Of a stretch of DNA of 64,000 bases, positions 1-64,000 are shown in pieces. How positions within the stretch are numbered: the stretch's first letter is position 1; each line of letters begins with the position of its first letter. The notes under the pieces are model-generated. The model was not told the DNA's origin. It did not search any database and worked only from the letters and a program-made list of their open reading frames with translations. The DNA is from Halanaerobium saccharolyticum (lineage in GTDB: Bacteria; Bacillota; Halanaerobiia; Halanaerobiales; Halanaerobiaceae). The stretch lies in the NCBI RefSeq assembly GCF_003053565.1, contig NZ_QAXS01000001.1, positions 124,001-188,000 on the forward strand, given 5' to 3'. The translations under genes and the position numbers were made by a program.

Positions 1-650
<650 letters not shown>

Positions 651-661
651 GTTAAGTTATA

Positions 662-711
662 GGTACCGGGTACTTGTAAAATTTTTCCACAAGTATCCGG
701 TTTTCTATTTT
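662..711 (+). terminator. Palindromic repeat copy 1, probable terminator of fba
   Basis: Arms 665-677 (ACCGGGTACTTGT) and 689-701 form a 13-bp stem with one G-U pair around an 11-base loop and run into TTTTCTATTTT. The same arm sequence recurs at 723-793 and 13757-13834, so this is both a dispersed repeat and a plausible intrinsic terminator. Confidence 0.6.
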
Positions 712-722
712 AAACTATTATT

Positions 723-793
723 AGTACCGGGTACTTGTAAAATATTTCCATATAACAATTATGAGTTTGAAGTATTTTATCAGTATCCGTGTT
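723..793. repeat. Palindromic repeat copy 2 (degenerate)
   Basis: It begins with the same GTACCGGGTACTTGTAAAAT arm as the copies at 662 and 13757. The right arm (about 773-791) is a decayed inverted copy. It lies directly upstream of the cation exchanger gene, and its end is next to that gene's ribosome-binding site. Confidence 0.55.
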
Positions 794-813
794 GAAAGAT
801 GAGGAGGGTTTAT

Positions 814-1833
814 TTGACACAGCTTTGGTTAGAATTTATTTTAATGGCAGTTTTTATTATAATTTCAGGAACTTATTTATCAAGATTTGGCGATATAATT
901 GCTGATAAAAGTGGACTGGGTCAGGCTTTTATTGGTGGTATCTTGATTGCAATGGCAACTTCTTTACCGGAACTGGTAACCAGTATCAGTTCGGCTCTTG
1001 TTGGAGCGCCGGATATTGCAGTCGGTAATGCTTTTGGGAGTAATACTTTTAACCTTGTTATTTTAGCCTTTGCTGATCTGCTGCAGGGCAAAGGTCCACT
1101 ACTACTTCGAGTTAACTACAGCCACATTCTTTCCGGTCTGGTAGGTGTTTTACTTTCAGCCCTGGTAGTCTTCAGCCTAATTTTATCTCATTTTATGAAC
1201 TTTAATTTAAGTATTTTTGGAGTTGGAGTAGATAGTATCATTCTGCTGCTTACTTATCTTGTAAGTGTGCGGATGATTTACCGTTATGATAAGAAAAATC
1301 CTCTTGATCCCGATGATCCAGTCAAGGAAGAGGATCCAAATCCAGATTACACTCTAAATAAGGCTCTGATGGGCTTTGCTCTCTGTGCAGTTGTAATTGT
1401 TTTTAGCGGCTATCGTTTAACTATTACTGCTGATCAGATATCAATGTTGACCGGAATCGATCAAAGTTTTATTGGTTCAATAATGGTGGCAGCGGCAACT
1501 TCACTGCCGGAACTCGTGGCAACTATTTCTGCTATTAAGATCGGTGCCTATAATATGGCAGTCGGAAATGTCTTCGGCAGCAATATTTTCAATATGACAG
1601 TTATTTTCTTTGCCGATGTTTTTTACCGGCAGGGAGTTTTATTAGAAGATGCCCGCATAGTACATATTTTAACTGCAACGGTAGGTATTGTGATGGCAAC
1701 AATAATTTTAATTGGTTTGTTTTATCGCTCACGCCGCTCGTTTATGTGGATGGGCTGGGATGCGATTGCAGCCACAGTAGTTTATTTTGCAGGAGTTTAT
1801 CTGCTTTTTCAGTTAGGATTGAACGTAATTTAA
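814..1833 (+). CDS. Calcium/sodium:cation antiporter, CaCA family (YrbG-like)
   Basis: This is an integral membrane exchanger of about 339 residues. It has two homologous halves, each with the diagnostic alpha-repeat signatures: ATSLPELVTSI plus GNAFGSNTFN in the first half, and ATSLPELVATI plus GNVFGSNIFN in the second. Each half has about five hydrophobic segments, separated by a charged cytoplasmic loop (YDKKNPLDPDDPVKEEDP). The family exchanges Ca2+ or K+ for Na+ or H+. The TTG at 814 is preferred because GAGGAGG at 801-807 lies 6 bases upstream; the ATG at 799 overlaps that site. The ion actually moved cannot be read from sequence. Its stop codon touches the terminal repeat of the element at 1832-2101. 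Confidence 0.85.
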   Translation: MTQLWLEFILMAVFIIISGTYLSRFGDIIADKSGLGQAFIGGILIAMATSLPELVTSISSALVGAPDIAVGNAFGSNTFNLVILAFADLLQGKGPLLLRVNYSHILSGLVGVLLSALVVFSLILSHFMNFNLSIFGVGVDSIILLLTYLVSVRMIYRYDKKNPLDPDDPVKEEDPNPDYTLNKALMGFALCAVVIVFSGYRLTITADQISMLTGIDQSFIGSIMVAAATSLPELVATISAIKIGAYNMAVGNVFGSNIFNMTVIFFADVFYRQGVLLEDARIVHILTATVGIVMATIILIGLFYRSRRSFMWMGWDAIAATVVYFAGVYLLFQLGLNVI

Positions 1834-2101
1834 TTTCAAATTTTTGTTATTGACTTAAATATTTTGTCTGCAAACCCTAGTCTCGTTCCAAATTTAATTA
1901 CAAGAAAAAGTAGAATTCTTATTAGAGTTAAAACTGACTTCCTTCTTAATCGGCACATCCTGTGCCGCAGTCAGCTCAGAACCTCGTGTTCTTCGGTCGG
2001 TTTTAACTCTGCTAATCATTAACTTTTTCTAAGTAATTTATTAAGTTACATCGACTAGAGTTTGCAGACAAAAATATAAATATCATTCAAAATTTGAAAT
2101 T
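1832..2101. repeat. 270-bp inverted-repeat element, MITE-like or structured RNA
   Basis: The ends are near-perfect inverted repeats bounded by TA (TAATTTCAAATTTT at the left, its complement at 2088-2102). Further inward, 1866-1882 pairs with 2053-2069 (17 bp, one mismatch), and 1924-1938 pairs with 1996-2010 (15 bp, one G-U). The centre holds two small hairpins, at 1951-1967 (CGGCAC/GTGCCG) and 1978-1992 (AGAAC/GTTCT). No open frame of note is present. The architecture fits a non-autonomous mobile element with TA target duplication, or a long hairpin RNA. Confidence 0.6.
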
Positions 2102-2331
2102 AATTACTCGGTTAATATAAATGAGGCAACCTAATCTATTGCCGCCTCCTGCGGCAGGATTAGCAAACAACAATAATATTCTTAAATGACTCAGTGATTG
2201 GCCACTAAATTGGTGAGCAAGATCTTCTTTTTTAAATGATTATTACTTTTATAAGATTTACATAAATATTTATTCATTCGAACAATATAATTTTAAATAA
2301 AACAGGGAAAATAAAGAAAGGTGGACTTGAT
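2102..2331 (+). other. AT-rich leader region of rho with a small hairpin
   Basis: No gene is seen. A GC-rich hairpin lies at 2131-2163 (CTAATC...GCCGC paired with GCGGC...GATTAG), not followed by a T-run. A TATAAT-like hexamer occurs near 2286, but no convincing -35 box is placed. Rho genes in many bacteria have long autoregulated leaders, so this stretch may be an untranslated leader; that is inference. Confidence 0.35.
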
Positions 2332-3591
2332 GTGCTTAACATCAGTGAGTTAGAAAGAAAAACTATAACAGAATTACACGAAATAGCAAAGGAGATGGAT
2401 GTCAGCGGTTATTCGCAGATGCGGAAAAAGGATCTAATCTTTGCTATTCTAAAGAAGGGAACAGAAAAAGGAGGGAATATCTTTGCTGAAGGTGTCCTCG
2501 AGATTATCCAGAGTGAAGGCTATGGCTTTCTTAGGCCTTCTAAGTATATTCCATCCAGTGATGATATCTATATTTCTGCTTCCCAGATCAGGCGTTTTGA
2601 TTTAAGGACCGGTGATGTTGTTTCCGGTCAGGTCAGGGAGCCCAAGGATAATGAAAAATATTTTGCTATTTTAAGGATTGAGGCAGTAAACTATCAGGAT
2701 CCGGAAAAAGCAAGGGAGCGCTCACACTTTGAGGATTTAACTCCTCTTTATCCGGAAGAGAGATATAAGCTGGAGTACCACAAAAATGAAATTTCTTCCC
2801 GGATGATAGATCTAATTGCTCCTATCGGCAAGGGGCAGCGTGGACTTTTAGTTTCTCCTCCTAAAGCTGGAAAAACTGTGCTCTTAAAAAAAGTAGCCAA
2901 CAGTATTCGCTATAATTATCCGGAAAGCAAGATGATGATTCTTTTAATTGATGAGCGGCCGGAAGAGGTAACAGATATGAGGCGCTCGGTTGATGCAGAG
3001 GTAATTGCTTCGACTTTTGATGAGCCGCCTGAGGAGCATATTCAGGTAGCTGAGCTGGTGCTGGAGAAGGCCAAACGGCTGGTTGAGCACAAAAATGATG
3101 TAGTTATACTTCTTGACAGCATTACCCGGCTTGCCAGAGCTGCGAATGTGACCATTCCACCCAGCGGTAGAACTCTCTCCGGTGGACTTGATCCAACAGC
3201 TATGCATTTCCCCAAAAGATTTTTTGGTGCTGCCCGGAATATTGAAGAAGGCGGCAGCTTAACAATTATTGCTACTTCCTTAGTTGATACCGGCAGTAGG
3301 ATGGATGACGTAATTTATGAGGAGTTTAAGGGTACAGGTAATATGGAGCTGCACTTAAGCCGTCGTCTGGCAGAGAGAAGGCTCTTCCCGGCAATTGATA
3401 TCAACCGCTCCGGAACCAGAAAAGAAGAAATGCTCTTAGGCGAAAAAGAGCTGGAGATTATCTGGAAGCTTCGTCAGCAGACTCAGGATATGACAGATTA
3501 TGAGCTGATGAATACTTTCTTAAAACAGCTTAAAAATACTCAGGACAATGAGGAACTGCTGGAGATGCTGGATAAGGTATTTAAGGATTAG
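2332..3591 (+). CDS. rho: Transcription termination factor Rho
   Basis: A hexameric RNA-dependent ATPase/translocase that ends transcription. At 419 residues it has the usual length without large insertions. The N-terminal Rho_N helical domain (about 1-45) is followed by the cold-shock-like RNA-binding domain with EGYGFLRPS (about 60-115). The RecA-like ATPase core has the P-loop [10 protein letters not shown], the Walker B segment [14 protein letters not shown] and the LSGGLDP segment. The GTG at 2332 is used, with AAGGTGG about 7 bases upstream; the overlapping ATG at 2330 runs into a stop within a few codons. An intrinsic terminator follows at 3624. In Firmicutes rho is usually next to rpmE; here an AT-rich module separates them. 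Confidence 0.97.
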
Positions 3592-3623
3592 CTATATTTT
3601 GAAAAAGTAAATAGTTTGATTGT

Positions 3624-3660
3624 AAGACGCCTGGCTAATATTAGTTGGGTGTCTTTTTTT
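3624..3660 (+). terminator. Intrinsic terminator after rho
   Basis: Bases AAGACGCCTGGCTAA pair with TTAGTTGGGTGTCTT through G-U wobbles, around a two-base TA centre, giving a 15-bp stem that runs into TTTTTTTATAT. Confidence 0.8.
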
Positions 3661-3740
3661 ATATATAAATGTCAAACTTTGTCTTTTTTTATATAATTTA
3701 AATAATAAAGAAGGAATATTAATATTTATATAGAAAAAGT

Positions 3741-3778
3741 AAATAAGTCAATTAAATAATTTGACTTTTTTTATTTTT
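3741..3778 (+). terminator. Weak AT-rich hairpin with T-run ahead of lipoprotein gene
   Basis: AAGTCAA (3745-3751) pairs with TTGACTT (3761-3767) and is followed by TTTTTTATTTTT. The stem is short and GC-poor. It ends only about 20 bases before the next start codon, so it could be a weak terminator or leader attenuator. Confidence 0.3.
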
Positions 3779-3800
3779 AAAAACAGGGAGGAATTACAAA

Positions 3801-5939
3801 ATGAAAAAAAGAAAAGTTTTTTATTTTTTAGCAATGGTTTTATTTGTGAGTCTTTTAATTACGGGCTGCTCTAGTGATGGCAGTTTACCGGGAGACGATG
3901 ATCAAAGCCCAGCAACTCAACAGGTCACCTTAAGTGGAACTGTTCAGCCACCTGGAGGAACTGTGAAGGTTAGTTCGGTTAATAGCTTATCTAATGAGGG
4001 TGAATTTATTGGTATTGCAAGAAACTTTGATACTGGTAAAATAATTGCAGAGTCTGTAGAAGTTGGAACCGATAATAGTTATAGCGTTCAGGTGGAAAAA
4101 GGATCTAATGTTGTAATTTCATTTACTAGAGATGATGGTCTTTATTTATCAACTTTTGTTCCTGAAGTTGATGGTCTAGACAGCGAGGGGTTAGCAAATG
4201 CAAATCCTGAATCCACAATAATTACTCTCTTGATTGAGGAAAAAAAGAAGTCGGGATCAGAGGTTAAGTTGACTTCTAAAGATGTTGGCGAATTAAGAAC
4301 TAATGTTCTAGATAAAGGTTTAGTGCCTGAAAACGAAGAGGATTTCAAAAAGATTTTTGAAATAAATGAAAATAATGAACGACAAATTTCTGAGGAATCT
4401 AAAGCTGTATTCACAGAAATTGATGCTGATTTAGAAAATACAATTGAGACAAATAAATCAGATGCTGTAAAAGCGAAAGAAATGATTTCTTTTGTTAGAA
4501 ATGCTGGAGTTTTTGCTGATAAATCATTCAAAAAGCAGGATGAAATACTGGCTGAAAATGCTGAAATCATTGGTGAAAATATTGAAGGCTTTACAGCTGA
4601 GTTTAATGAGAATATTAAAGGTTTATTTACTACTGATTTTATTTATAACATACCGGGTCAAACAGATCCGAAAGTTTATAAATTATCTGAACTTAAAGAT
4701 GGCTCTCAAATGACAGATTCAGAAATGAGAGAGCATTTTATTGAAATGATGAATATGGAGAGATGGTACTGGGAAATAACTGATTCAGATGGTAATGAAA
4801 TTTATATTTTCACTGATTTTCCAGGTAAATATGATGTTGACGAGACTACTGAAATAGATAAAATAGATCTAAATGATATTAAGTTTGAATATGAAATTAA
4901 TAAGGATAAAAGCACAAATAAATTTATTGGTATGATAGATATTAATCCAGATAATCAAACCCCAGAGAAAGTTATTGATATAATTGATGAAACTACTCAA
5001 ACAACTACTTTTGAATTAACTATTCCTGAGGATAACTGGATGTTTATTAAAGGTGATTATACTGGAGAAAATTATTCTGCTTACTTAGATATAAGTTTAG
5101 AAGAGGACATCAGGCTAAATGATATTAGTAGTGATAATAATGTGATAAATATCGATACAGTATTGGACGGAGAGATTTCTCTGGCAGATTCTTTTAAATT
5201 TCATGGTCGACTAGTCGTTGATACAGAAAGAGAATTTGAAGATCAATTCCGTAAACTTTGGAATAGCAATGAGTTAACCAGTTCAGAAATTTATAATAAT
5301 ACAACTGATATCAAATATTTAGAAATAAATGCGAAAGGTAAATTTGATACTCTGTTAGCTTCAAATAATACGACTGTTGCTGCAGATTATATTAATCTAG
5401 TATCAAGATACAATAGTCAGAGAGAAGAATTGGTTTTAACTGAAATTAATATGAGAACTTTATTCGAATCTCCTCAAACATGGTGGGATGGAACATTAAA
5501 TGTTGAACGTTTTAATGGACTTAAAACTGTCGAAGAAACTGATTTTATGGGAGATATAGATTTTGTTGGTAATGTTGGCTATGAAGGATTCGAAAATTTA
5601 ACAGTTAGTTTGGATTCTAGTGTTAGTTACGACCCTAAAAAAGAAACGAAAGAGATAATTAATGACTACAGTTATAATGAAGTTAATATTAAAAAGGGTG
5701 ATAAAAGTATCACTGGCTTTATCGAGACAGAGGGTGAAAATGGTAAAGCATTATTGACTAATCAGAATAACATCGAATTCTCTTATGTTTATACTAATGG
5801 ACAGTTGGATCCTGAAAATAGTTATATTAAAGATGCTGAAGGTAAGACTTTAGCTAAGATAAGAGAAGAAGATGGAATTGTTAAGGTTTATTATTATAAG
5901 GATGGTAGCGAAAGTGGCGACTTTGAATCATTATTCTAG
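3801..5939 (+). CDS. Large exported lipoprotein of unknown function
   Basis: The 712-residue product begins with a lipoprotein signal, MKKRKVF then a hydrophobic stretch ending in the lipobox LITGC, so Cys23 should be lipidated. A short Ser/Asp-rich linker follows, then a segment (about 40-110) resembling a beta-sandwich regulatory domain (SGTVQPPGGTVKV, NSYSVQVEKGSNVVISF). The rest is long, acidic and rich in Asn, Asp, Glu and Ile, with no recognised catalytic motif. The C-terminal half has regular alternating residues that suggest extended beta structure. The ribosome site GGGAGG is 8-9 bases before the ATG. It is visibly more AT-rich than flanking rho and rpmE and forms a cluster with the next two genes, all predicted to be exported. 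Family not recognised. Confidence 0.6.
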   Translation: MKKRKVFYFLAMVLFVSLLITGCSSDGSLPGDDDQSPATQQVTLSGTVQPPGGTVKVSSVNSLSNEGEFIGIARNFDTGKIIAESVEVGTDNSYSVQVEKGSNVVISFTRDDGLYLSTFVPEVDGLDSEGLANANPESTIITLLIEEKKKSGSEVKLTSKDVGELRTNVLDKGLVPENEEDFKKIFEINENNERQISEESKAVFTEIDADLENTIETNKSDAVKAKEMISFVRNAGVFADKSFKKQDEILAENAEIIGENIEGFTAEFNENIKGLFTTDFIYNIPGQTDPKVYKLSELKDGSQMTDSEMREHFIEMMNMERWYWEITDSDGNEIYIFTDFPGKYDVDETTEIDKIDLNDIKFEYEINKDKSTNKFIGMIDINPDNQTPEKVIDIIDETTQTTTFELTIPEDNWMFIKGDYTGENYSAYLDISLEEDIRLNDISSDNNVINIDTVLDGEISLADSFKFHGRLVVDTEREFEDQFRKLWNSNELTSSEIYNNTTDIKYLEINAKGKFDTLLASNNTTVAADYINLVSRYNSQREELVLTEINMRTLFESPQTWWDGTLNVERFNGLKTVEETDFMGDIDFVGNVGYEGFENLTVSLDSSVSYDPKKETKEIINDYSYNEVNIKKGDKSITGFIETEGENGKALLTNQNNIEFSYVYTNGQLDPENSYIKDAEGKTLAKIREEDGIVKVYYYKDGSESGDFESLF

Positions 5940-7086
5940 ATTTAAAATTAAAGACACCCGATTTTTTATCGGGTGTCTTTTTGTTTTAGTTTTGATAGTA
6001 ATAATTTTTTCGACGAATGTTAAAGCATTTGATAATAAATTATCTTTTCAAAGAGATATTTATAATAACACATTAAATATTAAGGAAATAATATTAATCC
6101 AAAATGGATCTCTTTCAGATTTATCTTATGTTTCTTCTTCATCAAAAAAGGATATAGAGCATAGAGATCTGATAAAAGAGGGGATTCAAATTCAAAATCA
6201 AGATATAAAATTGAGTTATTATCGCCTCAAAAATCAATTTTATTATATTTCAAACAATGCGATTGAATTAATTAATAGAATTAATAATTATAATAATAAA
6301 GATAAATTTAAAGATATAAAAATTAATAATTCAGTAATTGATTTAAATATTTTAGAATTGAAATATAAAACTGATCTAATTCAGAGTAATAAAACCAAAC
6401 ATTCTCTAATTTTCGGTTTTAATTATATTCAAGGTAAAACAATAGAAAATAGAAATTATAAAGTGAATCTTGACATAACAGAACATAGTAATCCCTTTTT
6501 TGAGACCCCTTTACTAGTTAAAGGAAATTCAAATAATTATTTTCTTCATAAAGATAGTGAAAATTATGGGATATCCTTAGGTTTAGGTGGAGAAATTAAA
6601 CTAGAAAACAATTTAGACTTAACTATATACATCAATAATTTATTAGGATTTGTTAAATGGGAGAAAATGCGTTATGAGTATAGCAAAATAGATTCTGATA
6701 CAGCTTATTTAGATGAAAAAGGTTTTATTAATTATGATGCCAGTATAAAAGGGAAGTGGAAAGAGTTTGACTATGAGATGGATCTGCCTAAAGCCCTTAC
6801 AATTGATTTAAATAAAAAAATTGGGAGCTGGGTTTTTGTTTCTGAACTTACAGCCAGAGAATATTTTTTAGGTGATTTCTCAAAAAAAAGTTACTGGTCA
6901 TTTAAAAATAGTATAGTTTATGATTATAAAGGTAACTTGTTTTCAATTGGGTTTGATGTCCCCAATAAATTACATTTATTATCTTATAAAAATAATAACT
7001 TAGGTTTTGATTTGACTTTTGATAATATAAATTTAACAAAAATAAATGGCGTAGGCTCCAGATTCTACTATAGTCTAAAATTCTAA
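5923..7086 (+). CDS. Exported protein, possible outer-membrane beta-barrel; start uncertain
   Basis: The frame opens within the end of the preceding gene. Possible starts are TTG 5923, ATG 5902 and ATG 5872. A typical signal peptide follows (IGCLFVLVLIVIIF, then VKAFD, a plausible cleavage site). The mature part is rich in Asn, Lys and Ile with alternating hydrophobic residues. It ends in GVGSRFYYSLKF; a C-terminal Phe after an aromatic-alternating strand is the usual signal of BamA substrates, so an outer-membrane barrel is likely but unproven. A perfect 13-bp terminator hairpin (5950-5987) lies inside the codons for the signal peptide. Expression from upstream would therefore face premature termination. 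Function unknown. Confidence 0.5.
   Translation: MNHYSRFKIKDTRFFIGCLFVLVLIVIIFSTNVKAFDNKLSFQRDIYNNTLNIKEIILIQNGSLSDLSYVSSSSKKDIEHRDLIKEGIQIQNQDIKLSYYRLKNQFYYISNNAIELINRINNYNNKDKFKDIKINNSVIDLNILELKYKTDLIQSNKTKHSLIFGFNYIQGKTIENRNYKVNLDITEHSNPFFETPLLVKGNSNNYFLHKDSENYGISLGLGGEIKLENNLDLTIYINNLLGFVKWEKMRYEYSKIDSDTAYLDEKGFINYDASIKGKWKEFDYEMDLPKALTIDLNKKIGSWVFVSELTAREYFLGDFSKKSYWSFKNSIVYDYKGNLFSIGFDVPNKLHLLSYKNNNLGFDLTFDNINLTKINGVGSRFYYSLKF
5950..5987 (+). terminator. Strong intrinsic terminator overlapping the 5' coding region of the next gene
   Basis: AAAGACACCCGAT (5950-5962) pairs perfectly with ATCGGGTGTCTTT (5968-5980) around TTTTT, followed by TTGTTTT. It lies 11 bases after the lipoprotein stop codon and inside the frame that continues to 7086. 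Confidence 0.85.
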
Positions 7087-7106
7087 ATATAAAGGGGAAA
7101 AGAGTA

Positions 7107-8282
7107 ATGAAAAAAATAAAATTAGCATTAATTTTATTAATTTCAATCTTCATCTTAAGTGGATGTTTCGGCGGAGATTTTGGTGATGATATGTTTTCTG
7201 ATATTAATGGAGAAACCTATCAGCTTAGCGGAGAAATTATTGATTTACAGGGGATTCCAGTTGAAAATGTAGAGGTTAGAATTAATGGAAAGGTAACTTA
7301 TACAGATGCGAATGGACTTTACAATTTAGAAAGTATCGAGGGTGGAAGCTCTTATATAGAATTAGAGTCAGATAGTTATCGGAATTTAGATGCTGATATA
7401 AATATTAGTTCTGATACTTCGATGGATTTTGTGATGGTTGAGAACGAAGTAGTCTATGCGGCTCAAACAAGTGGTAATACTTCTGGTTATTTTCAGCTGA
7501 AAAGACCTGGTGGAACCGAATGGGACTATGAAATTTATCTTGAAACTTTAGATGGCGAAGCTTTTGATCAAACAATTACATTTACAGGTGGTCATTATAG
7601 TATTACTGACGAATATACTTACTTTCTAGCAGAAACTGACAATCCAGAAGTTAAATATCTGATGGGGATTGCAGATCATGAATATATCATAATGTCAGGT
7701 TTAACTGAAGCTCAATTTTTAACCTTCAAAGAAGAATATGAAACTCTGGATTCTGGACAGCCGCAAATAGATTTTATAAATGCCAACATTGACCAGGGTA
7801 ATGTTTATGAAGGAGAGAATGTTTTCTTTGAACGGCTGGATAACGAAGACCTAGAGTATAAATTTATTGCTGAGGGAATTTTGAATGAAAGTGATCTTGG
7901 TCAGGTTGAAAATGGAGAATGGACATTGCATCGATTTGGAAATAAAAGATTTGATCCAGATTTTTCATATACATTAGTTCAAGATGATAACAGTCAATCC
8001 TATCATTTTGTTAATTACAATGGTGGTGTAAGTAGTAGAAGTGAAACTGAATTTTATTTTGCTTTAGATCTTTTAGAAACCAATTCTAATCAAAACTATT
8101 ATGTTTATGGTTTTTCGGGCTATAATTATATAAAAATAGCTGTTGTAGAGATTAACATAGGTTCAGAAGAAGATTTTAAAAATATTTATAGTGAAGACCC
8201 AAGTGTTACTAAGTCAAATATAATGAATGTCATTGAGAAAAGCAACCATATTATTTATGGAGAAGTCAATAACTTTAACTAA
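7107..8282 (+). CDS. Lipoprotein with carboxypeptidase-regulatory-like domain
   Basis: The 391-residue product has a lipoprotein signal peptide (MKKIKLALILLISIF) and lipobox ILSGC, with Cys20 the expected lipid-attachment site. Residues about 40-95 (LSGEIIDLQGIPVENVEVRING, then YTDANGLYNLESIEGG) match the CarboxypepD_reg/DUF4480-type beta-sandwich repeat found in many envelope proteins. The remainder is acidic, has no motif I recognise, and may form more beta structure. The ribosome site AAAGGGG lies about 8 bases before the ATG. It lies 20 bases after the barrel-like gene, so the two are probably co-transcribed. A role at the cell envelope is inferred from export only. Confidence 0.6.
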   Translation: MKKIKLALILLISIFILSGCFGGDFGDDMFSDINGETYQLSGEIIDLQGIPVENVEVRINGKVTYTDANGLYNLESIEGGSSYIELESDSYRNLDADINISSDTSMDFVMVENEVVYAAQTSGNTSGYFQLKRPGGTEWDYEIYLETLDGEAFDQTITFTGGHYSITDEYTYFLAETDNPEVKYLMGIADHEYIIMSGLTEAQFLTFKEEYETLDSGQPQIDFINANIDQGNVYEGENVFFERLDNEDLEYKFIAEGILNESDLGQVENGEWTLHRFGNKRFDPDFSYTLVQDDNSQSYHFVNYNGGVSSRSETEFYFALDLLETNSNQNYYVYGFSGYNYIKIAVVEINIGSEEDFKNIYSEDPSVTKSNIMNVIEKSNHIIYGEVNNFN

Positions 8283-8332
8283 TCCTGTCTATTATTATTG
8301 TAGTATGCTGCTAAAAACACAGGCTTTTTCCC

Positions 8333-8361
8333 TTGCAACACTAAAAGGCCTGTGTTATAAT
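8333..8361 (+). promoter_or_regulatory. Sigma-A type promoter for rpmE
   Basis: A TTGCAA -35 box (8333-8338), a 17-base spacer and a perfect TATAAT -10 box (8356-8361). The predicted start near 8368 leaves a leader of about 90 bases. An inverted repeat (AACACAGGC at 8316-8324 with GCCTGTGTT at 8348-8356) overlaps the spacer. Confidence 0.75.
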
Positions 8362-8362
8362 A

Positions 8363-8420
8363 AATCTTAGCGTGAAGATTTATGTCTTCAGCCCGATTTT
8401 TGAGACATAAAATAATCGGT
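8363..8420 (+). promoter_or_regulatory. Structured rpmE leader with predicted pseudoknot
   Basis: Hairpin 1 is AATCTT/AAGATT (8363-8368 with 8375-8380). Hairpin 2 is TTATGTCT/AGACATAA (8380-8387 with 8403-8410). The loop of hairpin 2 contains CCGATT (8393-8398), which is complementary to AATCGG at 8414-8419 just downstream, giving an H-type pseudoknot ahead of the ribosome-binding site. Autogenous leaders for L31 have been proposed in several phyla; whether this is one of them is inference. Confidence 0.5.
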
Positions 8421-8456
8421 GTAACAACAATTATGTATGCAAGAGAGGTGATATAG

Positions 8457-8684
8457 ATGCGTGAAGGAATCCACCCAGACGTAAAAGAAACCACAATAAC
8501 CTGTGCCTGCGGCGAGGTTTATAAAACTAAGTCAACTAAAGAAGATATCAGGGTAGAAGTTTGTTCTAGCTGTCATCCATTCTATACAGGAAAACAGCGT
8601 AAAGCCAAAAAAGGTGGTCGTGTCGAAAGATTTAATAAAAAATATGGGATTTCAGACGAAAGCTCAGAAGAAGATTCTGAGTAG
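8457..8684 (+). CDS. rpmE: 50S ribosomal protein L31 (zinc-binding type)
   Basis: The 75-residue protein starts [19 protein letters not shown], the classic L31 N-terminus. CAC near residue 18 and [12 protein letters not shown] near 38 form the four-cysteine zinc site, so this is the zinc-containing paralogue. The tail is basic then acidic ([12 protein letters not shown]), slightly longer than in Bacillus. L31 bridges the 50S central protuberance and the 30S head. GAGAGGTG precedes the ATG. It heads the tdk-prfA-prmC-sua5 run but is followed by its own terminator. Confidence 0.95.
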
Positions 8685-8711
8685 GACGGTAAAGAAATCC
8701 TTTTTTCTGCT

Positions 8712-8740
8712 GCAGGGCTTAATTGCTCTGCTTTTTTTTT
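8712..8740 (+). terminator. Intrinsic terminator after rpmE
   Basis: GCAGGGC pairs with GCTCTGC (one G-U) around TTAATT and is followed by eight or nine T residues. Confidence 0.8.
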
Positions 8741-8836
8741 AGAAAAATTTTCATAAACTGGCTCTTAAATGAGTTAGTTTTTGATTTAATTTTTATTTAA
8801 AACTATGATCAGTAAACTAATGATGAGGTGGAAGAA

Positions 8837-9415
8837 TTGTATAAAATTACAAAAAGCGGCTGGCTTGAGGTCATTACAGGTCCAATGTACTGCGGGAAAA
8901 GTGAAGAATTAATCCGCAGATTACGGAGGGTCAAAATTGCCAAACAGAAGGTAAAAGTTTTTAAACCAGTTTTAGATAATCGCTACAGCAAAAAAGATGT
9001 TGTTTCTCACAGTGGAGACAGTATAGAAGCAGTTCCGGTTGATCATCCAGAAGAAATTTTGGAGCGGATTGATGATAATGTTGATGTTGTTGGAATTGAT
9101 GAAGCTCAATTTTTTCATGAAGATTTAGTAGAAATTTGTGAAAATCTGGCTGATAAAGGAATTAGAGTAATTCTGGCCGGTCTGGATAGAGATTTCCGGA
9201 GTGAACCCTTTGGTCCCATGCCGGAATTAATGGCCAGAGCTGAATATGTTGATAAACTGCATGCTATCTGTATCCAGTGTGGAGAACCCGCAAGCAGAAC
9301 CCAGCGTTTAATTGACGGTGAACCGGCGGCAAAAGATGACCCGGTTATTTTAGTTGGTGCCTCCGAGGTTTATGAGGCCCGCTGCAGAAGCTGTCACGCT
9401 ATCAAAGGGGAATAA
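8837..9415 (+). CDS. tdk: Thymidine kinase (type II)
   Basis: Phosphorylates thymidine to dTMP in the salvage pathway. The product of about 192 residues has the P-loop GPMYCGKS at its N-terminus, the DEAQFF segment (Walker B, base-binding region) and a lid with the structural zinc site ([10 protein letters not shown] and CRSCH near the C-terminus). The TTG at 8837 is chosen because GAGGTGG (8825-8831) lies 5 bases upstream; the GTG at 8828 lies inside that site. It belongs to the conserved rpmE-tdk-prfA-prmC order of Firmicutes. Confidence 0.95.
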
Positions 9416-9454
9416 TCTGCTCTTAATTTTAAGATAATATGAGGTGAAATATAA

Positions 9455-10537
9455 ATGTTTGATTTAGAAAATTTAGAGGAAAAACTGGATAAACTGGTAG
9501 ATAATTATAAAAAGTTAAATTCAAAACTCAGTGATCCAGAGGTAATTAATGACAGCGATAAGTATCAGAAGCTGTTAAAAAAACATGCCAAGTTAAAAAA
9601 GATTGTAGACAAATATAAAGAATATAAAGAAGCAAAAGAGGGGATTCAGGAAGCAGAAGAAATGATGGAGCTTGATGATGATCCAGAAATGCAGGCTCTT
9701 TTTGAAGAAGAAATCGCAGAACTGAAGCCCAAAAAAGAAAAATTAGAAGAAAAGCTGCCAATTATGCTGCTGCCTGATGATCCCAATGACGAAAAGAACG
9801 TTATCGTGGAAATCAGAGCTGGAGCCGGAGGAGACGAAGCAGCACTTTTCGCCGCTGATCTCTACAGAATGTATACCCGTTACGCCGAAGGCAGAGGCTG
9901 GAAGGTAGAAATTATGAGTGCCAACGAATCAGGTTCTGGCGGCTTTAAAGAAATCATCTTTACCATCGAAGGGACAGATATCTTTAAATATCTAAAGTAC
10001 GAAAGTGGAGTTCACCGGGTTCAGCGGGTGCCTTCAACTGAGTCAAGTGGGCGGATTCATACTTCAACTGCAACCGTAGCTGTTTTACCGGAGGCAGAAG
10101 AAGTAGATGTTGAGATTAATACTAATGACCTAACAATAGATACTTTCCGCTCCAGTGGACCTGGTGGTCAGAGTGTAAATACAACTGACTCTGCCATTAG
10201 AATTACTCATGAGCCAACAGGTCTAACAGTTTCCTGTCAGGATGAAAAATCCCAGCATAAAAACAAGGCCAAAGCAATGCGGATTTTAAGAGCCCGCCTG
10301 CAGGAGAAAAAAGAGCAGGAAAAACAGCAGGAAAGAGCTGAAGCCAGGAAATCTCAGGTAGGAACCGGTGACCGCAGTGAAAAAATCAGAACCTACAACT
10401 TCCCACAGGGGAGAGTAAGTGATCACCGCATCAATCTAACTGTTCATCAGCTGGATAAAATCCTTGATGGAGATTTAGATCAGGTAATTGAGCCCTTAAT
10501 TGAGGAGGATAACATCAAAAGATTGGAGAAGATCTAA
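9455..10537 (+). CDS. prfA: Peptide chain release factor 1
   Basis: Recognises UAA and UAG stop codons and triggers peptide release. The 360-residue product has an N-terminal helical domain, the stop-codon-recognition segment VQRVPSTES (the P-x-T tripeptide is that of RF1, not the SPF of RF2) and the catalytic GGQ in [12 protein letters not shown], followed by the basic [13 protein letters not shown] region. A ribosome site GAGGTG precedes the ATG. The next gene, prmC, methylates this GGQ glutamine, and the two genes are adjacent. Confidence 0.96.
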
Positions 10538-10538
10538 A

Positions 10539-11414
10539 ATGAACATTAAAGAACTTCTTAATCGCAGTGATCAGTTTCTGGCAGAAAGAGGAATCGAAAG
10601 TTCCCGGCTGGATGCTGAGGTGCTGATGGCAGATCTCCTTGATATGGAGAGAATTAATCTTTATGTAAAATATGATTATCCCTTAAAAAGCACAGAAATC
10701 AACAGCTATCGTGAGATGATCAAAAAAAGAGCCCAGCATATTCCTGTTGCCTATATTACTGAAAAAAAGGAATTTATGTCTTTAGAATTTACAGTAAGAG
10801 AAGGAATTTTAATTCCTCGTCCGGACACCGAAAATTTGGTGGAAGCAGTTATTGAATACTGCCGCAATAAGGAACTTGATAAACCACAGATTATTGATGT
10901 AGGCACCGGCAGTGGTGCTATTGCTGTCAGTCTTGCCCACTATCTTGAAGACTCGAAAGTGGTGGGGGTTGATCTTTCTGCTCAGGCTTTAAAAGTTGCC
11001 CGAGAGAATATGGAAAAACATGAATTGAGTGAGCGGATGAGCATTCTCAAAAGTGACCTGCTGGCTGAATTTATCAAAAGGGAAATTAAGGGGATTGACA
11101 TTATAGTCTCCAACCCACCCTATATTTCTGAGGCAGAGATGGAAGAACTTTCACCTGAGGTCAAAAAAGAACCGGAGACTGCCCTGAAGGCAGGAAAAGA
11201 TGGTCTGGACTACTACAGGCGTTTAATTCCAGAGGCCGAAAAGGTGCTTAAAGAAGGCGGCAGTTTGTTTTTAGAGATTGGTTATCGGCAGGCTGAAGCA
11301 GTCAGCGAGCTCTTTGGTGACCGCTGGAAAGATGTAGAAGTCAAAAAGGACTATTCTGAAAATGATAGGATAGTTTCTGCTGTATTAAAAAAACTGTCTG
11401 AAAATGAAGCATAA
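10539..11414 (+). CDS. prmC: Release factor glutamine methyltransferase
   Basis: N5-methylates the glutamine of the GGQ motif of release factors using S-adenosylmethionine. The product of about 291 residues has an N-terminal helical substrate-binding domain, then a Rossmann methyltransferase fold with the SAM loop DVGTGSGAIAVSLA and the catalytic NPPY motif (IVSNPPYIS). The ATG at 10539 starts 1 base after the prfA stop; TTGGAGAAG supplies the ribosome site. The open frame extends upstream into prfA, but that start has no support. Confidence 0.95.
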   Translation: MNIKELLNRSDQFLAERGIESSRLDAEVLMADLLDMERINLYVKYDYPLKSTEINSYREMIKKRAQHIPVAYITEKKEFMSLEFTVREGILIPRPDTENLVEAVIEYCRNKELDKPQIIDVGTGSGAIAVSLAHYLEDSKVVGVDLSAQALKVARENMEKHELSERMSILKSDLLAEFIKREIKGIDIIVSNPPYISEAEMEELSPEVKKEPETALKAGKDGLDYYRRLIPEAEKVLKEGGSLFLEIGYRQAEAVSELFGDRWKDVEVKKDYSENDRIVSAVLKKLSENEA

Positions 11415-11453
11415 TAAACTTATTCTGCAGGAATCTAAAGTCAGGTGAATGTG

Positions 11454-12590
11454 ATGGAATATAAAACTGAAATTAAAAAAACCAAATACCATAATAAATT
11501 TCAGCCTGGCCTGATCAAAAAACTGGCTCTTGATTTTGAACTAAGAGCACAATTAAAACAGGATCCGGCTGTAATTGAGGCAGTCGAACTTTTAAAAAAG
11601 GGTGAAATTGTGGCTCTGCCGACCGAAACAGTGTATGGTCTGGCAGCTGATGCTCTGAACTCTGAGGCTGTAAAAAAAATATTTAAAGCCAAGGGCCGTC
11701 CCCAGGATAACCCGCTGATTGTTCATATTGCTGACGAATCACAGCTTAAGCAGCTGGCAGCAGGCGAAATATCAGCAAAAGCTAAAAAATTAATGGAAAA
11801 ATTCTGGCCGGGACCGCTGACAATAATTTTCCCCAAAAAGCAGGATGTTCCGGAGACAACTTCCGCTGGACTGGAGACAATTGCTGTTCGAATGCCAGCT
11901 CACCCGCTGATGCTGGCTGTAATTGAACTGGCTGAACTGCCGCTTGCAGCTCCCAGTGCTAATACTTCCGGTTTTCCCAGCCCAACCAGAGCTGAGCATG
12001 TATATAATGATTTAAAAACTAAAATACCGCTGATTCTGGATGGGGGTTTTTGCCATTTTGGTGTAGAATCAACTGTTGTTGATTTAAGAGGAGATAGGCT
12101 TAAGGTTTTACGGCCGGGCGGAATCAGCCGCGAAGATATTTCCAACTTTTTAGGAGAAGAGGTTATCTTAGCAGCGGAGCTTAAAGATGATCAGGAGGTT
12201 CTTTCTCCTGGTACTAAATACCGCCACTATGCCCCCACAAAAAAATTATATACCTTTAATTTTGAAGATAAGATTTCAGTTTTAAACCAGGCTTTAAAAA
12301 GGGCAAAAGCTGAGAAAATTGCGATCATTACTGCCAGGGACAGTAAAATCAGCATTAAAAACCTTTCAGAAAAAAATATAAAAATTTTGAGAGTTTTTGA
12401 TCATGAAGCACCGGAGGAACTGGCACAAAAACTTTTTGATTTATTAAGAAAACTGGATGCCGATCAGAGTATAGAGGAAATTTATATTGAAGAATTGGAT
12501 AAAGCAGGAATTGGAGAAGCAGTTATGAATAGAATTCACAAAGCTGCGGCTGCTGATCAATATTCTCAGCCGGGAGGTGGAGACAATTAA
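11454..12590 (+). CDS. tsaC: Threonylcarbamoyl-AMP synthase (Sua5/YwlC type)
   Basis: Makes threonylcarbamoyl-AMP from threonine, bicarbonate and ATP for the t6A37 modification of ANN-decoding tRNAs. The N-terminal YrdC/TsaC domain has KKGEIVALPTETVYGLAADA, KAKGRPQDNPLIVHI and PSANTSGFPSPT. A linker with PGTKYRHYAP leads to the C-terminal Sua5 domain, so this is the long two-domain form. ATG 11454 is preferred over the GTGs at 11445 and 11451, with AGGTGA ending 5 bases upstream. The 3' end overlaps the phosphatase gene by a few bases, showing translational coupling. Confidence 0.93.
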   Translation: MEYKTEIKKTKYHNKFQPGLIKKLALDFELRAQLKQDPAVIEAVELLKKGEIVALPTETVYGLAADALNSEAVKKIFKAKGRPQDNPLIVHIADESQLKQLAAGEISAKAKKLMEKFWPGPLTIIFPKKQDVPETTSAGLETIAVRMPAHPLMLAVIELAELPLAAPSANTSGFPSPTRAEHVYNDLKTKIPLILDGGFCHFGVESTVVDLRGDRLKVLRPGGISREDISNFLGEEVILAAELKDDQEVLSPGTKYRHYAPTKKLYTFNFEDKISVLNQALKRAKAEKIAIITARDSKISIKNLSEKNIKILRVFDHEAPEELAQKLFDLLRKLDADQSIEEIYIEELDKAGIGEAVMNRIHKAAAADQYSQPGGGDN

Positions 12591-13074
12591 AAGAATTTTA
12601 TTTGTTTGCACAGGAAATACATGCCGAAGTCCGATGGCCGAATATCTTTTAAAAGATTTGATTGCAGAAAATGATGAGCTGCAGGCTAAAAATTGGGAAG
12701 TTCTTTCTGCCGGTATTTCGGCAGTTAAAGGTGCTGATGCCAATGACAAGGCCAGTGCTGTAATGTCAGAAATTAATATTGATCTGGCCGAACACAGTTC
12801 CCACAACATAGAAGAGATTGAATTAACAGAAGAAGATTTGATTATCACCATGACCCGCAGGCACAGTCGGGCTCTGGTACTTAAGCATCCGGATCTTGCA
12901 GATAAGATTTTTACTTTAAAAGAATTGAGTGAGCTGGAGGCTGATTCCAGAGATATTCAGGATCCTTTTGGACTTTCTGAAGAAAATTATCGAGATACCA
13001 GAGATGAAATTCGTGATAATTTAAGGGCTTTATTGGAAAAATTAAAGAATTTTGAGCTAATTGAGGAGGACTGA
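12586..13074 (+). CDS. Low-molecular-weight protein-tyrosine phosphatase, probable ATT start
   Basis: A cytoplasmic phosphatase of about 162 residues. The CX5R active site CTGNTCRSPMAE (Cys8, Arg14) follows KRILFV, and a late DPFGLSEENYRDTRDE segment supplies the general-acid Asp. In Firmicutes such genes (YwlE type) act as protein-arginine or protein-tyrosine phosphatases; which applies here is open. GGAGGTGG (12573-12580) is 5 bases ahead of an ATT at 12586 that gives the family-standard N-terminus M-KRILFVC. The only other candidate, GTG 12577, lies inside the ribosome site. It overlaps the end of tsaC. Confidence 0.88.
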   Translation: MKRILFVCTGNTCRSPMAEYLLKDLIAENDELQAKNWEVLSAGISAVKGADANDKASAVMSEINIDLAEHSSHNIEEIELTEEDLIITMTRRHSRALVLKHPDLADKIFTLKELSELEADSRDIQDPFGLSEENYRDTRDEIRDNLRALLEKLKNFELIEED

Positions 13075-13117
13075 GCCTCTTTAAGTAGAATAATAATATA
13101 TGAAGGGAGTAATAACT

Positions 13118-13747
13118 TTGAGTGAATTACATGTAATGGATCATCCGTTAATTAGACACAAGATTGCAATTATGAGGGATAAAAATACCGGACCGAAAGA
13201 GTTTAGAGAGCTTGCTGACGAGGTGGCAACTCTAATGGCCTATGAGGTCACAAGAGATATGCCCTTAGAAGATGTAGAAATTGAAACCCCAATTACTAAA
13301 GGCAAGTTTAAAATGATTGCCGGTAAAAAAATGGGAGTTGTTCCGATTTTAAGAGCTGGCCTGGGAATGCTGGATGGCGTTTTAAAGTTGATTCCGGCTG
13401 CTCGAGTTGGTCATATTGGTTTATATAGAGAGCCTGAAACATTAGAAGCTGTAGAATATTACTGTAAGCTGCCAACTGATGTTGAGGAAAGAGATCTGCT
13501 GGTTGTTGATCCAATGCTGGCAACAGGGAATACAGCCATGGAAGCAATTAAATTTATTAAGGAAAGAAACCCACGCAGTATTAAACTAATGGTTTTAGTT
13601 GCTGCTCCTGAAGGAGTTAAGAAAATTCAGGATGCACATCCGGATATTGATATCTGGGCAGCAGCACTTGATGAAAAATTAAACGATCATGCTTATATTG
13701 TTCCTGGTCTCGGTGACGCAGGAGACAGACTTTACGGTACCAAGTAA
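13118..13747 (+). CDS. upp: Uracil phosphoribosyltransferase
   Basis: Converts uracil and PRPP to UMP in pyrimidine salvage. The TTG at 13118 gives 209 residues, the usual Upp length, starting [24 protein letters not shown] lies about 8 bases upstream, whereas the ATG at 13100 overlaps that site. Motifs include [13 protein letters not shown], the PRPP loop [10 protein letters not shown] and the C-terminal uracil-binding [11 protein letters not shown]. The gene is followed 9 bases later by the palindromic repeat at 13757. Confidence 0.96.
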
Positions 13748-13756
13748 AAAAATGTA

Positions 13757-13834
13757 GGCACCGGGTACTTGTAAAAATATTCCTATATTCAGATAAATAA
13801 TTTTTATGGAATATTTTCACAAGTACCCGGTACC
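13757..13834. repeat. Palindromic repeat copy 3 (complete, 78 bp)
   Basis: Arms 13757-13783 (GGCACCGGGTACTTGT plus AT-rich tail) and 13807-13834 are inverted copies of about 27 bp with only two differences, around a 23-base AT-rich centre. This is the best preserved of three copies in the window (others 662 and 723). It lies between upp and the transferase gene and could act as a bidirectional transcript end, though no clear T-run follows. Confidence 0.6.
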
Positions 13835-13852
13835 ATTAGGGAGGGAAGATAA

Positions 13853-14896
13853 TTGCTTTATCTGGCTGCTTTTATAATTACTTTAATATTATCTCTGGCC
13901 ATTACGCCGCTTATTATTAAGCTGGCCCACAAATTTAATTTTGTTGATCGGCCTGGAGAGAGAAAAATAAATACAAAGATAATTGCTACAGCAGGTGGAA
14001 CTGCAATTTATCTTGCTTTTATGATCCCGCTTAGATTCTTTTTACCTGCCAATCAAACAATTACCGGAATTATGCTGGGCGGCAGTTTTATGCTGCTTTT
14101 AGGTCTGCTGGATGATAAATTTGAAATTTCTGCACCGATTAAATTTATGGGACAGATAATTGGGGCTTTAATTTTAATTTATTATGGAGTTAAAATTAAC
14201 TTTATCACCAATCCTTTTGGTGGCTTTATTTATCTTGGTGTTTATGCAGTACCTTTTACGGTTTTCTGGATTGTCAGCATTATCAACACTATCAATTTAA
14301 TTGATGGTCTTGATGGTCTGGCTGCCGGGGTTTCGATCATCGCTGTTTTGACTTTATTTGCGGTTGCCCTGCAGGAAAATCAGGTCGTAGCTCCAATGCT
14401 TGCTGTTCTGCTGGCCGGAAGCTGCCTTGGCTTTCTGAAATATAACTTTAACCCGGCTCGGGTTTTTATGGGAGATACCGGTTCAATGTTTATTGGCTAT
14501 ATCATTGCAGCTGTTTCAATTACTGGTGCTCTTAAAAGTGCAGCGGCGGTAACTATCTTTGTGCCGATGCTGGCTCTGGCTGTACCGATTCTGGATACAA
14601 CTTTTGCAATTATTCGTCGAATTTTTAATGACCGCCCGATTGGCGAAGCTGACCACGGTCACATTCACCACCGACTGCTGGCAATTGGTATGAACCAGCG
14701 GCAGGCAGTTATTTCAGTCTATGTGATCAGCGCCTTTTTAGGTACAATTGCTTTTATTATCAATGGAATTAAATTTGATCACGCTTTAATTATTTTTGTT
14801 TCAGTTATTTTAGTAATTGTTTATGGTGCTAAAAAATTAGGTATTTTTTCAGTGGAACTGCCGCAGGAGGGCTGCTCCCTGGAAGACACTAATTAG
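13853..14896 (+). CDS. Undecaprenyl-phosphate N-acetylglucosaminyl (or hexosamine) 1-phosphate transferase, WecA/TagO type
   Basis: A polytopic membrane enzyme of 347 residues in the MraY/WecA/TagO superfamily, which starts polysaccharide assembly by moving a sugar phosphate onto undecaprenyl phosphate. Visible motifs: HKFNFVDRPGERKINTK near the N-terminus, the Mg2+ site LLGLLDDKFEI, NTINLIDGLDGLAAGVS, FMGDTGSMFIG and the sugar-selecting HIHHRLLAIG motif that separates WecA/TagO from MraY. About ten hydrophobic segments are present. TTG 13853 follows AGGGAGGGA. In a diderm it could start O-antigen, enterobacterial-common-antigen-like or SLH-anchoring wall polymers; the product is not decided by sequence. 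Confidence 0.88.
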   Translation: MLYLAAFIITLILSLAITPLIIKLAHKFNFVDRPGERKINTKIIATAGGTAIYLAFMIPLRFFLPANQTITGIMLGGSFMLLLGLLDDKFEISAPIKFMGQIIGALILIYYGVKINFITNPFGGFIYLGVYAVPFTVFWIVSIINTINLIDGLDGLAAGVSIIAVLTLFAVALQENQVVAPMLAVLLAGSCLGFLKYNFNPARVFMGDTGSMFIGYIIAAVSITGALKSAAAVTIFVPMLALAVPILDTTFAIIRRIFNDRPIGEADHGHIHHRLLAIGMNQRQAVISVYVISAFLGTIAFIINGIKFDHALIIFVSVILVIVYGAKKLGIFSVELPQEGCSLEDTN

Positions 14897-14985
14897 ACCC
14901 ATTTTTGCTTTTTGGTTTACAAACTTAAGATAATATGAAAAAATTTGTTCTTTTTAAAACTTTGTTGTTTCATTCACAATTAAGC

Positions 14986-15014
14986 TTGCAACTTGACTTT
15001 TTATATAATAAAAT
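14986..15014 (+). promoter_or_regulatory. Candidate promoter of the ATP synthase operon
   Basis: TTGCAA (14986-14991), a 17-base spacer and TAAAAT (15009-15014). A start near 15021 would leave a very short leader ahead of the atpZ ribosome site. Overlapping TTGACT and TATAAT hexamers in the same AT-rich stretch make the exact boxes uncertain. Confidence 0.4.
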
Positions 15015-15035
15015 ATTACAAAGGTAAGATAAAAT

Positions 15036-15257
15036 ATGGATAACAGAGATTGGCGTCAGATTATGCGGGCTCTTTCTTTATTAACAGAAGTTGGTTTGAT
15101 TATCATTGTTTCAGCCGGGATTGGTTTTGGTGCTGGTTATTTAGTTGACAGTTTTTTTGGTTTTGAGCTTTTATTTAAGATTCCTGGTTTAATTGTTGGT
15201 CTGGCAGCCGGTTTTTATTCTGTTTATAAGCTTTTGATTTCAACATTTGATGATTAA
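15036..15257 (+). CDS. atpZ: AtpZ-like small membrane protein of the ATP synthase operon
   Basis: The 73-residue product has two transmembrane hairpin segments with Gly-rich helices (IIIVSAGIGFGAGYLVD and IPGLIVGLAAGFYSVYKLL), typical of the AtpZ/F0F1-ATPase-associated family. Such proteins have been linked to c-ring assembly or Mg2+/Ca2+ transport. AAAGGT precedes the ATG. It is the first gene of the atp operon, as in many Firmicutes. Confidence 0.75.
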   Translation: MDNRDWRQIMRALSLLTEVGLIIIVSAGIGFGAGYLVDSFFGFELLFKIPGLIVGLAAGFYSVYKLLISTFDD

Positions 15258-15355
15258 AATTTTTTTGATTATTTCTTTTATTCGATGTGGTTTGATTTTT
15301 CGCATCCTAATGACTAAAATTTGATACTTATTTTTTGCAGAGAGGAGGAAGCATT

Positions 15356-16015
15356 TTGAATCCAGGTCCACAGATACAATTTTATCTTTTTGGTAAAGAC
15401 TATCTTCCAGTAACTGATACCCTGCTTGTTGGCTGGCTTTCTGTAATCATCATTTTAATCCTGGCTAAATACTTAACTTCTAGTTTAAGTATTAGACCCA
15501 AGGGCAAACAGAATATTGCAGAGATGATTGTAGAATTAATCTACAAACAAATTGAGCCAATGCTGCCGGGAGAGGGATGGAGGTTTCTTCCTTTTATAGC
15601 TACTATTTTTATTTATGTAGGTTTTAGCAACCTGATTGGACTTGTACCCGGACTAACCAGTCCAACTGGAGATTTAAATACAACTTTAGGGCTTGCTTTA
15701 GTAGTCTTTGTTGTAGTTCAGTATGAGGGTATGAGAGAGTACGGTGTCTGGGGTTATATCAAAGGCTTTGCTGAGCCAGTAATTTTCTTACTGCCGATTA
15801 ATGTGATTGGTGAGCTGGCCAAACCTATTTCTCACTCTTTCCGTCTTTTTGGAAATGTTGTTGGAGGAGGAATTATAATAACCCTGATTTATCAGGCAGC
15901 TCCACCACTGATTCCAGTACCTTTACATGCCTGGTTTGATTTCTTTGTCGGAATGATTCAGGCTTTAATCTTTGGTATGGTAGCAATTGCCTATATTTCT
16001 GTTGCTAAGTCTTAG
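15356..16015 (+). CDS. atpB: F-type ATP synthase subunit a
   Basis: Membrane stator subunit that forms the two ion half-channels against the c-ring. Starting at TTG 15356 (GAGAGGAGG upstream) it has 219 residues and about five or six transmembrane segments. The conserved ELAKPISHSFRLFGN segment holds the essential stator arginine, and a second conserved region lies near the end (FVGMIQALIFGMVAIAYIS). An upstream in-frame start at 15335 overlaps the ribosome site region and is not favoured. It precedes the two c-subunit genes. Confidence 0.95.
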   Translation: MNPGPQIQFYLFGKDYLPVTDTLLVGWLSVIIILILAKYLTSSLSIRPKGKQNIAEMIVELIYKQIEPMLPGEGWRFLPFIATIFIYVGFSNLIGLVPGLTSPTGDLNTTLGLALVVFVVVQYEGMREYGVWGYIKGFAEPVIFLLPINVIGELAKPISHSFRLFGNVVGGGIIITLIYQAAPPLIPVPLHAWFDFFVGMIQALIFGMVAIAYISVAKS

Positions 16016-16018
16016 TAG

Positions 16019-16297
<279 letters not shown>

Positions 16298-16422
16298 TTT
16301 AAAATCATTTCATAAAATTACTATTAATTTAAATTAGTTTTTAATTCTTAAAAGAAGCAGTGATTTTCCAGGTGATTTCAGTTTAGAATCTCTAAATAGG
16401 AAGATCAGCAGAGGAGTTTTTA

Positions 16423-16830
16423 ATGAAAGATATTAATGATCCCCAGAAAGTTCAGATGAAAATTTTAAAAATGACCTATCTTTTTTCCCTGCTGCCGATA
16501 GTTTCGTCACTGCTGGCAGGAGAATATGATATTTTATTTGGTTTTATTTTTGGGCTTGTAATTGCAACTCTTCTTTTAAGATTAAAATATAATAACATAA
16601 TCAGGGCATTGAGTATGGAAGAAGATTCAGCAGAGAAGTTTATTCGCAACCGTTATTTTATAGAATATGCCCTCTATTTTGCAGTGCTTTTTAGTGCGGC
16701 GAGAAATGCCAATCTGGACTTTCTTGCAGCAGCAGTGGGACTATTTATGATAAAATTTGTAGTCATACTGTGGTCAGTTGTTGATTTATTAAGGGATACT
16801 TTTCAAAGTAAATTTGATGAGTATAAATAA
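16423..16830 (+). CDS. atpI: AtpI-like ATP synthase accessory protein
   Basis: The 135-residue membrane protein has about four hydrophobic segments and a short charged N-terminus, with the pattern of the ATP synthase I family (pfam ATP-synt_I). These proteins help assemble c-rings in several bacteria, including Na+-type rings. Its place between two c-subunit genes, instead of ahead of atpB, is unusual and fits a job linked to making a ring from two kinds of c subunit. AGAGGAG precedes the ATG. A 125-base AT-rich gap separates it from atpE1; nothing clear is seen there. Confidence 0.7.
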   Translation: MKDINDPQKVQMKILKMTYLFSLLPIVSSLLAGEYDILFGFIFGLVIATLLLRLKYNNIIRALSMEEDSAEKFIRNRYFIEYALYFAVLFSAARNANLDFLAAAVGLFMIKFVVILWSVVDLLRDTFQSKFDEYK

Positions 16831-16859
16831 GGATTTGGAAATTAGTATTTGTTTTTTAA

Positions 16860-17138
<279 letters not shown>

Positions 17139-17148
17139 TAGAGTTTAA

Positions 17149-17180
17149 ATTAAGTCGGGAGAGCAATCTCCTGACTTAAT
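17149..17180 (+). promoter_or_regulatory. Intercistronic hairpin with GCAA tetraloop after atpE
   Basis: ATTAAGTCGGGAGA (17149-17162) pairs over 14 bp, with one G-U, with TCTCCTGACTTAAT (17167-17180), closed by a GCAA (GNRA) loop. No T-run follows, so it is more likely an mRNA-stabilising or processing element than a terminator. Confidence 0.6.
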
Positions 17181-17253
17181 AGTACTTACTATAGCTGACG
17201 AATTTTCTCCCATCTTATGATGGGTAAATATATTTCAGGAGGTGAATGTACTC

Positions 17254-17754
17254 TTGGTTAATATTAATACTACAATGTTATGGCAGTTAATTAACTTTTT
17301 TGTGCTTTTATTTTTACTGCGCAAGTTTCTTTATTCACCGATTAAGGATATGCTTGATCAGAGAGCAGCTCAGATCAATGGTGATTTAGATGATGCAGAA
17401 GCCCGCCGCAAAGAGGCAGAAGAATTAAAAGCAAAATATGAGCAGAAATTAAAAGATGCTCGGGGTGAGGCACAGGAAATTGTAGATAATGCAGAAACAA
17501 GAGCCAACAAAAAGGCTAAAGATATTATAAATAAAGCAGAAGAACGGGCCGAGAATTTAAAGGCCAAGAAATTAGAAGAGATTGAGCAGGCTAAAAAGGA
17601 AGCAGCAGCTGAACTTAGAGACAGCATTGCTGATTACACTGTTTTAGCTGCAAACAAACTTATCCAGGAGCAGTTAGACCAAAAGACACACCAGAAGATG
17701 ATTATGGACTTTATAGACCAGCTGGACGAAGAGAAACTGGGTGAGCTGCAATGA
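17254..17754 (+). CDS. atpF: ATP synthase subunit b
   Basis: Peripheral-stalk subunit of about 166 residues. One N-terminal transmembrane helix (LWQLINFFVLLFLLRKFLY) is followed by a long charged coiled coil rich in Ala, Glu, Lys and Asp (about 35-165). TTG 17254 is favoured since AGGAGGTG (17236-17243) lies about 9 bases upstream, and the GTG at 17242 is inside that site. The gene ends ATGA, overlapping the atpH start, so the two stator genes are coupled. Confidence 0.93.
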   Translation: MVNINTTMLWQLINFFVLLFLLRKFLYSPIKDMLDQRAAQINGDLDDAEARRKEAEELKAKYEQKLKDARGEAQEIVDNAETRANKKAKDIINKAEERAENLKAKKLEEIEQAKKEAAAELRDSIADYTVLAANKLIQEQLDQKTHQKMIMDFIDQLDEEKLGELQ

Positions 17755-18311
17755 GAAACGAAGTAGCTTCCAAATACAGCCGAGCACTCTTTGAGCTGGG
17801 GAAAGATCATGATAATCTTTTGGAGTTAAAAAGGAATCTGGATGAATTCTGGCAGCTGGTAGAAGATAATGAGGATCTAAATGAACTTCTTTTCCATCAG
17901 CGGATTATGCCGGAAGATAAAAAGAGAACTCTGGATAAAATTTTTGCTGAAGAACTTGATCAGGATATTTTACATTTTCTTTTTATTTTAATTGATAAGC
18001 GGAGAGAATTTTTTCTGGAATCAATTATCAAGGAATTCAACACCCTTGTTGATGAGGCAGAGAGCATTCTCCATGTAGAAGTTACTTCCGCAGTAGAATT
18101 AGATGAATCACAGCTGGAAAAATTAAAATCTAAACTGGATTCACTTTTAGATTATAAAATTCAGATCAAAAATAAAATTGATGAAGACATTATTGCTGGA
18201 TTAATTCTTAAAGTCGAAGATTATATTATTGACGGCAGTCTGCGTAATGAGCTTAATTCATTACAGCAGAAGTTAAAGATGATTCCGGTAAGTAAGTTAG
18301 GGGTGAATTAA
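17751..18311 (+). CDS. atpH: ATP synthase subunit delta
   Basis: Links the b-stalk to the top of the alpha-beta hexamer. The 186-residue product starts [16 protein letters not shown], the family signature, with an N-terminal helical bundle and a C-terminal domain with typical [20 protein letters not shown] 17751 overlaps the atpF stop by four bases. The tail ([11 protein letters not shown]) is slightly longer than usual. Confidence 0.94.
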
Positions 18312-18312
18312 T

Positions 18313-19893
18313 TTGAAACTGAGACCTGAAGAAATTAGTTCGATTATTAAAAAAGAAATAGAAAATTACGGACAGAAATTAGAATCCGTGGGTGTCGGTA
18401 CTGTATTAGATGTAGGTGATGGTATCGCTCATGTTTACGGACTTAAGGATGCTATGTCTGGAGAATTATTGGAATTTCCCAATGAAGTTTTCGGAATGGC
18501 TCTAAACTTAGAGGAAGATAATATCGGGGTTGTTTTACTCGGTGATGAAAGACTGATTGAAGAAGGTGACGATGTTAAAAGAACCGGCCGTGTGGTTGAG
18601 GTTCCAGTTGGAGATGCACTTTTAGGTAGAGTTGTAAATCCACTTGGACAGCCACTTGACGGTAAAGGTTCAATTGATAGTGATACATATCGTCCTGTAG
18701 AATCTGAGGCACCTGGTGTTGTTGAGCGTCAGCCGGTAGAGGTTCCACTGCAGACTGGTTTAAAATCAATTGATGCAATGACTCCAATTGGTAGAGGTCA
18801 GCGTGAGTTAATTATTGGTGACCGTCAGACTGGTAAAACAGCAATTGGTATTGATACAATTATCAACCAGAAAGATAATGATGTAATCTGTATTTATGTA
18901 GCTATTGGTCAGAAAAACTCAACTGTAGCTCAGCTTACAGAAAGATTAAGAGAAGAAGGAGCAATGGATTACACTATCGTAGTTTCTGCTACAGCAAGTG
19001 AGCCCGCTCCAATCAGATATATTGCACCTTATGCCGGCTGTGCTATGGGTGAACATTTTATGTACGAAGATGATAAAGATGTACTGGTTATTTATGATGA
19101 TCTTTCCAAACATGCGGTAGCCTACCGTTCGATGTCACTTCTTTTAAGAAGACCACCTGGACGTGAAGCTTATCCTGGTGATGTATTCTACTTACACTCA
19201 CGTTTATTAGAGCGTGCAGCTAAGTTAAATGATGATTTAGGTGGAGGTTCTTTAACTGCTCTGCCAATTATTGAAACTCAGGCTGGAGATGTTTCCGCTT
19301 ACATTCCTACCAACGTAATTTCAATCACTGATGGTCAGATATACCTGGAGAGTGAACTTTTCAACTCTGGTGTAAGGCCAGCGGTTAATGTTGGTATTTC
19401 TGTATCTCGTGTTGGTGGTAACGCTCAGATTAAGGCAATGAAGGATGTTGCAGGTACACTGCGTCTTGACTTATCTCAGTATCGTGAACTTGAGGCTTTC
19501 TCTCAGTTTGGATCTGACCTTGATAAGTCAACTCAGCAGAAGCTGGCCCGTGGTGAGAGAATCGTAGAAATTCTAAAACAGAATCAGTATTCGCCAATGC
19601 CGGTAGCAGAACAGGTTATCATTATTTATACTGTTACTAATGGTCACTTAGATGATCTTCCTGTTGACAACTTAAGACGCTTTGAAGAGGAATACTTAAA
19701 CTTTATCGACAGTAATTATGCAGAAATCAAAGAAGAAATTGTTGAATCTGGTAAATTATCTGATGATTTAAGAGATAAACTTGATGAGGTTGTTGCTGAA
19801 TTTAAAGATATGTTCCAGGTTCAGGAGAATAAAATTGTAGATATGGATTCTGAAGAATCTGATGCCGAAGCAGAGGAAGCTGAGGTGAAATAA
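18313..19893 (+). CDS. atpA: ATP synthase subunit alpha
   Basis: Non-catalytic nucleotide-binding subunit of F1, 526 residues. The N-terminal beta-barrel, P-loop [11 protein letters not shown], the [18 protein letters not shown] segment and the [15 protein letters not shown] signature are all present. The C-terminus has a strongly acidic tail ([17 protein letters not shown]) beyond the normal end near DKLDEVV, possibly a halophilic adaptation. TTG 18313 starts 1 base after the atpH stop, with GGGGTGA upstream. Confidence 0.97.
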
Positions 19894-19895
19894 CA

Positions 19896-22243
<2,348 letters not shown>

Positions 22244-22246
22244 CCA

Positions 22247-22678
22247 ATGGCTGCTGCACCAAAAATTCAGCTAGAAGTAGTAACACCACAAAAACTGGTT
22301 TACAGTGAAGAGGTAGACCTGATCGAAGGACCTGCTATTGACGGTCTGATTGGTATTTTACCTGACCATGCACCTTTAGTGACTGCAATGCAGATTGGAG
22401 TTGTCAGGGTTGTTAAAGATGGTGAGGAAATTCAAATAGCTATCAGCGAAGGTTTTATGGAAGTTCAGCCTGATAAGATTAATCTGGTTGTTAGAACAGC
22501 TGAGCTGCCTGAAGAAATTGACGTTGATCGTGCTAAATCTGCTCGTGATCGAGCAGAAGAAAAGCTGGAAACAGATCATGATAATATAGATTTTGCTAAG
22601 GCAGAAGCTGCCTATGATCGTGCTCTGGCCCGCCTAAAAGCAGCCGGACACCATGATCACGGCTATGATCGTTTGTAA
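22247..22678 (+). CDS. atpC: ATP synthase subunit epsilon
   Basis: Rotor base subunit that can inhibit ATP hydrolysis. The 143-residue product has an N-terminal beta-sandwich ([33 protein letters not shown]) and a C-terminal two-helix segment ([31 protein letters not shown]). A His-rich tail ([10 protein letters not shown]) is unusual. It is the last gene of the operon; hairpins at 22711 and 22773 follow. Confidence 0.94.
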
Positions 22679-22686
22679 GCGAAAAT

Positions 22687-22746
22687 GTTCGTTTATGTGC
22701 ACGCACCGTGAACCACCCGCTTTTTGTCGAAAAAAGTCGGGTGGTT
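22687..22746. repeat. Left inverted repeat (with hairpin) flanking the TetR/DUF6544 cassette
   Basis: Bases 22687-22714 match, in inverted orientation, 24466-24493 with one mismatch in 28 (core GTGCACGCACCGTGAACC). A further TTTTTGTCG match at 22721-22729 pairs with 24451-24459. The element runs into a long hairpin (AACCACCCG 22711-22719 with CGGGTGGTT 22738-22746, plus an inner CTTTTT/AAAAAG). Confidence 0.65.
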
Positions 22747-22772
22747 TAGGGCAGAAAATTTAATATAAAATT

Positions 22773-22801
22773 AAAAGGGTCCTAATTAGGGCCCTTTTTT
22801 T
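22773..22801. terminator. Intrinsic terminator after atpC, possibly bidirectional
   Basis: AAAAGGGTCC pairs with GGGCCCTTTT around TAATT and is followed by T residues on the plus strand. Read from the minus strand it also ends in a T-rich stretch, so it may serve the convergent DUF6544 gene as well. Confidence 0.75.
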
Positions 22802-22833
22802 AAACTATAATTTATTCATAATAAATTCATCTA

Positions 22834-23703
22834 TCAGTATTTAAATGATATCTCCTCAACTTCAACCTTAAACCAGGTAAATTTTTCGCCGTCCAGATAC
22901 CAGCTGACATCAATTTCCGTCGGAATTTTAATTCCATTAAACTCTTTATAATTTTTTAATTCACCGGTACATTTCAACCTCTCAGCACTTTCATCACTTT
23001 CTTTATATCTCATTGCCTCAGTACTTAAAAGATTTCCCTCTTGATCAAAATAAAAGTCTGCAGAGGCCTGAATCCCCTGATAATTCATTGTAACCCTGGC
23101 AGTAGTGGCATCAATTTTCTCCCAGCTGAGATAATTATTTAAGGCGGCAGTTGGGTACCAGGGAAGTTCCAGTAAAAATCGATGCAGGGCTGATTCATTA
23201 ATTTTAGCATTTGCTTTCTGATCAACAACCGGCAGCAGGTAGGCAATTTTAATCAGCATCGAAGCCTCGCCATTTTGAAAGAGATCCCGGCCTTTAGTCT
23301 TAATAAATGGCATCATATTCAGGTCAACCTGCCAGAGAAAACCGGGTTCATTGAGAGTGATTAGCTGTTCTGCTTCTGGTTTAAACCATTCTTCCTGACC
23401 GGGCTCTAATTTCATCTTTCCGCTCTGCTTTAAATTAACCGTTGAAATTTTATTCTTCCCAATGATACCAGAATTTCTAAGCCATTTATTAACCGGCTCC
23501 GGCAGAGCTTCCAGATCTTCTTCTTTAATTTTCTGATGATTAATATCTGCTGCTGCATTATTTGCGCTTAATCTTTCAAGCTCTGAATCAATCTGTTTAT
23601 TAAACTCCCACTTTCCAATTAAAACTGCAGTAGTTCCTAAAATTATCAAAAGTAAAGCTGCAGTTGCCAGGCTCGGCCAGAATCCAAATTTAAAAATATT
23701 CAT
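22834..23703 (-). CDS. DUF6544-like membrane-anchored protein
   Basis: About 289 residues from the ATG at 23703 (GGAGGAAAT just upstream). One N-terminal transmembrane segment (FWPSLATAALLLIILGTTAVLIG) is followed by an extracytoplasmic domain. This carries LPEPVNKWLRNSGI, LPWYPTAALNNYLSWEKID and FYFDQEGNLLSTEAMRY, the pattern of the DUF6544 family (lipid/lipoprotein-binding-like beta fold, function unknown). It lies 10 bases downstream of the tetR gene and is presumably co-regulated by it. The family assignment is from memory of the motif pattern. No active site is recognised. Confidence 0.65.
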   Translation of the reverse strand: MNIFKFGFWPSLATAALLLIILGTTAVLIGKWEFNKQIDSELERLSANNAAADINHQKIKEEDLEALPEPVNKWLRNSGIIGKNKISTVNLKQSGKMKLEPGQEEWFKPEAEQLITLNEPGFLWQVDLNMMPFIKTKGRDLFQNGEASMLIKIAYLLPVVDQKANAKINESALHRFLLELPWYPTAALNNYLSWEKIDATTARVTMNYQGIQASADFYFDQEGNLLSTEAMRYKESDESAERLKCTGELKNYKEFNGIKIPTEIDVSWYLDGEKFTWFKVEVEEISFKY

Positions 23704-23713
23704 ATTTCCTCCC

Positions 23714-24328
23714 TTATTTTTTTCTGATCCCACTAAAAACCAACTGAAAATGACTTTCTATTAATTCATTCTGCTTCTTCTGCTCCTCAACTCTCTCGAT
23801 AATCATTCTGCTGATAAGGCCAAAGGTGGCTGTCCAGATGACTTTTGCTATATTTTCAGCTTTTCCACTTGAAAATTCACCCTGTTTTTGACCCTTTTTA
23901 AGTAAATCTATCAGAAGTTGCAGTGCTGACTGATTAGGGCGGAGATCTGTATTCAAAACCGCTGTAAATTGCAGAATATTTTTCTCTTCGCTAAGCATTA
24001 CAGCTTGATAGTAATATTTATTTTCCAGAGCAGTGTTAATATAGTTTTTTAATTTAAAGCGAATTTCTTCTTCGACAGAATTGAAATTTGAGCGTCCACC
24101 CACAATAGATTTAATAATATCTTGATAACCTTCCTCAATTACAGCTTTGACAATTTCGGATTTGCTGTCGTAATATTGATAAATAGCAGCGGGAGAATAG
24201 CCCACCTTTTTTGCCAGCTTTCGAATTGAAAGAGCAGCCAGTCCATTATTTTCGATAATTTCTTTTGCTGCTTTGATGATACTGTCTTTGATCAGTTTAT
24301 TCTTGGCATCTCTTAAATTTTCATTCAT
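23714..24328 (-). CDS. TetR/AcrR family transcriptional regulator
   Basis: The 204-residue repressor has the typical N-terminal helix-turn-helix (IRKLAKKVGYSPAAIYQYYDSKSEIVKAVIEEGY, about residues 33-67), preceded by IKDSIIKAAKEIIENNGLAALS. The C-terminal ligand-binding domain is helical. AAAGGAG precedes the ATG. A perfect 12-bp dyad at 24377-24406 lies in its promoter region and is the likely operator, so autoregulation of the tetR-DUF6544 pair is expected. The inducer is unknown. Confidence 0.9.
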   Translation of the reverse strand: MNENLRDAKNKLIKDSIIKAAKEIIENNGLAALSIRKLAKKVGYSPAAIYQYYDSKSEIVKAVIEEGYQDIIKSIVGGRSNFNSVEEEIRFKLKNYINTALENKYYYQAVMLSEEKNILQFTAVLNTDLRPNQSALQLLIDLLKKGQKQGEFSSGKAENIAKVIWTATFGLISRMIIERVEEQKKQNELIESHFQLVFSGIRKK

Positions 24329-24376
24329 AATTTACTCCTTTCTCAGTACTTTATTTGACTGCAAAAATAGCAAAAT

Positions 24377-24406
24377 AAACATTGTTTATAATATTAAACA
24401 ATGTTT
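24377..24406 (-). promoter_or_regulatory. Probable TetR operator (perfect 12-6-12 dyad)
   Basis: AAACATTGTTTA, a 6-base spacer TAATAT, then the exact inverted complement TAAACAATGTTT. On the minus strand the dyad covers a likely promoter (TTAACT, 16-base spacer, TATAAA), about 50 bases upstream of the tetR start. Confidence 0.7.
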
Positions 24407-24450
24407 AGTTAAATTTATCACTATTACTGCCGGGTGTCAAGTAGAAATTG

Positions 24451-24493
24451 CGACAAAAACCGACAGGTTCACGGTGCGTGCACATAAACAAAC
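24451..24493. repeat. Right inverted repeat flanking the TetR/DUF6544 cassette
   Basis: Inverted copy of 22687-22729: 28 bases with one mismatch, then a second 9-base match. It lies upstream of the tetR operator, so the pair of repeats encloses both minus-strand genes and their regulatory region. Confidence 0.65.
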
Positions 24494-24566
24494 AAATACA
24501 AACACAAACGCACATATCTGTACATCAGCTCCGTAAAGTGATAAAATATTAAGAGGAGGTATTTCT

Positions 24567-25127
24567 ATGAATAACAATGGTGAAAGTAAATTAGAGAAGA
24601 CCGCCCGCGAAGGAGCTTTTGGTCCAACAGAGCTAAAAAAGGGCGAAAAAAATAGATTTTTAGGTGAGTTTGAGGAGCGGGTTATTGCTTATCTCTCAGA
24701 GAGCCAGATTAAGGAAAAGGCATTATACCCTGAAATCAAAGAGGCCCTGCAGAGTAAGGAAGCAAATAAGCTGATTATTAGAGGCGATATTGATAAAAGT
24801 CTTATCTCAGATTATATAGAATGGGCCCGTGAGGCAGGAGTCAGTTTTAACAGAAAAAACTCTCCAGAATTCCGGGGAAATGTAGCGCTGGCAGTTGCTG
24901 GAAAAGACGCAGTAAAACAGCAGTTTGGCAAGATTCCTGACCGGGAAGAAAAGTTGCAAAAAAAGGGTTTATCTGATAACATTATAAAGAATGCAGGCTC
25001 TTTGCTCTGCAGTGATTGCTGGAAGGAATTAATGGAAAAAGCGCCGGAGGAAGAAGTTAATTATAAAAAGGCCGGCATATTTGATAAATTAACAGGTACA
25101 GGCTGTACAGGCTGCCAGAAAAAATAA
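24567..25127 (+). CDS. YueI/DUF1694 family protein with C-terminal cysteine motifs
   Basis: The 186-residue cytoplasmic protein resembles YueI (DUF1694), which has an Rossmann-like ribosomal L30e-type fold of unknown function. Typical segments are ERVIAYLSESQIKE, YPEIKEALQ and NKLIIRGDIDKSLISDYIEWA. It differs from the usual form in a C-terminal extension with CSDCWKELM and TGCTGCQKK, two CxxC-type pairs that could bind metal or form a redox pair. AAGAGGAGG precedes the ATG. No operon partner is evident. Confidence 0.7.
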   Translation: MNNNGESKLEKTAREGAFGPTELKKGEKNRFLGEFEERVIAYLSESQIKEKALYPEIKEALQSKEANKLIIRGDIDKSLISDYIEWAREAGVSFNRKNSPEFRGNVALAVAGKDAVKQQFGKIPDREEKLQKKGLSDNIIKNAGSLLCSDCWKELMEKAPEEEVNYKKAGIFDKLTGTGCTGCQKK

Positions 25128-25204
25128 CCGTCATTATAATTATAAATGATGATTTTTAACGCGGCCTTTAAAGGCGTGATTTATTTAGAAAGGGGCTTTT
25201 AGAG

Positions 25205-26455
25205 GTGGACAAGTATATTATTGAAGGTTTAAATCCACTTAACGGAGAGATTAAAGTTGGGGGAGCAAAAAATGCGGCTTTACCGATTATAGCTGCATCA
25301 TTACTTGCTGATTCTCAGGTTGTTTTAGAAGATATTCCGAAACTTAGAGATGTAACAAATTTATGCAGTATTATTGAAGATATGGGTGCAAAAGTTAAAA
25401 GAGATCAGAACCGAATTGAAATTGATTCAAGCACAGTTTCCAAGACAGAGGCTGACCATGATCTGGCCAGAAAATTGCGTGCTTCTTATTATATTCTTGG
25501 TGTAATGCTCGCCAGGTCCGGTCATGCAAGAACTACTCTGCCTGGAGGCTGCAACATAGGTAATCGTCCGATCGACCTCCATCTTAAGGGCTTTAGGGCT
25601 CTGGGAGCAGAGGTTAATCTGGACCACGGGGTGGTAGATGTTAAGGCTGATCAGCTTAAAGGTGCTGAAATTTATCTGGATTATCCAAGTGTAGGAGCAA
25701 CAATCAACATCATGATTGCTGCCAGCCGGGCTGAAGGAAAAACAGTGATCGAAAATGCTGCCCGGGAACCCGAAATTGTAGATCTGGCTAACTTTTTAAC
25801 AGTTATGGGAGCTAATATTAAAGGTGTTGGTACAGATATTATTAAAATTGAGGGTGTGGATGAGATGCACGGGGTTGAACACCGCATCATCCCGGATAGG
25901 ATTGAGGCCGGTACATATATGATAGCATCTGCTATTACCGGTGGAGATGTCTTTGTCCGCAATGTGCTGACAGAGCATGTGAAACCACTGATTGCTAAGA
26001 TGCATGAGATGGGTATTTCTGTAGAAGAAGATATAGCAGGAGTCAGAGTCAAAGCTGGCAATAAATTAAAAGCTGTGGATGTTAAGACACTGCCTTATCC
26101 TGGTTTTCCTACAGATATGCAGTCTCAGATGATGGCTTTACTGACTCAGGCTGATGAGACAAGTTTAATTATCGAAACAGTCTGGGAAAATCGTTTTATG
26201 CATGTAGATGAGCTTAAGAGAATGGGAGCGGAAATTAAAATTGATGGACACAGTGCTCTCATCAAACCAGGCCGACTGACAGGTGCCGAAGTAAGGGCTA
26301 CAGATCTGCGGGCAGGAGCTGCGCTTATTCTGGCCGGGCTGGCTGCTGAAGGTAAAACAGAAGTCAAAGATATCTACCATGTAGAACGAGGATATGAAAA
26401 TATAGAAGAGAGGCTCCGGGGAGTTGGGGCTTCAATAAATAAAGTATCTGAGTAA
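25205..26455 (+). CDS. murA: UDP-N-acetylglucosamine 1-carboxyvinyltransferase
   Basis: First committed step of peptidoglycan synthesis: moves enolpyruvate from PEP to UDP-GlcNAc. The 416-residue product has the typical start GLNPLNGEIKVGGAKNAALPI, the active-site loop TLPGGCNIGNRPIDLH with the catalytic (fosfomycin-target) Cys, and the end segment RAGAALILAGLAAEGKTEV. GTG 25205 is used, with AAAGGGG about 10 bases upstream. It is followed by its own terminator. Confidence 0.96.
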   Translation: MDKYIIEGLNPLNGEIKVGGAKNAALPIIAASLLADSQVVLEDIPKLRDVTNLCSIIEDMGAKVKRDQNRIEIDSSTVSKTEADHDLARKLRASYYILGVMLARSGHARTTLPGGCNIGNRPIDLHLKGFRALGAEVNLDHGVVDVKADQLKGAEIYLDYPSVGATINIMIAASRAEGKTVIENAAREPEIVDLANFLTVMGANIKGVGTDIIKIEGVDEMHGVEHRIIPDRIEAGTYMIASAITGGDVFVRNVLTEHVKPLIAKMHEMGISVEEDIAGVRVKAGNKLKAVDVKTLPYPGFPTDMQSQMMALLTQADETSLIIETVWENRFMHVDELKRMGAEIKIDGHSALIKPGRLTGAEVRATDLRAGAALILAGLAAEGKTEVKDIYHVERGYENIEERLRGVGASINKVSE

Positions 26456-26464
26456 ATATAACCT

Positions 26465-26494
26465 GCCGCTGATATTTCAGCGGCTTTCTGTTTT
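26465..26494 (+). terminator. Intrinsic terminator after murA
   Basis: GCCGCTGA (26465-26472) pairs with TCAGCGGC (26477-26484) around four bases and is followed by TTTCTGTTTT. Confidence 0.8.
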
Positions 26495-26537
26495 GAAAAT
26501 TAATTTTGCTTTTCAAAAAAATAGGGTGGTGAAAAAA

Positions 26538-27491
26538 ATGATTACAACAGTAACATTAAATCCGGCGATTGACCGCGAATATTTTGTTGACAAAAATGAG
26601 GTTATGAAAAATCAGTTCATTTATAGTCATGAAGATTTAAAAGTTTATCCAGGTGGTAAGGGCCTGATCAGCGCTATTAACTTTAAAAATCTGGGTTATG
26701 GTGATGTGCAGAATATTGGTTTTGTTGGTGGTAAACAGGGATTGTTTTTTGAAAAAATGGTTCAAAAACATGACATTATCAGTAATTATATTTATACTGA
26801 GAGTGAAATTAGAAATAATGTTAAAATAATTGGTCGGGAACCGGCTACCTATACTCAGTACAATGACTATACATTTAAAGTGGAAAAGGAAGAAGTAGAA
26901 GAACTAATTATTCGCTTTAAGCGGTCAATTTCTGAAAGCGGCTGTATTTTAATGTCCGGTTCAGTACCTGAGGGTGTAGATTTTAATATTTATCAGCGGT
27001 TGATAAAAATTGCTAAAAAGAAAGGTAAACATGTATTTCTGCAGGCCAGCGGGGAAGCTCTAAAACTGGCTCTAAAATCAGAACCAGATATTGTTACTCC
27101 ATATTTTAAGCACCATAAAACTATTCTGGACATGGAAATGAATGATAAAGAAGATTATCTAAGAGCAGGTAAAAAAATGCAGGAAATGGGTGCCAAAAGA
27201 GTTATGATACCTTTCCACTGTGACCGCCTTCTTTTTGATAAGGATGGCTCAGTTTATCAGCTTTCACCAAAAGGTTACTGTATAATTAACTGGCTGGGAG
27301 CAAGTGACGCCTATAATTCTGCTTATTTAGATTATGCCTTCAAAACTGATAAATTTGACTTTTTAGAGGCGAATCGGCGTGGAGGAGCAGCTGCTTTGTG
27401 GATCGCAGAAAATAAAGAAATTTATTTAGATGATCGCAAAAACTATAACAGCTGTCTGGATAGACTCGAAATCAATAAGCTGGAGGTGTAA
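26538..27491 (+). CDS. Divergent PfkB-family sugar kinase (1-phosphofructokinase-like)
   Basis: About 317 residues from ATG 26538 (GGGTGGTG upstream). The N-terminus MITTVTLNPAIDREYFVD and the VYPGGKG segment match the 1-phosphofructokinase/tagatose-6-phosphate kinase group. The second PfkB signature, usually GAGD[AS]F.AG, is altered here to GASDAYNSAYL: the catalytic Asp is kept but the anion-hole glycine is replaced by serine. The usual GKG-INVA is GKGLISA. This suggests a changed substrate or weaker activity. The gene is followed 3 bases later by a CBS-domain protein, then two antiporters, an unusual neighbourhood for a fructose pathway kinase. Confidence 0.75.
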   Translation: MITTVTLNPAIDREYFVDKNEVMKNQFIYSHEDLKVYPGGKGLISAINFKNLGYGDVQNIGFVGGKQGLFFEKMVQKHDIISNYIYTESEIRNNVKIIGREPATYTQYNDYTFKVEKEEVEELIIRFKRSISESGCILMSGSVPEGVDFNIYQRLIKIAKKKGKHVFLQASGEALKLALKSEPDIVTPYFKHHKTILDMEMNDKEDYLRAGKKMQEMGAKRVMIPFHCDRLLFDKDGSVYQLSPKGYCIINWLGASDAYNSAYLDYAFKTDKFDFLEANRRGGAAALWIAENKEIYLDDRKNYNSCLDRLEINKLEV

Positions 27492-27494
27492 AAA

Positions 27495-27956
27495 ATGAGT
27501 AATGTAAAAGATTATATGGTGCGGACTATGAATTCAGTGACTCCTGATGACAGTATCCGCAAGGCGATAATTTTAATGTACAGATCAGAACAGTCTGTAC
27601 TGCCGGTGGTGGATCATCAGAATCTTTTTGTGGGGACAATCTACAGCAACAATATTTTAAAGAACATAATTCCTGAGAGTTTTGGCTTTTTAGACAGCAG
27701 CCACCTTTTTTATGAAGTTAACGAAGCGGTGGAGAATCTAAAATATGTTAAAGACGAAAAAGTGGAAAAATATATGGCCCGCAATCGTGATGCTGTCAAA
27801 GAAAACAGTGATATGAAAAAGATCGCGGATATTATGCTGAATAATAAGGAGTCACTGCTATTTGTAATTAATGACGAGGGTTATTTGAGAGGCTTTATTG
27901 AAAGGTCCAATCTGCTGCATTATTTATTAGATGAAGCTGAGGGAGATGGAGAATAG
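27495..27956 (+). CDS. Two-CBS-domain protein
   Basis: The 153-residue cytoplasmic protein is essentially two CBS motifs. The first has VKDYMVRTMNSVTPDDSIRKAIILMYR and SVLPVVDHQNLFVGTI; the second has VEKYMARNRDAVKENSDMKKIADIML and SLLFVINDEGYLRGFIERSNLL. CBS pairs bind adenosine nucleotides and sense energy state or ionic strength. GGAGGTG at the end of the kinase gene gives translational coupling. Sensing for the neighbouring kinase or the downstream antiporters is inference. Confidence 0.88.
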   Translation: MSNVKDYMVRTMNSVTPDDSIRKAIILMYRSEQSVLPVVDHQNLFVGTIYSNNILKNIIPESFGFLDSSHLFYEVNEAVENLKYVKDEKVEKYMARNRDAVKENSDMKKIADIMLNNKESLLFVINDEGYLRGFIERSNLLHYLLDEAEGDGE

Positions 27957-28042
27957 TTGAGTCAGTATTATATTTGACTTAATAAGCTATTTAATAATTT
28001 TTATAATTTTATAAGAAAATAGTATAAAATGAGGTGTGATTA

Positions 28043-29338
28043 ATGAATGAATTAATTAATTTCTCTGCACATGAGGTTGAAAATTGGCTTGTTTTTAATA
28101 ATATTGCTGATAAAGAGCTGTATTTAATTTCTTTTTTCCTGTTATTTGCATTTTTAGTAGTATTACTGGCAAAAAAATATAGAATACCAATTGTTGTTGG
28201 TTATGTATTTTTGGGGATTTTACTGAGTCCGGATATTATTTCTATCTTTCCCAGGATAGATCAGGAAATGTCGAATATGTATACCTTTGTCCTGGCTAAT
28301 TTAGATTATGTTACAAATATTGCCCTGGCTTTTATTGCCTTTACAATTGGTAGTGAGCTGTCAATAAAAACTATAAAAAGACTGGGTAAAAGCATCTTTT
28401 CGATTGCAATTATGGAATCTGCAGCTGCTTTTTTAGTAGTTACTGCAGCAGTATATATGATTGGTCGGCCGCTTTATATGGCCCTTTTATTTGGTGCAAT
28501 AGCTTCGGCAACAGCACCGGCGGCTACAGTTATGGTTCTAAAAGAATATAATGCTGAAGGGCCACTGACTTCAACAATCATGGCTGTTGTAGGGCTTGAT
28601 GATGCCTTCGCCTTAATTATTTTTTCTTTGATTAGTCCGATTGCTTATTCACAGTATAAGGGGGAAGGGGCAATTAACTTCTCAGAAGTTCTGGTTCTGC
28701 CTCTGATAGAAATTTTTGGTGCTATAATTTTGGGCCTGTTATTTGGTTATGCCGCCCAATATTTACTGATCAAATTTAACGAAAAAACCCGCAAAATACT
28801 GACCATAGTTACTACAATTACTTTGAGTTCTTCTGTTTCTATTTTCTTTGGTTTTTCAGCCCTGATAGCAAATATGTCTGTTGGCTTTGCTGTGCGTAAC
28901 TTTGCCAAAAAGAATCTACAGATTTCAGAAGAAATAGACACATTGACAATTCCATTATATGCAATGTTTTTTATAATTGCAGGTACAGAAATTAGATTTT
29001 CAGAGATGGGTTCCCTTAGTTTTCTGCTGATAGCATTTATTTATTTAACTGCGCGTATCATCGGTAAGGTGGGGGGATCTACCCTGGCAGCTAGAATCTC
29101 CGGGGCCCCGGAAGCTGTTAAAAAATATATTGGTTTAGGACTTTTACCACAAAGTGGTGTAGCAATTGCCCTGGCTTATTCAGTCCAGCAGCAATATGCC
29201 CAGGATCCAGAAGTAGGGCTTTTAATCTTTAATACTCTACTGCTTACAGCAGCAATGACGGAAGTTTTTGGTCCTTTATTAACTAAATATGCTGTGGTAA
29301 ACGCAGGTGAATCACAAATGGATACTAATCATCACTAA
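28043..29338 (+). CDS. Cation:proton antiporter, CPA2 family (paralogue 1)
   Basis: The 431-residue membrane protein has about 12-13 transmembrane segments and a short C-terminal tail without a TrkA/RCK domain. Typical family segments: IPIVVGYVFLGILLSPDI, AFTIGSELSI, ALLFGAIASATAPAAT and the core VGLDDAFALII. The Asp-Asp pair (186-187) matches the ion-binding DD motif of NapA/NhaA-like antiporters. GAGGTG precedes the ATG. It probably exports Na+ or K+ in exchange for H+; the ion is not decided by sequence. It is followed by a close paralogue. Confidence 0.87.
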   Translation: MNELINFSAHEVENWLVFNNIADKELYLISFFLLFAFLVVLLAKKYRIPIVVGYVFLGILLSPDIISIFPRIDQEMSNMYTFVLANLDYVTNIALAFIAFTIGSELSIKTIKRLGKSIFSIAIMESAAAFLVVTAAVYMIGRPLYMALLFGAIASATAPAATVMVLKEYNAEGPLTSTIMAVVGLDDAFALIIFSLISPIAYSQYKGEGAINFSEVLVLPLIEIFGAIILGLLFGYAAQYLLIKFNEKTRKILTIVTTITLSSSVSIFFGFSALIANMSVGFAVRNFAKKNLQISEEIDTLTIPLYAMFFIIAGTEIRFSEMGSLSFLLIAFIYLTARIIGKVGGSTLAARISGAPEAVKKYIGLGLLPQSGVAIALAYSVQQQYAQDPEVGLLIFNTLLLTAAMTEVFGPLLTKYAVVNAGESQMDTNHH

Positions 29339-29396
29339 AAGTATTATCGCTTTTTAATTTTATTTTAAGATTGATAGTCTATAATGAGGTGTAAGA

Positions 29397-30680
29397 ATGG
29401 AAAATAGTTTCGAATCAGCATTTGAGCTGCATAATTTGCAGGAGTGGTTTCATGTCTATGATCTGCAGACAAAGGAGATTTATTTATTAGCCTTCTTTTT
29501 GGTGCTGGCAATGCTGGCGATAATTGTTTCTAAAAAATATAACCTGCCGATTGTTGTAGGCTATGTATTATTTGGTATAGTAATCAGTCCGGATATTTTA
29601 AACTTAATTCCCTTTTTAGAAAGTGAATTTCACAGCTGGTATGAGTTCTTGATTATCAAACTGGATTATATAACTCAAATTGCACTGGCTTTTATTGTTT
29701 TCACGATCGGGAGTGAACTCTCGCTGAGAACATTCAGGCGGCTGGGAAAGAGTATTTATCTAATAACTATTCTGGAAGCTCTGGGAGGAGCTGTTATTTC
29801 AGCGCTGGCAGTTTATCTGGTTGGAGCTCCAATTTATATGGCACTTCTTTTAGGTGCTATTGCTGCAGCTTCCGCCCCGGCCTCAACGATTATGGTTTTA
29901 AAGGAATATAATGCTGAAGGGCCTCTGAGTTCAACTCTGATGGCGGTCGTTGGTCTGGATAATACTCTGGCTTTAATACTTTTTGCGCTAATTAGTCCGG
30001 TTGCAATGATGTTTATTGGAACGGGAGAAGCGCTGTCTTTTCAGCTTTTATTGACTCCTGTTGTAGAAATTTCAGCAGCTATTTTAATTGGTCTGGTAAT
30101 TGGATATTTAACCCAGCATTATATCAGTATGGTTGATGATAAAACTAAAAAGGTAGTTGCAATGTTGACTTCAGTAGTTCTCAGTTCAGCACTCAGCCTG
30201 GTTTTTGGGCTGTCATCACTGATTGCTAACCTGGCACTTGGATTTGCCATCAGAAACTTTGCTGAAAAGAATCTGGAAATTTCAGAATATCTCGATACAC
30301 TGACAATTCCACTGTATGCAATGTTTTTCATCTTTGCTGGTGCTGAAATTAGATTTTCACAGATGGGATCAACGGTTTTTTTAATTACAGCTCTGGTTTT
30401 TTTGATTTCCCGAATTATTGGTAAGTACGGGGGAGCAATTTTAGCAGGTCGTTTTTCAGATGCGGCTCCAGTAGTTAAAAAATATATTGGTCTCGGTTTG
30501 TTTCCACAGGGAGGGGTTGCCATTGCTCTTGCCTTTTCTGTCCAGAAACAGTTTACCCAGATTCCGGATGCATCGCTGATGATTTTTAACATGGTGATTC
30601 TGACAGCAGCATTGACTGAGATTTTTGGTCCTTTATTCACTAAGGAAGCGGTAATTAGATCGGGAGAAGCGGAGGAATAA
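29397..30680 (+). CDS. Cation:proton antiporter, CPA2 family (paralogue 2, DD motif changed to DN)
   Basis: The 427-residue protein aligns along its full length to the preceding gene (IPIVVGYVLFGIVISPDI-like start, TIGSELSLRTFRRLGKSIY, YNAEGPLSSTLMAVVGLDN). The main difference lies in the ion-binding core: VGLDNTLALIL replaces the Asp-Asp pair with Asp188-Asn189, so the residue expected to be essential in NapA/NhaA-type transporters is Asn. GAGGTG precedes the ATG 58 bases after paralogue 1. It may use a different coupling mode or ion, or form a heterodimer with the first copy. Confidence 0.87.
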   Translation: MENSFESAFELHNLQEWFHVYDLQTKEIYLLAFFLVLAMLAIIVSKKYNLPIVVGYVLFGIVISPDILNLIPFLESEFHSWYEFLIIKLDYITQIALAFIVFTIGSELSLRTFRRLGKSIYLITILEALGGAVISALAVYLVGAPIYMALLLGAIAAASAPASTIMVLKEYNAEGPLSSTLMAVVGLDNTLALILFALISPVAMMFIGTGEALSFQLLLTPVVEISAAILIGLVIGYLTQHYISMVDDKTKKVVAMLTSVVLSSALSLVFGLSSLIANLALGFAIRNFAEKNLEISEYLDTLTIPLYAMFFIFAGAEIRFSQMGSTVFLITALVFLISRIIGKYGGAILAGRFSDAAPVVKKYIGLGLFPQGGVAIALAFSVQKQFTQIPDASLMIFNMVILTAALTEIFGPLFTKEAVIRSGEAEE

Positions 30681-30812
30681 ATGATCAATTAAAACAGCAG
30701 GAATCATTGTCTTTTTAGAGAAATTATATTGTAGAGCGAATGTGTTTTAAAGTACTGTTATGTAAATGCTTATTCAATACAGACAGTGTTATTATAAGGA
30801 AGGAGTATGCTA

Positions 30813-31847
30813 TTGAATCTTTTGAATAAATTTAGTAAGAAAATTGCGATTGACTTAGGAACGGCTACTGTTATTATTTACGAAAGTGACAAAGGGATAG
30901 TTCTGCAGGAACCATCTTTTGTGGCTATTGACTCCAAATCAAATAAAGTGATTGCAGTTGGAGAAGAAGCAAGGAGAATGCTTGGACGGACTCCAGCTAA
31001 TATTGATGTTGTCAGACCATTAAAAGATGGTGTGATAGCAAATTTTGAGGTAGCGGAGATGATGCTCAAAAGCTTTTTGAAAAAAGTTGGAGTTAAGAGC
31101 AGGTTTATTAAACCACTAATTATGGTCTGTATTCCGGTAGGTGTGACAGGAGTAGAGAGTCGGGCAGTTCTTGAGGCAGCAGTACAGGTGGGTGCCCGTA
31201 AGGCATTTTTGATCGAAGAACCGGTGGCAGCTGCGATTGGAGCCGGCCTCAGAATCGAGAAAGCAGAAGGAAATATGGTTATTGATATAGGTGGGGGAAC
31301 AACAGAAATAGCAGTTCTTTCACTTGGAGGAATAGTAGTTGGTGAGTCAATTAGAGTCGGTGGTGACAAATTTGATGAAGCTCTGGTACGCTATGTTCGA
31401 GAAAATTATAACTTAGTTATTGGAGAATCTACTGCCGAAGAGATTAAAATTAACATTGGTAGTGCAGATCCTAATTATTCTGCTAAATTTGAAGTCAAAG
31501 GAAGGGATCTGATGTCAGGTCTGCCCCGCCATATAGAGTTGTCAGCAGAAGAAACCAACAAAGCATTTAAGGAACTGCTGGATAATATTGGTCAGGCTGC
31601 CAGAAGGGTTCTGGAAAAAACTCCCCCAGAATTATCAGCTGATATAGTTGAAAAGGGAATTATCCTAACAGGTGGTGGCTCACTGCTTGAAGGCCTGGAT
31701 AAGTTTATCAGCAGTCAGACAGAGGTTGGTGCTTTTGTAACTGATGATCCACTGGTTTGTGTGGCAGAAGGGACAGGTCAGGCTTTAAGCGAACTGGACA
31801 AGATATCCAATGTTTTAAGCACAGGTGAGCAGGGCATGTTATCGTAA
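30813..31847 (+). CDS. mreB: Rod-shape-determining actin homologue MreB
   Basis: The cytoskeletal ATPase of about 344 residues organises lateral wall synthesis. The actin-fold nucleotide motifs are present: phosphate 1 IAIDLGTATVIIY, phosphate 2 VIDIGGGTTEIAVLSLGG and the adenosine motif GIILTGGGSLLEGL; PEPVAAAIGAG-like EEPVAAAIGAGL is also typical. TTG 30813 or ATG 30807 may be the start; AAGGAAGGAG favours TTG by spacing. Neither mreC nor mreD follows. Instead the gene leads the outer-membrane cluster. Mbl-type paralogues cannot be separated by eye. Confidence 0.93.
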   Translation: MNLLNKFSKKIAIDLGTATVIIYESDKGIVLQEPSFVAIDSKSNKVIAVGEEARRMLGRTPANIDVVRPLKDGVIANFEVAEMMLKSFLKKVGVKSRFIKPLIMVCIPVGVTGVESRAVLEAAVQVGARKAFLIEEPVAAAIGAGLRIEKAEGNMVIDIGGGTTEIAVLSLGGIVVGESIRVGGDKFDEALVRYVRENYNLVIGESTAEEIKINIGSADPNYSAKFEVKGRDLMSGLPRHIELSAEETNKAFKELLDNIGQAARRVLEKTPPELSADIVEKGIILTGGGSLLEGLDKFISSQTEVGAFVTDDPLVCVAEGTGQALSELDKISNVLSTGEQGMLS

Positions 31848-31869
31848 AAGTAACTGGAGAGTGATTTAA

Positions 31870-33777
31870 TTGAAAAAAAAGACAGCTAAAATTTTATTTC
31901 ATATTTTAATAGTTCTTATTCTTATCAATACCCCAGTACTTGCAGCAGAAGAGATAATGCCTTTAGATGAAGTAAAAGCTGGAATGACAGGTTATGGAAA
32001 GACTGTTTTTTCTGGCAGTGAAATAGAAAAATTTGAAATTGAAATTATTGATGTATTGGATAACCGCAGTTTAGATGAAGATTTAATTTTAATTAAATTG
32101 ACGGGGGATAAGGTAGAGGAATACGGAGGTATTGCTGCCGGAATGAGCGGCAGCCCTATCTATCTTGATGACCAACTAATTGGTGCCATTGGTTACGGCT
32201 GGAATAACAGTGACCACCGCTATGGTCTGGTTACCCCAATCGAGAGAATGTTAAAACTTCTGGATAATAATGAAGTTGAAAAAAGCAGTGGTAATATTAG
32301 TGATCTTGAGTTTGAGCTGGAAGAATTTAATCCAGGGGAGAATATTATTAGGTCAGAGAGTCCGATTATGGTCAGCGGTATTAATGGGAGAGCTTTAGAG
32401 AGGCTGGAAAAAAATCTGGCTGAATTAAATCTGGATGTGGTTCCAGGTTCCGGGATTGAAGAGGCAGATAAAAGTAACGCGAGGCCGGAACCAGGAGAGG
32501 CAATCGCAGTTCAGCTGGTAAGGGGAGATATAAGTGTCGCTTCTATTGGGACTTTGACTTATGTCGACCGGGGTCAGTTTTTGGCTTTTGGTCATCCGTT
32601 TACCAACCGGGGTGAGGTTAATTATCTTTTAAGTAGAGCTAACATTAATGCAGTAATTCCCAGCACAGAGCAGCCTTTTAAACTTGGATCACCATATAAC
32701 AGGCTTTTAGGTTCTGTAACTCAGGACAGAGGTGCTGGAGTTGCCGGAAGAATAGACACTTATCCCAGAATTACCCCTCTGTACATTTCCATTTCTGAAA
32801 ACGGCAGACTGCTTAAAGAAGTAAGTCTGCAGATTATAAATGATGAATATTTTTTCTCTTCGCTGGCTAATAGTGCAGCTTTACAGGCGGTTGACTCCGC
32901 GCTGGACAGGATTGGACCGGGTTCAGCTGAATCGAAACTTAAAATTATGGGAAGAGGCCTGCCACAGCTGCAGGTAGAATCAAGCAATATGTATTACAGC
33001 CAGAATGATATCGGCAGTATGGCCCTTTATGATTTTTCTCAGCTTTTAGATTTGATTTTAACCAATCCTTTTGAAGAGATCAATTTAATCGATATTCGAC
33101 TGGAGCTGGACTTTAATAAAAGTGACAGTGTGGCTTTGATTCAGGAAGCAAAAGTTTTAAATGATGAGATTTATCCTGGAGATGAGCTGGATGTAGAAGT
33201 GACTTTACACCGCTATCGGAATGGAACTGAGACCAAGAATCTATCACTGAAAGTGCCTGAAGATGTAGAACCAGGTATTGCGACACTTTTTGTTGATGGC
33301 GGCTACACCGGTGAGACTATGAGGCCGGATGAAACTTCAGCTCAGATGCAGAGTAGTGGCGGTTTAAACGAAGCAGAGATTTCAGGTCACAAAAGTTTTG
33401 AGTCAATGCTTGATTCATACCTGGATTCTCCTGACAATAATGATGTTATTTTACAGTTATATCCTTCTTATGCTGCGCCTATCTATCAGGAAAGCAGTGA
33501 GGAGGCTCCCAGACATGATTATGAGGAAGATGCCGCTGCAGGTGATGCAGCAGAAACTAATCCAACAGAAAAAAGCCCGGAAGGGACTGATGAATTAGAG
33601 AATCTGGATGAAGAGATCAAAGAACGTTTTTCCACTGATTATGTTCTGGAGGGGAGTCTAAATCTTGATCTGGAAATTATGGACCCGGCAAACAGGGACA
33701 GTTCAGAGGCAGGTGAAGGAAATTCTGCGGCAGTAGAAAAATCCGCAGGAGAGGTAAATAACAGAGAAAATCAGTAA
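31870..33777 (+). CDS. SpoIVB-type peptidase S55 domain protein, exported
   Basis: The 635-residue protein has an N-terminal signal or anchor (ILFHILIVLILINTPVLAAEE). A domain with PLDEVKAGMTGYGKTVFSG and the diagnostic GIAAGMSGSPIYLDDQLIGAIGYG follows; the Ser in GMSGSP is the nucleophile of S55 serine peptidases (SpoIVB). A further conserved segment, RGQFLAFGHPF, fits the same family. The C-terminal third is acidic (EEDAAAGDAAETNPTEKS) and low-complexity. SpoIVB itself acts in sporulation signalling; a place between mreB and tamB suggests an envelope-assembly or quality-control protease instead. TTG 31870 follows GGAGAGTGA. Confidence 0.75.
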   Translation: MKKKTAKILFHILIVLILINTPVLAAEEIMPLDEVKAGMTGYGKTVFSGSEIEKFEIEIIDVLDNRSLDEDLILIKLTGDKVEEYGGIAAGMSGSPIYLDDQLIGAIGYGWNNSDHRYGLVTPIERMLKLLDNNEVEKSSGNISDLEFELEEFNPGENIIRSESPIMVSGINGRALERLEKNLAELNLDVVPGSGIEEADKSNARPEPGEAIAVQLVRGDISVASIGTLTYVDRGQFLAFGHPFTNRGEVNYLLSRANINAVIPSTEQPFKLGSPYNRLLGSVTQDRGAGVAGRIDTYPRITPLYISISENGRLLKEVSLQIINDEYFFSSLANSAALQAVDSALDRIGPGSAESKLKIMGRGLPQLQVESSNMYYSQNDIGSMALYDFSQLLDLILTNPFEEINLIDIRLELDFNKSDSVALIQEAKVLNDEIYPGDELDVEVTLHRYRNGTETKNLSLKVPEDVEPGIATLFVDGGYTGETMRPDETSAQMQSSGGLNEAEISGHKSFESMLDSYLDSPDNNDVILQLYPSYAAPIYQESSEEAPRHDYEEDAAAGDAAETNPTEKSPEGTDELENLDEEIKERFSTDYVLEGSLNLDLEIMDPANRDSSEAGEGNSAAVEKSAGEVNNRENQ

Positions 33778-33817
33778 AGATTAGATTTTACTGAGAGCTT
33801 TCTATGGAGGTTTTTAA

Positions 33818-36800
33818 ATGGATAAGCAAATAAAATATCTTTTGGGGGTTTTAATCTTACTGTTTATTTCAGCCTATTTTTTGAGCCTGCTGAGTGGGCT
33901 CCCCCAATATTTTAAAGATGATATTATTGCTTTTCTGGAAGAAAGATTTAATGGTGAAATTTCTTTCAGCTCTGTCTCTTTATGGCCTCTAAATCGAATT
34001 CGACTCAAGCAGTTTGAATTTACAGCCGGTGATGGTAGTTCTTTTAAAGCTGAAGCTCTGAATTTAGACTACAGTCTTAATTTCAGAGATGATGAAATAA
34101 TAGAAATTGAGTTCATTGAACTTTTGGGAGCTGAAATCAAAGTCCAGGATCAGTTTGAGCAGCTTCTTAGTTTAAGTAATAATTTAGATGATTCGCAAAA
34201 TCAGAGAACTGACCTGAAAAATGCTGATTTTATAGCTGAACTTAATTTACCTGATTTTTTGTCAGATTTAAAGGTCAACATTAGAGATTCCAGTTTGAAT
34301 TTGGACTCTGGAGAAATTGATCTGGAATTAACTGATCTTCAGCTCGGCCTGGCCGCAGAAGCAGGCAGTGTTTATAGCCTAAACATCACTACAGCTCTGC
34401 AGCTCAATCAACTGCAGCTGGCTGAGGGGCAGAATATAAATAATTTTAGTTTAAGTAGCCTGGACCTGCAGTTTGACCGGGATAATTCCGAGGCAGAACT
34501 CTATTTTAATGCCAGAGATTTCAGCCTGGCAGAGATAGTAGATAATGCCGCTCTTTCTGATCTTAATTATCAGGGGTTTAAGCTTGATCTGCAGAGCTTA
34601 AAAGGTCTCAGCTCAGCCAGAGGAGAGCTCAAATTTAAGGACTTTAGGCTGCAGAATTATAAAGGCCAGCTTGATCTTGAAAACTTAGAGCTTGCGAGCA
34701 GCTATAGTTCTCAAGCTGAAGCGGGAGAAAAAATAAATTTAACTGCTCCTGCCTTAAATATTAAGCTTGCAGGTCCTGAAATGAAACTTTCAATTGCTGA
34801 AAGTAGAATTTTTCTGGATCAAAATCCAGTTGATTTTAGTTTTAACTGGAATCAGACTCAGGATTATGAGCTGAAAGTGGCGGCTCAGGAATTTAACTTT
34901 GATTATAATTTTTTAAGTCCTTATTTAACTGAAGCTAATTTTGATTTTGACCTTCAGCTGGCTGCAGAGTCGAATCAGATTCAAACAGCCACCGCAGAAG
35001 TTTCAGCCTCCGAATTGAGCAGTGATTATTCTGATTTGCAGCGGGCTGAGCTTTCTTTAATGCTTGATCAAAAAGAGCTTTTTGTCAGAAAAGCAGAATT
35101 TATCATGGCAGAGGAAAATCGGCTTAATTTAAGAGGAAGCTATAATTTGGCCGAAAAAAACTATCTGTTGAGCGCTGAAGCAGAAGATTTTATTATTTCT
35201 GATGAGATACTTTCTCAGCTCAGTCAGCTAGAATACCTTAAAAATAATAATTACCTCAGTCAGATAGACAGAATAAAAGATAGAAATTTAAACTTTAGAA
35301 TTGATACAGCTGGAATCTATAATGGAATCGAAGCTATTTCAGCAAATGGGGATTTTAATTTAGCTTTTAAAACAGCTGCTTCAAACTCAGATTTTGAAGT
35401 GGACAGTTCTTTCTGGTATACCGATAATAAGCTTTTTCTCAATTCTTTAAAAGTTAATTCTGATTTTGGTCGGCTGGATTTAATGGGAGAGCTGGATTTC
35501 GATACAGAATCAGTACAGCTTCGATATGCAGCCCAAAATCTGGAAGCTGATCTACTTAATGAGTTTACAGCTGATAATTCAGAACTTTTAAAGGAACTTG
35601 ATTCTGATATAGATCATTTAGAGGGGTCAATTTCTAATTCTTTTAGCAGTCCATCAGCCAGCATTCATCTTAAAATGTCAGAGCTGAATTACGATAGTTA
35701 CCAGCTTAAGGATTTAAACTTATCGGCAGCCTATGAAAATGATAATTTGAAAATCAATAATTTTCAGGCAGGGATTGCTCAGGCAGAAATTTCTGCTTCA
35801 GGTGAGATCAGAAAAATTTCCAGTCTGGATCAGGCGGAGCTTGAGCTTGAGCTCAACAGCCAGGATCTTTACTTTCAGGATCTAGCGGATTTTAGTTCGC
35901 AAAATATTCCTTTAAATGGTGAGGTTCAGCTGCAGGCAGAAATTAGCGGCAGTCTGGCTGATTATGATCTTGATTTGAAGTTTGCAGCCGGCAGCAGCAT
36001 TCTGCAGTTAGATGGACAGGAGATCGAGTTTTCTAAATTGGAAGCTGAAATCAGCAGAACTAATGGTGATTTTATAGTTGAAAATTTAACTGCTGAGCAG
36101 CAGAATTTAAGTCTCAAGGCAGCGGGCAGCTTTAACTTTGAAGAAGGTTTTGATATTGGTTTAAGCCTCAGTGGTTTTGAAGCTGCAGATTATCTGACAA
36201 ACTATCAGTATGCTGCTGATATTGAGGGCAGCCTCTCTCTGGAGGGACGGCTGAGTGGTGAGCTGGAAGCTCCGGTCTTTGATTTTCAGCTTGAATCTCA
36301 AAACTTGAGTTTTGCCGAGCTGGATCTGGAAATTGCTGATAATTCTCTCAGCTTTAGAGTTAATGAAAATAAAATTTTAATTGAGCGGTTTGATTTTACT
36401 GCTGATTCAGGCAGCTATAATTTAACCGGTCAAATATTTGATATAAATAGTAATTTAAAAAGTGATTTAAAGCTTGAATTGATCGAGGTTCCTACCAGAG
36501 AGTTAACACTTAAATTTATTGATTTTTATCCTCTGGTCTCTGAACTCATTTTTGTAGGAAATGTAGACTTTAATTCTCAGGGAACAGATTATCAGGCCGA
36601 GCTGGATCTAAGCGCCAGTTCGCAATCAACTCAGGGAAGTCTAAATTTAAAAGGAACAGTTAACGATAATCTTGCTCTCGACTTTGAGGGTTCAGATATT
36701 GAAGTTGATTTTAATTCCAGACAGTATGACTTTAATCTTAATTTAAAAAGTTTAGTTGATTTTAGTGGTACAGTAGAAGGAAGTGTTAGTTCTCCGGTTC

Positions 36801-38242
36801 TTAGAGTAGATCATAACCTGCGGGAACTGAGTGTCAACAATAATCTGCTGGATGAGGTCAGAGGAGAAGTCATAGTTGAGGGCAGCAGAAGGTTTTCAAT
36901 CTCCGAAAGTATTAATTACCGTGGGGGAGGAAGCCTCAACCTGGATGGCAGTTATTCACTGGTTGATCAGGAACTAAATCTGAGCACAAATCTGGAGTCA
37001 CTGCCGCTTGGTTTTCTGGTGTCTTTTCTGGGAGAAGGATATTCTGCTTCCGGTAGAATTAATGGTTCTTTTAGAGCCGAAGGCAGTCTGGAATCTCCAA
37101 CATTAAGTGGTGAGCTTGATCTGGAAGCTGAGACACTGGAGCTTGGACTTACAGACCCAATTGAAGATCTGGATTTAAAAGTTAATCTTCAGGATAGAAG
37201 TGCGGTTATTGATAATCTAAACGGCCGTTTTGCTGAAGGTGATTTCAGGATTGAGGGAGCTTTAAATCTATCTGATCTGGAAAATGCCTGGGATTTATCA
37301 CTGAGTGGTCAGAAGCTTTATTTTGAACAGGGTTCACTTGCAGGTGACTTTGACGCAGAGCTTAACTTTACCGGTCCCCTGGCTAATCCTCTACTTAAGG
37401 GAGATCTGCTCGTCTATGATTTTGTGATTGGAATCCCTTTTGAATGGCCAGAAAACGAGGTTGATCCCGATGCTTTTGTTCCGAAAATCAATCTGAACAT
37501 CAGACCGGGTGAAAATGTCAGGGTTGAGGATGAAAATATGGAAATTCTGGTGGAAACAGGGAGCTTAAATCTTCAGTTTAACAATCAGCTTGAGGATCCA
37601 CTGACAATGGAAGGCCGCCTGCGTAGTGAGGAAGGTACTTTTACTTATTACAATTCTCGCTTCAATCTGGTAAGTGCAGAAGCAGTCTTTACTCCGGTTG
37701 ATGAGGGTGATATTCCAACTCTTAATGTTAATGCGGTGACCTATGCTGGTGGAAATGAAATCAACATCAATTTAACCGGACCTGCAGATGATATGCGGAT
37801 AAATTTAACTTCTGATTCTGATCTAACAGAAGAAGAGATTTTAAATCTACTTTCTACCCGCGGCGCCCTGGGCTCTGCTATAATCGGGGGAGAGGATATA
37901 GGGATTCAAAATATTATCTGGCAGGAGCTAATGCGGGTTGTCAACTCATTTCTGCAGCGGGGAGTAATTTCTGATCTGGAGTCAGATGTTGCTACGATTT
38001 TCTCCCTTGATAGAGCAGAGATTGATGCTTTTCAGTATGGTCTGGAGAGAGAATTTGCTATTTATTTAGGGAAAAATATTACAGATAAACTTTATTTAGA
38101 GTATGCTTCCTTCTTTGATGAAGAAGGACGCCGGGGAGAAATATCTTTTCAATATAAATTGACAGAACCCACAGTTTTAAAGGGTACTTATTTTGGAGAT
38201 GAGGAATATCAGATTAGTATAGAAACAGAAATTGAATTTTAG
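33818..38242 (+). CDS. tamB: TamB-like translocation/assembly (DUF490) protein, AsmA-like lipid-transport fold
   Basis: The 1474-residue protein has one N-terminal membrane anchor (YLLGVLILLFISAYFLSLLSG), a long repetitive beta-rich middle region of AsmA/YhdP-like type and the C-terminal TamB/DUF490 domain (about 1180-1474). The latter has INLTGPADDMRINLTSDSDL and EEEILNLLSTRGALG and ends in short beta strands (YQISIETEIEF). TamB family proteins span the periplasm and are linked to outer-membrane protein assembly and to phospholipid transport. GGAGG precedes the ATG; the next gene, 11 bases downstream, encodes the BamA/TamA partner, a typical pairing. Confidence 0.9.
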   Translation: MDKQIKYLLGVLILLFISAYFLSLLSGLPQYFKDDIIAFLEERFNGEISFSSVSLWPLNRIRLKQFEFTAGDGSSFKAEALNLDYSLNFRDDEIIEIEFIELLGAEIKVQDQFEQLLSLSNNLDDSQNQRTDLKNADFIAELNLPDFLSDLKVNIRDSSLNLDSGEIDLELTDLQLGLAAEAGSVYSLNITTALQLNQLQLAEGQNINNFSLSSLDLQFDRDNSEAELYFNARDFSLAEIVDNAALSDLNYQGFKLDLQSLKGLSSARGELKFKDFRLQNYKGQLDLENLELASSYSSQAEAGEKINLTAPALNIKLAGPEMKLSIAESRIFLDQNPVDFSFNWNQTQDYELKVAAQEFNFDYNFLSPYLTEANFDFDLQLAAESNQIQTATAEVSASELSSDYSDLQRAELSLMLDQKELFVRKAEFIMAEENRLNLRGSYNLAEKNYLLSAEAEDFIISDEILSQLSQLEYLKNNNYLSQIDRIKDRNLNFRIDTAGIYNGIEAISANGDFNLAFKTAASNSDFEVDSSFWYTDNKLFLNSLKVNSDFGRLDLMGELDFDTESVQLRYAAQNLEADLLNEFTADNSELLKELDSDIDHLEGSISNSFSSPSASIHLKMSELNYDSYQLKDLNLSAAYENDNLKINNFQAGIAQAEISASGEIRKISSLDQAELELELNSQDLYFQDLADFSSQNIPLNGEVQLQAEISGSLADYDLDLKFAAGSSILQLDGQEIEFSKLEAEISRTNGDFIVENLTAEQQNLSLKAAGSFNFEEGFDIGLSLSGFEAADYLTNYQYAADIEGSLSLEGRLSGELEAPVFDFQLESQNLSFAELDLEIADNSLSFRVNENKILIERFDFTADSGSYNLTGQIFDINSNLKSDLKLELIEVPTRELTLKFIDFYPLVSELIFVGNVDFNSQGTDYQAELDLSASSQSTQGSLNLKGTVNDNLALDFEGSDIEVDFNSRQYDFNLNLKSLVDFSGTVEGSVSSPVLRVDHNLRELSVNNNLLDEVRGEVIVEGSRRFSISESINYRGGGSLNLDGSYSLVDQELNLSTNLESLPLGFLVSFLGEGYSASGRINGSFRAEGSLESPTLSGELDLEAETLELGLTDPIEDLDLKVNLQDRSAVIDNLNGRFAEGDFRIEGALNLSDLENAWDLSLSGQKLYFEQGSLAGDFDAELNFTGPLANPLLKGDLLVYDFVIGIPFEWPENEVDPDAFVPKINLNIRPGENVRVEDENMEILVETGSLNLQFNNQLEDPLTMEGRLRSEEGTFTYYNSRFNLVSAEAVFTPVDEGDIPTLNVNAVTYAGGNEININLTGPADDMRINLTSDSDLTEEEILNLLSTRGALGSAIIGGEDIGIQNIIWQELMRVVNSFLQRGVISDLESDVATIFSLDRAEIDAFQYGLEREFAIYLGKNITDKLYLEYASFFDEEGRRGEISFQYKLTEPTVLKGTYFGDEEYQISIETEIEF

Positions 38243-38253
38243 GAGGCAGAGAA

Positions 38254-39942
38254 ATGAGAAAAGTTTTATTAACAGCATTTTTAATTTTGACTTTAACAGT
38301 TACTTTTGCCGGTTCAACTGCAGCTCAAAATATTCCAATTGATGAGATCACAAAAATTACAGTTGAAGGAAATGAGTATGTTAGTGATTTTGAAATTTTA
38401 AATGCAGTCAAAACTGAGGTTGGCGATCAGACTGACCAGGAAGCCCTGCGTTCAGATATGCAGTCGGTTTTTGATCTTGGTTATTTTTCTGATGTGAATA
38501 TTGTTTTTGAAAATTTTGAGGGTGGTCTGAATGTAATTTTTGAAGTTGTAGAAAACCCTGTCTTAAGAGAAATTAAGATTTCAGGAAACGAAGATTTATA
38601 TTCTGAGGCAGAAATTAAGGAAGCGCTTGGTCTCAAAGTGGAGACAGTTTTAAATGTAAAAAAGATGAATGATAATTTGAAGTCTTTTCAGGAAAAGATG
38701 CAGGATGACGGCTACATACTGGCCCGTTATAAGAATGTGAATATTTCTGAGGAAGGTGTGCTGACAGTTGAAATCAGCCCCGGATATCTTGATTCAGTAG
38801 AGATCAGTGGTAATACAAAAACTAAAGATGATGTTATCTTAAGAGAAATGCCAATAGAAGCAGGAGATATTGTTAACATAAAAAGAATTCAGCGGGGCTA
38901 TCAGAATTTACACCGCCTCGAATTTTTCGAAAACATCAACCCTGAACTGCAGCGGGTAGACAGTGAGGATAATCTTGCTAAACTGGTAATTAATCTCGAT
39001 GAAGCTAAGACAGGAAGGCTCAATTTTGGTGGAGGTTACAGTTCTACTGACGGCTGGCTTGGTTTTGTTGATGTTAGTGAGAAAAACCTTTTTGGTAACG
39101 GCCAGGATATTAGTGCTAAGTGGCAGTTTGGTGATACAACAACCTATTCTTTAAACTTTTATGAACCATATCTCTGGCAGAGTGATTTTTCATTCAATTT
39201 CAGCATTTATGACCGCGAAAGTGAAAGAACTAATTCTGAGGGAGCTGATTATACCAGAGAGAGCAGGGGTGGAAGTTTAACTTTTGGTCATCCACTGCCC
39301 AGAGACTGGAGAACTTCACTGAGATACAGAGTTCAGGATACAAAAGAATTCTGGAGTGATGACAGTGGAGTGATTTATGATAACAGCCTTCGCTCACTAA
39401 CTCTTGGTTTCAGCAGAGATAGTTCTAATAATAGATTCCATCCCACCTCTGGCTCAATTAATAGATTTGAAATTGAGCATGCAGGAGATTTCATCGGAGG
39501 AGAAATGGACTTTACTAAATTCAACTGGGACAGCCGCCGCTACTTTTCCGGCTTTAAAAATCATGCCTGGGCAGTCCGGATGAAGCTCGGTCTGAGTGAA
39601 CCCAGAACACCGCTTGAAGGAGAGGAATATGATCTTGGAGGTTCAGACAGCCTGCGCGGTTATGAGCGGAGTGATTTTGACTTTGAAGATCGGGCAAACA
39701 ACAATCTTCTCTTATTCAACTTAGAATACAGAATTCCCTTTAATGAGAGTTTTACCGGGGTACTCTTTACAGATGCCGGTAATGTCTGGGAAGAAAGAGA
39801 CAGTATTTCACTAAATGATTTAAACTACGGTTATGGACTTGGAGTTAGAATGAATACTCCTGTCGGCCAGCTTCGTTTGGACTACGGCTGGGATGAGGAC
39901 CAGGATGGTCAGCTGCACTTCAGTATCGGAAATACATTTTAA
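38254..39942 (+). CDS. bamA: Outer-membrane assembly factor, BamA/TamA (Omp85) family with three POTRA domains
   Basis: The 562-residue protein has a signal peptide (VLLTAFLILTLTVTFAGSTAAQ). Three POTRA domains follow at about residues 28-105, 106-180 and 181-255, with starts ITKITVEGNEYVSD, LREIKISGNEDLYS and LDSVEISGNTKTKD. A 16-strand barrel (about 256-562) follows, with GGSDSLRGYERSDF as the loop-6 VRGY-like signature and the C-terminal F. E. coli BamA has five POTRA domains and TamA has three, so the count fits either role. In a diderm Firmicute with a single copy it would do general barrel insertion. AGGAGG precedes the ATG. Confidence 0.92.
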   Translation: MRKVLLTAFLILTLTVTFAGSTAAQNIPIDEITKITVEGNEYVSDFEILNAVKTEVGDQTDQEALRSDMQSVFDLGYFSDVNIVFENFEGGLNVIFEVVENPVLREIKISGNEDLYSEAEIKEALGLKVETVLNVKKMNDNLKSFQEKMQDDGYILARYKNVNISEEGVLTVEISPGYLDSVEISGNTKTKDDVILREMPIEAGDIVNIKRIQRGYQNLHRLEFFENINPELQRVDSEDNLAKLVINLDEAKTGRLNFGGGYSSTDGWLGFVDVSEKNLFGNGQDISAKWQFGDTTTYSLNFYEPYLWQSDFSFNFSIYDRESERTNSEGADYTRESRGGSLTFGHPLPRDWRTSLRYRVQDTKEFWSDDSGVIYDNSLRSLTLGFSRDSSNNRFHPTSGSINRFEIEHAGDFIGGEMDFTKFNWDSRRYFSGFKNHAWAVRMKLGLSEPRTPLEGEEYDLGGSDSLRGYERSDFDFEDRANNNLLLFNLEYRIPFNESFTGVLFTDAGNVWEERDSISLNDLNYGYGLGVRMNTPVGQLRLDYGWDEDQDGQLHFSIGNTF

Positions 39943-40031
39943 AATACTTGAAGCAGGATAACTACTAAATATATACGTATAACAATCAATCTCGATAAAA
40001 GATAATAGATTCTACCTGGAGGAATTAGGAA

Positions 40032-40484
40032 ATGAATTTGAGTGAGCGCAAGTTTCAACTGGCAGTTGTACTCTTACTGGCGGCCATTCTGGCTGCAGTA
40101 CTTCTGCTTGGAATACTGACAGAAGATCAGGCCGTTGATAAAGTTGCCTATGTAAATCTGCAGCGGGTCTTTGAGGAACACCCGGCTCGAACAGCGGCCG
40201 AAGAAACTTTAAACCAAAAAGCTGCCGAATATCAGCAGCAGCTGGAAAATAAGGCTGAAGACCTTTCCGGTACTGAACAGAAAGAACTGCTGGCAAAATA
40301 TCAAAAACAGCTGCAGAACCTGGAAGCTGAGCTTTTGAACTCCGTCACTGCAGAAGTTGAGGAATTAATTAAAATTACTGCTGAGGAGAAAAAGGTCAAA
40401 TTTGTGCTGGAGTCAGAGCAGGTCCTGGCCGGGGGTTATAATCTAACTGATGATGTACTTAAGAAAATAAATGAAGAGTGGTAA
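40032..40484 (+). CDS. OmpH/Skp-family periplasmic chaperone
   Basis: The 150-residue protein has an N-terminal membrane anchor or uncleaved signal (FQLAVVLLLAAILAAVLLLGIL), then the Skp-like start KVAYVNLQRVFEEHPARTAAEETLNQKA. A coiled coil (about 60-115) leads back to the beta core (VKFVLESEQVLAGGYNLTDDVLKKI). This alternating beta-coil-beta plan is the OmpH/Skp fold, a holdase for unfolded outer-membrane proteins. The gene follows bamA, its usual neighbour. GGAGG precedes the ATG. Confidence 0.85.
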   Translation: MNLSERKFQLAVVLLLAAILAAVLLLGILTEDQAVDKVAYVNLQRVFEEHPARTAAEETLNQKAAEYQQQLENKAEDLSGTEQKELLAKYQKQLQNLEAELLNSVTAEVEELIKITAEEKKVKFVLESEQVLAGGYNLTDDVLKKINEEW

Positions 40485-40542
40485 GTAATTGATTTTTCAG
40501 CTTAAAGCAAATTAATACTTAAATAGAAAGGAGAAAGGCAAA

Positions 40543-41430
40543 ATGGATAAATATGACTATCATTTTATCTCAATAAAATTTTTGACTGCTATTTTATTGG
40601 CTCTAATTTTTGCTTTTCTCCTTATTTATGTTTTTACCCCTCAAGAGCGGGAGGACTATCCGGTTTACAAGCTTGAGCGGCAGGAATTATTTTTTTCAGA
40701 GCTGAGCCAGATTTCTGCTTCTAGAACAACTGCAGCAGAGGAATCCCGACTCCAGGAAAAACTGGATTTTGAAGAGTCCCTAAGAGAGCGAAGTTTTGAG
40801 CTGATGAAGCAGAGTAAAAGCAGGATGCTGGCAGTGATCAGTGCCAATCATTTGGAAAAAATGAACGGTTTAAGGGAAGAAAAGATGCTTGCTTTAGAGG
40901 CTGAACAGAGAACTTTAAATCAGCGGGAGGAAAATCTGCTGCAGGAAAGAAGGCAGGAGCTGGAGGCTGAGCTTTCACAAAAACTTCAGCAGCTGCGGCA
41001 GGAAGTTAGAAATAAATATTCCGACTTTAATCAGCAAGAAATTCGGGCTAATTATTTGAGAATGATTAATCTCGAGCTGAAAATTGAATTTGTTGCCCGG
41101 ACTGAAAGCGAAAAAGAAAAATATCGAAATGAGTTGGAAAAAGTCCGCTCAGAACAGCAGACTTTGATGGCCGAAAAAAATTCTCAGTTAAATGAAGATA
41201 TTTCGACGCAAACCAGTGCTTTGATTATGGAATTCAACCAGCAGTATTCAGCTTACAGAGATCAGATCCGCAGCGAGCACCAGCAGCTGATTTCTGAGCA
41301 GAGGCAGGAAATTGAAGCTGAGCTGGCAGCAGCCAGGGAAGAAATAAAAGGTGATTTAGCTTCAGCAAGAGCAGAAAAATCTACAGAATTAGACGATTTA
41401 ATCGAAAAGAGCAAAAAACTCTACTATTAA
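40543..41430 (+). CDS. Membrane-anchored coiled-coil protein next to skp
   Basis: The 295-residue protein has one N-terminal transmembrane helix (FLTAILLALIFAFLLIYVF) and then an almost continuous, highly charged, Gln- and Glu-rich coiled coil (about 55-290) with no domain I recognise. It stands between two Skp/OmpH-like genes and may be an elongated periplasmic chaperone or spacer, possibly a far-diverged Skp with extended arms. GAAAGGAG precedes the ATG. Function unknown. Confidence 0.6.
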   Translation: MDKYDYHFISIKFLTAILLALIFAFLLIYVFTPQEREDYPVYKLERQELFFSELSQISASRTTAAEESRLQEKLDFEESLRERSFELMKQSKSRMLAVISANHLEKMNGLREEKMLALEAEQRTLNQREENLLQERRQELEAELSQKLQQLRQEVRNKYSDFNQQEIRANYLRMINLELKIEFVARTESEKEKYRNELEKVRSEQQTLMAEKNSQLNEDISTQTSALIMEFNQQYSAYRDQIRSEHQQLISEQRQEIEAELAAAREEIKGDLASARAEKSTELDDLIEKSKKLYY

Positions 41431-41448
41431 TTCAGGAGGTTTATTTAG

Positions 41449-41793
41449 ATGCATCATTATCGCAAGGCTACTGCAGTATTTATAATTGTGCTGACCTTAA
41501 TGCTGCCTCTTTTTTTAGAAAAGAAAGAGGAAACGGCAGTTGTTAATTTAGATGAGGTGCTTACTGCCAGCAGACACTTACAGGAGCTCAGAAAAGAGAG
41601 TAGAGCTGAATCAGGGGAAGATGATTCTCTTCAGACAGTAGAAGCAGAAATAATGGAAATTTTGCGCCGAGAAGCAGAAAATCTGGCTGCAGAAAATAGT
41701 TACAGCAGTATTATAATTGATCAGGCAGTTTATCAGGGAGGAAAAAATGTCAGCCAGGAAATTGCTGATAAAATAGATAATAAATATAAATAA
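41449..41793 (+). CDS. Short OmpH/Skp-like protein
   Basis: The 114-residue protein has an N-terminal signal or anchor (AVFIIVLTLMLPLFL). Then come TAVVNLDEVLTASRHLQELRKES, similar to the Skp start, a short helix pair, and the return strand SYSSIIIDQAVYQGGKNVSQEIADKI, which parallels the end of the 40032 product. The coiled-coil arms are much shorter than in Skp, so it may be a truncated or minimal paralogue. AGGAGG precedes the ATG. It ends just upstream of lpxD, the normal skp neighbour. Confidence 0.6.
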   Translation: MHHYRKATAVFIIVLTLMLPLFLEKKEETAVVNLDEVLTASRHLQELRKESRAESGEDDSLQTVEAEIMEILRREAENLAAENSYSSIIIDQAVYQGGKNVSQEIADKIDNKYK

Positions 41794-41823
41794 TTATTTT
41801 TGTTTAAGGGGGATAAGATCAAA

Positions 41824-42879
41824 TTGACACCAGCAAAAAGTTATAAAGTCGAAGAACTAGCAGAAATTACAGATTCCGAAATCAAAGGGGATAATGATTT
41901 AAAAATAACTAATGCACGCGGTATAGAAGAAAGTGGAGGCGGCTCGGTCACCTTTGCTGACCAAAAAGAATATTTAGAACTGGCTTTAAAATCAGAGGCG
42001 GCAGTAATTGTCAGCAGCCAGCAGATATGTAAAGAGCTGGACTCAAATTTAAAAGAGAAAAAAACCTTTCTGCTGACTGATAATCCTAGGAGAGTTTATG
42101 CTCAGATCGCTGATCTTCTAACACCGCGACCCTATGAGAGTGGAGAAATTTCTGATAAGTCTGTGCTTGCTGATACAGTTAAACTGGCAGAAAATATTTC
42201 TATTCATCCCGGGGTTGTAATTGCTGAAAATGTGGAGATTGGTAAAAATACAGTCCTGGCACCAGGAGTGATTATAGGACCGGATGTAAAAATTGGCGCA
42301 AATTGTTTGCTGCATCCAGGGGTTATTATTGAAAGAGAAACGATAATTCAGGATGAGGTTATCATTCAATCCGGTGCTGTAATTGGTTCTGACGGCTTCG
42401 GTTTTGCTACAGACGAAAACGGCCACCACAAAATTCCTCAGCAGGGTAATGTAATTATCGAATCTGAGGTCGAGATTGGGGCCAATGTCACAATTGACAG
42501 AGGCGCCAGCGGACCAACAGTTATCAGGCAGGGAAGCAAACTTGATAACCTGATTCAGATTGGTCATAATGTTGAAATCGGAGAAGAGTCACTGCTGGTA
42601 GCGCATTCTGCAGTCGCCGGAAGTACCAAACTGGGCCGCCGGGTAACTCTGGGGGGACAGGCTGGTGTTGTCGGCCACATCAAGCTGGCAGATAATACAA
42701 CCGCAGCTGCCAGAGCAATGGTTACCTCACCGACAAATGAGGGAGATTTTATTTCTGGAGCTCCTGCCCAGATTCACCGGGAAGCTCTTAAGGAACAGGC
42801 CTATCTGAGGCGCCTGCCGAAATATATTGATAAAATAAAGAAATTAGAAAAGAGACTGGCGGAGCTGGAAAATAAATAA
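41824..42879 (+). CDS. lpxD: UDP-3-O-(3-hydroxyacyl)glucosamine N-acyltransferase
   Basis: Third step of lipid A synthesis: adds the second hydroxyacyl chain to UDP-3-O-acylglucosamine from acyl-ACP. About 351 residues. The N-terminal uridine-binding domain (about 1-100) is followed by a left-handed beta-helix of hexapeptide repeats, e.g. IHPGVVIAENVEIGKNTVLA, with the catalytic His region (NLIQIGHNVEIGE) and a C-terminal helix. TTG 41824 is preferred; AAGGGGG is about 12 bases upstream, and an upstream TTG at 41800 is less likely. It opens the lpx-fabZ run. Confidence 0.93.
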   Translation: MTPAKSYKVEELAEITDSEIKGDNDLKITNARGIEESGGGSVTFADQKEYLELALKSEAAVIVSSQQICKELDSNLKEKKTFLLTDNPRRVYAQIADLLTPRPYESGEISDKSVLADTVKLAENISIHPGVVIAENVEIGKNTVLAPGVIIGPDVKIGANCLLHPGVIIERETIIQDEVIIQSGAVIGSDGFGFATDENGHHKIPQQGNVIIESEVEIGANVTIDRGASGPTVIRQGSKLDNLIQIGHNVEIGEESLLVAHSAVAGSTKLGRRVTLGGQAGVVGHIKLADNTTAAARAMVTSPTNEGDFISGAPAQIHREALKEQAYLRRLPKYIDKIKKLEKRLAELENK

Positions 42880-42948
42880 TCCTTGAATTATAAAGTCAAT
42901 AAATATATAATAAACTATTGAAAGGCTTTTAATGAAAGGATGACAACC

Positions 42949-43806
42949 TTGTATATAGAAAATGGCAAGCAGAAGACATTAAATGAAGAGATTATAATTG
43001 AAGGAATTGCCCTCCATTCAGGTAAGGATGCAGAAATCAAACTAAAACCGGCAGCTGCAGGAACCGGAATAGTTTTCTTTCGCTCTGATTTGAAACAGCA
43101 GTTGAAGCTGAAGGCAGTTCCGGAGTCAGTAGTTAATCTGGTTAGAAATACAACCATCGGCAGTAGAGAAGTTAAAGAGGCTAAAATTAGTACTATAGAA
43201 CATTTGATGGCTGCAGTCTGGGGCAGTGGAATTGACAATCTAGAGATTGAGGTTTCTGGACCAGAGATTCCGGTCATAGATGGAAGTGCCTATCCTTATT
43301 ATCAAAAAATAATGAATGTCGGGCTGCAGGAACAGCAGGAGCAGCGGCAAATTTATAAAGTCGAATCTCCAGTTTATGCCCGTCAGGATGATTCATATAT
43401 TACTATCCTGCCCTATGATGGTTTTAAAATATCTTATACTCTCGATTATCAGCATCCTGTAATTGGAAGCAGTTATTTCGAATTTGATGCTGAAAAAATA
43501 GATTTTGCAGAAGAGATTGCCAGGGCCAGAACTTTTGGTTTTGCAGCCGAGGTGGAAAAGCTCCATGCTCAGGGGCTGGCACTGGGAGGCAGTCTGGACA
43601 ATGCGGTTTTAATAGAAGAGGAAAAAACAGTTAATCCGCTCAGATTTGAGAACGAGTTTGTCAGACATAAAATTTTAGATGTTATTGGAGATATGTTTTT
43701 AAATGGTAGAATTATGGGGCATATAATAGCAGTCAAATCCGGTCACCGACTTCATGTCAGACTGGCAGAAAAGATTAGAGAAAAAATGCTTGAGGAGGAA
43801 AATTAA
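42949..43806 (+). CDS. lpxC: UDP-3-O-acyl-N-acetylglucosamine deacetylase
   Basis: Zinc hydrolase for the first committed step of lipid A synthesis. About 285 residues. Conserved segments: LHSGKDAEI, the STIEHLMAAVWGSGIDNLEIEV helix (catalytic Glu and first zinc His), PVIDGSAYPY, and RHKILDVIGD (further zinc His and Asp), with GHIIAVKSGHRLH near the end (general acid His). ATG 42940 overlaps the AAAGGA ribosome site, so TTG 42949 is preferred. It is followed 1 base later by fabZ. Confidence 0.95.
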   Translation: MYIENGKQKTLNEEIIIEGIALHSGKDAEIKLKPAAAGTGIVFFRSDLKQQLKLKAVPESVVNLVRNTTIGSREVKEAKISTIEHLMAAVWGSGIDNLEIEVSGPEIPVIDGSAYPYYQKIMNVGLQEQQEQRQIYKVESPVYARQDDSYITILPYDGFKISYTLDYQHPVIGSSYFEFDAEKIDFAEEIARARTFGFAAEVEKLHAQGLALGGSLDNAVLIEEEKTVNPLRFENEFVRHKILDVIGDMFLNGRIMGHIIAVKSGHRLHVRLAEKIREKMLEEEN

Positions 43807-43807
43807 T

Positions 43808-44257
43808 TTGAGTGAGATAAATGAAATTATTGATATTGGTGTAATCAGGTCAATTTTACCCCACCGTTATCCTTTATTATTAGTAGATAGAATTGAAGAA
43901 GTCCATAAAAAGGAATCAATTGTTGGGATTAAAAATGTAACAATCAACGAGGAGTTTTTCTTAGGTCACTACCCTGATCACCCAATTATGCCGGGTGTTC
44001 TGATAGTTGAGGCGATGGCCCAGGTAGCAGGAATTTTAATTTACTACAGTTTTGAAGATATGGAAGACAAGCTTCCTATTTTTACCAGTATTGATAAAGC
44101 TAAGTTTAGGACACCTGTTAAACCGGGTGACCAGTTAAGAATTAAGGTTGAAATTGTAAGACTGCGCAAAAGAGTTTCTAAAGTACGGGGAGAAGCTTAT
44201 GTGGGCGATAATCTTGCTGCAGAAGCGGAAATGATGTTTACTTTTGAGGAGAAATAG
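43808..44257 (+). CDS. fabZ: 3-hydroxyacyl-[ACP] dehydratase
   Basis: Hot-dog-fold dehydratase of fatty-acid elongation, about 149 residues. The signature is LGHYPDHPIMPGVLIVEAMAQ, with catalytic His and Glu, and the start IRSILPHRYPLLLVDRI is typical. TTG 43808 follows GAGGAGG at good spacing; the frame extends into lpxC but without support. In the lpx operon FabZ competes with LpxA/D for hydroxyacyl-ACP, and the lpxD-lpxC-fabZ-lpxA neighbourhood matches that of diderm bacteria. Confidence 0.96.
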   Translation: MSEINEIIDIGVIRSILPHRYPLLLVDRIEEVHKKESIVGIKNVTINEEFFLGHYPDHPIMPGVLIVEAMAQVAGILIYYSFEDMEDKLPIFTSIDKAKFRTPVKPGDQLRIKVEIVRLRKRVSKVRGEAYVGDNLAAEAEMMFTFEEK

Positions 44258-44320
44258 ATAGAGAATTCTGGAAGGGGAATGATAGTCTTGGCAGCTGAAA
44301 AAAAAGGAAAGGTGCTCCAC

Positions 44321-45097
44321 ATGAGCAATATCCATGAAACAGCAATTGTTGCTCCAGGAGCTAAAATTGGGAAAAATGTTGAAATAGGGCCCTATGCCAT
44401 CATCGGTGAAAATGTTGAAATCGGTGAGGGAACAGTAATTGGACCTCATGTGGTAGTTAAGGGCTGGACTCAGATTGGTAAAAATAATGAAATATTCCAC
44501 GGGGCTTCTATAGGTTTTGAGCCCCAGGATTTAAAATTTGATGGAGAAAAGAGTTATCTTTTTATTGGAGACAATAACACCATCAGAGAAAATGTAACTA
44601 TTCACCGGGGGACCGCCGATGGCGGAGGGGAGACAAGAATTGGAAATGATAATTTATTAATGGCCTACTGTCATGTAGCACATGACTGTCAGCTGGGCAG
44701 CCATATTGTAATGTCCAACGCGACAAACCTAGCAGGCCATGTAGCAATCGAAGATTATGCCGTAATTGCGGGTATGGTTGGAGTCCATCAGTTTGTCCGC
44801 ATTGGTAAGATGAGTATGGTTGGTGCCCATTCTAAGGTAGTTAAGGATGTACCTCCCTATATTTTAGTCGATGGTCATCCAGCAGGAGTCAACGGGATCA
44901 ATGTTATTGGTTTAAGGCGCAATGGGGTCAGCCCCGAAATGCGCAGAGAAATAAAAAGAGCCTACAAAACTCTCTACCGCTCCAAGCTGAATATTGACGA
45001 GGCGATAGAAAAGATGGACCAGGAACTCGATGCTAGTGAGGAAATCGAGCACTTTCTGCGTTTTCTGCGCAATGCCAGCCGCGGAATCTGCCGGTAG
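44321..45097 (+). CDS. lpxA: UDP-N-acetylglucosamine O-acyltransferase
   Basis: First step of lipid A synthesis: acylates the 3-OH of UDP-GlcNAc. About 258 residues from ATG 44321 (AAAGGAAAGG 8 bases upstream), close to the 262 of E. coli. The N-terminal left-handed beta-helix uses hexapeptide repeats (IHETAIVAPGAKIGKNVEIG). The catalytic His lies in YCHVAHDCQLGSHIVMSN, GVHQFVRIG is typical, and the C-terminal helical domain is present. A longer frame opens at 44279 but has less support. Confidence 0.94.
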   Translation: MSNIHETAIVAPGAKIGKNVEIGPYAIIGENVEIGEGTVIGPHVVVKGWTQIGKNNEIFHGASIGFEPQDLKFDGEKSYLFIGDNNTIRENVTIHRGTADGGGETRIGNDNLLMAYCHVAHDCQLGSHIVMSNATNLAGHVAIEDYAVIAGMVGVHQFVRIGKMSMVGAHSKVVKDVPPYILVDGHPAGVNGINVIGLRRNGVSPEMRREIKRAYKTLYRSKLNIDEAIEKMDQELDASEEIEHFLRFLRNASRGICR

Positions 45098-45106
45098 GTG
45101 GCAGCA

Positions 45107-45943
45107 ATGACTAAAAAAGCTCTAATCGCAGGCTGGGGTCAGCTGCCCCGCCTCTGGGCTGAAAAGGCTGCAGCTCAGGCTGAGGACTTTATTGTAATTA
45201 AAATTGCCGAAGAGATCACAGCTGAATTCTCTGATTTAGACTGTGCAGAATATACGGTTAATTTAACTCAGCTGGGAGAAATCCTGCAGCTTCTAAAAGA
45301 AGAAGAAATCGAAGAGGCTATCTGGCTCGGTAAGATCCAGAAGGCAAATCTTTTTAATGACTTCAATCCGGACCAGAAACTAAAGCAGCTGCTTCAACAG
45401 CTGCCGGACTTAAATGATGACACAATTCTAATGGCTCTGGCCCTGGAATTTATAAATTCTGGTGTTAAAATCCTGCCCCAGACCTATCTTTTAGAAGATC
45501 AGCTGGCAGAGCCGGGAATTCTGGCTGGTGAAGTCGATTCTGAACTAAAAAGAGATTTGATTTTTGCCTTTGAGACAGCCTATAACCTCGGCCGTTTTGA
45601 TATCGGTCAGACTGCTTTAGTTAAAGATGGGGCGGTTATGGCCCTGGAAGCAATCGAAGGAACAGATGAAGCAATTAAGCGGGCAGCTAAATTTGGAGGC
45701 CCGGGAGTTGTAATGGCTAAATGCAGCAAAAAAAATCAGGATATTCGTTTTGACCTGCCCACTGTTGGTTTAAAAACTTTAGAGAATTTAATTGAGGCAG
45801 AAGCAGGAGCTTTAATAATTGAGGCAGATAAAACATTTATTTTAAACAAAGAAGAATTCTGCCGCCGGGCAGCTGCAGAAGGAATTGTAATTGCTGCTGC
45901 GGAATATAATAAAGAGGAGTTAATTCTACCTTGGCAAAAATAA
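45107..45943 (+). CDS. lpxI: UDP-2,3-diacylglucosamine pyrophosphatase LpxI
   Basis: Makes lipid X by hydrolysing UDP-2,3-diacylglucosamine. LpxI replaces the unrelated LpxH in many diderms. The product of about 278 residues starts KKALIAGWGQLPRLWAEKA and has a C-terminal DUF1009-type catalytic domain with DIGQTALVKDGAVMALEAIEGTDEAI and GGPGVVMAKCSKKNQDIRFDLPTVG, both highly conserved in the family. ATG 45107 (AGGTGG 6 bases upstream) is preferred to GTG 45098. The 3' end overlaps the lpxB start. Confidence 0.94.
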   Translation: MTKKALIAGWGQLPRLWAEKAAAQAEDFIVIKIAEEITAEFSDLDCAEYTVNLTQLGEILQLLKEEEIEEAIWLGKIQKANLFNDFNPDQKLKQLLQQLPDLNDDTILMALALEFINSGVKILPQTYLLEDQLAEPGILAGEVDSELKRDLIFAFETAYNLGRFDIGQTALVKDGAVMALEAIEGTDEAIKRAAKFGGPGVVMAKCSKKNQDIRFDLPTVGLKTLENLIEAEAGALIIEADKTFILNKEEFCRRAAAEGIVIAAAEYNKEELILPWQK

Positions 45944-47076
45944 TGGTTTCAGCAGGCGAAGTATCTGGTGATATGCACGCCGCTGCCGTCCTAAAAAAAG
46001 TAAAAGAAAAAAATGATAGTATCCAAATTTTTGGCATGGGCTCGAGTGCTCTCCAGGAAATAGGAGCGGAGATTTTAATCGACCCCACCAAAATCAGTAC
46101 TATTGGTTATATAGAAGCTTTAAAAAATTTGAAAGAGCATTTTAAACATCTCAAAGAGATGAAAAAACTCCTGCGGGAGCGAAAGCCGGACCTGGTTTTT
46201 CTGGTTGATTATTCAGCCTTTAATATGAAGCTGGCCAAAGCCTGCAGTCAGGAAGGAATTAAAGCGGTCAATTATTTTCCGCCTTCAGCCTGGGTTTACA
46301 ATAAGCGCCGGGCTGATAAAATGGCTTCCTATGGAACTCACATTGCAGCAGTTTTTCCAATGGAAAGAGATGTCTACCGAGAGGCTGGAGCAGAAGTTAC
46401 TTTTGTCGGTCACCCGCTGGTAGATATTGTCGAAGTTGAAAAAACAGCAGCAGAAATTAAAAAAGATTTAAATTTAGATCAGCAGAAACAGGTGATTTCA
46501 CTTTTTCCGGGCAGCCGCCGGGGAGAAATCCAGTCACTGCTGCCGGAGATGCTCCGGGCAGCCTGCAGAATAAAGGCAGAAAAACCGGAGATTGAATTTC
46601 TGCTGGCAGCTGCAGAAGGAATTGAGCTCGAGTATTTAAAATCATTTACCGAAAAGGTTGAGCTTGATTTAAAGATTATTCAAAAGAAGAATTACCAGCT
46701 GATGCAGATTTCCGAATTTATAATTTCTGCTTCGGGAACCACAACTCTGGAGGCGGCGATTCTGGATACACCGCAGATTATCTGTTATCAGGCGGCTCTG
46801 ACTACCTACCTGCTGGCAAAGTATGTTTTTAAGGTCGAATTTGTCGGCCTGCCCAATATCATTGCCGGCGAAGAGGTTGTACCCGAGCTGCTGCAGCAGG
46901 ATTTTGAAGCAGAAAAAATTACAGAAACTGCCCTGAACTGGCTGAATGATAAAAAAGAATTGAATAAAATAAAAGAGAAGCTGCAGACCGTGCGCCACAA
47001 ACTTGGTGGTGGAGGTGCAGTGGAAAAAACAGCAGACTTACTGCTTAGAGAAGGAGGGCTAAAAAATAGTGGATAG
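45931..47076 (+). CDS. lpxB: Lipid-A-disaccharide synthase
   Basis: Condenses UDP-2,3-diacylglucosamine with lipid X to form the disaccharide backbone of lipid A. GT-B-type glycosyltransferase of 381 residues. It has the start MVSAGEVSGDMHAAAVL, the FFPPSAWVY-like NYFPPSAWVYNKRR segment, LFPGSRRGEIQSLLPEML and the C-terminal ISASGTTTLEAAILDTP. TTG 45931 is used, with AAGAGGAG about 11 bases upstream; ATG 45943 is a later possibility. It overlaps lpxI upstream and lptC downstream. Confidence 0.95.
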   Translation: MAKIMVSAGEVSGDMHAAAVLKKVKEKNDSIQIFGMGSSALQEIGAEILIDPTKISTIGYIEALKNLKEHFKHLKEMKKLLRERKPDLVFLVDYSAFNMKLAKACSQEGIKAVNYFPPSAWVYNKRRADKMASYGTHIAAVFPMERDVYREAGAEVTFVGHPLVDIVEVEKTAAEIKKDLNLDQQKQVISLFPGSRRGEIQSLLPEMLRAACRIKAEKPEIEFLLAAAEGIELEYLKSFTEKVELDLKIIQKKNYQLMQISEFIISASGTTTLEAAILDTPQIICYQAALTTYLLAKYVFKVEFVGLPNIIAGEEVVPELLQQDFEAEKITETALNWLNDKKELNKIKEKLQTVRHKLGGGGAVEKTADLLLREGGLKNSG

Positions 47077-47638
47077 AAAAAGCATTTTTTTAGCGCTCTT
47101 TATTTTTATTATAATTATTTTTTCACTATATTTTACCCTGGAAGAAAATCCTATTGCTCCACCTGAGCCGCCAGTGGAAAATGAAGAGCTGCCGGAAGAG
47201 GAGCTGGAGGATGTAAATTTCAGTATTTTTAACAACCAGCAGCAAGAGCTGCAGTTGGAGAGTGAGCTGCTTAAAAATTTCAAAGAGGATCAGCGGATGG
47301 AATTGAGGCCACTTAAGGCAGATGTCTATTCTTTAAACAGTGATCAGCTCTTATACACCTTAAAAGGTGATTTTGCAGTCTATTACAGCAATGATCAATA
47401 CCTTGAGATCAGAGGTAATGTCCTAATTGAGAGTGACCGCTATCAGATTGAAGCAGAAGAGCTCGACTATTATTTAAACCGCAATTATCTCGAAGGAAGA
47501 GGCTCGGTTAAAATTACGGGCAGCGAATTCAATTCCCGAGCAGCAAGCTTTAATTCAGATCTTGACTTAAGGAACCTAAAACTCAAGGGTGATAATGGGC
47601 AGGCTGCAGTAGATTTTGGTGAGCTGTCGGAGGACTAA
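47069..47638 (+). CDS. lptC: LPS export periplasmic protein LptC
   Basis: Bitopic protein that takes LPS from the LptBFG extractor. The 189-residue product has one transmembrane anchor (IFLALFIFIIIIFSLYFTLEE), a Pro/Glu-rich linker and one beta-jellyroll domain with DQLLYTLKGDFAVYYSND and IEAEELDYYLNRNYLEGRGSV, the OstA/LptC repeat pattern. GTG 47069 lies inside the end of lpxB, with AAGGAGGG upstream. It belongs to the coupled lptC-lptA-lptB run. Confidence 0.87.
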   Translation: MDRKSIFLALFIFIIIIFSLYFTLEENPIAPPEPPVENEELPEEELEDVNFSIFNNQQQELQLESELLKNFKEDQRMELRPLKADVYSLNSDQLLYTLKGDFAVYYSNDQYLEIRGNVLIESDRYQIEAEELDYYLNRNYLEGRGSVKITGSEFNSRAASFNSDLDLRNLKLKGDNGQAAVDFGELSED

Positions 47639-47683
47639 AAAGACTTTCAAAAACCATTATATTTGAATGAGGAGTCATTAAAG

Positions 47684-48328
47684 ATGCAGAAAAAAATTTT
47701 ATTTTTTTTATTAATATTTATCCTGGCGCTGACAGCTAATGCAGCTGCAGTCAGGGAATTGAACGGAGATAATCTTGACCTGGAACAGACTGAAGCCGGT
47801 CAGGTATTTAAAGCCACCGGTAATGTGGAGCTGATCTATGATGAGCTCAGAATTACAGCTGAAGATGAGGGTATTTACCGCCGCTATAACGGAGAAATTG
47901 AATTTAGAAATAATGTAAAACTTTTTTACCAGGAATTTGAAGCAGAGGCTGTTGAGCTGACCGGAAACCTTGAGACTCAGGTTTTTCAGCTGATCAAAGA
48001 GGCTGAAGTCAGAGGCGAAAATTCTATGCTGCAGGCAGATCAGATCGATATTTACCGGGCCGAAGATAGAATAGAGGTTAAGGGGAATGCCTACCTGGAA
48101 TATAATAATTTTTGGGCAGAAGCTGATCAGATAACTTATAATCTTAATAGTGAAATAATAACTCTGGAAGGAAATGTTCAGGGTGAGCGAAATGGAGAGT
48201 CCTTTAGCTCCCAGTCAGCAGAGGTTAATCAGCAGACTGAAGAAGTTAAGCTGCGCGGAAGGGCAACTCTCCGCTTTAGTGAAGAGGAAGCTGCTGCAGA
48301 TACTAATAGTGAGACAGTGGAGGAATAA
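47684..48328 (+). CDS. lptA: LPS transport bridge protein LptA
   Basis: Periplasmic beta-jellyroll that bridges LptC and LptD. About 214 residues with a cleavable signal peptide (KKILFFLLIFILALTANAAA). Repeats of the OstA pattern follow: FKATGNVELIYDELRITAEDEGIYRRYNGEIEF, and a similar unit in EVKGNAYLEYNNFWAEADQI and ITLEGNVQGERNGESFSSQ. ATG 47684 is preferred, with GAGGAG 9 bases upstream; the frame opens at 47663. It is directly followed by lptB. Confidence 0.9.
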   Translation: MQKKILFFLLIFILALTANAAAVRELNGDNLDLEQTEAGQVFKATGNVELIYDELRITAEDEGIYRRYNGEIEFRNNVKLFYQEFEAEAVELTGNLETQVFQLIKEAEVRGENSMLQADQIDIYRAEDRIEVKGNAYLEYNNFWAEADQITYNLNSEIITLEGNVQGERNGESFSSQSAEVNQQTEEVKLRGRATLRFSEEEAAADTNSETVEE

Positions 48329-48332
48329 TTAG

Positions 48333-49052
48333 ATGACAATTAAAGCTCAGGGCTTAATTAAAGAATATAATAAGGAAAGAGTTGTTAACGAAGTTGATTT
48401 AAAAGTTGACCGCGGCCAGATTGTTGGTCTTTTAGGCCCCAATGGAGCCGGCAAAACCACTACTTTCTATATGATCTTAGGTTTAATCAATCCTGATGGA
48501 GGCCAGATATTTTTTGATGAGCATAATATTTCAAACCTCCCTGTTTACAAGAGAGCCAGACTGGGAATCGGTTATCTACCTCAGGAGGCCTCAATTTTCC
48601 GCAAAATGACAGTGGGGGAAAACCTGAAGGCTATTTTAGAGTACAGAGATTTAAGCAGTCCGGAGATTGAAGCAAATATTAAAGAACTGCTGCAGGAGTT
48701 TCACATTGAAGGATTGAGAAACCGCAAGGGTTTTCAGCTCTCCGGTGGTGAGCGGCGCCGGGTGGAAATCGCCAGAGCCCTGGCTGCTGATCCGGCCTTT
48801 ATTCTCTTAGATGAACCTTTTGCCGGAGTTGACCCGATTGCAGTTAATGATATTCAGGAGATTATCCGCTACCTTAAAAAGCGGGGGCTGGGAGTCTTAA
48901 TTACCGACCACAGTGTGCGGGAGACGCTTTCGATTACAGACCGAGCCTATATTATGCATGAGGGTAAAATTCTGCTCTCTGGAACTTCCGAAGAGATAGC
49001 AGATAATGAACAGGCACGCAAATTTTATCTGGGCGATAAATTTAAAATTTAG
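48333..49052 (+). CDS. lptB: LPS export ABC transporter ATPase LptB
   Basis: ATPase of the LPS extractor complex. The 239-residue product has Walker A GLLGPNGAGKTTTFYMILG, the signature LSGGERRRVEIARALA, Walker B FILLDEPFAGVDPIA and the switch His in ITDHSVRETLSITDRAYIMHEG, all intact and typical of LptB. GGAGGA is upstream. It follows lptA by four bases and is followed by the single permease gene. Confidence 0.95.
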   Translation: MTIKAQGLIKEYNKERVVNEVDLKVDRGQIVGLLGPNGAGKTTTFYMILGLINPDGGQIFFDEHNISNLPVYKRARLGIGYLPQEASIFRKMTVGENLKAILEYRDLSSPEIEANIKELLQEFHIEGLRNRKGFQLSGGERRRVEIARALAADPAFILLDEPFAGVDPIAVNDIQEIIRYLKKRGLGVLITDHSVRETLSITDRAYIMHEGKILLSGTSEEIADNEQARKFYLGDKFKI

Positions 49053-49067
49053 TGAGGTGCATCTTTT

Positions 49068-50168
49068 TTGAAAACAATTAACAAATATATTTATAAAGAA
49101 TTGATTGCGCCTTTTTTCTTTGGTGTAGCAGCTTTTACCGGTATTTTTATCGGGACCGATTTGATTTTTGAGCTGACAGAATTTTATACACAGTGGGGAG
49201 TTGATGTTTTAACTCTAATCAGGCTTTTCTTTTTAATGCTGCCTGAGATTATTGTTCTAACTTTTCCCATGGCCTCTCTTTTGGGAACAATTATGGCCTA
49301 TAACCGCCTTTCAGGTGACAGCGAAATTACGGCCATGAGGGCCGGAGGAGTCAGCATTCTTTCTCTAGTTTTGCCGGCTTTGATTATGGGGCTTGTTACC
49401 AGTGGAGTCACAATTGCTATCACTGAATTTCTGGTTCCGAATGCCAATTATCAGGCAGAACAGATTATGTATCAGGCCCGTCACGGTGAACAGCGGCCGG
49501 AAACTCAGTATGACCTCTTTTTAACCCCGATGGACAGCAGTACCCGTCGGCCTGATTATATGCTTTATGCTCACAGTTTTAATGGTGAGAGTGGAATGAT
49601 GGAAGATGTGGTTGTTCAAAGTTTTGAGGACGGCAGCCCGGACAGTGTACTGGAGGCTGAGAGAGCCGAATGGCTTAGTGATGGCTGGCATTTCTATAAT
49701 GGTACGGTTTACTTTCTGAACCGGGATAACCGACAGCCGGCGCTTGAGTTCAGCACCTACCGCTCCCGGGAGGAGATTCATTCTCCGACTCAGGCTGGAA
49801 AGCTGGGTAAGGGTGTAGATGAGATGAATATCAGGGAGTTAAATGAGCATATTGCCCTCAAAGAAGAACAGGGAAGAGCAGCCTACAAAGAGCGGGTTGC
49901 CCTGCACCACCGTTTTTCTATTCCGCTGGCCAGCTTTATTTTTGCCCTGCTGGCAGCACCTCTGGGGATTAAACCTCAGCGCTCAGCCGGTTCGGCAACC
50001 GGATTTGGAATCAGTATTATTATTATTTTTATCTATTATATTTTAATGACAGTCGGAGATGCTCTCGGCAGCCAGGGCACAATTCAGCCCTGGCTTGGAG
50101 CCTGGCTGCAGAATATAGTTATTTTTGTGGTTGGAATTGGACTCTTGATTAAGACAGCCAGACAGTAA
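49068..50168 (+). CDS. LptF/LptG-family permease of the LPS export complex
   Basis: Permease of the YjgP/YjgQ family, 366 residues. It has three N-terminal transmembrane helices (KELIAPFFFGVAAFTGIFIGTD, FPMASLLGTIMAYNRLSGDSEI), a beta-jellyroll periplasmic domain and three C-terminal helices (HHRFSIPLASFIFALLAAPLGI). LptF and LptG are normally separate; only one is present in this run, so it may be a homodimer or pair with a subunit encoded elsewhere. TTG 49068 follows GAGGTG. It ends at 50168, just before the DUF3084 gene. Confidence 0.88.
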   Translation: MKTINKYIYKELIAPFFFGVAAFTGIFIGTDLIFELTEFYTQWGVDVLTLIRLFFLMLPEIIVLTFPMASLLGTIMAYNRLSGDSEITAMRAGGVSILSLVLPALIMGLVTSGVTIAITEFLVPNANYQAEQIMYQARHGEQRPETQYDLFLTPMDSSTRRPDYMLYAHSFNGESGMMEDVVVQSFEDGSPDSVLEAERAEWLSDGWHFYNGTVYFLNRDNRQPALEFSTYRSREEIHSPTQAGKLGKGVDEMNIRELNEHIALKEEQGRAAYKERVALHHRFSIPLASFIFALLAAPLGIKPQRSAGSATGFGISIIIIFIYYILMTVGDALGSQGTIQPWLGAWLQNIVIFVVGIGLLIKTARQ

Positions 50169-50185
50169 TTAAGGAGGTGGAGATC

Positions 50186-51487
50186 ATTAACGCATTTGTT
50201 ATCATTGGAGCAGTAGTAATTTTAAGTGGTTTAATAGCCTATATCGGTGATCGAATCGGAATGAAAATGGGTAAAAAGCGGGTCTCATTATTTGGTCTCC
50301 GCCCCCGTTATTCTTCGATTATTATTACCATTGTAACTGGAATTTTAATCGCCGTCCTTTCTGTAACAATTCTGCTGGCAGTTTATTCTGAGCTGAGGCA
50401 GGCATTATTTAATATTAATGATGTGCTGACCAGGCTCGAATATTTAAACGAAGAGCTGGAAAATCGAGACCAGGAGCTGGCAGAGAGGGATCAGGAACTT
50501 GAAGCCAGGGACCAGGAACTTTCCAGTCTGCAGCAGGAAATCGAAGCTCGAGAAGAAGAAATTACAGAAAAAGAGGCTGAAATTGAGGCCCGGGAAGAGG
50601 AGATCGCCAAACGCGATCAGGAAATAGCAGAGGTAGAAAGTGAACTGGAAGAACTAACTCAAAATAGAGATCAGCTGCAGGGCCGGGTTGATGACTTAAG
50701 TGCTCAAAGGGAAGAACTGGAATCCCAGGTAAGTGAACTGGAAAACCAGATTGCTGAACTAGAAGCTGACTATGATGAGCTGCGCGAAGTAGCTAATCAG
50801 CTGCAGGCCGGTGTGATTTATTACATGGGTGAAGATATGGTCTATCAAAAAGGAGATATAGTTTATTCTGATACTCTGGAAGGTGGCCGCAGTGAGCAGG
50901 AGACAATTTCTGCTTTAAATAGATACCTGCAGGCAGCCAACCAGGTGGCCCGCGAAAAAGAGATCGAAGTTAATGAGGAAACAGGGATGGCCCTTCGGCT
51001 GCAGACAGAGGATATTTTAAATGCTGCCCGGATAATCTATAATATGGAGCCCGGCAGTAGGGTCATTGTTTCGCTGGTAGCCAGAGTTAATGTGCCTAAA
51101 AATGACTGGCTCTATGCCAATTTCCAGCTCTATGAAGACTTTAAAGTCTTTGAGCAGGGACAGTTAATCAGCAGTCGCGAAATAAGTGCTGAACAGAGCA
51201 GTGATGAAATTGAGACCGAATTAGAAGCACTACTGCAGGATATTAACGAAAAGGCAATTAACCAGGGACTCTTACCTGATAATTCCGGTCAGGTGGGAAG
51301 TATTAACTTCAGCCAGTTTTATGATCTGGTCAACAAAGTTCGCTCAGCCAGCGGTAGAGTTAAGGTCAGCATCTATGCAGATACAGATATCTGGCGTGAA
51401 GATAGATTAAGTGACAATCTAAAATTTGAACTGGAAGAACTAACTGCCCAGGAAGCTGGGAGCGGGGAGGAAGATAATAATGAGTGA
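50186..51487 (+). CDS. DUF3084 protein: membrane-anchored coiled-coil, probable ATT start
   Basis: About 433 residues. Two N-terminal transmembrane segments (AFVIIGAVVILSGLIAYIGD; IIITIVTGILIAVLSVTI) frame the conserved DRIGMKMGKKRVSLFGLRPR. A long Glu/Gln-rich coiled coil (about 80-200, with a heptad-like RDQELAERDQELEARDQEL pattern) and a C-terminal domain follow. This matches the DUF3084 family of unknown function. AAGGAGGTGG lies 5 bases ahead of ATT 50186, which gives the usual N-terminus M-NAFVII; GTG 50177 overlaps the ribosome site. It overlaps the RuvX-like gene by eight bases. Confidence 0.82.
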   Translation: MNAFVIIGAVVILSGLIAYIGDRIGMKMGKKRVSLFGLRPRYSSIIITIVTGILIAVLSVTILLAVYSELRQALFNINDVLTRLEYLNEELENRDQELAERDQELEARDQELSSLQQEIEAREEEITEKEAEIEAREEEIAKRDQEIAEVESELEELTQNRDQLQGRVDDLSAQREELESQVSELENQIAELEADYDELREVANQLQAGVIYYMGEDMVYQKGDIVYSDTLEGGRSEQETISALNRYLQAANQVAREKEIEVNEETGMALRLQTEDILNAARIIYNMEPGSRVIVSLVARVNVPKNDWLYANFQLYEDFKVFEQGQLISSREISAEQSSDEIETELEALLQDINEKAINQGLLPDNSGQVGSINFSQFYDLVNKVRSASGRVKVSIYADTDIWREDRLSDNLKFELEELTAQEAGSGEEDNNE

Positions 51488-51893
51488 TTTACTTGCTCTT
51501 GATCCCGGCCGGGATAAAGTCGGGGCAGCAGTTCTTTCTTTTAAAAGTGCAGAAAAAGAAAAGACAATTATTAAAAAAGATGAGCTAATAGATCATTTAG
51601 AGGAGATTTTCAATCACTATCAGGTAAGAGAAATTGTCATCGGAGATGGAACCGGGGCTGAAGAGGTTAAAAAAATGGTTGAGAACACTTTTCCTGAGCT
51701 CAAAATCAGCCTGGTTGCAGAAGAATTTACAACCGAAGAGGCTCAGGCCCGATATTTAAAGGAAAAACCGATGTCCAACTACGAAAAGCTGCTGCGAAAA
51801 ATAGTCAGCTGGAAGGTCAAAAAACCACTGGATGACTATGCAGCTCTAATAATTGGTGAAAAATATCTAAAAAAGCTTGACAAAAACAAATAA
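51480..51893 (+). CDS. RuvX/YqgF-like RNase H-fold protein
   Basis: The 137-residue cytoplasmic protein begins MSDLLALDPGRDKVGAAVL, the first strand of the YqgF/RuvX RNase-H-like fold with its first acidic residue. It has IVIGDGTG in the middle and EEFTTEEAQARYL near the later catalytic region, then a DDYAALIIG helix with a terminal acidic pair. RuvX is linked to 16S rRNA maturation; pairing with DUF3084 genes is also seen in other lineages. It overlaps the DUF3084 frame by eight bases. Confidence 0.7.
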   Translation: MSDLLALDPGRDKVGAAVLSFKSAEKEKTIIKKDELIDHLEEIFNHYQVREIVIGDGTGAEEVKKMVENTFPELKISLVAEEFTTEEAQARYLKEKPMSNYEKLLRKIVSWKVKKPLDDYAALIIGEKYLKKLDKNK

Positions 51894-51935
51894 TACCATT
51901 ACAATGATGTTTGAGGATAAAGAAGTAAATTAAAT

Positions 51936-51965
51936 TTGACTTTTCAGCTCTAAAGCTGTTATAAT
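51936..51965 (+). promoter_or_regulatory. Sigma-A type promoter of the SLH-porin gene
   Basis: TTGACT (51936-51941), an 18-base spacer and a perfect TATAAT (51960-51965). The predicted transcript start near 51972 leaves a leader of about 240 bases. The spacer holds a small dyad (CAGCT/AGCTG). Confidence 0.75.
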
Positions 51966-51971
51966 TTAATT

Positions 51972-52210
51972 TGCAATACAAAAGTTTAATCAAGCTTATA
52001 AACTCGACGCTAAAATGCGGCGGAAAGGAGGTGCCCCCGAAGCTGCGGAGTGGTAGAGTTATAAGGGTTCTAAGATACTTATCAAAGATCTTTTGGACAG
52101 ATGAAGAGGAAACTAGGTAACTCGCTCGGATGTCCTCTATGATTGCATAAGTTATTAGAACTTATATATCGAAAGAAAAAGAAAGATAACAATCAAGGGG
52201 GATTTTAATA
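51972..52210 (+). promoter_or_regulatory. Long structured 5' leader of the SLH-porin gene, class unknown
   Basis: Two closed domains are visible. Domain 1: CTTATAAACTC (51995-52005) pairs with GAGTTATAAG (52056-52065), with one bulge. Domain 2: GTTCTAAGATACTTAT (52067-52082) pairs with ATAAGTTATTAGAAC (52147-52161). Inside domain 2, GGACA (52095) can pair with TGTCC (52131), or instead AGAGGA (52105) with TCCTCT (52133); the pairings are mutually exclusive. A Shine-Dalgarno-like AAAGGAGG occurs inside domain 1 (52024-52031). I do not recognise a known riboswitch class. The 3' part (52162-52196) is unstructured, A-rich and leads to the real ribosome site. Confidence 0.6.
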
Positions 52211-53974
52211 ATGAAAAAACTTACAATTACAATTGCTTTACTGTTAGTCGTAGCATTAGCTATGCCTGCATTTGGTCAGTCATTCTCTGACGTACCAAGT
52301 GATCACTGGGCATATGATGCAATTAACAAACTGGTTGCTGCTGGTATCGTCGAAGGTTATCCTGATGGCGAATACAAAGGTGACCAAAACATGACTCGTT
52401 ACGAAATGGCTGTTATGGTTAGCCGCGCATTAGACAACATTGTTGCTGAGCAAGAAGCTCTAGCTGACGAAGTTGACGCTATGGGCGAAGGTCTAACTAC
52501 AGGTCAGGCTGAAGACGTAACTGCTATCGTTAAGTCCTTAATGGAAAAGAACACTTCTGATAGCTTAAGCGATGCTCAAGCTGAAGAAGTAGCAGATATC
52601 GTTGATGCTTTAACATTCGAATTACGCGCTGAGCTTAAAGTATTAGGTGCAGACGTAGATGCTTTAGGTAAAGACGTTGCAGATTTAGAAGCTAAGGTAG
52701 ACGGTCTTGACATCCCAGAAGATAACATCGAATGGGCTGCAACAGTAGATACAGTTGCTGAGGCTGGTAATTATACAGGTTCTGGTGTAGATTTAATTCC
52801 TGGTGACGAAATATCTGAACAAGACTTCTATCAGGAAGCAGGAATTAGTCTTTCCGGTAGTGTTGCTAATGCTGATTACAACTTAGATTTAGTAACATTA
52901 TTTAATGGATTTGAAGATTTCAGTACTACAGATGACAATAGCTTTGCATTAGATTCAGCTTTATTAGAAGTTGCTTATAACGGTGTAAACGTTAAGTTAG
53001 GTGACCTGAATGAATATGCTGTAGAAACATATTTTGTAAATGAAGAAGATGTTGAAGGTATGGAAATGACAGCTAATTATCAGGGTTATCATGTAAAAAC
53101 AATTGTTACTTCTTTAGATGCTGACACAATGTATGGTATTACAGCTGGTAGAGAATTTGACATTGCTGATGTAACTGGTAAAGTATATCATGCTAGAAAT
53201 AATGGTGCACTGCATACTATGATTGCTGGTGAGGTTACTGACTTTGCTCTAACAGAAGAAGTTGTCATGGGTGCTGAGGTAGTTTATGATAATGAAACTG
53301 AAGGTATTTATGTAACTGCTGATGGTGAAGTAACAGCTGTAGAAGCATTGACACTAAAGCCATTTGTTAACTATGCTAATGAAGACTTTGTACCATATAT
53401 GGGCGACTTAGATGATGAATTTGGTGATGGTACACAAGTAGTTCAGGCTGGTGTAAATGCTGATTATGTATTAAATGAAGATAATACACTTCATGGTGGA
53501 TTCACATTTACAGATAATGATGCTGCTGAAAATAAAATGGTAGCAAGTGGTGGAATCACCAATACTTATGGTGACTTTACTAATAATGCTAATGTAGAAT
53601 ATACTATGAATGATGAATATACTGCAGATCAGGAAAAAATCTTAGTTGAAGCAGATACTGCTTTTGCTTTAGATGCAAAAACTGATTTAACTGCAAATGT
53701 TAGTTATGAAACTGCTGATCATATTGCTGATACTACAGTATTTGGTGTTGGTGCAGACTATGCATGGGATGATTCTCTTGTATTAGGTGCTGCTTACACT
53801 TATAAAAATGTAGATGAAGGTATGAATTATAGTTTTGTTAAAGCTACAGCAGATAAAACTCTAACTGAAAATATCAGTTGGAATACTGAAGTTAACTACA
53901 TTACAGGTGAAGATGCTGACGCTGTTGAAGGCGAAGGTAATGGCGTAAAAACAGCATTATCAGTAAGCTTCTAA
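52211..53974 (+). CDS. SLH-domain outer-membrane porin (OmpM-like)
   Basis: The 587-residue protein has a signal peptide (KLTITIALLLVVALAMPAFG). A single SLH domain follows (about 24-75, FSDVPSDHWAYDAINKLVAAGIVEGYPDG and MTRYEMAVMVSRAL), then a coiled-coil segment (about 80-170). The long beta-barrel (about 190-587) is Asp/Asn-rich, with repeated strand patterns such as ADYVLNEDNTLHGGFTFT, and ends KTALSVSF. This matches the OmpM-type architecture, where the SLH domain binds a peptidoglycan-linked polymer and the barrel sits in the outer membrane. GGGGG precedes the ATG. A consensus promoter and a long leader suggest strong, regulated expression. Confidence 0.87.
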   Translation: MKKLTITIALLLVVALAMPAFGQSFSDVPSDHWAYDAINKLVAAGIVEGYPDGEYKGDQNMTRYEMAVMVSRALDNIVAEQEALADEVDAMGEGLTTGQAEDVTAIVKSLMEKNTSDSLSDAQAEEVADIVDALTFELRAELKVLGADVDALGKDVADLEAKVDGLDIPEDNIEWAATVDTVAEAGNYTGSGVDLIPGDEISEQDFYQEAGISLSGSVANADYNLDLVTLFNGFEDFSTTDDNSFALDSALLEVAYNGVNVKLGDLNEYAVETYFVNEEDVEGMEMTANYQGYHVKTIVTSLDADTMYGITAGREFDIADVTGKVYHARNNGALHTMIAGEVTDFALTEEVVMGAEVVYDNETEGIYVTADGEVTAVEALTLKPFVNYANEDFVPYMGDLDDEFGDGTQVVQAGVNADYVLNEDNTLHGGFTFTDNDAAENKMVASGGITNTYGDFTNNANVEYTMNDEYTADQEKILVEADTAFALDAKTDLTANVSYETADHIADTTVFGVGADYAWDDSLVLGAAYTYKNVDEGMNYSFVKATADKTLTENISWNTEVNYITGEDADAVEGEGNGVKTALSVSF

Positions 53975-54005
53975 ATATAGTTTAAATATAATATAGAATC
54001 TAAAC

Positions 54006-54035
54006 AACCCGGGGGATTTATCCCTCGGGTTTTCT
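54006..54035 (+). terminator. Intrinsic terminator after the SLH porin
   Basis: AACCCGGGGGA (54006-54016) pairs with TCCCTCGGGTT (54021-54031), one G-U, around a TTTA loop, followed by TTTTC. It lies within 50 bases of the next start codon. Confidence 0.75.
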
Positions 54036-54083
54036 ATGTTTGCAGGAAAAAAATACTATTTATTAAAAGGAGAGAAATTTGAT

Positions 54084-54764
54084 ATGAAAAATAAAATTGC
54101 AGTATTAATCATAACAGCACTTTTTCTTATAGTTACAGCTGGAGCTGCTTCAGCAGCAGATTGGGAAATGACAGGAGATTTTTCAGTTGTTGGAGTTGAA
54201 CTTGATGCCTGGAACCAGCAGATAGATACTTTAAATGCTGGAGTTAAAGAGTATGCTGAAGGATATAATTTTGATTATGAAACAATGGAGAATATTGACA
54301 AAGTACCTGCCTGGAAATTAGGGGCTGAAAATAGAATTAATGATAATTATACTATTAAGGCTGGCTATGAATATATTCCTGGTGAGATCAGCTACAGTGT
54401 AGAAGATGGCAATGATACTAATGGATCAATAGCTGTTCAGTTAAACGGTTTTACCGGTGGAGTTGATTACCATTTAAATCAGAACTGGACTGTGGGAGCA
54501 GGGATTGGTTTCTATAATGGTACAAAGGAAACAACTCATGAAGGGACTATTGCTCAGCAGAGAGGTCTTGAAGATACAGAAGATGATCTAGATGGAACAG
54601 GCTACAGAGCTGGTGTTGGTTATGAGCGCAGCTTTAACGAGAGTTTAGATTTTAATTTAGATCTAAACTATTTCTATATGGAATTAGATGATGAGGATGA
54701 GGAAATTCCAACTCAGTACAGTAATGGAATGGAAGTTGCTGGTGGACTAACTTATAGTTTCTAA
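54084..54764 (+). CDS. Small outer-membrane beta-barrel protein
   Basis: About 226 residues from ATG 54084 (AAAGGAGAG upstream). A signal peptide (IAVLIITALFLIVTAGAASA, then ADW) is followed by about eight amphipathic strands, e.g. NYTIKAGYEYIPGEISYSV, NQNWTVGAGIGFYNGT and GYRAGVGYERSFNESLDFNLDLNYFYM. The end, GGLTYSF, is a strong barrel-insertion signal. The plan resembles eight-stranded OmpX/OmpA-type barrels with an acidic loop. The frame at 54036 opens upstream but lacks a ribosome site. Function unknown. Confidence 0.72.
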   Translation: MKNKIAVLIITALFLIVTAGAASAADWEMTGDFSVVGVELDAWNQQIDTLNAGVKEYAEGYNFDYETMENIDKVPAWKLGAENRINDNYTIKAGYEYIPGEISYSVEDGNDTNGSIAVQLNGFTGGVDYHLNQNWTVGAGIGFYNGTKETTHEGTIAQQRGLEDTEDDLDGTGYRAGVGYERSFNESLDFNLDLNYFYMELDDEDEEIPTQYSNGMEVAGGLTYSF

Positions 54765-54780
54765 TTAAATTAAATAAATA

Positions 54781-54826
54781 AAAAAATCATGATTCCCTGC
54801 ATTTATAATGGGAATCATGATTTTTT
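54781..54826. terminator. Bidirectional intrinsic terminator between the barrel gene and ccdA
   Basis: AAAAAATCATGATTCCC (54781-54797) is the exact inverted complement of 54810-54826. Both strands end in T-runs, so it can serve the two convergent genes. Confidence 0.85.
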
Positions 54827-54841
54827 ATATTATATAAAGTT

Positions 54842-55534
54842 TTAAAGCAGCATTCTATTTAAAACTTCCAGATAACCGCTGACCATTAAAATTCCAAAGA
54901 TAATTAAGAGTATTCCTGTCACCTTATTTACTACCGGTAAATATTTATTAAAAGCTCTTAACTTCGGCAGCAGATAATCCATAAAAATTGCTGAGAGGAA
55001 GAAGGGAACTGATAGACCAATTGAGTAAAATAAAAGTAATGCCCCGCCTCCCATAATATCAGCCCTGGTGCTGGCTGCAATCAAAATTGAACTTAAGATG
55101 GGTCCTATACATGGTGTCCAGCCTAAAGCTAAAACTAAGCCCATTACAAAGGCTCTCAGGTTACCCTGCAGATAGTCAGGTAGCTCAAATTTCTTTTCCC
55201 GGTAAAAATAACTTATCTCAAAGATCCCGGTTAGATGAAGTCCAAAAATTATAATAATAATTCCACCAATATTAGTCAGGAGATTCTGATTTCTAATTAA
55301 AAATTTGCCTAAAAAAGTGGCTGATAAACCGAGCAGAATAAAAATAATCGTAAAACCGGCAATAAAGCTGAGTGAAGAAATAACTATTGAGATATTTTTG
55401 TTCTTTTCTTTTGCTTTAGCATAATCACCAACCAGATAGGAAAGATAGGTTGGGATCAGTGGTAATATACAGGGAGAAAAGAATGATAAAAGCCCTGCCG
55501 AAAGTGCTGCAATCAAGCCAATGTCTGCTGTCAT
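54842..55534 (-). CDS. ccdA: CcdA-type cytochrome c biogenesis/thiol-disulfide membrane transporter
   Basis: Moves reducing power across the membrane to extracytoplasmic thioredoxin-like proteins. The 230-residue product has six transmembrane helices and the two conserved cysteine motifs, FFSPCILPLIPTYLSYL near the N-terminus and LALGWTPCIGPILSSIL in the middle, each with one reactive Cys. GAGGTGA precedes the ATG. No cytochrome or thioredoxin gene is adjacent; a periplasmic disulfide pathway, possibly serving LptD (which has two conserved cysteines at 57723), is one possible use. Confidence 0.9.
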   Translation of the reverse strand: MTADIGLIAALSAGLLSFFSPCILPLIPTYLSYLVGDYAKAKEKNKNISIVISSLSFIAGFTIIFILLGLSATFLGKFLIRNQNLLTNIGGIIIIIFGLHLTGIFEISYFYREKKFELPDYLQGNLRAFVMGLVLALGWTPCIGPILSSILIAASTRADIMGGGALLLFYSIGLSVPFFLSAIFMDYLLPKLRAFNKYLPVVNKVTGILLIIFGILMVSGYLEVLNRMLL

Positions 55535-55696
55535 CTAATCACCTCTCATTTATTTTCTTAATTAAATTATATAACACTATATCCAAATAGACAAATATAA
55601 GAAACTGGAAAATTAAAGTTTTTCTTATCTGGATTATTCGGCCTGGATCTGTTATAATTAAACTGTGTAATAAAAAAAGAAAGGAGGCAGGGAAAG

Positions 55697-56689
55697 ATGA
55701 AGAAAATATTAATATTTACTGCCATTATTTTATTAATCTTTAGTTTTAATATTTACGCTCAGGATGCAGATACTACCAATACTGATTCTGAAACAGAAGA
55801 TCTAGAAAGTCTGGACCTGTCTCAGGAGAAATCTTTTTCCGAATCTGCCAGAGAGGAACTGCTGGGTATTGCTTCCCAGTATGAGAGTTCAACTGATATC
55901 GATGATATTGAAATAGATAACAGCAGCTTTAACCTGACTGGAAATGGAAGCCAGCAAAATCCCGGTTTACAGCTTTTATCTGATCTTAATTTAAATACAG
56001 ATTATAATCAGCAGATTATTGACGATGAGATTATCAGTGAAACTCAGCTTAAACTTGAATATGCAATTAATTCCCGCGCCTTAATTCGAGCCGGTTATAG
56101 TCTGGCTAATCATGAATGGTGGGAATTGCAGGCTGTAAATCCAACAGCTTCGGATTTAGAATCAGGTCAAAACACAGCCATAAATACTGATAATATACTT
56201 TTAACTCCAGAGGGCTCCAATAGAGTCTATCGAGAAGAGCAGGAAAGCAGGCGCAGCCTTGGGCTGGCTTATCAGACCAGTGATCGCTTTACAGTTTCTG
56301 CTGACTTTATAGAAAATAATAATCTGGATAGTTTTAACAATAATTCTGATTTGAATGCTGATTCAACAGTCTTTGGGCTGGAGTATAATGATCCGATGGG
56401 AACTATTAGAGCCAGCTATCAGATTGATTTGAATGATGAGCTGACTCAGCGAATAACTGGGGTGGAGCTTGATTTTAATAATCTGGCTACCTTTAGTGCT
56501 TCCTATAAGCTGCTCAATCCAGAAGACCTGGAGTCAACTTTGAGGTCACAGACTGCCTGGGATTTAGGGCTGGGAGTAACCTTTGATGAAAATTATGGTT
56601 TAAACCTTGGTTATGAATTAATAGAAGATGATGAAAATGAAGAAGAAAGTGAAAGAAATATTAGTGCTTCTTTCGAAATAAATTTTTAA
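55697..56689 (+). CDS. Exported protein with probable outer-membrane beta-barrel
   Basis: The 330-residue protein has a signal peptide (KKILIFTAIILLIFSFNIYA). An acidic N-terminal region (about 25-95) contains LDLSQEKSFSESAREELLGIASQYESST and is followed by alternating strands, e.g. LALEYAINSRALIRAGY-like segments, RRSLGLAYQTSDRFTVSADFIE and DPMGTIRASYQIDLND. It ends ISASFEINF. The C-terminal Phe and the alternating pattern fit a barrel of about ten strands. AAAGGAGG precedes the ATG. Function not recognised. It is probably co-transcribed with the next gene. Confidence 0.62.
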   Translation: MKKILIFTAIILLIFSFNIYAQDADTTNTDSETEDLESLDLSQEKSFSESAREELLGIASQYESSTDIDDIEIDNSSFNLTGNGSQQNPGLQLLSDLNLNTDYNQQIIDDEIISETQLKLEYAINSRALIRAGYSLANHEWWELQAVNPTASDLESGQNTAINTDNILLTPEGSNRVYREEQESRRSLGLAYQTSDRFTVSADFIENNNLDSFNNNSDLNADSTVFGLEYNDPMGTIRASYQIDLNDELTQRITGVELDFNNLATFSASYKLLNPEDLESTLRSQTAWDLGLGVTFDENYGLNLGYELIEDDENEEESERNISASFEINF

Positions 56690-56705
56690 GGATGGTGCAG
56701 TAAAC

Positions 56706-57638
56706 TTGTCATTATATATAAAAAAGATTACAGTACTGCTTATAGTATTTTCAGTTATCATAACACCACTGATGCCCTATTCTCAGCTTCAGGCTGCAGG
56801 GATTATTCCCCTCGATGGTCTGGCTGAGGCGGAAAAACTTTTATATGGTTCAGTACCTGATAAGCCGATTTTAGAGCGGGTAAGTGATGTTGAACAGAGT
56901 TTATATCAAAAAAGACAGCCGGGATCGATTGTAGAAAGAACCGAAAAAATAATTGCTGATCTTTTTGAAACAACAGAAAAATCACCTTCTCTGCTTTTTC
57001 TCTTCAACACAGTCGAATGGGCTGTCAGTGGCGAAATTGGCAGAGCCAGTCTGCTGGAGAGAATCAGCAATTTAGAAAAGATGGTAAGTGGAGAAGTTAA
57101 CGAAGGTGCACTTCAGGAACGAATCAAAGAACTGCATCAGCTGACAATCAGCGGTAAAGAGATGCCGGTCCAGCTGGTAAAAAGCAGTGATGACCAGCTG
57201 ATTCGAATCGAGCTGCTGGAAGAAATTAATTCTAAAACCGCCAGCAGGGGCGAAAAAGTAGCCTATCAGGTTAAGGAAGATTTAAAGATCGAAGATGTTT
57301 TAATTATTCCTGCTGGAACCACCGGTGAGCTTGAGGTTACCGAGATTAAAGAAGCTGGAAAAATGGGCCAGGATGGCGATATTAAAATTGGCTTCCCCAA
57401 ATTGACTGCAATTGACGGCAGTTCCCTGGAAGTCGCAATCGAAGCAGAGGCCCGGGAAGAAAATGAATCACAGAAGCTGGCCATTGGAGCCAGTGTGCTG
57501 GGAACAGCTCTGCTTGGGCTGCCAGGAGTGGTTGTCGGTTATTTTGTTGAAGGTGAGGATGAAAGAATTCCTGCCGGATCTGAATTATATATTCAGCTGA
57601 TTGAAGAAAAAGAAATTAGAGGTATAGTTTTAGAGTAG
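56706..57638 (+). CDS. Exported repeat protein of unknown function
   Basis: The 310-residue protein has a signal peptide (ITVLLIVFSVIITPLMPYSQLQAAG). About three copies of a roughly 38-residue repeat follow (residues 35-150), with pattern E.LLYG....KPILERVSDVEQSLY, then SIVERTEKIIADLF, SLLERISNLEKMVSG and ALQERIKELHQL. A beta domain (about 155-260) and a Gly-rich hydrophobic segment (GASVLGTALLGLPGVVVGYF) precede the end. The family is not recognised; this type occurs in Firmicute envelope regions. TTG 56706 follows AAGGATGG. It is followed by a terminator. Confidence 0.6.
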   Translation: MSLYIKKITVLLIVFSVIITPLMPYSQLQAAGIIPLDGLAEAEKLLYGSVPDKPILERVSDVEQSLYQKRQPGSIVERTEKIIADLFETTEKSPSLLFLFNTVEWAVSGEIGRASLLERISNLEKMVSGEVNEGALQERIKELHQLTISGKEMPVQLVKSSDDQLIRIELLEEINSKTASRGEKVAYQVKEDLKIEDVLIIPAGTTGELEVTEIKEAGKMGQDGDIKIGFPKLTAIDGSSLEVAIEAEAREENESQKLAIGASVLGTALLGLPGVVVGYFVEGEDERIPAGSELYIQLIEEKEIRGIVLE

Positions 57639-57644
57639 ATCTAA

Positions 57645-57666
57645 CCTGCCGCCTGGCGGGTTTTTT
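57645..57666 (+). terminator. Intrinsic terminator upstream of lptD
   Basis: CCTGCC pairs with GGCGGG around GCCT and is followed by six T residues. It lies about 55 bases before the lptD start. Confidence 0.8.
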
Positions 57667-57722
57667 CATATCTTTTTATGAAAATGAAAATAAGAGTGGA
57701 GATTTGCAAAGGAGTTTCTATT

Positions 57723-59498
57723 TTGCTGAAAAAAAATGATTACTTTTTTCAACTAACTGAATATAAAAGCTGTTTTTTGCTTGTTTTGGCCCTGCTTTTT
57801 TTATTATCTCTGCCAGCTGCTGCGGCAGATTATGTGGTCCAGGGTGAGGAAATAACCTTTATTGAGGAGTCGGGTCTGGTGATTTTCGAGGGCTCACCAG
57901 TTTTTAAATCAGCTAATTTTACTGTCCGGGCTGATAAATTTGAGCTGGATACTAAAAACAAAGAGCTGAAAGCCTTTAATAAAGTTGTGATCGAATCAGA
58001 TAAGGACGATCTCCGGGGAGAGAGCCTGGAGTATAATTATCAAACAGAAAAAGGGAGCCTTTATGGGGCTGACGGCAGCCTGGGAGAGATTTATTTTTCC
58101 GGCTCCCGACTTGATATTCTTTCAGCTTCGCCAATTGAAGGAGTTATGCAGTCGGCGGAATTCACCCCCTGCAGCCGGCCTGAAGCTCACTACCACTTTA
58201 AGGCTCAGGAAGTCCGGATTAATCCTGATAATACAATCACCATTCATCATATAGTACCCTACATAGCAAATATACCTGTTTTTTATCTTCCTTATTACTC
58301 TGTGACCTATGATCCAGAAGGTGAGGCAGGAGAAGAATTGAGCAATACCTTTCCGCTGCCTGAGCTTGGTTATGACACTGAAAGAGGAGCTACAGTGGAA
58401 TTTTCCTACCCCTACCAGATCGGCGAGCAGAACAGTGGTAAGATTTATTACTGGCGGGCTGGCTCCGGTGAGGAGCGGGATGAGCGTCGAGAATATCTTA
58501 ATCTGCACCGCTTTACAGATAATTTAAGTTTTAAAAACCGCTATTATTATCTTTATGAATATGACTTAGAAGAGGAAGAATTAGAAACTGAGGAGAAGGA
58601 ATTTGAAAGTTCTCTGCTTTATCAACCTGGAAACTTAAGACTGGAGACTGGATTGATCAGAGATCTGCTGCCAGAAGAGCCGGTCAACAGATATTTTCTT
58701 GATGCAGGTTACAGCTTTGATAGCGGCTTAAAGCTTGGGCTTTTCAAAGAATATGATCCAGAGCTGGAAGAAGTTGTAGAAACTGTTCATACAGCCTCCT
58801 ACCGCTTTCAGAACGGAATTAACGCTTCTCTGAGGCGGGAATATGACAGCAAGGAGCTGATCAAAGAAAAGTACAGTATCAGCCACAGTGAGACAGCTGT
58901 AAACTGGAATCTTAAATATGTAGATGGAGAAGACTATAATTATTATCCCTACCTTGACCTCTCATTTCCTTCCTTTTACTCTTTTAAAGCTGCGTTTGGC
59001 ACCGGCAGGGTAGAAAATGGGGGAGTGGAGTTAAATAAACAGAGGCTTAATTTAGATTATAATAACAGCTGGCAGCTGCCGGGCGGTTTTTCCTATCATT
59101 TAAGCCACAATTATCGGCTGGACCACTATCAGAGTGGTTATGATCAGAAATATCATTTTTCAGTTTTAAATACTGGCCTCCGCTACCGCAAGCAATTAAA
59201 TACAAAATTCCTGCTGCAGGCCGGGCTCTTTTACAAAGAAGATTCAGTTTATGGGGAGTCTCCGCTGCCGGATGACAGAGAGGAAGAGGAGCGGCTGCTT
59301 AAGCCTTCACTTTCCCTCGATCTTAAAGGTGATTACCCGGATTCAGCCTGGGCCATCGAAAGTGACGGCAGTTATGATCTGGATACAGAAGAATGGGAGG
59401 AAATTAATCTCCGCCTCAGGAAAAAAGAAGACTGTTTTGATTTCTTTGTTGGTTATGAATTTATCGATCAGAGCATTAATTTTGGCCTCTCCCTTTAA
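57723..59498 (+). CDS. lptD: LPS-assembly outer-membrane protein LptD
   Basis: Final LPS translocon protein. About 591 residues, shorter than E. coli LptD. A signal segment (FLLVLALLFLLSLPAAAA) is followed by an OstA-like jellyroll (about 40-150, VIFEGSPVFKSANFTVRADKFELD) and the conserved AEFTPCSRPEAHYHFKAQEVRI. The barrel with IPVFYLPYYSVTYDPEG follows and ends after KKEDCFDFFVGYEFID. Cys150 and Cys571 match positions used for interdomain disulfides in LptD. TTG 57723 follows AAAGGAG; the frame extends upstream to 57678. It is not next to the other lpt genes, but is inside the same 20-kb region. An LptE is not seen. Confidence 0.9.
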   Translation: MLKKNDYFFQLTEYKSCFLLVLALLFLLSLPAAAADYVVQGEEITFIEESGLVIFEGSPVFKSANFTVRADKFELDTKNKELKAFNKVVIESDKDDLRGESLEYNYQTEKGSLYGADGSLGEIYFSGSRLDILSASPIEGVMQSAEFTPCSRPEAHYHFKAQEVRINPDNTITIHHIVPYIANIPVFYLPYYSVTYDPEGEAGEELSNTFPLPELGYDTERGATVEFSYPYQIGEQNSGKIYYWRAGSGEERDERREYLNLHRFTDNLSFKNRYYYLYEYDLEEEELETEEKEFESSLLYQPGNLRLETGLIRDLLPEEPVNRYFLDAGYSFDSGLKLGLFKEYDPELEEVVETVHTASYRFQNGINASLRREYDSKELIKEKYSISHSETAVNWNLKYVDGEDYNYYPYLDLSFPSFYSFKAAFGTGRVENGGVELNKQRLNLDYNNSWQLPGGFSYHLSHNYRLDHYQSGYDQKYHFSVLNTGLRYRKQLNTKFLLQAGLFYKEDSVYGESPLPDDREEEERLLKPSLSLDLKGDYPDSAWAIESDGSYDLDTEEWEEINLRLRKKEDCFDFFVGYEFIDQSINFGLSL

Positions 59499-59615
59499 AT
59501 TAAAATATTGATTAGGAACCCTGTCCAGCCAATGGATGAGGTTTTGAATATTTTTTCACAAAGATGCAGGAATTTTTCTTTTTATCGTGAAAGGTAAAGA
59601 AAAAGGGTGATTTTT

Positions 59616-60317
59616 GTGAAAAAGAACACAATAACTATTTTTGCTCTACTGCTTAACTTAATACTGATCTTTTCAATTTTTTGCGGTCTTTTTACTGTCC
59701 CGGCAGCAGCCAGAAACTATCAGCCGGAAATTAGCGGTAGTTTTGAAAGTGGAGATAAGCTCTATACTGACCCCGGTATTCTGGAAGAGGATGAGGAAGA
59801 TACAGTTGATTATTACCAGTATGATAAGCAGTGGCTGCGCTATAAACAGCAGCTTGCCCCCGGAGAATATTATTATCTAAAGGGACAGCGGCAGCAGCGG
59901 ATTTATGAACACAGCCAGACCTATGATAATTTAAATTTAGAGTTGGAGGGTAATTACACCTTTTATTTAACTGAAAGACTGCGTAATAGATTTAAGCTGC
60001 TGCTTCGGGATAAAGATTATCTGGAATCAGAGACCAAAGACTATCAGCTGGCCCGACTGCAGTACACCCTGCAGTTTGATTTCAGTGAAAAACATGATTA
60101 CGAAATTTTAGTACAGAAGCAGTGGACAGAATATGAGCTCAGTCCTGAAAATGATTACCGGCTGAACCGACTTTCTCTAAAATGGGGCTGGAATTTTAGC
60201 GAGAATCTGGATCTAGACACGAGACTGCAGTTTGATCAGCAGTTAAATAATCAAAAGTCTGGGAGGACTGATAAAAGCGGCCGCAAGCTTTCTTTGCATT
60301 TTAAATATAAACTCTAA
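59616..60317 (+). CDS. Exported barrel-like protein after lptD
   Basis: About 233 residues from GTG 59616 (AAAGGG upstream); a GTG at 59607 overlaps the ribosome site. A signal peptide (IFALLLNLILIFSIFCGLFTVPAAA) is followed by a tyrosine-rich set of alternating strands, e.g. EYYYLKGQRQQRIYEH, YDNLNLELEGNYTFYLTE and DYQLARLQYTLQFDFSEKHDYEIL. It ends SLHFKYKL. An eight-stranded barrel is likely from the pattern. The family is not recognised; the end is Leu rather than Phe. It follows lptD after about 110 bases. Confidence 0.6.
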   Translation: MKKNTITIFALLLNLILIFSIFCGLFTVPAAARNYQPEISGSFESGDKLYTDPGILEEDEEDTVDYYQYDKQWLRYKQQLAPGEYYYLKGQRQQRIYEHSQTYDNLNLELEGNYTFYLTERLRNRFKLLLRDKDYLESETKDYQLARLQYTLQFDFSEKHDYEILVQKQWTEYELSPENDYRLNRLSLKWGWNFSENLDLDTRLQFDQQLNNQKSGRTDKSGRKLSLHFKYKL

Positions 60318-60428
60318 TTTTTCTTAATTCTTTAAAAACTTTATAATAAAAATTATTTGTGATATAATATTTTCAATGAGTAGAACAAATAATTTTAGAT
60401 CGTTTATCAACAAAGGAGTTGATCAATT

Positions 60429-62174
60429 TTGAGTTATATGTCCAGATATCGCGATTGGCTTTTAAGTGATTATTTTGATGCGGAAACTAAAGAAGAACTG
60501 GAAGCCATTCAGGATGATGAAGCAGAAATTGAAGATCGTTTTTATAAAAATATTGAATTTGGTACAGGTGGCATGAGAGGGAAAATGGGGGCCGGAACCA
60601 ACAGAATTAACAAATATGTGATCCGGAAAGCCACTCAGGGACTGGCCAATTATATAATTAACTACAGTGATGATGGTCAGGAAAAAGGTGTTGTAATTGC
60701 CTATGACTCTCGACATAATTCACCAGAGTTTTCACTGGAAGCAGCACTTGTGCTCGCTGCCAATGGAATCAAAACATATTTATTTACCGGAATGAGAGCG
60801 ACTCCGGAACTTTCTTATGCAGTTAGAGAGTTAAATGCAATTGGCGGTATAGTAGTAACGGCCAGCCATAATCCATCAGAATATAATGGTTATAAGGTCT
60901 ACTGGGAAGATGGGGGACAGGTAGTGCCTGAGCAGGCAAGAGATATTATCGCCGAGATTGAAGAGATAGATGACTTTTCTATTGTCAAAACTATAGATGA
61001 GATGGAGGCAGTCAATCAGGGCTTATTAAATTATATTGGAGCCGAAATTGATGATAGTTATCAAAAAACTTTAATGGATATTTTACCCGATACAGATCTA
61101 GCAGCAGAGAAGGGCAGTGATTTATCAGTAGTTTATACTCCTTTACATGGAACAGGAAGTACTGTAGTTCCAAAACTTCTCAGTAATTTAGGATTTTCTA
61201 ATCTGCATGTTGTCGAAGAACAGGCAGATGGGGATTCTGACTTTTCTACTGTAGAAAGTCCAAATCCTGAAGATAGAGAAGCTTTTGATATGGCCTTGAA
61301 GCTAGCTGAGAAAAAAGATGCTGAGCTAATTCTGGCAACTGATCCTGACTGTGACCGAATGGCACCCGTGGTCAGAGCTGAGGACGGCAGCTATCAGTTT
61401 TTAAATGGTAATGAAACTGGAGTTTTATTTGCCGACTTTCTTTTAAGAGAAGCTAAAGCTGCAGGTACTCTTCCGGATAATGGTGCAATTATTAAATCAA
61501 TTGTTTCGACAGATATGGTGTTAGGTATTGCTGCTGATTACGGAGTAGAAGTGCTTGATGTGCTGACAGGATTCAAGTTTATTGGGGAAAAGATTACAGA
61601 GTTTGAAGCATCAGGGGAAAAAGAATTTATTCTTGGTTTTGAAGAAAGCCTTGGTTATTTAATTGGAAAACATGCTCGTGATAAAGATGCAGCAGTTGCA
61701 GCCGGTCTGGCAGCAATTATGGCTCTTAAGTATAAGGAAGAAGGAGTAAATCTGCTGGACCGTCTGGCAGAGCTGAGAGAAGAATATGGTTATTATCTGG
61801 AAGATTTAGAATCAATTCGCCTGGAAGGTAAAGAAGGCCAGGAAGTGATTACTAAAACAATAGCCAGCCTCAGAGAAGAAAGTCCGAAAAAAATTGCCGG
61901 CCGCAGAGTAAAAGTGGTTAAGGATTATAAACTTTCTACAAGCCGTTATCTCGATGAGGACCGGGAAGAAGAAATTAAGCTTCCTAAATCAAATGTACTC
62001 CAGTATCTGCTGGAGGGGGATGCTAAACTGACTATCAGACCTTCCGGAACCGAGCCCAAACTTAAATTCTATTTTGCTGTTCGCGAAAAAGATCAGGCAG
62101 CAGCAGAAAAGGAACTGGCAGATTTTAAGGAAAAGCTAATGGCTGAAGTTGAGGAGATAATGGACAGCTTCTAA
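60429..62174 (+). CDS. Phosphoglucomutase/phosphomannomutase (alpha-D-phosphohexomutase)
   Basis: Interconverts glucose 1- and 6-phosphate (or the mannose pair), supplying sugar nucleotides for glycogen or cell-surface polymers. The 581-residue product has the phosphoserine loop TASHNPSEYNGYKVYW, the metal site DPDCDRM, the sugar loop GFEESLGYLIG and the C-terminal phosphate loop RPSGTEPKLKFYF, with GGMRGKMGAGTNRIN near the start. This is the PgcA/bacillary type. TTG 60429 follows AAAGGAG; ATG 60438 is a later alternative. A stem without a T-run follows at 62243. Confidence 0.93.
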   Translation: MSYMSRYRDWLLSDYFDAETKEELEAIQDDEAEIEDRFYKNIEFGTGGMRGKMGAGTNRINKYVIRKATQGLANYIINYSDDGQEKGVVIAYDSRHNSPEFSLEAALVLAANGIKTYLFTGMRATPELSYAVRELNAIGGIVVTASHNPSEYNGYKVYWEDGGQVVPEQARDIIAEIEEIDDFSIVKTIDEMEAVNQGLLNYIGAEIDDSYQKTLMDILPDTDLAAEKGSDLSVVYTPLHGTGSTVVPKLLSNLGFSNLHVVEEQADGDSDFSTVESPNPEDREAFDMALKLAEKKDAELILATDPDCDRMAPVVRAEDGSYQFLNGNETGVLFADFLLREAKAAGTLPDNGAIIKSIVSTDMVLGIAADYGVEVLDVLTGFKFIGEKITEFEASGEKEFILGFEESLGYLIGKHARDKDAAVAAGLAAIMALKYKEEGVNLLDRLAELREEYGYYLEDLESIRLEGKEGQEVITKTIASLREESPKKIAGRRVKVVKDYKLSTSRYLDEDREEEIKLPKSNVLQYLLEGDAKLTIRPSGTEPKLKFYFAVREKDQAAAEKELADFKEKLMAEVEEIMDSF

Positions 62175-62242
62175 AGTCATCGGTAGAATAAACTGGTAGA
62201 TTAAGAGACGCTTATAAAAAAATAGAGGCAGATAAAAAATAA

Positions 62243-62270
62243 AAAGGGAGGCTCTGCCTCCCTTTACTGT
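62243..62270 (+). terminator. Hairpin after phosphoglucomutase gene
   Basis: AAAGGGAGGC (62243-62252) is the exact inverted complement of 62256-62265 around TCT. The T-run is short (TTT then ACTGTATT), so termination efficiency is uncertain. Confidence 0.55.
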
Positions 62271-62303
62271 ATTATTCGGCTTTTTAAGAATAGAGGTGTT
62301 AGC

Positions 62304-64000
62304 ATGAAAAAATCTTTTTTTATTCTTATTTTAGTTATTATTTTCACCACTGCTTTTTCCGGCCTTCTTCTGGCTGAAGCGGAGCCAGACTCTGCAGCCG
62401 GCGAAGATCAGCTGACAGAGGAAAATCAGCTGACAGAGGTGGAGTTTGACGGAGAAAGTTACCTGGTGGAAAATTATCAGCAGTTTAAAGACAAAATTGA
62501 TGCCAGAAAAGAACCAGCTGTGGGGCTTGCCCTTTCAGGTGGTGGGGCTCGAGCAATTGCTAATCTCGGAATCATCAAAGCCCTGGTAGAAAATAATATA
62601 CCTATTGATTTAATGACAGGTACCAGTATGGGCTCAATTATTGCAACTCTTTATGGAAGCGGCCTTTCGCTGGAGCAGATTGAAGAAATTGTAACTGATA
62701 CTCCCTTTACCCGTCTTTTTAATTTTGGCAGAGGAGCTCTGCTGAACAGTAAAAAGGTAAATACTTTTATGGAAGCAGTTGGTCCCCAAAAAAGGCTGGA
62801 AGAATTTTTGATCCCAACAGCTCAGCTCAGTTTTGATCTGGCAGCAGGCAAAAAATACCTGGCCACAGAGGGCAGAATTTCCGAAGTCCTGCAGGCTTCC
62901 TATTCAATTCCCGGGTATTTTCCGATCCATACTCAAGAAGATCACTATTTTATGGATGCCGGGGTGCTGGAGTCATCTCCTGCAAAATCAGCTTCACTGC
63001 TGGGAGCAGATTTCATCATAGCTACTGACACACCTCAGAATGAAGGGCAGTATGATTCTGGAGGAGCCTTTCAATCAGCAACCCGTTTTATAGAAATTAT
63101 TCAGAATCAGTATTCAGGTCAGATTTTGGACCGCTATGCTGATTTTGTAATCACGGCTGATGTGGAAAATTATACCTTTATGGATTTTAATTATGCCAGC
63201 AGGCTGGTGGATATTGGTTATCAGCAGACAATAAAAAGAATGCCCCGCTTAAAAGAAGAGCTGAAAAAAGCAGGAATACCGCTGCGCCAGCCTGCAGCCA
63301 GAGAGACCTATGATCTCGATAATATTCTGCGTGACCTGGAATTTGACCGACTGGTTGTCGAAGAGAGAGGAATAAGTCCTTTGATTTATTATGGGAGAGA
63401 TTTTTCACCCTTCAGTCAGGATTTAATTCGCAGTCCACTGGATGATTTTCAGGTTGGGGCTGAGATCTACTACAACAGTCTGCGCTTGTCTGTGCTGGGG
63501 GCAGAAAGCTGGGAGGATGCCTATTCGGCAGCCCTGCGGGTCAAGAAATTAACTGACGGCTTTGATTTCTACTTAAAATATAGAAACGATTATGATTCAG
63601 CCACCAAAAATGACTATGAGGCTGAGCTTAAATATTTCGGCAGGCGCTTTAACCTGTCAGCCGGCTACGGCAGGCGGCAGGGTCATGAATATTTGCTTTT
63701 TGGCAATGACTTCCGTTATCTCGGCAGAAGTTTTCAGTGGCAGTCCGAAAATGACCTCTTTTTAAACCAGAGTCAAGGAGACTTTGATGTTCTGAGCTCA
63801 AACCTGATTAATTATGACTTTACTGAGGCCTGGAGCATCGGTACCGAAGTTATCTATAACAGCAGTGAGTATGTAGAGTCTCCACTGATTTACAGGGGAC
63901 AGAAGCTGGACAGCAATACCCATCTGCAGGCTTCTTTAAACTTTAATTATAACTATAATCTGCAGCTGCCGATGGAACTATTAAGTTTTCTGCAGCTGAC
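62304..64000 (+). CDS. Patatin-like phospholipase fused to an outer-membrane beta-barrel (3' end outside window)
   Basis: The frame is open from ATG 62304 (GAGGTG upstream) to the window end; 565 complete codons are visible. A signal peptide (SFFILILVIIFTTAFSGLLLA) and an acidic linker are followed by a patatin domain (about 70-330). This has the oxyanion loop SGGGARA, nucleophile Ser108 in GTSMGS and catalytic Asp218 in FMDAGV. After about residue 350 the sequence becomes a barrel with repeated aromatic strands (VGAEIYYNSLRLSVLGAES, FDFYLKYRNDYD, FNLSAGYGRRQGH). This is the plan of type Vd (PlpD-like) autotransporters. Little room is left for the POTRA domain expected between the two. Confidence 0.85.
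   Translation, partial: MKKSFFILILVIIFTTAFSGLLLAEAEPDSAAGEDQLTEENQLTEVEFDGESYLVENYQQFKDKIDARKEPAVGLALSGGGARAIANLGIIKALVENNIPIDLMTGTSMGSIIATLYGSGLSLEQIEEIVTDTPFTRLFNFGRGALLNSKKVNTFMEAVGPQKRLEEFLIPTAQLSFDLAAGKKYLATEGRISEVLQASYSIPGYFPIHTQEDHYFMDAGVLESSPAKSASLLGADFIIATDTPQNEGQYDSGGAFQSATRFIEIIQNQYSGQILDRYADFVITADVENYTFMDFNYASRLVDIGYQQTIKRMPRLKEELKKAGIPLRQPAARETYDLDNILRDLEFDRLVVEERGISPLIYYGRDFSPFSQDLIRSPLDDFQVGAEIYYNSLRLSVLGAESWEDAYSAALRVKKLTDGFDFYLKYRNDYDSATKNDYEAELKYFGRRFNLSAGYGRRQGHEYLLFGNDFRYLGRSFQWQSENDLFLNQSQGDFDVLSSNLINYDFTEAWSIGTEVIYNSSEYVESPLIYRGQKLDSNTHLQASLNFNYNYNLQLPMELLSFLQL

Follow-up and report, generated by a model that had tools for sequence, protein, structure and literature searches.

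The closest described relative of the RNA reported here is the SLH motif, a riboswitch candidate from Thermovirga lienii (Stav et al. 2019, BMC Microbiol 19:66, PMC6429828). The main text of that paper describes 80 examples, about 60% of them upstream of SLH genes, in Synergistaceae, Clostridia and Negativicutes, and it makes no mention of Halanaerobiales, Deinococcota, Atribacterota or pairing between an anti-Shine-Dalgarno (anti-SD) strand and a Shine-Dalgarno (SD) sequence. Our RNA forms the leader of an SLH-porin gene in a 64,000-nt stretch of Halanaerobium saccharolyticum DNA (the whole stretch analysed, called the window below). Like the SLH motif, it lies upstream of SLH-domain genes: at 66 of the 69 loop-pattern loci checked in Deinococcota and Negativicutes, directly at 27 of 28 Synergistota loci, and directly at 61 of 75 distinct loci chosen with a covariance model (CM), most of the others preceding a signal-peptide barrel-like protein. 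The taxa agree as well: the present RNA occurs in Synergistota, Negativicutes and other Bacillota, with Clostridia represented only by the titles of metagenome-assembled genomes (MAGs). Because gene, position and taxa match, the two very probably belong to the same class, the comparison covering these three features. The first-pass annotation could not match the leader to a known riboswitch and considered it possibly new. The first half of this stands, as Rfam 15, run on the window, the leader and homologues from several phyla, gave no relevant match at or near the gathering score; the word "new" is too strong, because the SLH-gene-associated candidate was published in 2019. Three things go beyond what was described for the SLH motif: the spread, the proposed anti-SD mechanism and, in relatives, an RNA that may switch porins. 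SLH, S-layer and Deinococcus go unmentioned in later surveys of noncoding RNAs in 26 and 50 genomes.

For the 5′ region of slpA in Thermus thermophilus, also a long leader in front of a gene for an SLH protein of the outer membrane, post-transcriptional control and protein binding are reported in work by Fernandez-Herrero (1997) and Castan (2001). The apical loop of the present RNA stands before an SlpA-like gene in Thermus- and Deinococcus-like genomes; the Thermus work, however, concerns one species, and most Deinococcota copies checked lack the putative decoy of domain 1 (D1). The leader has the layout of a riboswitch, with a folded conserved domain (the near-invariant loop of domain 2, D2) and a putative expression platform (the covarying anti-SD:SD pair). 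As in anti-SD-sequestering riboswitches, an anti-SD strand pairs with the SD, and conserved domain and expression platform are distinct parts; here, in contrast, the conserved hairpin follows the anti-SD, the pairing is long-range and an SD-like decoy precedes the anti-SD. An RNA thermometer would occlude its SD by pairing that melts with temperature and would need no conserved loop; in this leader, pairing of the SD was found, and the invariant distal loop would not be expected of a thermometer.

The promoter (near-consensus), the leader of about 240 bases and the SLH-porin identity of the gene, all proposed in the first-pass annotation, are confirmed (Table 1). The porin has a Pfam SLH match (E = 8.5e−15), and the PDB entries matched by its N-terminus are 7zgx (SlpA of Deinococcus radiodurans) and two SLH porins, 8bym and 8bys. 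Several congeners have the same promoter arrangement 5′ of the leader. Because the upstream neighbor, a RuvX/YqgF-like open reading frame (ORF), ends at 51893, the leader is intergenic. A second promoter-like site (TTGACA-17-TACAAT, 51877-51905) lies within the 3′ end of the RuvX-like gene and would lengthen the leader. On the 3′ side of the porin gene, CCCGGGGGATTTATCCCTCGGGTTTT at 54003-54030, read by eye, resembles an intrinsic terminator, and the porin gene is therefore probably transcribed on its own; behind it, at 54036, comes a small barrel-like ORF.

Table 1. Positions of the leader elements and of the porin gene in the window
Feature	Positions	Strand	Remarks
Promoter TTGACT-18-TATAAT	51936..51965	+	TG before −10; near-consensus, 11/12 matches
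Whole 5′ leader	51972..52210	+	about 239 nt; start near 51972 inferred from promoter
D1	51995..52066	+	P1 51995-52005/52056-52066; inner helix 52017-52021/52042-52046
Putative SD-like decoy AAAGGAGGUG, D1 loop	52024..52033	+	matches 16S anti-SD complement; no start codon behind
Anti-SD strand CCCCC	52034..52038	+	complementary to 52197-52201; swap test
D2, long hairpin	52067..52161	+	helices 52067-52073/52155-52161, 52077-52082/52147-52152, 52095-52099/52131-52135; apical GAG/CUC
Apical hairpin GAGGAAACUAGGUAACUC	52106..52123	+	near-invariant core common to several phyla
SD AAGGGGG of porin gene	52195..52201	+	partner of 52034-52038
SLH-porin gene (OmpM/SlpA-like)	52211..53974	+	587 aa; candidate regulated gene

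The fold of the single sequence is modestly better than that of its shuffles (z = −2.24), and the homologues carry the structural evidence. In alignment A1, made with MAFFT from sequence alone, 90.1% of the cells pair and 18 of the 48 pairs are changed on both sides, a level reached by none of 500 shuffles. When the partners are slid by 1 to 3 columns, pairing falls to 37 to 44%, a control in which A1 is favored, as the structure was derived from it. Pair counts in the CM alignments A2 and A3 are inflated, because both were made to fit the structure. Helix P1 of D1 is paired in 98.6% of cells, with double changes in three pairs. In an alignment of about 30 leaders of the order, the D1 loop reads AGAAAGGAGGUGCCCCC(C), and the D2 hairpin is closed by GUUCUA/UAGAAC and tipped by UGAG-GAAACNNGGNNA-CUCA; in the window, the D2 apical loop is GAGGAAACNNGGNNACUC. 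The two closed domains described in the first-pass annotation thus show covariation far beyond chance, and their stems are conserved upstream of orthologues. By eye, the apical loop looked like the 16S h44/h45 linker (GUAACAAGGUAAC), but the variable positions disagree and the idea was dropped.

Within the genus, a DNA search found the leader at 79 to 94% identity in all 11 other genomes, with second copies in two; in other families the matches are partial, and the distance to the start codon is constant. Model R1 matches 31 of the 38 genomes of the order (26 of the 29 good ones), and the positions agree with those of the SLH-porin genes from the porin search, which answers the suggestion that the motif be sought upstream of OmpM-like genes of Halanaerobiales. 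Among 299 genomes of the phylum, R1 also matches other classes, mostly before products that start with a signal peptide and PFxDVPxxHWAYDA. Model R2, which matches the window at 51992-52164 (E = 3.3e−19), finds the RNA in 86 of the 398 genomes from the phylum to which the window belongs, in 80 of 121 Synergistota and in 37 of 50 Atribacterota. When 84,980 species genomes were scanned for AGGAGGTG-N(66-96)-GAGGAAACNNGGNNRCTC, at least 119 stretches matched; by title, the matches listed include Halanaerobiales, Limnochordia, Negativicutes, Atribacteria, Deinococcales/Trueperaceae, Synergistetes and other Bacillota. Among these listed matches, 84 were read, and in about 80 of them an SLH protein or another secreted barrel-like protein is encoded 55 to 215 nt further on. 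The rest, taken as chance, consist of a contig end, L188, a MAG of Betaproteobacteria and a single viral contig (L281), which has no SLH gene. Searched for by itself, the loop pattern turns up in 103 of 111 genomes of Deinococcota, the phylum of the Trueperaceae genome, and in 129 of 150 Negativicutes genomes, compared with 4 hits of the reversed pattern in each set. These groups are much like those reported to carry OmpM, namely, Negativicutes, Limnochordia, Halanaerobiales and Deinococcus-Thermus (PMC10628300).

Across the 75 CM-chosen loci, twelve positions of the 16-nt core AGGAAACNNGGNNACU have at most two exceptions, with four more due to an A-to-G change. R2 was trained on diverse copies, with 55 of at least 75 source loci coming from the scan that required the loop and AGGAGGUG, and the near-invariance of the loop is partly built in because R2 learned the loop from these pattern-selected copies; this bias affects the R1 matches and the Halanaerobiales alignment less. 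Most of the Negativicutes and Deinococcota copies checked have no D1 with AGGAGGUG. At the Deinococcota loci L292-L320, the apical loop is kept and no AGGAGG decoy was seen upstream; SDs such as CACCUUAGGAGGUG or ACACCUGAAGGGGGUGU are predicted to form local SD-hiding hairpins there. Some genomes (those of L164, L165, L181, L190 and L235, and Negativicutes) have 2 to 7 leader copies, one for each of the tandem porin genes, and from copy to copy the anti-SD and SD change together. The leader is a real, highly conserved RNA structure that recurs before the same kind of gene in several phyla, and the view of it as a structured cis-regulatory leader of the SLH-porin gene is strongly supported by homologues, covariation and gene association.

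A complementarity missed in the first-pass annotation connects D1 with the start of the gene: directly 3′ of AAAGGAGGUG stands CCCCC (52034-52038), complementary to the GGGGG of the SD (52197-52201). A GGGGG-type SD is found only once among the 65 ORFs of at least 120 aa in the window, the sole set used for this comparison, and in this genome the duplex has only 5 G-C pairs. Across the homologues, the bases that follow AGGAGGUG are complementary to each gene's own SD, with compensatory changes: anti-SD and SD read CCCCUUGA/UCAAGGGG in Trueperaceae, CUUGGUAG/CUACCAAG in Atribacterota, ACCCUAAGU/ACUUAGGGG in a Limnochordia-like genome, CCUUACGGUU/AACCGAGGGG versus CCUUAAGGUU/AACCUAGGGG in sister MAGs, CCUUAGGUU/AACCUAAGG and UCAGCAA/UUGCUGA in Negativicutes and CUCUCGAC/GUUGAGAG in a further compensating pair. 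In 87 distinct leaders, the native duplexes average −12.5 kcal/mol and the permuted ones −9.7 kcal/mol (standard deviation of permuted means, 0.24), and none of 20,000 permutations is as good. Relatedness among the 87 leaders lowers the number of independent cases; it does not itself create complementarity. The signal is limited to 12 to 16 nt starting at the end of AGGAGGUG. Among 28 Synergistota leaders, with little variation in the two strands, a small gain is still seen (38 of 20,000 permutations). The covariation of the two strands shows that the D1 anti-SD segment and the SD pair with each other, which is evidence of contact and not of the direction of regulation.

AAAGGAGGUG, kept in D1 across phyla, would serve as a decoy or docking site. 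A local decoy:anti-SD hairpin was rejected as the conserved alternative state: in all 87 leaders the decoy is a far weaker partner of the anti-SD than the SD is, and in Atribacterota and some Negativicutes it hardly pairs, so that it does not qualify as a conserved switch partner. In leaders without the D1 decoy, local pairing of the SD is slightly enriched (0.53 versus 0.47, P = 0.02), a weak effect to which composition may contribute; the decoy leaders show no such enrichment (0.41 versus 0.42).

Because a short stretch of the leader pairs with the ribosome-binding site of its gene, the leader very probably controls the amount made of this major envelope protein. We propose that it is probably a cis-acting translational control RNA in which D1 would hide the SD and the D2 loop would be the receptor. 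The D1 loop would present the anti-SD strand, which would pair across about 160 nt with the porin SD, hide it and repress translation. A trans-acting factor (a protein, a ligand or the SLH protein itself) may be received by the apical loop GAAACNNGGNNA and shift the balance between the closed (anti-SD:SD) and open states, relieving or enforcing repression. The AAAGGAGGUG that precedes the anti-SD probably docks 30S subunits, as a stand-by or stabilizing site or as a competitor in the switch. The same duplex could instead loop out the leader and promote initiation, with the strong SD AAAGGAGGUG brought about 8 to 10 nt before the AUG as part of a discontinuous ribosome-binding site. The geometry is compatible with this: the linker between decoy and duplex is 0 to 2 nt in most leaders, the 3′ end of the duplex lies 7.5 ± 2.6 nt before the AUG and the virtual GGAGG-to-AUG distance has a median of 10 nt. 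However, the gene-proximal partner is SD-like and at normal spacing in nearly all clades, which such a site does not require, and we consider it unlikely; an anti-SD mutant would be expected to behave in opposite ways under sequestration and with a discontinuous site.

The STAB-SD of Bacillus cry3Aa is an SD-like 30S docking site that stabilizes mRNA. It is a GAAAGGAGG-type site without a start codon, and such a site is present in the leader. Conceivably, then, the leader senses no signal, and its structured 5′ end and docking site (AAAGGAGG) protect a very abundant mRNA from decay, as the perfect SD-like AAAGGAGGUG without a start codon, conserved in D1, and the rigid D2 would allow; yet this leaves both the covarying anti-SD:SD pairing and the near-invariant apical loop unexplained, and we regard it as quite improbable. 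The first-pass annotation had pointed to two mutually exclusive inner helices, GGACA/TGTCC and AGAGGA/TCCTCT, and to a leader peptide of about 28 codons; the mechanism would be an exchange between the helices, or attenuation through the peptide, whose start lies behind AAAGGAGG. Both complementarities and one 29-codon frame are present in this genome, and GGACA/TGTCC belongs to the conserved fold. AGAGGA/TCCTCT (52105-52110 with 52133-52138), on the other hand, is genus-specific and would break the GAG...CUC hairpin that is near-invariant across phyla. The peptide frame is not conserved even within the genus, as it is broken by length changes between CCCCC and CCCCCC and spans 6 to 29 codons in relatives. 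No intrinsic terminator was found within 51972-52210, and transcription attenuation was rejected on this ground. The exchange or leader-peptide mechanism is largely refuted, with very little probability left to it.

For small-RNA control, also raised in the first-pass annotation, relatives offer a concrete lead: some of them carry SLH-porin genes of a second kind (type 2), whose leader has diverged and keeps the apical loop. In front of type-2 genes lies an element of about 110 nt (loci L078-L083, L093, L095 and L102), closed by the 12-bp stem CCAGGAGAAA/UUUUCUCCUGG and a U-run and absent from the window's own genome. Two segments that it displays are complementary to parts of the type-1 leader, ACCCCUUGUUGUU to the SD region AACAAUCAAGGGG and GGGGGGCACC to the D1 loop GGUGCCCCCC; the predicted duplexes with the D1 loop reach −28 to −40 kcal/mol, compared with about −16 kcal/mol for shuffled elements. 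From these predictions, the element is possibly a porin-switching RNA, either trans-acting or derived from the leader. Upstream of it, L078-L084 have a TTGACA/TATATT promoter followed by the palindrome TGACCGGTCAGTCA, which resembles a TetR-family operator.

With these results, an orphan riboswitch candidate gains a defined, mutable output (the anti-SD:SD pair) and a defined candidate receptor loop, and both are therefore directly testable. More tentatively, we suggest that the leader may be an ancient RNA sensor that predates the split of Deinococcota, Synergistota, Atribacterota and diderm Bacillota and was kept with the gene of the outer-membrane tether, that its near-invariant 12-nt loop may recognize a universal envelope or translation signal, and that, in some Halanaerobiales, the 5′ RNA of a second porin operon may pair with it in trans and switch porins. 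In diderm Terrabacteria the outer membrane is tethered by OmpM/SlpA proteins, which hold a central place in the debate about the origin of diderm and monoderm envelopes. A regulatory RNA that stays with the OmpM/SlpA gene across phyla is independent evidence on the question of whether inheritance of the system was vertical.
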